Of a DNA stretch of 21,195 nucleotides, positions 1 to 21,195 are shown one piece after another (within the stretch, counting starts at the first letter, position 1; every line of letters begins with the position of its first letter). This stretch comes from a virus. The stretch is from the IMG/VR virus record IMGVR_UViG_3300035670_001413, positions 1-21,195 of that record, one strand, 5' to 3'. The notes under the pieces were generated by a model. The model saw only the letters and a list, made by a program, of their open reading frames with translations. It was not told the DNA's origin and did not search any database. The position numbers and the translations under genes are program-made.

Positions 1-168
1 AGTATCGCTATCTCTTAAACTGTGAACTTCTTTTCTTAACACTTCAACTTTTTCATCAAGGGAACTCAATATAAAATTATAGATTGAAATAATAATAGAA
101 ACAACCACAACTAAAAGCTTTAATGATCCTGAAAATATGTCGCCCAATTTTTCTAATATTAATTTCAT
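1..168 (-). CDS. Small membrane protein with coiled coil, C-terminus beyond the window (possible holin or spanin-like)
   Basis: The visible 56 codons start at the ATG two bases after the fibre stop codon, with AAGGG about 8 nt upstream, and stay open to the left edge. Residues 1-15 look amphipathic, residues 17-35 (rich in V and I) form one membrane segment, and the rest (SSLDEKVEVLRKEVHSLRD) is charged with heptad-like spacing. One N-terminal membrane helix followed by a coiled coil, directly downstream of the tail fibre in a phage late operon, fits a lysis-associated protein such as an i-spanin or a small holin. That function is inferred from layout only, because no family motif is visible and the C-terminus lies outside the window. 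Confidence 0.7.
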   Translation of the reverse strand, partial: MKLILEKLGDIFSGSLKLLVVVVSIIISIYNFILSSLDEKVEVLRKEVHSLRDSDT

Positions 169-170
169 AT

Positions 171-1964
171 TTATGCCCTTGAAGTTGAGGTTATATATTT
201 TGACCAATAATCTAAATAAACTGATCTTGAATTTGTGCCTGCTGTTTTTGCTACCCTTGCAACTCTCCCACATCTGTCAGAAGTTGTATTCGGAACTTGA
301 GTTGAATGGGAACCAATGCTTGCACCGTTAACGTAAAATGTCGCTTGGGGAGTTGTGTTTATATCAATTCTTAGTGTTGTCCAGCCAGTTGCGACGGCTG
401 TACTTGAAGTGTTAGAAGATGAAGAACCAGAACTTTTAACAATGTAGTAAATCCAATTTGCTGAAACAGTTGAATCATATTTAAAATAAACCCCATCGGT
501 TGAATCGGCATCTGGCCCTAGCGTTGGAGCTGTATCCATAAGTCCTATTCTAAATTTATAGGTATCTGTTCCGTCTGATAGAGTTGGAATGTAAATCATG
601 AATTCAAAAGAATAAGTCGTCGCTCCTCCAAAGGTATAGACATCAAAAGCTTCTCTGATAATTCCAGTTCCACCAGATGAACCGCCTGCAAGTTGCCAAA
701 TACCAGGATGGTTAACTAAGCTTGGAGATGTACCCGAAAATGTTGCTGATGTTCCACCTGTCCCTGCAGTGGTTGCGGTTAAATCGCCAGCATTAACTCT
801 TGTGAAATCTTCAAATTCAGATACGATAAAATTATTTGGTCTTCGAAGTGTCCCAACACTAACTTTATTATGAGCACCTTCACTGGCATCATACAAAGGA
901 ATAAAATCACCGTCGACTATTGATGTCTCTTCTGTTAGTGCATTAAAATCAAGTGATATAGTTCTAGTGGAAGCTATTGTCCCACCACCCGTCAATCCTG
1001 TCCCAGTTGAGATAGAGACGCCTGTATGGTCAATGTGTCTGTTGGCATCGTACCCCGATAAATTATTATGAACTATTTGAGAGTCATTAGTTGATATCGT
1101 TGGGTTGCCTGAAACACCGCTACCATTAGAAACTGAAATACCCGTCGAAGCCGTTATTGTTCTTGCTGACATCGCACCAGTTCCAGTTCTAGCAAGCATT
1201 CCAGTTGATGACATTCCAGCTAGTGCTGTTAAATCTGAGTCTAAAGTTAAAGTTGGGTTCCCACTAACCCCGTCACCATTAGAAACTGTTAACCCAGTAG
1301 AACCAGTGACGGTTCTCATGGTGTAAGTGTTAGCCCCTGTCCTTGCCATCATTCCAGTTGTGGCGAGTCCTGCAAGAGCGGTCAAATCGGCATCTAGCGG
1401 TTGATAAGTTGAACTTGCATTAGCTTCTGTTAAATATTGCGTGTGAGGATCGAGTTCAGCAACGTGAGAAGTGACAGCGGTTGAACCCAAATCAGTATTT
1501 GTGATTGTCGGATTTCCACTAACCCCATCGCCATTAGAAACACTAATACCAGTAGAAGCGGTTATTGTTCTAGTTGAAAATGCCCCTGTATTTGTTCTCG
1601 CTAGTACACCATTCGCCGACAACCCTGCTACGGCAGTAAGATCGGAATCCAATGGTTGGTATAAAGCGTTTCCCTCACTCTCAGTTAAATATTGTGAATG
1701 GGGATCAAGTTCAGCTACGTGACTACTAACTGCTGTGCTACCCTTATCGTTATTGGTTAAGGTTACATCACCGCTTAAAACACCCCCACCACTCATTCCA
1801 GAACCAGCGATGACTTGGGTTGTTTTATCTACTTTTAAAGCAGTTAAATTTGATACTGATATTTTTTTTGTCTCAGTTGCAGAGATATCAACAATAGGTA
1901 GAACATCGGTTGTTGCTGGTGTTTCTGCGAGTTCTGTTAGTTGACTAATTTTCAAATCTGACAT
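171..1964 (-). CDS. Tail fibre protein with internal 50-residue repeats and a lectin-like C-terminus
   Basis: 597 residues. The N-terminus (SDLKISQLTELAETPATTDV, residues 2-21) is of the type seen at the virion-attachment end of many phage fibres. A related stretch recurs at about 345-372 (IVDGDFIPLYDASEG). Between them are three 50-residue repeats (105-154, 190-239, 241-290). The first two are each preceded by a linker containing DPHSQYLTE or DPHTQYLTE (about 87-95 and 172-180), a motif common in phage fibre shafts. Residues from about 385 to the end are Gly/Ser/Thr-rich with a beta pattern (WTTLRIDINTTPQATFYVNG) typical of concanavalin/LamG-like folds, so this is the likely receptor-binding end. 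The start has AGGAA about 6 nt upstream and lies 2 nt after the stop of the 46-residue gene. This is probably the main host-recognition fibre. The receptor is unknown. Confidence 0.85.
   Translation of the reverse strand: MSDLKISQLTELAETPATTDVLPIVDISATETKKISVSNLTALKVDKTTQVIAGSGMSGGGVLSGDVTLTNNDKGSTAVSSHVAELDPHSQYLTESEGNALYQPLDSDLTAVAGLSANGVLARTNTGAFSTRTITASTGISVSNGDGVSGNPTITNTDLGSTAVTSHVAELDPHTQYLTEANASSTYQPLDADLTALAGLATTGMMARTGANTYTMRTVTGSTGLTVSNGDGVSGNPTLTLDSDLTALAGMSSTGMLARTGTGAMSARTITASTGISVSNGSGVSGNPTISTNDSQIVHNNLSGYDANRHIDHTGVSISTGTGLTGGGTIASTRTISLDFNALTEETSIVDGDFIPLYDASEGAHNKVSVGTLRRPNNFIVSEFEDFTRVNAGDLTATTAGTGGTSATFSGTSPSLVNHPGIWQLAGGSSGGTGIIREAFDVYTFGGATTYSFEFMIYIPTLSDGTDTYKFRIGLMDTAPTLGPDADSTDGVYFKYDSTVSANWIYYIVKSSGSSSSNTSSTAVATGWTTLRIDINTTPQATFYVNGASIGSHSTQVPNTTSDRCGRVARVAKTAGTNSRSVYLDYWSKYITSTSRA
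1095..1652 (-). repeat. Three 50-codon repeats inside the fibre gene
   Basis: The repeats correspond to 1503-1652 (residues 105-154), 1248-1397 (190-239) and 1095-1244 (241-290). Each begins LDxDLTA and ends SGNPT followed by I or L. Copies 1 and 2 lie 85 residues apart because each carries the DPHxQYLTE linker. Copy 3 follows copy 2 after one residue and lacks the linker. This looks like in-frame duplication that lengthens the fibre shaft, and such repeats allow length change by recombination. Confidence 0.85.
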
Positions 1965-1966
1965 TT

Positions 1967-2107
1967 CTATTCCTGATAAATAATTTTGTCTTCATTTTCT
2001 TGGAGAAGATAATCCCCATTTTCTTGAAGTAAAAAAAATGTTTCTTCCTCTTCGATAATTATGTCTGACTTAACAATCGAAATAACATTACCAATTATAA
2101 GTCCCAT
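1967..2107 (-). CDS. 46-residue protein in the tail region, unknown function
   Basis: ATG at 2107 with GGTGAT about 6 nt upstream; the TAG stop is 2 nt before the fibre ATG. The protein starts MGLIIGNVISIVK, then has an acidic run (EEEE), then a tandem element LLQENGDYLLQENEDKIIYQ. Small proteins with tandem LLQE(N/D)G-like units are often seen beside tail or fibre genes in tailed phages; this is from general knowledge and was not searched. The 141-nt frame fits the gap between its neighbours exactly, which supports it as a real gene. It may be a small virion or chaperone component. I do not recognise a named family. Confidence 0.6.
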   Translation of the reverse strand: MGLIIGNVISIVKSDIIIEEEETFFLLQENGDYLLQENEDKIIYQE

Positions 2108-2111
2108 TTAA

Positions 2112-2357
2112 TCACCATAAAACGCAAATATCACTGGCAGTTGTGCCAGTGGAAAATATTTTGAATGTTGAAATCGGGTGAATGATGCCAGCGACTAAGC
2201 CAGAAATTACAACACTAGCACCAGTGACATCAGCGATTGCAATATCCCCTGCAACACCTAAAAGAATGCCTCTTGTTTCGTAAGTAAGTCGTGTTGAATC
2301 GCTTGGTGTAACATTTAAGAAATATCTAGCTGGAAGGACGCCTACAAGTTCGCTCAT
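2112..2357 (-). CDS. 81-residue small beta-rich structural-type protein
   Basis: It overlaps the upstream ejection-type gene by 4 nt (ATGA) and has GAGGTGA about 6 nt before its ATG. The sequence has a segment TRGILLGVAGDIAIADVTG (about 28-46), then VSGLVAGIIHPI-type and STGTTASDICVLW-type ends. This pattern of a short all-beta domain with GVAGDI, IHPI and TGTTA motifs is familiar from small proteins in phage and prophage structural clusters, usually labelled hypothetical. It is very probably virion-associated, given its position between the ejection proteins and the fibre. The exact role is unknown. Confidence 0.7.
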   Translation of the reverse strand: MSELVGVLPARYFLNVTPSDSTRLTYETRGILLGVAGDIAIADVTGASVVISGLVAGIIHPISTFKIFSTGTTASDICVLW

Positions 2358-4291
2358 TGGTCACCTCGAAACAAATCTCTAAACATAATATCACCAGTTG
2401 CCTGAGAAGCTGACCTAAATGGGATATTTGATTCTAAAACTTTTTTTGTTGCGGGAATTAATTTATTTCTAGCTATTTGTTCACCTTTTAAAAAAGCACC
2501 TTTCATCAGATTTGTTCTAAGTTCGGTAATCGCTGTTTTACTTGGATTAATTGGTTCACCAATACGATCTAAATATTTTAAGTTAGTAATCAAATTGTCA
2601 TAGCCATCTTTGCCGATAGCTTTTTTTATTTGATTACCTTTTTCGTAAATTGTTTTTATCGCTGTCTTGGTTGCAAATTGACCATCTCTTCCAATCTTAC
2701 TTGAAAGTAAATTTCTAATATAGTTATCACCTGCAAGTTTAGCGGTTTTTTCATCAGTTAAATTAATAAAAGTATCAAGTGATTTTGAATCCCTAAAAAT
2801 TCTATCAATGACTTTTTCATCGCTAAGGGATTTCTGGCCAAGAAGTTTAAAATCTTTTTCCAAAACATTTTTGTTTTGAAGATAGTTTTTATATAAGCTT
2901 CTAGCTTCTTTAAATTGATTTTTTAAATTACTGCCTGAACCAAGTATTTTTTTATCTTGAGTTCCTAGCATATTTTCAGTTAAATCTAAAAATGCTTCCC
3001 TCATTTTAAGTAAAGCAACATCATCAAGCCCCATCTTCCCAGCTTCTCTGATTTCAGCATCAATAGTTTTCCTTAAAGTATTAACCTCATTAGCGTTGAT
3101 AACCCCGCCTTTTAACTTAGCGGTGTTTTTAATAGCTGAAATTAAATCTAGTGTTACCCCTTGAACTTTATTGAATTGATCTTTAGTAAGCCCAGAAAAA
3201 GCATTATATTTTTTTGGGTTCCCTAATTTATCAATAATATTTAAATCAGATAAATTTTTAGAAAATGAATCAATAAGATTATTTGAACTAACATTTATTT
3301 TATCGCCTTGAGAAGCCACCTCATCAAATAAATTTACCGCTTGAGATTTTATAGCGTCTAAATTTGCACCAGCTCTATTTTTTAGTTCAGCTCCAATTGT
3401 TGTTTTATCAAAATCAAGATCGGTAAAATCCCCAAAAGAATCTGATAAATTATTTTTTAGTTGTTTAACTTGCTCTGTAGTTTGTTTTCTAATTCCTCTA
3501 CCAAAAATTGGAGTTTCTTGGAGAGTTTTTTCTATCTCTAAAGCTCGACCACCGACAAGCTGACCCTTAGTTGGTTTAACTCCAACCTTGCCAGAAATCG
3601 CTTTAAACGCATCATCAACTTGTTGTTCTGGAAGTAGATTAGAAAGAGCTTTGCCCGCGCCTTTTGCTAGTTTCCCAACACCAAAACCAAGCCCCCCCAT
3701 AGCCCCACTTAAACCAATCTCAAGAGCTTGTTCTTTTCCAGAAGCTACTTGTGGCGTTCCAAGTAAAGTTGAAAGTCCTTGCCTAGCCACTGAACCAAGT
3801 GCCCCACCTGCCACCGCCCCTATAGGGCCAGCACCAAGACCAGCACCCGTTCCAATTAGTTCTGGTAGAGTTCCCCCGACCTCTGCAATGTCAGCAGTTG
3901 AAAAACCTTCTCGATTTACTGGTCGAAAATATTTCCCTTGTTTTAAAAAAACATTGCCTTTCTCATCTTGCAAAACATTTTCCGCACCAAATTCTTTAAT
4001 AAGAAGTGCCCTACGATTAGACTCAAGCGGTTCAATGGCGTATTTTGCCCGAGTGGCGAAACCTAAGTCCGCTTCTGGGACTTCTAAGTCAAGTTGCTGT
4101 GGTTGGGATCTTTGTAAAGCTAATTTTTCCTCTTCTTCTAAAAGTGCTAATTCTCTAGCTTCTTCATGAGTTAAATTAGGATTTAATTGATGAGGGACTT
4201 TTACTTGATTAAGTCCAAGTTGATTTTGTTTAGTTTTCATTTCTTCGGCTTCTAACATCTCAAGTTCTAATTGCTCGGCTTTTGTTAACAT
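2354..4291 (-). CDS. Large internal virion / DNA-ejection protein
   Basis: 645 residues. Residues 1-70 are strongly charged and helical (many E, K, Q, L), which suggests a coiled coil or capsid-binding tail. Residues about 138-215 form a Gly/Ala-rich hydrophobic stretch (GTGAGLGAGPIGAVAGGALG) like those of ejection proteins that enter or cross the cell envelope. The remainder (about 215-645) is helical and lysine-rich, with no catalytic motif that I can see. The ATG overlaps the upstream stop as TAATG. Three consecutive proteins of this style between fibre genes and nozzle match the ejection-protein block of short-tailed phages (compare P22 gp7, gp16 and gp20). The role as an ejected pilot protein is inferred from composition and position. 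A lytic transglycosylase domain was looked for and not seen. Confidence 0.7.
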   Translation of the reverse strand: MLTKAEQLELEMLEAEEMKTKQNQLGLNQVKVPHQLNPNLTHEEARELALLEEEEKLALQRSQPQQLDLEVPEADLGFATRAKYAIEPLESNRRALLIKEFGAENVLQDEKGNVFLKQGKYFRPVNREGFSTADIAEVGGTLPELIGTGAGLGAGPIGAVAGGALGSVARQGLSTLLGTPQVASGKEQALEIGLSGAMGGLGFGVGKLAKGAGKALSNLLPEQQVDDAFKAISGKVGVKPTKGQLVGGRALEIEKTLQETPIFGRGIRKQTTEQVKQLKNNLSDSFGDFTDLDFDKTTIGAELKNRAGANLDAIKSQAVNLFDEVASQGDKINVSSNNLIDSFSKNLSDLNIIDKLGNPKKYNAFSGLTKDQFNKVQGVTLDLISAIKNTAKLKGGVINANEVNTLRKTIDAEIREAGKMGLDDVALLKMREAFLDLTENMLGTQDKKILGSGSNLKNQFKEARSLYKNYLQNKNVLEKDFKLLGQKSLSDEKVIDRIFRDSKSLDTFINLTDEKTAKLAGDNYIRNLLSSKIGRDGQFATKTAIKTIYEKGNQIKKAIGKDGYDNLITNLKYLDRIGEPINPSKTAITELRTNLMKGAFLKGEQIARNKLIPATKKVLESNIPFRSASQATGDIMFRDLFRGDQ

Positions 4292-5334
4292 TATTTTGCC
4301 CCTGCTTTTTGACGTAAATAATTTAGCCTATCAATTTTTGCTTGGCTTAATGGCTCATTAGCAAAAGCACTTCCACTCATACTCATGGGTTGAACTTGTT
4401 GCATATTTGAAGGAGTTGATGGCTGATAATCAAAACCAAGTTGAGGAAGTTCAGATTCTTGAAGCCCAAATGCAGTTAACTTATTTCTTAAGAATTCTTT
4501 TTGCTGACCTATCTTCCTATTTTGAGTAGCTGGTGAGTCACCTGGCCTAGGGCCCATAGCTAAAAATGTTTTTTTCTCATCATCACTAATAACTGCCCCA
4601 GTTTGTAACCGCCCCACAACCTCCGTTAAAATTCTTTCCCTCTCAGTATAAGGATCATCAGAAACAAAAGTCCCAATTATTGAGGTGTCAGGTGTAATTC
4701 TTTTTGGACCATACCCCAACTCGATAGCAGAACTCATTTGATCTATAGCTTGAAGCCCACTAACAATAGAACCAATTTTACTTCTTCCTTCTGCTCCAAT
4801 ATCTTTTAACTTTTGTTGAGGAGATAAATTTCCACCTGCTTTACTAGCAAGTTCTTGTCTTCTTAAATTTAAATTCTCTAAAGCTAATTGATTTTGAAAA
4901 TCTCTTTGCGCTTTAGTATCGCCAAGCTGAGACATTTTATACTTTCTATCAAATTCTTTATCTTGAGCTTCTTGGATCGCTTGTTGTTTAAGTGCTTCTT
5001 GTTTTGCTAAATACTCAGGTGTTCTTTTAGATAAATCTAAAAATGAAGGAGCTGATTTTGTACCTTCAAATAATGAGGCAAATCCACCTTTCGGTTCAGC
5101 TCCTTGAGTCCTAAGAATTTCTTCAGGACTAACATCATATCCTTGCTGTCTTAATTGAATCGCTTGGTTTTGAGCGAGTAAAGCACGTTCCCGTTCTGTT
5201 TCTTGTTGTTGACGTAAATTCTCATCAACACCCGCTAGACCTTGAGCGAGATTTCCCAAACCTTGCTCAAAAGCGAGTTGCCTATCAGTGAGATAACTTT
5301 GTCTTGGTCTAAATTGTTGATTTTGAATTATCAT
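4291..5334 (-). CDS. Glutamine-rich internal virion / ejection-type protein
   Basis: 347 residues, exceptionally rich in Q, L, R and E, with long predicted helices at about 15-180 (for example FEQGLGNLAQGLAGVDENLR). It then has a more ordered region about 185-300 containing ERILTEVVGRLQTGAVISDD and FLAMGPRPGD. The pattern of a helical Q-rich N-terminus followed by GAVISDDE and a P-rich loop recurs in phage internal virion proteins, as a general impression without a search. It overlaps the upstream gene by 4 nt (ATGA) and abuts the next one as TAATG, so the three ejection-type genes form a coupled translation unit. No signal peptide and no enzyme motif are visible. Confidence 0.65.
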   Translation of the reverse strand: MIIQNQQFRPRQSYLTDRQLAFEQGLGNLAQGLAGVDENLRQQQETERERALLAQNQAIQLRQQGYDVSPEEILRTQGAEPKGGFASLFEGTKSAPSFLDLSKRTPEYLAKQEALKQQAIQEAQDKEFDRKYKMSQLGDTKAQRDFQNQLALENLNLRRQELASKAGGNLSPQQKLKDIGAEGRSKIGSIVSGLQAIDQMSSAIELGYGPKRITPDTSIIGTFVSDDPYTERERILTEVVGRLQTGAVISDDEKKTFLAMGPRPGDSPATQNRKIGQQKEFLRNKLTAFGLQESELPQLGFDYQPSTPSNMQQVQPMSMSGSAFANEPLSQAKIDRLNYLRQKAGAK

Positions 5335-6023
5335 GCGTAACCCCTGAGCATTTGCCCTATTCCTTGACCTGCTTGAGCGCCTCTACCACCACCGTAGTAA
5401 AGACCGGCCCCAGTTAAAGCTACATCAAGAAGCCCACCGCCTCGCTGACCTTTTGCCCCTTCTGTATATTGTCTTATTGGAAGTGTGTTGAATACGCTAC
5501 CAAGCCCAGAAGTCGCTTGTGAAAGCCCTTGGGCTCTATTTTGGGCATATTGTTCTTGGAGCATGGGAAGTTGCGCCCTCACATCACCTAGTGCTTGTGA
5601 TCTGTTTCTTTCAGCACCTAAAACTTGACCAAGTCCAATCGAACTTAAACCTAAACCCCGTTGGGCTGAAAGTTGATTAGCTCGTCTTATTTGATCTTGA
5701 AATTGCCCGCCAATTTGTTTTTCTCTATTAGCTAAATCAAGATTTGCTAAAGCTCCAACATCTTGACCACGAAGCCGATTTATTTCATCGGTAAAGCCTG
5801 TAATTGCTGATAATCTTCCAGTTTGGGCCCTCTTATTTAGTTGAGCAAGTCTTGGGTCTTCTTTTGCAAAACTACCTTTTATATCTTTAGCTTTTTTACC
5901 AAATAAAATATCGTTACCAGCAAGTGACATTCCACCAGTAACACCCGCTAGACTGGCTTTAAATGGGTTTTTAGTTATTCCAGAAGCAGACTTTGAAACC
6001 GATTTAAAAAGATTTCCTAACAT
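5331..6023 (-). CDS. DNA-transfer / ejection-type protein
   Basis: I start it at the ATG at 6023 (MLGNLFKSVSKSASG, 230 residues) because GGGAGG lies about 8 nt upstream. An ATG five codons earlier overlaps the end of the fibre gene and lacks a ribosome site. The protein has an N-terminal segment resembling those of short-tailed phage DNA-transfer proteins (KNPFKASLAGVTGG). The middle (about 50-185) is an Ala/Gln/Arg-rich helical region with SAQRGLGLSSIGLGQVLGAE, and the C-terminus is glycine-rich (GGGLLDVALTGAGLYYGGG). Low complexity, basic charge and position next to two other helical proteins support an internal virion protein ejected with the DNA (P22 gp7-like in style). Not assigned to a named family with certainty. 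Confidence 0.7.
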   Translation of the reverse strand: MLGNLFKSVSKSASGITKNPFKASLAGVTGGMSLAGNDILFGKKAKDIKGSFAKEDPRLAQLNKRAQTGRLSAITGFTDEINRLRGQDVGALANLDLANREKQIGGQFQDQIRRANQLSAQRGLGLSSIGLGQVLGAERNRSQALGDVRAQLPMLQEQYAQNRAQGLSQATSGLGSVFNTLPIRQYTEGAKGQRGGGLLDVALTGAGLYYGGGRGAQAGQGIGQMLRGYA

Positions 6024-6025
6024 AA

Positions 6026-6886
6026 TTAATCCTCCCATCCAGTTATTGGAGTAGACATTTTAAGAGATAAAACATTGTTCCCACCATAAGGGGAAGTTGA
6101 GCTATTTTTTGCCAGACCCACAACACCAGAGGCTGTATAGCCTACTGTCATGTAATTTACACTAGCTTCTCTTAAAATACTTAGAGCGAAAATTGAGCCT
6201 AAGTTTGCTCCGTATAGCATAGCCCCTGCATTTTCCAAAGTTGCTATAGTTGAAGCTGATGTCCAAGTAGAAGGATAAGTGATTCTATTTTCGACGGCCG
6301 TACAAGTACCATGGGTGAAGGTACCTTCAACAAATAAATTCGCCCCAACTCTCATCCATTTAAAATTAATGGAAGTCGCTGTCCCAAATCCAGTAAATGT
6401 TGGGGTGTACGCTGTCCAAGGTGTAGTTGTTTTATGTTCTACTACTCTCCAATTAGTCCCATCAGAAACAATAATGTAAACTTCATTTTGAGTGTACATT
6501 ATCTTAGTAGTAGACCCTTCAATTGTTTCACTCCCATTCCCATCAATAGTAACCGTATTTGTAAGACTGGAGTCTATTTTTTTTATTCTTAAAACTAATC
6601 CTGAATGGCTTCCGGCGGCCGGTAAAGTTAGAGTGAAACTAGCACTTGTGGCATCTGCTAGTAAGAATGTGTCCGATGCTGTTATCGTGTAGTTTCCTGT
6701 TTTTGTTGTTACCCCTAAATAAGTTGCAGATAGTTCTAAAGCTGTTTTCGGAACTGTTAAAGCAGTTATTTGATCTCCTGGAAAATCATTTATCCTTGCT
6801 AAAATTTGATTGAAGTCAGCATTTAAAGCTGAACTTGTTAAAATACTATTTGCCGAATAGTTTGAACGGGTCAAGTCACTAGACAT
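6026..6886 (-). CDS. Short tail fibre or spike with beta-rich receptor-binding-type domain
   Basis: 286 residues. The N-terminus (LTRSNYSANSILTSSALNAD) resembles anchor segments of phage fibres. Residues about 57-150 form a beta domain recognised from many phage fibres (TITASDTFLLADATSASFTL, then TVTIDGNGSETIEGS, then YIIVSDGTNWRVV). Residues about 157-286 begin WTAYTPTFTGFGTATSINFK and continue with a W-x-R-VGANLFVEG pattern, a C-terminal module common in tail proteins that touch the cell surface. AAAGGA lies about 7 nt before the ATG. With the 597-residue protein downstream, the phage encodes two different adhesin-type proteins. This one is encoded next to the nozzle and may form the tail tip or spike. 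Which one binds the primary receptor cannot be told from sequence. Confidence 0.75.
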   Translation of the reverse strand: MSSDLTRSNYSANSILTSSALNADFNQILARINDFPGDQITALTVPKTALELSATYLGVTTKTGNYTITASDTFLLADATSASFTLTLPAAGSHSGLVLRIKKIDSSLTNTVTIDGNGSETIEGSTTKIMYTQNEVYIIVSDGTNWRVVEHKTTTPWTAYTPTFTGFGTATSINFKWMRVGANLFVEGTFTHGTCTAVENRITYPSTWTSASTIATLENAGAMLYGANLGSIFALSILREASVNYMTVGYTASGVVGLAKNSSTSPYGGNNVLSLKMSTPITGWED

Positions 6887-6898
6887 AATAAAATCCTT

Positions 6899-8875
6899 TT
6901 AATTTGGGTTACCATTTTTTGAAGCTGATACTTGTAAACTTATTAATCCTAAATTTAAATTTTGTCCTGTTTGTTCAATTTGGATAGATAAACTTTGAGC
7001 TGTTTTATAAACACCTGAACCCACTTGCCGAACAATTGCTCTATTATCTCCTAGATAATCCACATCTAAATAGGATTCATCTAAAACAAATCCCCCAACA
7101 CTGGAAACGGAATAGCTCGCATTATATCTTTGAGATGTATCATAATTTAAAAAATATCTAAGTGATAATGCTGTAGAGCTTGTAATTGCTTTTAAAATTA
7201 AAGTTCCAAAGTTCATTGTGGCATCAAAATCATCATGAGCTATCCAAGGAAGTTGAATCATAGCTCTAATATCAGTTGCCGTGTTACTTGTGTCGTAATC
7301 TGTTTTAGTGTTTGATTGGCAGTAGGAGTAAACTCGTCCGTTCTTTCCCCCGATGAGAATGCAAGTTTCATTGTCTGAATTTTCAGCTTCACAAGCACAA
7401 TAATAGTTTATCGGGTAAAGAAAAGGACGGAAGCCATTGATCTCAAGCTCATAATTATAGCTTTTAGTAAAAAGAGTTGTACCACTTTCAGCGATAAAAT
7501 TCATATAGCTTTTTAGTGGTGAAAAATAAACACTAAAAAAGTCATCTGCTTCTGCTAAATTTAATTGATACCCAAATCCTTCATCAGTAAATATGGCATC
7601 GATTTCACCGTCACCCAACTTAAAATAATTATTATCTTTTTCAACAATTTTCCCGTTGGAAATAATATGAAATCCTGCTTCTGACATGAAGTAAACATTT
7701 CCATTAATTTCTTTAATGGTATCAGTAGCAACACAACCAATATTATTTATTTTTGTTATTTGTGGTGTCCCTTCAAAGTCAGAATAAATTTCTATAGATC
7801 TTCTTTTAAAGACACATAAAAAAGGAATCATTTTATCTAAATTAAAATAACCTGTTTTAATTCCTGTAATTGCTCCATCGCCACTAGCCTTAAAAACAAG
7901 TCTGCTTTCTGTGGCGTCGTCAAAAGCATCAGGGATGTATTCCTCTGAAAAGAAAACATCATTTGGGTAAGTAGCACTTCCCGAATAAACAAGTTTTTTA
8001 CCAAATACGTCTAAGAATTTACCGCCCCCATCTAGTGGACTAGCATTAGTTTCAGGAGGATTTTGAGTTGAAGTTATCGCTAAATTTATTGTTTCTGTGG
8101 AATCACTTAAATCTATTTCAGACCAGAATAACCACTCGCCATTTGTAGTTACATTTTTTATATAAATTCTTTTTTTATCAATTAAAGCATTATCAGGAGT
8201 TGTTGTTGAAATTGATGTTACGTCAAGTTGTTGGCCAAGTGTTATTGCTTGACTAGCACTGGCTGTACCTATGTTGGTTTCAAATCCAATTCCAGAAGCA
8301 TAATAAGTAAATGCTACTTGATAGCTTGCTGTGGGAAGTGTTGCCCCTGCACCACTGGCCCCTAAAGTTACTGCACTTGTGGGAGGATCTTGCCCAAGTT
8401 GGGTGAAAGTTGTCCCATCAAAAGAATAAAGCCCATCGGATTCGATAGCTATAAAACATCTATTATTAAATGAAACTGATCTATGCTTTGTTGATGATGA
8501 TAAACCAGTTTTTAAAACTGTATGTTGTCCAGTTGTGGAGAGTGCCCATAAAACTGTACCAGCTTTACAGATATAATATTTAGTCCCATCTGTTTTTTTG
8601 AAAAAAGATATTGAGGTAACATTTTCTAAAAGTGATTCGTCAGCAATAGTCCCATCATCGAGATAATTTTCATCAAGAAGTGAAACATCTAAAATAAATC
8701 CTAAGCCATTAAGTGCATAAGTTGAAAATCTTTGCACCCCAAATCTTGTATCGATTCTGTTTTGATTGGTAAAAACATTTAATGAATCATTGAGAAATTT
8801 TGTGTTAGTGGTTCTATAGCTTACTGGAATCGATAAATTATTATATTTTATATCCGCTTTTAATGCTTGAGGCAT
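6899..8875 (-). CDS. Tail nozzle / stabilization-like protein (P22 gp10-type or tail tubular B-type)
   Basis: 658 residues, predominantly beta, rich in aromatic and Gly/Asp turns as in beta-propeller-like nozzle proteins. Recognisable stretches are NVFTNQNRIDTRFGVQRFST near the N-terminus (about 33-52), SFDGTTFTQLGQDPP in the first third, and mid-protein FEGTPQITKINNIGCVATDT followed by VYFMSEAGFHIISNG. That arrangement (a repeated start-check strand, then an 'is it displaying' type strand) is the hallmark I associate with podovirus stabilization/nozzle proteins. It follows the adaptor gene directly, the standard order in short-tailed phages. The ATG is 3 nt after the adaptor stop codon, with only a weak ribosome site, so translation is probably coupled. 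The family call is by pattern recognition and was not searched. Confidence 0.7.
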   Translation of the reverse strand: MPQALKADIKYNNLSIPVSYRTTNTKFLNDSLNVFTNQNRIDTRFGVQRFSTYALNGLGFILDVSLLDENYLDDGTIADESLLENVTSISFFKKTDGTKYYICKAGTVLWALSTTGQHTVLKTGLSSSTKHRSVSFNNRCFIAIESDGLYSFDGTTFTQLGQDPPTSAVTLGASGAGATLPTASYQVAFTYYASGIGFETNIGTASASQAITLGQQLDVTSISTTTPDNALIDKKRIYIKNVTTNGEWLFWSEIDLSDSTETINLAITSTQNPPETNASPLDGGGKFLDVFGKKLVYSGSATYPNDVFFSEEYIPDAFDDATESRLVFKASGDGAITGIKTGYFNLDKMIPFLCVFKRRSIEIYSDFEGTPQITKINNIGCVATDTIKEINGNVYFMSEAGFHIISNGKIVEKDNNYFKLGDGEIDAIFTDEGFGYQLNLAEADDFFSVYFSPLKSYMNFIAESGTTLFTKSYNYELEINGFRPFLYPINYYCACEAENSDNETCILIGGKNGRVYSYCQSNTKTDYDTSNTATDIRAMIQLPWIAHDDFDATMNFGTLILKAITSSTALSLRYFLNYDTSQRYNASYSVSSVGGFVLDESYLDVDYLGDNRAIVRQVGSGVYKTAQSLSIQIEQTGQNLNLGLISLQVSASKNGNPN

Positions 8876-8878
8876 ACT

Positions 8879-9919
8879 CTACACCCACCCATCACAATCA
8901 GGATTTACATTCCTAATTGAAGCACTACCTTTCTTTTGAGAAAATTTATTTAAAAAATTTCTCTTAGCTACTTCATAATTATTTTGAATAGTTTCTTTTC
9001 CTGCTCGATCTCTAAACTCGTAGGATTTCCAAACTACCCCAAGCTCAACCACTGCCATCATCTCAAGAGGAAAATCTAACTCTCTGTCAACATCATAAAA
9101 AACCTCATGGGGTTTACGATAAACGTAATAAGAAAGTGTTCTATTGTCTGAGCTCGCAGTTGAAGGAAATTTTGGGTGAATAAATAATCTGTCTTGCCCA
9201 ACATAATCAAAATAAATTGGGTCACCTTCGCTATCAAGTTTTGGGTTATAGTCTAAGATTTTTTGAAATGATTCTTGCACAAGTTTAGTATTTAAATTCT
9301 GAAAACAAAGTCCCTTCCTAGATACATCAATAAGCATCGAAAAACTTGGAGGTGTTACAGTTGAAGTTGGTTCACTCGTAATAGAATAAGTTGTTGTCGT
9401 ATTATTTGTTATCTGGCCAACATAAAATGGGTCCCCATAAGCAGTGTCCGTACTAGCTTTTTTTGCTAAATAAATATTTCGATAAATTGTTGTTGGGTGA
9501 ATATCGGTGTCACCTGGGTAAGTATCAATTGCAGTAATATTTATTGTTTTATCTGAGCTAGTGCCTGTGACGATGGCACTAGCTAAACTCATTTCACTTT
9601 CAATATATTTTCTTATTGAGTTATCATAGAGAACAAATGTGGTATAAACTTTGTAAGCTGTACCATTGGTTAAACTTCCACCTGTAGCAATAGCGACTGT
9701 GGGAGTTGATGGTTTAGAGATATTTAAGTCGATATAGTTTTGGCCTGTACTAATTCTCTTTTTCATTTCAAAAAGAAAGTAATCAACTTTTACTTTATCG
9801 GAAATAATGTCTGTTTGAATGTCGTTGATCCATCGAAGAATATGACTTCTGAAATCACTTGAGGAATCCCAAAGTCTTGAACCTAAATAATCTACAAAAT
9901 TTTTCCCATTATTAAACAT
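8879..9919 (-). CDS. Head-to-tail adaptor protein (tail tubular A-like) with inserted beta domain
   Basis: 346 residues. The N-terminal helical part (1-60, with DFRSHILRWINDIQTDIISD) and the C-terminal part (about 205-340, with LIDVSRKGLCFQNLNTKLVQ, then YFDYVGQDRLFIHPKF, then YYVYRKPHEVFYD and a helix MMAVVELGVVWKSYEFRDRA) resemble podovirus adaptor proteins that form the ring under the portal. Residues about 67-195 are a Thr/Ser-rich beta insertion (SKPSTPTVAIATGGSLTNGT onward), of the fibronectin/Ig-like type often grafted onto phage structural proteins. AAAAGGG lies about 6 nt before the ATG. Gene order (adaptor, then nozzle) supports the call. The inserted domain may be displayed on the virion surface. 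Confidence 0.75.
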   Translation of the reverse strand: MFNNGKNFVDYLGSRLWDSSSDFRSHILRWINDIQTDIISDKVKVDYFLFEMKKRISTGQNYIDLNISKPSTPTVAIATGGSLTNGTAYKVYTTFVLYDNSIRKYIESEMSLASAIVTGTSSDKTINITAIDTYPGDTDIHPTTIYRNIYLAKKASTDTAYGDPFYVGQITNNTTTTYSITSEPTSTVTPPSFSMLIDVSRKGLCFQNLNTKLVQESFQKILDYNPKLDSEGDPIYFDYVGQDRLFIHPKFPSTASSDNRTLSYYVYRKPHEVFYDVDRELDFPLEMMAVVELGVVWKSYEFRDRAGKETIQNNYEVAKRNFLNKFSQKKGSASIRNVNPDCDGWV

Positions 9920-9950
9920 TTGAAACCCTTTTTAAAAAGAATATCAAACA

Positions 9951-11036
9951 TCAAAAATCTAGTCGATCATTCTTTTTGTGGGATAAAGCTAAAATGATAA
10001 CGCATAAATATGAAAGCTGAATTGAATGAAAAGTAAAATTCCCGTAGCAGTTAAAAATAATCCCAAATATTGAAGCTATTAAAATTCTATTATTTTGGTA
10101 TTTTATTATTTGATAAAAAAGATAAGATACTAAACTAAGCCCTAGCAAACCAAAATCATAGTAGCATTCTAAAATCTCTGAATGAGCATTCCTAAAAATA
10201 ACTCCCATCTCTGGTAAAAATGTTTGATGGAAAAACATAGCAAAATGCCCTAAGCCATTACCAAGAAGATAGTTATCATTATTTTTTATAATTGCTTCCC
10301 ATACTGGGTAACGCCCATTATCTAAATTGTTGGGGAACCCAAAAATAAGAAACAAAATTGCAGGAATTAACCAAGCTAAAAACAAAGCTTTTTTTGGTAT
10401 TTTATTTTCTCTTCTTGCCATAAAAACTGTTAACACAAAAAGAAAAGTGGCTACTGGTAAATCACTTGTTTCTATCGTTGCAAACATCGCAAAAGGGAGG
10501 AATATAATCCACCAGGAGTTAAAAAGAAATGCACTTGAAATCGCAATATAAGCCCCAGACAAGTTAGGTTGATTTAAACTACCACTGGCAAAAGTTTTAG
10601 TTAATGGAGAACTTAATCCTAATTTAAAAGCATTTAAAATAAAATTATAATTATCAAAATCTAAACTTTCACCTAAACACCAAAAACTCTCAATAACACA
10701 TGATAAAGCAATAAAATGGAACAATATTTTTCTTCTAATATAACTTTTTGAAACAATCACAAAAAGCAATATCATCATTGATACCGCTTGAAACTGAGTC
10801 CAGAAATAAATTTGGGCAAAAATTTCAGTATTTAAATAAGCAAAAATTAGTAAGAAAATTAACCCAAAAAATATTTCAGCTCTAATTTTAAATTTAGGTT
10901 TATAAAAAAATACTGTCAAAAAAATGACAAGATAAATGAATATTTCTTTTGCTGGCTTAAACGCAGAAATAAAAGGATCAAGCCTAATAACAAAATGGGC
11001 CAGGAGTAACCCTAGCCCAAGTATTAATGTCACCAT
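9951..11036 (-). CDS. O-antigen polymerase/ligase-like membrane protein (Wzy_C superfamily)
   Basis: 361 residues with about ten hydrophobic helices. Motifs of the Wzy/WaaL/PglL superfamily are present: SGSLNQPNLSG (151-161), the periplasmic-loop signature NGRYPVWE (240-247), GNGLGHF (259-265) and AHSEILE (284-290). The H of AHSE and the R of NGRYPVWE correspond to conserved functional positions in this superfamily. Such proteins polymerise or transfer lipid-linked glycans in the periplasm. In phages, Wzy-like proteins can alter host O-antigen linkage (for example serotype conversion by Pseudomonas phage D3). The ATG overlaps the upstream stop (TAATG) with no ribosome site, so it is translationally coupled to the signal-peptide protein. 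It is unusual to find it in the middle of a head-tail operon. Polymerase, ligase and protein O-oligosaccharyltransferase cannot be separated here. Confidence 0.8.
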   Translation of the reverse strand: MVTLILGLGLLLAHFVIRLDPFISAFKPAKEIFIYLVIFLTVFFYKPKFKIRAEIFFGLIFLLIFAYLNTEIFAQIYFWTQFQAVSMMILLFVIVSKSYIRRKILFHFIALSCVIESFWCLGESLDFDNYNFILNAFKLGLSSPLTKTFASGSLNQPNLSGAYIAISSAFLFNSWWIIFLPFAMFATIETSDLPVATFLFVLTVFMARRENKIPKKALFLAWLIPAILFLIFGFPNNLDNGRYPVWEAIIKNNDNYLLGNGLGHFAMFFHQTFLPEMGVIFRNAHSEILECYYDFGLLGLSLVSYLFYQIIKYQNNRILIASIFGIIFNCYGNFTFHSIQLSYLCVIILALSHKKNDRLDF

Positions 11037-11530
11037 TAACGAAGTTTAATAAATGCTTTAATTGATCCAGAAGTCGCACTAGTTTCAAGAAATGTTCCTA
11101 TAGGAACATCTGAGCCAGCAATAGAGCCTTTTACTTCTGCCATAGAATATTTCGCTACGTTTTCAGAAATAAAAACTAAGTGACCTGCAGAAGCTTCTTT
11201 AGTTGCTTCAAAAAGCAAGCTGTCAGTGTACCCATAAGTTTGACATTTACATTTTGCACCAGTACTACAAGTTTCAGCGATAACACATATTGGAGCAGAA
11301 CCAGCAGTCGTTGAAGTTGTCACGACATGAGGATTTGCCTGGCTTGTGTCAGAAATAACAACTGAACCCTTAGCAAGTGAACCACCAGAAGCGTTTGAAA
11401 CTTTAATAAAACATTTTTCATATGGCCCAACAAAAGTTCCGTCTGCTTGCCATTTAGCTGATCTTCCTTCAACGCATTCTTCTGCGTATGAAGCTAAAGT
11501 AAAAAACAATGCTAAAAAAATAAATTTCAT
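11036..11530 (-). CDS. Decoration-like protein with an N-terminal Sec signal peptide
   Basis: 164 residues; AAGGG lies 7 nt before the ATG. Residues 1-16 (MKFIFLALFFTLASYA, then EEC) form a textbook signal peptide with an A-x-A-like cleavage site (S-Y-A). The mature part has an all-beta pattern (SNASGGSLAKGSVVISD, then APICVIAETCS, GYTDSLLFEATKEASAGHLV, PIGTFLETSATSGSIKAFIK) resembling small capsid decoration proteins of the DUF2190 type, which usually follow the coat gene as here. Six cysteines (19, 40, 82, 88, 94, 96) would suit disulfides after export. A capsid protein should assemble in the cytoplasm, so either it was recruited to an envelope role or the hydrophobic start does something else. 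The decoration resemblance is moderate; the signal peptide is clear. Confidence 0.75.
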   Translation of the reverse strand: MKFIFLALFFTLASYAEECVEGRSAKWQADGTFVGPYEKCFIKVSNASGGSLAKGSVVISDTSQANPHVVTTSTTAGSAPICVIAETCSTGAKCKCQTYGYTDSLLFEATKEASAGHLVFISENVAKYSMAEVKGSIAGSDVPIGTFLETSATSGSIKAFIKLR

Positions 11531-11549
11531 TTTTATACCCTTTTTAAAA

Positions 11550-12524
11550 TTAAGTTAAAGTAATATCTTCGATTTTTGAATGTAAACATCTTTCATAAAC
11601 AACAAAAGCAGAATAATCAAAAATTCTTTCTAATAATGAATCCGAAGTTTCAAGATCAGAAATTTTTTGAACTCTCATGTTGTTGTCTTTATGAACGTGG
11701 ATCTTAGCAAAGTTTTCATTGATTAAATAGAATGAATCGTTATCGCTTGAATCAATGTTGTCATCTGCTACGATTGCAACACCAGCATAATCTAAAACTT
11801 CATCTTTGTGACCTAAACCATTTAATGAAGAATTAGTATTAACAACTCTTTGATAAGTTGGCATAAGAGCTTTAATTTTAGCAACTACAGTAGTTGAACC
11901 AAAACCAAGAGTTGGACGCATAGATCCTTTTGAACCTTTCTCAATACTGAGATCCAAAATAGCCTGACTGATGGCCCTAGGGGTGCCCGAATTCCCATTT
12001 ACATAAGAAATCCAAGAAGCTAAGTCAGCGGGAGCGATAGAACCATAAGTCCCACTTCCTTTAATCGCTAAAAGCACTCCAACGTATTGATCGGCAGAAA
12101 GTGCTCCTGTGGAAACAGTCCCATCAGAATATAAACCTTTCATCATCCTTTGTTGCATAGCTCGCTCACCAACTCTAACTTTTTCGTCGATAAGTTTTAA
12201 AACGCCATATTTCCCACCAGCTTTAGCTATGTCAGCTTTAAGGATAACAATTGATTCATTAATGTATTTCCACTCATGAAATGAAGCTGAAAGGGCATCA
12301 TAAGAAGAAAGAGATAAAGAATCGTTAGGTGAGTAGAACCCACCATTTGTTCCAGTATCATCAACGATAGCTAGCGGAGCTTTAATGTTATTTCCACCTT
12401 CTTCAATTACGGCTTTATCTCTAAATCTTTTTAAAACTGTATTTGAATTAAATACTCCATGAGTAGCTTTTTCTAAAATTAGATTATGAGCAATTGCCCC
12501 AATCTCGCTGTACGGTAATGCCAT
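11550..12524 (-). CDS. Major capsid protein
   Basis: 324 residues, directly downstream of the scaffold with a strong AAGGA ribosome site 7 nt before the ATG. The sequence MALPYSEIGAIAHNLILEKA, followed by VLKRFRDKAVIEEGGNNIKA, then KYINESIVILKADIAKAGGKY, is typical of HK97-fold coat proteins of the group often annotated as phage major capsid protein in podoviruses and siphoviruses. The region about 110-135 (VRVGERAMQQRMMKGLYSDG) looks like the spine helix and its continuation, and about 200-325 is the axial-type domain. No N-terminal delta domain is present, in line with a separate scaffold protein. The order portal, scaffold, coat is the standard head module. The assignment is strong from context and sequence style, but no search was run. 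Confidence 0.88.
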   Translation of the reverse strand: MALPYSEIGAIAHNLILEKATHGVFNSNTVLKRFRDKAVIEEGGNNIKAPLAIVDDTGTNGGFYSPNDSLSLSSYDALSASFHEWKYINESIVILKADIAKAGGKYGVLKLIDEKVRVGERAMQQRMMKGLYSDGTVSTGALSADQYVGVLLAIKGSGTYGSIAPADLASWISYVNGNSGTPRAISQAILDLSIEKGSKGSMRPTLGFGSTTVVAKIKALMPTYQRVVNTNSSLNGLGHKDEVLDYAGVAIVADDNIDSSDNDSFYLINENFAKIHVHKDNNMRVQKISDLETSDSLLERIFDYSAFVVYERCLHSKIEDITLT

Positions 12525-12538
12525 ATAAAAATCCTTTT

Positions 12539-13546
12539 TTAATAGTTAAATTTTGAAGCAATCCTTTCTAAATCTTTTAAGTAATTGCCTGTGTTTGGTT
12601 GTTCTTCTTTTTTCGTTTCTACTTTTTTCTCTGGCCCTACACGATTTTGAGATTTAGCTTTCACTGATTTATTTTTTTCAAAATTTTCAAGTGCTTTTAC
12701 TATCTCTTGTCCGTGTACTGCCAGAAGTGCCTGATCGACTGAAAGTTTGCCTGTGACATCTGCTTTCCAGTGATCTTGAACTTTGTTCCAATCAGGTTTA
12801 ATCCCAAGTTTTTTAAATTGGTTCGCTCGTTGGGAACTAACTTCTTGAACGCCTTTTTCCCAGGAGGAAGCAATATCTTTTAGCTTGGATTCTTGTTCAA
12901 TGCTTTGTTTTTGAGTTAAAGATTTTTCAAGCTCAGTTACTTTTTTGTTTAGAGATTGAACGATAGGATTATTTTTTTGAAAATTAATTTCACTCATTTT
13001 CTTATTGAATGATTCAGCTATAAGCTGAAATAAATCAGAATCCTGACTTTTTAAATCTTGAAGAATTCCCGCCATGATTTCATTTTCGACAACTTTGTCA
13101 TCTAGCTGGCTTCGATAAGATTCTACTTCATCAAGTTTTGATTTAAACTCATTTTCAAAATTAACTTTTTCCTCATCGAACTTTTTTCTCTCTTCTGAAA
13201 GTTCTTGAGTCTTAATCGTGTAATCAAATCCTTTTGATAAAACTTCTTTGACTTGTTCAATGTCTCCAAACTCTACTGGAAGCCCTTTCCGAGTTATTCC
13301 AAGAGATGCTAATTGTGACAATAAATCGTTTGAAGTTCCTTCCTCCTTGATTTCTTTTTCACTGTCTAAATCTTTTAACTTGTCCTCTAAGGACTTTTCA
13401 CCTTTGGCTTCTTCAACTTCTGTTTTCTCATTGCTAGCTTCGCTAGTTGATACTTCCTCAGTTGATTCATTTTCAATACTTTCTTGACTTCCTTGGCTTT
13501 CGCTTTCGGGTTGGTCTAAGTATTGTTGCAAAGATTCACTAAGCAT
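12539..13546 (-). CDS. Capsid scaffold protein
   Basis: 335 residues, extremely acidic and Ser/Glu/Lys-rich at the N-terminus (1-75). There is a long coiled coil from about 115 to 225 (EERKKFDEEKVNFENEFKSK, then NKKVTELEKSLTQKQSIE). The basic C-terminus (about 285-335, ending NYLKDLERIASKFNY) resembles the short coat-binding helix pair of scaffolds such as P22 gp8. It overlaps the portal stop by 8 nt and has AGGAG about 6 nt before the ATG. It lies between portal and coat, the usual place for a scaffold. No protease motif is visible, so it is a pure assembly chaperone that is probably released from the procapsid. Confidence 0.85.
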   Translation of the reverse strand: MLSESLQQYLDQPESESQGSQESIENESTEEVSTSEASNEKTEVEEAKGEKSLEDKLKDLDSEKEIKEEGTSNDLLSQLASLGITRKGLPVEFGDIEQVKEVLSKGFDYTIKTQELSEERKKFDEEKVNFENEFKSKLDEVESYRSQLDDKVVENEIMAGILQDLKSQDSDLFQLIAESFNKKMSEINFQKNNPIVQSLNKKVTELEKSLTQKQSIEQESKLKDIASSWEKGVQEVSSQRANQFKKLGIKPDWNKVQDHWKADVTGKLSVDQALLAVHGQEIVKALENFEKNKSVKAKSQNRVGPEKKVETKKEEQPNTGNYLKDLERIASKFNY

Positions 13547-15515
13547 TCATAGCTCCTGATTGTTGTAATTGCTGAAATTGGTTCAGCTCATCTTTAGTTA
13601 GTTGTTCTGGTTGGTATGTTCCTTTCAATAATAACAATTGATTTTGCATTTCGGCAAGTTGAGCGTCTTTATCGTTTCTCGCTTGAACCATTTCTTTTAT
13701 TTTTTCTTTATTTGGAAGTCTTTGGGCAAGTTCTAAGAACTCATCAAAAGTTATCGCTTGTTGCTGAACAAAAGACATATAAAGAGCGTTAAGAGCACTT
13801 GAATCAACACCAATTAAACTTGATTCATTTATCTGAGCTTCAAACTCTAAATTAGATAAATCAAATTCACTAAAAATTATTTCTTCATTAGGAAATTCTT
13901 TTTCATTTATTTGGAGTAGTTTGTCGTATGGGTAATATTGCAAAATTAAAGATGCTACTAAAAAAATAGTTCTCTTAGTTGAATGTCTTTCAATGTTTCT
14001 TTCTTTAAGTCTTATTCGTCCTAGAGCTTGTTGCTGTAATTTCTCAATAGAAAAACCCGATTGATTAGGGTGCATGGTTTTACCTTGAGAAACTTCATTA
14101 ATGCCAGAAATTTCATTAATAGATTGCTTTCTTCTGTCCACAAACGCAGTAATTTGAGGGGAGGTCTGCCCTGGTTGCATATAGTTTATATCCCCATCTT
14201 CGATGATATAAATTTCCCCATCTTCATTAGTAATATCATCTTTGGTTAACCCTGTAGATTTATCAACTTTGATTGCTGGATTTGCTACTTTTTTAAGCCC
14301 CTTGTACTCTTTGTAAAGCATTTCACTTGCTAATTTTTGGGAATCAAGTAAATTTCTAACTTCACTAAATCCATACGGCCCATCATCTCGGTAACAATAA
14401 TATGCTACCAAAGGAATAGTTGCGTGATCGTCTTTAGATTCCCCGTCATAAAGAATTATATTATTAACTGATTCAATACATCTTATAGCTTTTTTATATT
14501 TTAAAGTTTCACCATTAGGGTTTTCTTTTATAAGTGTATTGTGAACGTCAATATGAGACATAAGAAGTTTGTATTGAGCATAAACTGGAATAAGTTCTTC
14601 TGATTGAGAGAAAAATTGTTCTATAATTTCTTCTGGCATTTCAGCACTTAACCCAAATTGTTGAAGTAATTCATTAACTTTTTGGAAGTGGTTTTCAATA
14701 TGAGCTTTATGATCTTGGTCAACTTCCACATCAGGAGCTTCGCCATTTTGTAATGATTTCATTTCCTCAAGTAATTCTTCTTGAGTCTGTTCTTCTGGTA
14801 TTTTAACTTTGGAGTAGTCCCTAACGTAAGTTTTAACCAGCTTTAAAATATCTTTGTCATAGTATGGTGTTGGCTTTTTTCTGCCAGATTTACCGCCTAA
14901 ATCTTTTGTTTCAAATCCTTCTTTATAATCTGAATGATCGTCCCAAGATGTTTCTTCTTTTTCTAAGTCCTCAGCAAAGTTTTTATAATTTATTTTTAGC
15001 CAATCTTTAGTCCTCTTAAGTTCTAACCTAACTTTAAAAAGATCCTCAATATTTTGAGTTTCCCCTGAAAGATAAACTTGACGCCAATCAAGTCTTTCCC
15101 CCATGATTCTACCTTCACCATCGTTGGCATTATGGTCATAATACCAGTGGATATAGCTTGGAGCTGATATAACAGACTTCCTTACGGCCATCTCAAGTTT
15201 ACCAGAATAGTCTTGATCGTTTAAAACTTGCTCAATACTTTTATTAATAACTGCTACAAGCCCCTTAGATTGCGGGTTGCTTGAAGCTATAACCCCTGAT
15301 GGCATTCCATCAGTAAGCATTGCTGTTTCAGCTTCTACGATTGGGAAAACAAAATTTTCATAAGGTTTTCTACCTGTGGAATCATTTTTCCAAATAGAAC
15401 CATAATAAGCATCTTCTTCATTTTTCCAGTTCTGTTCAAATTGTGATCTGTACTTTTTTAAATCAGACTTTATATTTTTAATAAGACTAAGTGTTTTTGA
15501 ATTTTCATCTTTCAT
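13539..15515 (-). CDS. Portal protein
   Basis: I start at the ATG at 15515 (658 residues, AAAAGG about 8 nt upstream) rather than the TTG one codon earlier. The N-terminal third has FEQNWKNEEDAYYGSIWKND, then KPYENFVFPIVEAETAMLTD, then DYSGKLEMAVRKSVISAPSY with HWYYD, a pattern characteristic of P22-type podovirus portals. Later come HATIPLVAYYCYRDDGPYGF, SEVRNLLDSQKLASEMLYKE and a glutamine-rich helix (LQQQALGRIRLKERNIERHS, about 490-510) that fits the stem/crown region. Length agrees with P22-type portals (about 650-730). It forms the dodecameric ring at the capsid vertex that binds terminase during packaging and the adaptor afterwards. An acidic insertion (about 240-330) is less conserved in style. 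Confidence 0.88.
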   Translation of the reverse strand: MKDENSKTLSLIKNIKSDLKKYRSQFEQNWKNEEDAYYGSIWKNDSTGRKPYENFVFPIVEAETAMLTDGMPSGVIASSNPQSKGLVAVINKSIEQVLNDQDYSGKLEMAVRKSVISAPSYIHWYYDHNANDGEGRIMGERLDWRQVYLSGETQNIEDLFKVRLELKRTKDWLKINYKNFAEDLEKEETSWDDHSDYKEGFETKDLGGKSGRKKPTPYYDKDILKLVKTYVRDYSKVKIPEEQTQEELLEEMKSLQNGEAPDVEVDQDHKAHIENHFQKVNELLQQFGLSAEMPEEIIEQFFSQSEELIPVYAQYKLLMSHIDVHNTLIKENPNGETLKYKKAIRCIESVNNIILYDGESKDDHATIPLVAYYCYRDDGPYGFSEVRNLLDSQKLASEMLYKEYKGLKKVANPAIKVDKSTGLTKDDITNEDGEIYIIEDGDINYMQPGQTSPQITAFVDRRKQSINEISGINEVSQGKTMHPNQSGFSIEKLQQQALGRIRLKERNIERHSTKRTIFLVASLILQYYPYDKLLQINEKEFPNEEIIFSEFDLSNLEFEAQINESSLIGVDSSALNALYMSFVQQQAITFDEFLELAQRLPNKEKIKEMVQARNDKDAQLAEMQNQLLLLKGTYQPEQLTKDELNQFQQLQQSGAMNA

Positions 15516-15562
15516 CAAGTAACCTTTTTATGAAGTGTTATTTTTATTTTAGGAGTATTTTT

Positions 15563-15976
15563 ATGAGTATGCAAAACTTTAGATTCCGTTGCCAGAAATG
15601 TCGCCATGAATTTTTAAGAAGAATGAATGTTGAGGATTTTGATAAACAACAATATACTACGGGGTTCTCCTGTTTTGACTGTGGTTTCCCAAAAATGATA
15701 GTTGGTAGAACAATGGCAAAAGTTCAAGATGGATTTAAAGCTGGTTGGCAAAGCAACATAAGAGCTTATTGCGATACCTATTCTCAATACAAAGCCATCT
15801 TAAAAGAACGCGGGCTTGAAGAAATTGGAAATGAAGAATTTAAAAAAACTGAGTATAAAACACAATACTTCGACAAAGATATGATGGAAAAACTCGTCAA
15901 ACAAGGAGTAAGTTTCACAGGTCAAGAAATTGAAGCTTTAGAAAATGGTAAAATGCAACACCTAGGGATCTATTAA
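15563..15976 (+). CDS. Zinc-ribbon protein encoded on the opposite strand, unknown function
   Basis: Start chosen at ATG 15563 because AGGAG lies 7 nt upstream; an earlier in-frame ATG has no ribosome site. The 137-residue product begins MSMQNFRFRCQKC. It has CxxC pairs at C10/C13 and C37/C40 (FSCFDCGFPK), a zinc-ribbon layout, followed by a helical charged part with no recognised motif. Its stop codon overlaps, tail to tail, the stop of the 79-residue membrane protein on the other strand, and its start lies 47 bp from the portal start. It is the only rightward gene in more than 18 kb of leftward genes. It could be a small regulator or an assembly factor; the zinc ribbon alone does not decide this. 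No clear promoter is visible in the 47-bp gap, so its promoter may lie inside the portal gene. Confidence 0.8.
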   Translation: MSMQNFRFRCQKCRHEFLRRMNVEDFDKQQYTTGFSCFDCGFPKMIVGRTMAKVQDGFKAGWQSNIRAYCDTYSQYKAILKERGLEEIGNEEFKKTEYKTQYFDKDMMEKLVKQGVSFTGQEIEALENGKMQHLGIY

Positions 15977-16212
15977 TCAAAAAATTGATCCTCACCATTT
16001 TTAAGAATAGAATCAATATCCTTTGATGGTGAGTAAACGATAGATTTTTCTTTTATTATTACACCGTCGAAAGGTTCTTCTCTGACTTCTTTTATCTCCT
16101 CGACAATTTTTTCGTAATGAATTTCTTCTGTCTTAGATGATAAAATTGCCCCTCGGACAAAAGCTAAAGTAATAAGGATTAGTATGATTATAAAACTAAC
16201 TAAAAAGATCAT
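15973..16212 (-). CDS. Small single-pass membrane protein overlapping the terminase gene
   Basis: Start chosen at ATG 16212 (79 residues, MIFLVSFIIILILITLAFVR) because AGGCGGG lies immediately upstream with usual spacing. A longer frame would begin inside the terminase gene without a site. Residues 1-18 form a membrane helix, and the rest is charged (EEIHYEKIVEEIKEVREEPF) with coiled-coil character. It overlaps the terminase end by 17 nt. A single N-terminal helix with a soluble tail would fit a holin, a spanin or a membrane-anchored assembly protein. The function is unknown, and the position in the packaging module does not settle it. Confidence 0.7.
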   Translation of the reverse strand: MIFLVSFIIILILITLAFVRGAILSSKTEEIHYEKIVEEIKEVREEPFDGVIIKEKSIVYSPSKDIDSILKNGEDQFFD

Positions 16213-17857
16213 TATCCCGCCTGCCTTGTTTTTCAAATGCTTTTTTAATCTCTTCACCTGTTCCGTAAATTTCTTTACGAAGAAGACTTTGATTTGAAGT
16301 AGCATGAATAATTCTTGTTTGTAAACGTCCCATACAAGCTAGACATAAACTAACAACCCTATCTTTCCCATTAAGTTCTACTGAACCGTTTTCACCTCTA
16401 GTGATTTGACTCATTTCGATTAAAAACGATTTATCTAGAATCTTAATATCATCATCACGGAACAACTTTATTAATTGATTTAACATCAAGTTTTTACTCT
16501 TCTGAGTTGTGTGCCACCCAAGACGCTCGCTTGTATCTAAAGATTTTTTATCCTCTATCTTTTCTCTATAAATCTTAGAATAACCAGCATTTCTAATAGA
16601 AGTTAGTGTTGTATGCCCCATGTTGTTTACTTCTGGGATCACTAAAGCTTGGTTGTAGTATTGAGCAATATCAATAACTAAATGCCCTAAAATATCAGGA
16701 TCAATTTTACCTACCCAAGAAGCGCATTGCCTAAAATCAGAATCAATAACACAAATTGCACTATTATCCCCTTGGGCTAGACCTAAACTCACATCTAAAC
16801 CTAGAAAGTATTGAGTGCCACTTCTAGGAGGGGAAAATATTTTAAGTCTATCGGTAAATTGATTCATAAGCCTAGTAAGGTTTAATTTATCTTTAATGTT
16901 TTGAGTAGGCATTTTGTTTTGAATATCAATTAATCTATCGAGTTTCATTAAGTCAAAAATTGGTTGGCCAGTCGAAAGAAATGCTTGGACATCATTTGAA
17001 GGAAAGTCTTGTTGGAATCTTTCCTCAGGAGTTAAAAAGTTTTCCTCATCACTTGTTTGGTATTCAGATAGCTTAAGTCTACGCCATAATAAATTTTCTA
17101 TTGTGATCTTAGGATTTTCTTTTTGAAGTTCTATTTCTGATTTTGTGAGTTCAACATCATTTGTTACCTTAATTTTATAATCGTCAACTTCATACCAAGC
17201 TACAAAAAAAGGTTTGTAAATTGATTCCCCATTCTTAGCTGATTGCCATAAGTCGTAAAATGTTTTTCCAATACCAGCTTTACCGTTAGCGGTTGATTCT
17301 TTAATGATAAATGTATCTTCATCAAGTGGTATTGAGTTTTGAATACCTTCATCAATGTCACTAGCATATCGATAGAATGCTACTTCTGAAAGATGGGCAA
17401 ATTGTCTTGAAGTTGATCGTCCAGCATTTGGGTCATGAGCTGTCTCAAATGTTATTCCTGAAAATAAACCTTTCTGGAAGTCACTAGGATCTGCAAAAAA
17501 TATTTGGTCAGTATTTTTAGTTTTCACTTTAGGTCTAATAAGTTCTGGGAGTTCATCAAAAAATGTTGAATAGATTTTAGATATTTCTTGGGATCGTGCA
17601 AATTTATCTGCTAAGGCAATTCCTGTGAAGTATTTCTCGGTAAACATTTTATGAGCAAAGTAGGAAGCACATAATGTAGAGAATCCTGCTTGCCTTGGTT
17701 TAAGGACAATAATTCTCTTTGGCCCTACGATGTTGTTGGTGAAATCGATAAACTTTTTTTGATAGGATCTTAACCGCAATGGCTGGAGTCCATGCAGTTT
17801 AGTTCTTATTTTCAAAAAGTGATAGGAGTAAAAATAGTAATCGAATAATTCTTTCAA
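16196..17857 (-). CDS. Terminase large subunit (packaging ATPase and nuclease)
   Basis: 553 residues. It has the ATPase Walker A variant KPRQAGFST (53-61), Walker B FAHLSEVAF (153-161, with acidic E158), and the coupling motif KESTANG (186-192). The RNase H-like nuclease has D355 in YFLGLDVSLG, E409 in ALVIPEVNN and D499 in GKDRVVSLCLA, which fill the three acidic positions. The protein powers DNA entry through the portal and cuts the concatemer. It overlaps the upstream gene by 4 nt (ATGA). The Walker A form PRQAGFST resembles that of a broad group of phage terminases, including P22-like ones, so headful packaging is possible but not shown here. This is the surest function call in the window. 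Confidence 0.95.
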   Translation of the reverse strand: MKELFDYYFYSYHFLKIRTKLHGLQPLRLRSYQKKFIDFTNNIVGPKRIIVLKPRQAGFSTLCASYFAHKMFTEKYFTGIALADKFARSQEISKIYSTFFDELPELIRPKVKTKNTDQIFFADPSDFQKGLFSGITFETAHDPNAGRSTSRQFAHLSEVAFYRYASDIDEGIQNSIPLDEDTFIIKESTANGKAGIGKTFYDLWQSAKNGESIYKPFFVAWYEVDDYKIKVTNDVELTKSEIELQKENPKITIENLLWRRLKLSEYQTSDEENFLTPEERFQQDFPSNDVQAFLSTGQPIFDLMKLDRLIDIQNKMPTQNIKDKLNLTRLMNQFTDRLKIFSPPRSGTQYFLGLDVSLGLAQGDNSAICVIDSDFRQCASWVGKIDPDILGHLVIDIAQYYNQALVIPEVNNMGHTTLTSIRNAGYSKIYREKIEDKKSLDTSERLGWHTTQKSKNLMLNQLIKLFRDDDIKILDKSFLIEMSQITRGENGSVELNGKDRVVSLCLACMGRLQTRIIHATSNQSLLRKEIYGTGEEIKKAFEKQGRRDNDLFS

Positions 17858-18405
17858 TCGACAATTTTAAAATATTTAAAGAATTCTTTTTCGTTAAGAG
17901 AATATCTAGCCCAGTGAATTTTAGTGGGCTTAAAGTCGGATTCTTGAGGGAGGAAACCTTGTTTTATTTTCCATTCAAGGCGGGAATCAATTTGTTCTTC
18001 TGGTTTAATTTCTACGTCAACAAAAAAAGTATAGATATCTTTTTGCCTGGATTCATCAAAGTATTTTTTTACGGGGTATTCTTTGAACATATCAACTCTC
18101 ATCCCTGCACTTGGCACTGATTGAACTTGCTGACATTTTAGATTGCAAGAACTAGCTTCCATTTCATTAAGTTTAGACATTTCTGGATCACTGTCATTAA
18201 GAAGCTTTCTTTGATATTGGAATTGCAAAAGTTCTTTATATTTATTTTTATCTTTTTCAAATTTAGCTTTTTGGATAGCTATATTTTTTTTAAGTTTTTC
18301 TAAATCAAATCTTTCTTTAACGGCTCTCGCTTGCTCTTGAAGTAATTGCATAACTTCTTTAAATTCTGCATTTGTATTTTTCTTCTCTTCAATTACTTCA
18401 CTCAT
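17854..18405 (-). CDS. Coiled-coil protein between the terminase subunits, unknown function
   Basis: 183 residues, overlapping both neighbours by 4 nt (ATGA), so it is translated with the terminase pair. Residues 1-75 form a long charged helix (LLQEQARAVKERFDLEKLKK). A short cysteine pair follows (SSCNLKCQQV, about 86-95). The C-terminal half is beta-like (YTFFVDVEIKPEEQIDSRLE, then KIHWARYSLNEKEFFKYF). I recognise no family. Its place suggests a packaging accessory protein, but the sequence does not prove a role. Confidence 0.8.
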   Translation of the reverse strand: MSEVIEEKKNTNAEFKEVMQLLQEQARAVKERFDLEKLKKNIAIQKAKFEKDKNKYKELLQFQYQRKLLNDSDPEMSKLNEMEASSCNLKCQQVQSVPSAGMRVDMFKEYPVKKYFDESRQKDIYTFFVDVEIKPEEQIDSRLEWKIKQGFLPQESDFKPTKIHWARYSLNEKEFFKYFKIVD

Positions 18406-18821
18406 TCAATCACTTCCTTTTTCTTTTCCTTAACTAAATCTTCTATCGTCCTAACGACTGTATGCTCGACCTTTGATTGATCCCCATAAATTTTATGGAA
18501 ACGCGTTTTTAAAGCAAATATCAAACAAGCGGTATCGATTAATTTTGGGTCTAATCCTTCGGCTTCAACACCAAAAGCTTTCACCCGTAATCTTTTTTCA
18601 AACCACTTCAAGCCTTCTGCTTCTCCTAAAACTCTTGCTTCTTTAAACTCAGGGTATCTTTTCAACCATTCATAAAGTGTGTCTGGATTTACTTTTATCT
18701 CACCCGCAAAACTATGAAATGAGTACCCTTCTGACAAGTGCTTGTGGAGCTTGTCTGGGAAGCTGTCTTGCCATTTAGGGCCTACATTTTTATGCTTTTC
18801 TTTTTTATTAATCTCGGTCAT
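18402..18821 (-). CDS. Terminase small subunit
   Basis: I choose ATG 18821 (139 residues, MTEINKKEKHKNVGPKWQDS). The longer frame starting at TTG 18857 overlaps a good -35 element and has no spaced ribosome site. Residues about 25-75 hold a helix-turn-helix-like region (SEGYSFHSFAGEIKVNPDTL, then YEWLKRYPEFKEARV), as in DNA-recognition domains of small terminases. The rest is helical and charged (KWFEKRLRVKAFG; KEKKKEVIE at the end). Its length suits small terminases, and it sits two genes ahead of the large subunit. It would recognise the packaging site and load the motor. No ribosome site precedes this ATG (see the promoter entry). Confidence 0.85.
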   Translation of the reverse strand: MTEINKKEKHKNVGPKWQDSFPDKLHKHLSEGYSFHSFAGEIKVNPDTLYEWLKRYPEFKEARVLGEAEGLKWFEKRLRVKAFGVEAEGLDPKLIDTACLIFALKTRFHKIYGDQSKVEHTVVRTIEDLVKEKKKEVIE

Positions 18822-18827
18822 ATATAG

Positions 18828-18857
18828 ATAATATGAGAGTGAATTGCAGTTAGTCAA
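18828..18857 (-). promoter_or_regulatory. Sigma70-like promoter for the terminase/virion operon
   Basis: On the - strand, TTGACT (18857-18852), an 18-bp spacer and TATTAT (18833-18828) form a good match to the bacterial housekeeping promoter. The expected start is about 7 nt past the -10, at or within a base or two of the ATG at 18821, so the first message may be almost leaderless. A host-type promoter suggests transcription by host polymerase. Confidence 0.65.
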
Positions 18858-18927
18858 CCTGTGATGAGATACAGAATAATTGATATGATTATCTAAATAG
18901 AAGAAAATAATATAATGTCTTTCATAA

Positions 18928-19305
18928 TTACCTAAGAAAAAAATTTAATGGTTTATTAAAATCTTCTTTGATTTTAGAAATAATTAAAGCTCTATATTTT
19001 ATTCCAAAATATAACTCACAAATAAGTAAGACCCACATCATCCCATAAACTATAATTTCAGCCTCATTAGAACTTCTTTTAATTCCTTTTAAAATGTTAA
19101 AAGTAGGTACAAGTGAAAGAATAATTATATTAAGTATAATAAGACCTTTAAAAAACCAATTGATAAGTAAAACAGCTTTATCATAAATAAACTTAATCAT
19201 TCTACCAATTCCATAAGAGATAAGAGTTAACACCATTAGTATGTTTTCCCACCCAATAAACAAAAGCAGAATTATTATTACTATTGTGGTCATAGATAAA
19301 TACAT
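18928..19305 (-). CDS. Membrane protein with three predicted helices, unknown function
   Basis: 125 residues, with AAAAGGG about 5 nt before the ATG. Hydrophobic helices lie at about 5-28 (TTIVIIILLLFIGWENILMV), 45-68 (VLLINWFFKGLIILNIIILS) and 84-104 (IVYGMMWVLLICELYFGIKY), with charged ends (basic KIKEDFNK near the C-terminus). There is no signal motif and no family match that I recognise. It lies just ahead of the terminase promoter, with two tiny genes upstream. Candidate roles are holin, superinfection exclusion or host membrane modification; none is supported beyond topology. The 70-bp gap downstream holds the terminase promoter and no clear terminator. Confidence 0.65.
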   Translation of the reverse strand: MYLSMTTIVIIILLLFIGWENILMVLTLISYGIGRMIKFIYDKAVLLINWFFKGLIILNIIILSLVPTFNILKGIKRSSNEAEIIVYGMMWVLLICELYFGIKYRALIISKIKEDFNKPLNFFLR

Positions 19306-19318
19306 ACAAACCCTTTTA

Positions 19319-19333
19319 GCGTCATCACGACGC
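19319..19333 (-). other. Short GC-rich hairpin before the membrane-protein gene
   Basis: GCGTC (19319-19323) and GACGC (19329-19333) form a 5-bp stem with a 5-nt loop in an AT-rich gap, a few bases upstream of the ribosome site for the 125-residue protein. No T-tract follows on either strand at the right distance, so it is not a normal terminator. It may be a processing or stability element, or chance. Confidence 0.4.
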
Positions 19334-19343
19334 AGTTAAATTT

Positions 19344-19496
19344 TTATTTCTGTCTTATCTTTCTTACTTGAAGATCAATAAGATTTTGGAGACTACCAAA
19401 AACTTCTTTAATCTTCTGGAAATCTTCTTCTTTTATTCTGCAAGTCCTTAACTTCTTTGGGTTAAGAATTTTAGGACGACCAAGTTTATTTTTCAT
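19344..19496 (-). CDS. 50-residue small basic protein, possible DNA binder
   Basis: The product begins MKNKLGRPKILNPKKLRTCR and continues KEEDFQKIKEVFG and SLQNLIDLQVRKIRQK. A GRPK start, then a short strand (LRTCRI), then a helix (KEEDFQKIKEVFG) and a second helix is the layout of short ribbon-helix-helix proteins, so a small transcriptional regulator is plausible. It overlaps the upstream 52-residue gene by 4 nt (ATGA), a strong sign of a coupled real gene. Not confirmed by any search. Confidence 0.65.
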   Translation of the reverse strand: MKNKLGRPKILNPKKLRTCRIKEEDFQKIKEVFGSLQNLIDLQVRKIRQK

Positions 19497-19651
19497 AAAT
19501 CCGCCCAATAGGATAACGCCATATCAAAATCTTCCTTATTTGGGCATTCCAACTCAAAAGTTAATAGAAAGTTCAATAATCCTTCTGATTGAAACTCAAA
19601 TATTTTTGGTTTTGACCCCTTAAATCTGATCGCTAAAATAAATATATTCAT
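19493..19651 (-). CDS. 52-residue small protein, unknown function
   Basis: ATG at 19651 with AAAGG about 6 nt upstream; the stop overlaps the next gene's start by 4 nt. The product begins MNIFILAIRFKGSKPKIFEF and ends CPNKEDFDMALSYWADL. It is soluble, with alternating beta- and helix-like stretches. No family is recognised. It is the first gene of the leftward arm behind a plausible promoter (19684-19712), so it may be expressed early. Confidence 0.65.
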   Translation of the reverse strand: MNIFILAIRFKGSKPKIFEFQSEGLLNFLLTFELECPNKEDFDMALSYWADL

Positions 19652-19683
19652 AATTTACCTTTTGCTATTGTTGCACTTAATCA

Positions 19684-19712
19684 ATTATCGTCCTTTTTCA
19701 ATTAAATGTATA
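19684..19712 (-). promoter_or_regulatory. Probable leftward sigma70-like promoter
   Basis: On the - strand TATACA (19712-19707) is followed by a 17-bp spacer and GATAAT (19689-19684). The -10 is a good match and the -35 a moderate one (4 of 6). The expected start, about 19677, leaves a leader of about 26 nt containing the ribosome site of the 52-residue gene. Confidence 0.5.
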
Positions 19713-19765
19713 TACAAATAATGCTATGTGTGAAAATATTTTATGAATTTAGAATTAATTCAATG

Positions 19766-19774
19766 TGTTATGAT
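19766..19774 (+). promoter_or_regulatory. Possible rightward extended -10 promoter
   Basis: TGTTATGAT matches the extended -10 consensus TGnTATAAT at all but one position. There is no good -35 element. It would start transcription near 19781, heading into the small unit that ends at the terminator at 20008-20040. Confidence 0.35.
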
Positions 19775-19891
19775 GCTATGAGTTTGTGCATCGCCCGACG
19801 ACTCCCCCCCATTCTTATGCACATCATCACAATACTTGAGCATCCCTCCTACTATTTACAGATTATTAGTTTTTTGGTAAAATTTGGGCTT

Positions 19892-20011
19892 ATGAAATAT
19901 CAATTCAACATTAATTTCGAAGAAATAAGCCAATTTGAAGCTAATGTTATCCATTTAGGTATATTCAGAGTTAAAATTCATATCAAAAAACTTTTCGCCA
20001 ACGGAAAATGA
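19892..20011 (+). CDS. Possible 39-residue protein
   Basis: ATG at 19892; the product begins MKYQFNINFEEISQFEANVI and ends IHIKKLFANGK. A longer frame open from 19706 reads through the C-rich hairpin and lacks a ribosome site, so the shorter start is preferred, though its own site (GGG about 4 nt upstream) is weak. The stop lies exactly at the base of the terminator stem. Composition resembles a real small phage protein, but this could be a non-coding RNA instead. Confidence 0.35.
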   Translation: MKYQFNINFEEISQFEANVIHLGIFRVKIHIKKLFANGK

Positions 20012-20040
20012 TGAAGCCCTAAGCCCCTCATCATTTTTTT
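20008..20040 (+). terminator. Intrinsic transcription terminator (rightward)
   Basis: ATGATGA (20008-20014) pairs with TCATCAT (20028-20034), with one further G-C pair past a mismatch and a loop rich in CCC. Seven Ts follow (20034-20040). It ends the small rightward unit before the helicase leader. Confidence 0.7.
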
Positions 20041-20124
20041 ATATATAGTATGTGACAGTAATAATATATATACATGGATATCCGAAGCTTAAAATAAATT
20101 AAAAATATTTTACAAATAACTTTT

Positions 20125-20243
20125 AATGAAGTAATTTTTTCACACTTCATTTAGGTACTTCTCACCCATGGGACTAGGTGCTTAGAAGAAGAAATTTTTC
20201 TAAGTAACTAGGAGAGGTTGAGATGCACCTAAATGAAGTAATT
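20125..20243 (+). promoter_or_regulatory. Structured leader of the helicase gene with two exclusive folds
   Basis: Segment B (20144-20156, ACTTCATTTAGGT) is a perfect 13-nt reverse complement of segment C (20227-20239), which is codons 2-6 of the helicase. B can also pair over 8 bp with segment A (20125-20132); A and C share the 12-mer AATGAAGTAATT (20125-20136, 20232-20243). Inside the B:C helix, the ATG sits in a 4x4 internal loop, CTCACC (20161-20166) pairs with GG-T-TGAG (20216-20222, T218 bulged), and a 17-bp hairpin (20174-20211, one mismatch, GAAA tetraloop 20191-20194) takes in the edge of the ribosome site. This could be an RNA switch or attenuator, or a DNA origin-type inverted repeat. 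The upstream stretch 20041-20124 is AT-rich, with no convincing promoter match. Confidence 0.6.
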
Positions 20244-21195
20244 CAAAGAATTTTCCAAAATCTACTAAATTCAGAAAAACTTTCAATTTATCAACATAAG
20301 AATAGCAAACAAGAATTTTCCTTTTTGTTTTTAGGACAAAAATTCAACTTACAAAGTTTCGTAATTTTTTTACAGAAGCCTGATAATTTGGAGCTATTCC
20401 CTGAAGAAATTCACCTAACCATTTTAAAGAAAAAAATAGATTTTTCTAATGCTTTAAAAGAGGAGTTAAACAATCTCATAACCCAATTTAAAGAAAATTT
20501 ACCTGAAGAAGTTGAGGAGAATGAAATGCACCCAATCCTTAAAGGCTATAACCTACAAGTTTTTATTGATATGAAAGATAGCTCAAAAAAATTTGTAATG
20601 AATATGGAATCCAATCAAGAAGCCCATATAAGTTACTCATCCTTAAAAGAGTTACTTAGTCCTCATGACTTTATGGCTTTTAGAAAAGCAAAACCATTCA
20701 AAGAATGCCAAATTACTTATGACCCTTATAATTTAGAAAAATTTAGGGAGTTTAAAATTGATGGGATACTTAGTCCGTTTGTTGAAATAAATTTCTATAA
20801 CCCCCCTAATTGGAGAAAAAATCCTCAAACCCCTACATACCCTCCATTATTTCAAAGGTATTTTGAATTTTTCTTTCCAGTTAAAGAAGAAAGAGAAATT
20901 GTTTTCCAATGGATAAAACACGCAATACTGCATAGGGTTTCTTACATACTTCTTCTAGTTGGTCGGAAAGGTGTAGGTAAAAATATTTTTGCAGAACATA
21001 TAATAAAATCTTTAGTAGGGGAAAAGGAATTTGCAAAAACCCAAAAAGGGTTTTTTACTGGGCGATTTCAAGATATTTTAGAGAATAATAGAATTATTTT
21101 TATTGATGAAATTGAGGCAAAAGAAGCCGAGGCAAAAAAAGATTTAAAAAGACTTCCAAATCATACCCAAGGCATTGAGAAAAAAGGAAGGGACG
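20223..21195 (+). CDS. Superfamily 3 (D5-like) helicase, probable replication protein; C-terminus beyond the window
   Basis: The 324 visible residues start at ATG 20223 with AGGAG 8 nt upstream and are open to the right edge. Walker A is GRKGVGKN (247-254), and Walker B with the following helix is RIIFIDEIEAKEAEA (290-304). The layout KxGVGKN, then about 40 residues later IFIDE, is that of SF3 helicases found in phage and plasmid primase-helicases (D5/DUF5906 group). Residues 1-230 are helical and charged, with no primase metal motif that I can see, and about 180-222 (FVEINFYNPPNWRKNPQTPT, then PLFQRYFEFFFPV) resembles the linker preceding the ATPase in that group. It would unwind DNA at the phage origin. 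The direction is opposite to the structural operon, so this is the start of the replication arm. Confidence 0.88.
   Translation, partial: MHLNEVIQRIFQNLLNSEKLSIYQHKNSKQEFSFLFLGQKFNLQSFVIFLQKPDNLELFPEEIHLTILKKKIDFSNALKEELNNLITQFKENLPEEVEENEMHPILKGYNLQVFIDMKDSSKKFVMNMESNQEAHISYSSLKELLSPHDFMAFRKAKPFKECQITYDPYNLEKFREFKIDGILSPFVEINFYNPPNWRKNPQTPTYPPLFQRYFEFFFPVKEEREIVFQWIKHAILHRVSYILLLVGRKGVGKNIFAEHIIKSLVGEKEFAKTQKGFFTGRFQDILENNRIIFIDEIEAKEAEAKKDLKRLPNHTQGIEKKGRD

Follow-up and report, generated by a model that had tools for sequence, protein, structure and literature searches.

The phage T4 genes e, soc, 49 and I-TevI carry start-site hairpins in which the Shine-Dalgarno sequence and/or the AUG is sequestered, and the late transcripts of gene e are made without the 5' part (PMC3014915). 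The T4 replication proteins gp32 and gp43 are subject to autogenous translational operators (PMC3014915). In the lambda cIII leader, an inhibitory structure is alleviated by RNase III binding (PMC2777011), while in the leader of the MS2 maturation gene a short hairpin in the nascent RNA permits translation (PMC6071253).

The locus analyzed here lies near the end of a 21,195-nucleotide stretch of viral DNA (hereafter the window, meaning that stretch at its full length) from a phage that encodes TerS, TerL, portal and major capsid proteins. At the start of its replicative helicase gene is a 96-nt imperfect hairpin, which resembles the T4 e, soc, 49 and I-TevI structures in that the Shine-Dalgarno sequence and/or AUG of a DNA phage gene lies in a helix with an upstream 5' arm, an arrangement that could delay translation. 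It differs from them in the gene concerned, a replication helicase, in its much greater length and in a 5' arm that contains no recognizable late promoter. As in lambda cIII, the start region of a phage mRNA is structured and includes a long helix to which an enzyme of the RNase III type could bind. The genes for gp32 and gp43 are likewise replication genes with structured RNA at the start or close to it, but their operators sit upstream of the start and take the form of small hairpins or a pseudoknot. The hairpin is plausibly functional and of a known general kind, and the best reading, to which we give about even credence, is that it is a translation-limiting structure in the mRNA at the helicase start. 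If it does limit translation in cells, a replication helicase would join the few phage genes whose timing depends on structure at the start site, in this case in an uncultured phage from a poorly studied group; if the repeats associated with it are protein sites, they would indicate where the control region or the origin of the phage lies. Neither reading would alone change the field.

The inverted repeat at the helicase start

The product of the helicase gene matched Pfam family PF19263 (1.7e-9, 38.8 bits against a cut-off of 27.6) and PHROG 1156, DNA primase (9e-13), and its translation contains the Walker A motif GRKGVGKN. The best-known remote match, obtained by tblastn against phages and plasmids, was a plasmid protein with 27% identity, and the ATPase has a relative in the primase-helicase of a small Klebsiella plasmid. 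A TAA stop in the helicase frame at 20205-20207, just upstream of the ATG, makes position 20223 the first usable ATG of that frame. Features of the region are listed in Table 1.

Table 1. Positions of features at and upstream of the helicase start, numbered from the first letter of the window
Feature	Positions	Strand	Description
Terminator-like stem-loop with T run	20003..20040	+	12-bp stem, -11.5 kcal/mol; 3' arm runs into TTTTTTT
Repeat A, AATGAAGTAATT	20125..20136	+	Recurs exactly (12 nt, same orientation) at 20232-20243; nt 1-8 able to pair with B
96-nt imperfect hairpin	20144..20239	+	Helices: 13-bp outer, 5-bp middle, 4-bp and 11-bp inner
Segment B	20144..20156	+	5' arm of outer helix; 13 perfect pairs with 20227-20239
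Shine-Dalgarno sequence, AGGAGAGG	20210..20217	+	In hairpin 3' arm; partly paired (from the sequence and pairing probabilities)
Helicase gene, DUF5906 / SF3-type P-loop ATPase	20223..21194	+	Pfam and PHROG matches; continues past the end of the window
Segment C	20227..20239	+	3' arm of outer helix, in codons 2-6
Second copy of AATGAAGTAATT	20232..20243	+	Overlaps C and extends 4 nt past the helix

The outer helix is formed by segments B (ACTTCATTTAGGT, 20144-20156) and C (ACCTAAATGAAGT, 20227-20239), which pair over 13 bp with no mismatch, C lying inside codons 2-6, as a preliminary description of this DNA had claimed. Inward of it are single mismatches flanking the ATG and a 5-bp helix (20160-20164/20219-20223), followed by 2 bp, an internal loop, 4 bp, a 2x2 loop and an 11-bp helix capped by a GAAA (GNRA) loop at 20191-20194. 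The same description had a GNRA-capped inner hairpin of 17 continuous base pairs; the cap stands, whereas the pairing is broken by the 2x2 internal loop into 11 bp and 4 bp. Its placement of the ATG in an internal loop proved wrong, for the A pairs with U20160 (~96%) and the G with C20158 (~79%), leaving the U alone open. The 3' arm contains the Shine-Dalgarno sequence, the ATG and codons 2-6; the internal loop leaves part of AGGAGAGG open, and the start site is sequestered in a stable helix to the extent that the Shine-Dalgarno sequence is partly paired and the A and G of the AUG are paired.

The thermodynamic fold of 20100-20260 that had been proposed earlier was run and confirmed a stable structure (-48.1 kcal/mol, z = -6.5), none of 200 shuffles being equally stable; a second estimate of z was -6.4. 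No other inverted repeat found within 200 bp in the window is as long as this hairpin, whose arms are 24 nt (88%), and after GC correction it ranked second among 25,276 windows of 120 nt drawn from the phage and its relatives. Among the 21 gene starts in the window, only the helicase start had a z below -3 (runner-up -2.7). In a repeat run, the TIR z of the helicase start was -5.6, and values below -5 occurred in 1 of 314 TIRs of relatives. A comparison with synonymous codons, which is a weak test, placed the native sequence 16th of 192 in stability. The 96-nt inverted repeat is real and not a chance fold, and the earlier claim that an unusually stable structure lies over the site of ribosome binding and the beginning of the helicase gene is supported.

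Transcript extent and translation of the helicase message

The terminator-like stem at 20003-20040 suggests that the helicase gene has its own promoter within ~20041-20144. No strong sigma-70-like promoter was found in 20041-20200, where the best matches were weak (at most 9/12) against a consensus that may not be that of the phage or its host; one weak sigma-70-like candidate would start transcripts at ~20144, downstream of A. Likewise, no noteworthy sigma-70-like promoter was found inside the 5' arm of the hairpin or following it, with the reservation that the promoter types of phage and host may differ from sigma-70. For transcripts starting at 20165-20180, that is, without the 5' arm, the ATG was predicted to be unpaired with probabilities of 0.6-0.9, compared with 0.04/1.0/0.21 when the arm was present.

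The wider setting is a divergent AT-rich intergenic region of ~900 bp (19306-20222) with terminator-like stems at 19319-19333 and 20003-20040. It also holds a promoter-like TTTACA-17-TAAAAT at 19855-19883, ahead of a possible 39-aa ORF (19893-20011).

If the hairpin limits translation, transcripts carrying the 5' arm would fold once C emerges, the folded start region would strongly lower 30S loading, and the reduced loading would keep the replicative helicase low or delay it. Relief could be provided by a trans factor, by a nuclease that acts on double strands (RNase III, for instance) through cleavage or binding, or by transcripts initiating downstream of the 5' arm. Repeat A would be unnecessary for such a mechanism. 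The placement of the element favors an RNA role because the whole translation start region sits in one (3') arm. Folded as RNA, the coding strand reached -43.6 kcal/mol and the opposite strand -38.5 kcal/mol, a gap that rests on a few G-U pairs, and a stronger predicted fold of the coding strand is what would be expected if RNA pairing matters. Folded as single-stranded DNA, the two strands gave -22.7 and -21.3 kcal/mol (z of -6.2 and -6.0, respectively); since both DNA strands fold about equally, the sequence alone does not single out RNA, and an RNA role and a DNA role (the latter for A and C) could both be possible together.

Repeat A and alternative explanations

Repeat A is a real element. 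The 8-bp A:B alternative pairing claimed for it is present, with AATGAAGT (20125-20132) exactly complementary to ACTTCATT (20144-20151) and an 11-nt loop between them, but the extent of A had been set too short, 12 nt (AATGAAGTAATT) being shared with the C region instead of 8. In shuffled sequences, a 12-nt upstream copy of the C region arose in 0.02% (p ~0.0002), and an 8-nt upstream complement of B alone arose in 3%. Because A and C share the full 12-nt sequence while A:B pairing needs only 8 nt, repeat A is better explained as a DNA-level or DNA-binding repeat than by RNA pairing, and is more likely a separate DNA site.

Initiator-binding repeats adjoin replication genes, as in P4 alpha-type or iteron origins, and the present locus resembles these in that direct repeats without mismatch accompany the gene for an SF3-type helicase in AT-rich surroundings. 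The chief competitor of the translation-limiting reading, which we hold only tentatively, is that the three occurrences of AATGAAGT (forward in A, inverted in B, forward in C) constitute a protein-binding site and that the palindrome is an operator or part of an origin, with the helicase/initiator or a repressor as the binding partner and the RNA fold as a by-product. A DNA-level inverted repeat, which the preliminary description had offered as its alternative, remains live: the identity of A and C continues 4 nt beyond what RNA pairing needs, the two strands fold equally as DNA, a divergent intergenic region (~71% AT) adjoining a replication gene is a typical location for a control region or origin, and the Klebsiella plasmid relative is a primase-helicase. 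In contrast to P4 alpha-type and iteron origins, the window contains two full copies of the 12-mer and no array of several identical direct repeats; further copies of AATGAAGTAATT carry one or two mismatches and lie mostly within genes. The palindrome is moreover mismatched, its 48-nt core is itself folded, unlike a simple operator, and its location over the ribosome site would require a separate reason.

That the palindrome is a recent acquisition or non-functional, for example a hairpin-type insertion or an inverted-duplication scar at the edge of a replication module that was swapped in, appears unlikely. The module does look swapped in, since the TerL relatives searched show no DUF5906 gene and the G002/G005 relatives carry a different replication region, and no relative of the hairpin turned up in the collections searched. 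Set against this are the precise fit of the element to the start signals, the lack of any apparent flanking target duplication, and the finding that the paired arms occur nowhere else in viral contigs apart from one match at the end of a phoH gene, which was recovered by a paired-arm pattern scan and judged chance (fold z -1.3). A MITE-like insertion was rejected, the element being without a target duplication and without other copies.

We regard it as similarly improbable that translation is toggled by two alternative RNA states, A:B and B:C, or that A:B is a metastable delay of the kind seen in the MS2 maturation leader. The upstream complement of B is rare by chance in the shuffles given above, and A:B was predicted at >90% in nascent transcripts until C emerges (20232-20236), so that, as in MS2, a short upstream hairpin is predicted before the long-range inhibitory pairing. 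In folds of the growing transcript, which are equilibrium folds at each length and not a kinetic simulation, B:C fully replaced A:B once C emerged, the Shine-Dalgarno sequence was mostly covered throughout, and exposure in the nascent interval was at most slightly greater with A than without it. In contrast to the leader of the RNA phage, the folds do not predict that nascent A:B would open the ribosome site; a state confined to nascent RNA has its closest parallel in the MS2 maturation gene and is not supported here.

In the full RNA, the forced A:B ensemble was 8.9 kcal/mol less stable, so the two mutually exclusive helices are not of comparable stability, and the unpaired probabilities of the Shine-Dalgarno sequence and ATG were equal within 0.01 under forced A:B and B:C, so the two states do not differ in ribosome-site exposure. 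Three elements persist under forced A:B and keep the exposure unchanged: the inner hairpin, the final 5 bp of B:C and the 20160-20164/20219-20223 helix. Repeat A may, in addition, fall outside the message. The lambda cIII leader is reported to have two balanced conformations; here, by comparison, one fold leads by ~9 kcal/mol, and the start region stays covered under A:B. The on/off switch between A:B and B:C that had been suggested is thus unsupported, and under the equilibrium-fold model A:B cannot serve as a simple on/off switch because the predicted ribosome-site exposure is set by the inner structure. Least credible is a dual element in which the helicase would bind both the AATGAAGTAATT DNA repeats and the hairpin of its own message, balancing replication start with helicase synthesis.

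Relatives and other features of the phage

Searches by tblastn in phages and plasmids returned remote primase-helicases only, with no close helicase homologue and no homologous leader. Scans of viral contigs and genome contigs with helicase peptide patterns found no homologue, and an alignment of the remote helicase relatives contained no stretch conserved enough for scanning. TerL relatives (43-58% identity) were taken from viral contigs, and TerS relatives were also collected. No match to a DUF5906 gene was found in the ~20 TerL relatives searched, many of which are fragments, such that absence is not proven for each. In a distant relative by TerS (G009/L071), TerS and a DUF5906 gene are divergently arranged, as they are in this phage, and the leader of that DUF5906 gene showed no comparable hairpin (z -2.8); the other DUF5906 genes examined had start-site z values between -1.1 and +1.3. 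Because DUF5906 genes elsewhere show start z values of -2.8 to +1.3, the start-site hairpin is not a general trait of DUF5906 helicases. A DNA scan with the C arm gave 51 places, none with a helicase relative, and these were judged to be chance.

The preliminary description had found the element unlike any riboswitch class known to it, and this held in that no Rfam match in the window exceeded the curated score. Sub-threshold Rfam matches over the hairpin were to plant and animal microRNA precursors and were rejected as generic long-hairpin matches.

Several other features were recorded in the course of the survey. Its most extreme fold was a ~130-nt structured leader that ends in a strong intrinsic terminator and precedes an AAA_24 P-loop gene in each of two related phages (L011, 11240-11380, and L008, 15870-16010, both on the minus strand). 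This leader had no Rfam match above threshold and looks like an attenuator or riboswitch-like leader. Among the head genes, a multi-pass membrane protein (window 9951-11036, minus strand; L004 9762-10856) has similarity to Wzy_C / O-antigen ligase, at 6e-12 in L004 and weakly in the window (0.002), and is possibly the product of a surface-modifying gene. Between TerL and portal, and opposite in orientation to the structural genes, the window encodes a conserved protein of ~150 aa with a CxxC zinc-ribbon-like start (15491-15976, plus strand), which is present in most TerL relatives and has no confident family match. The small terminase subunit (18402-18857, minus strand) belongs to PHROG 309, and its best named-phage match is Bdellovibrio phage phi1422 (39%), which hints at a possible Bdellovibrio-like host.
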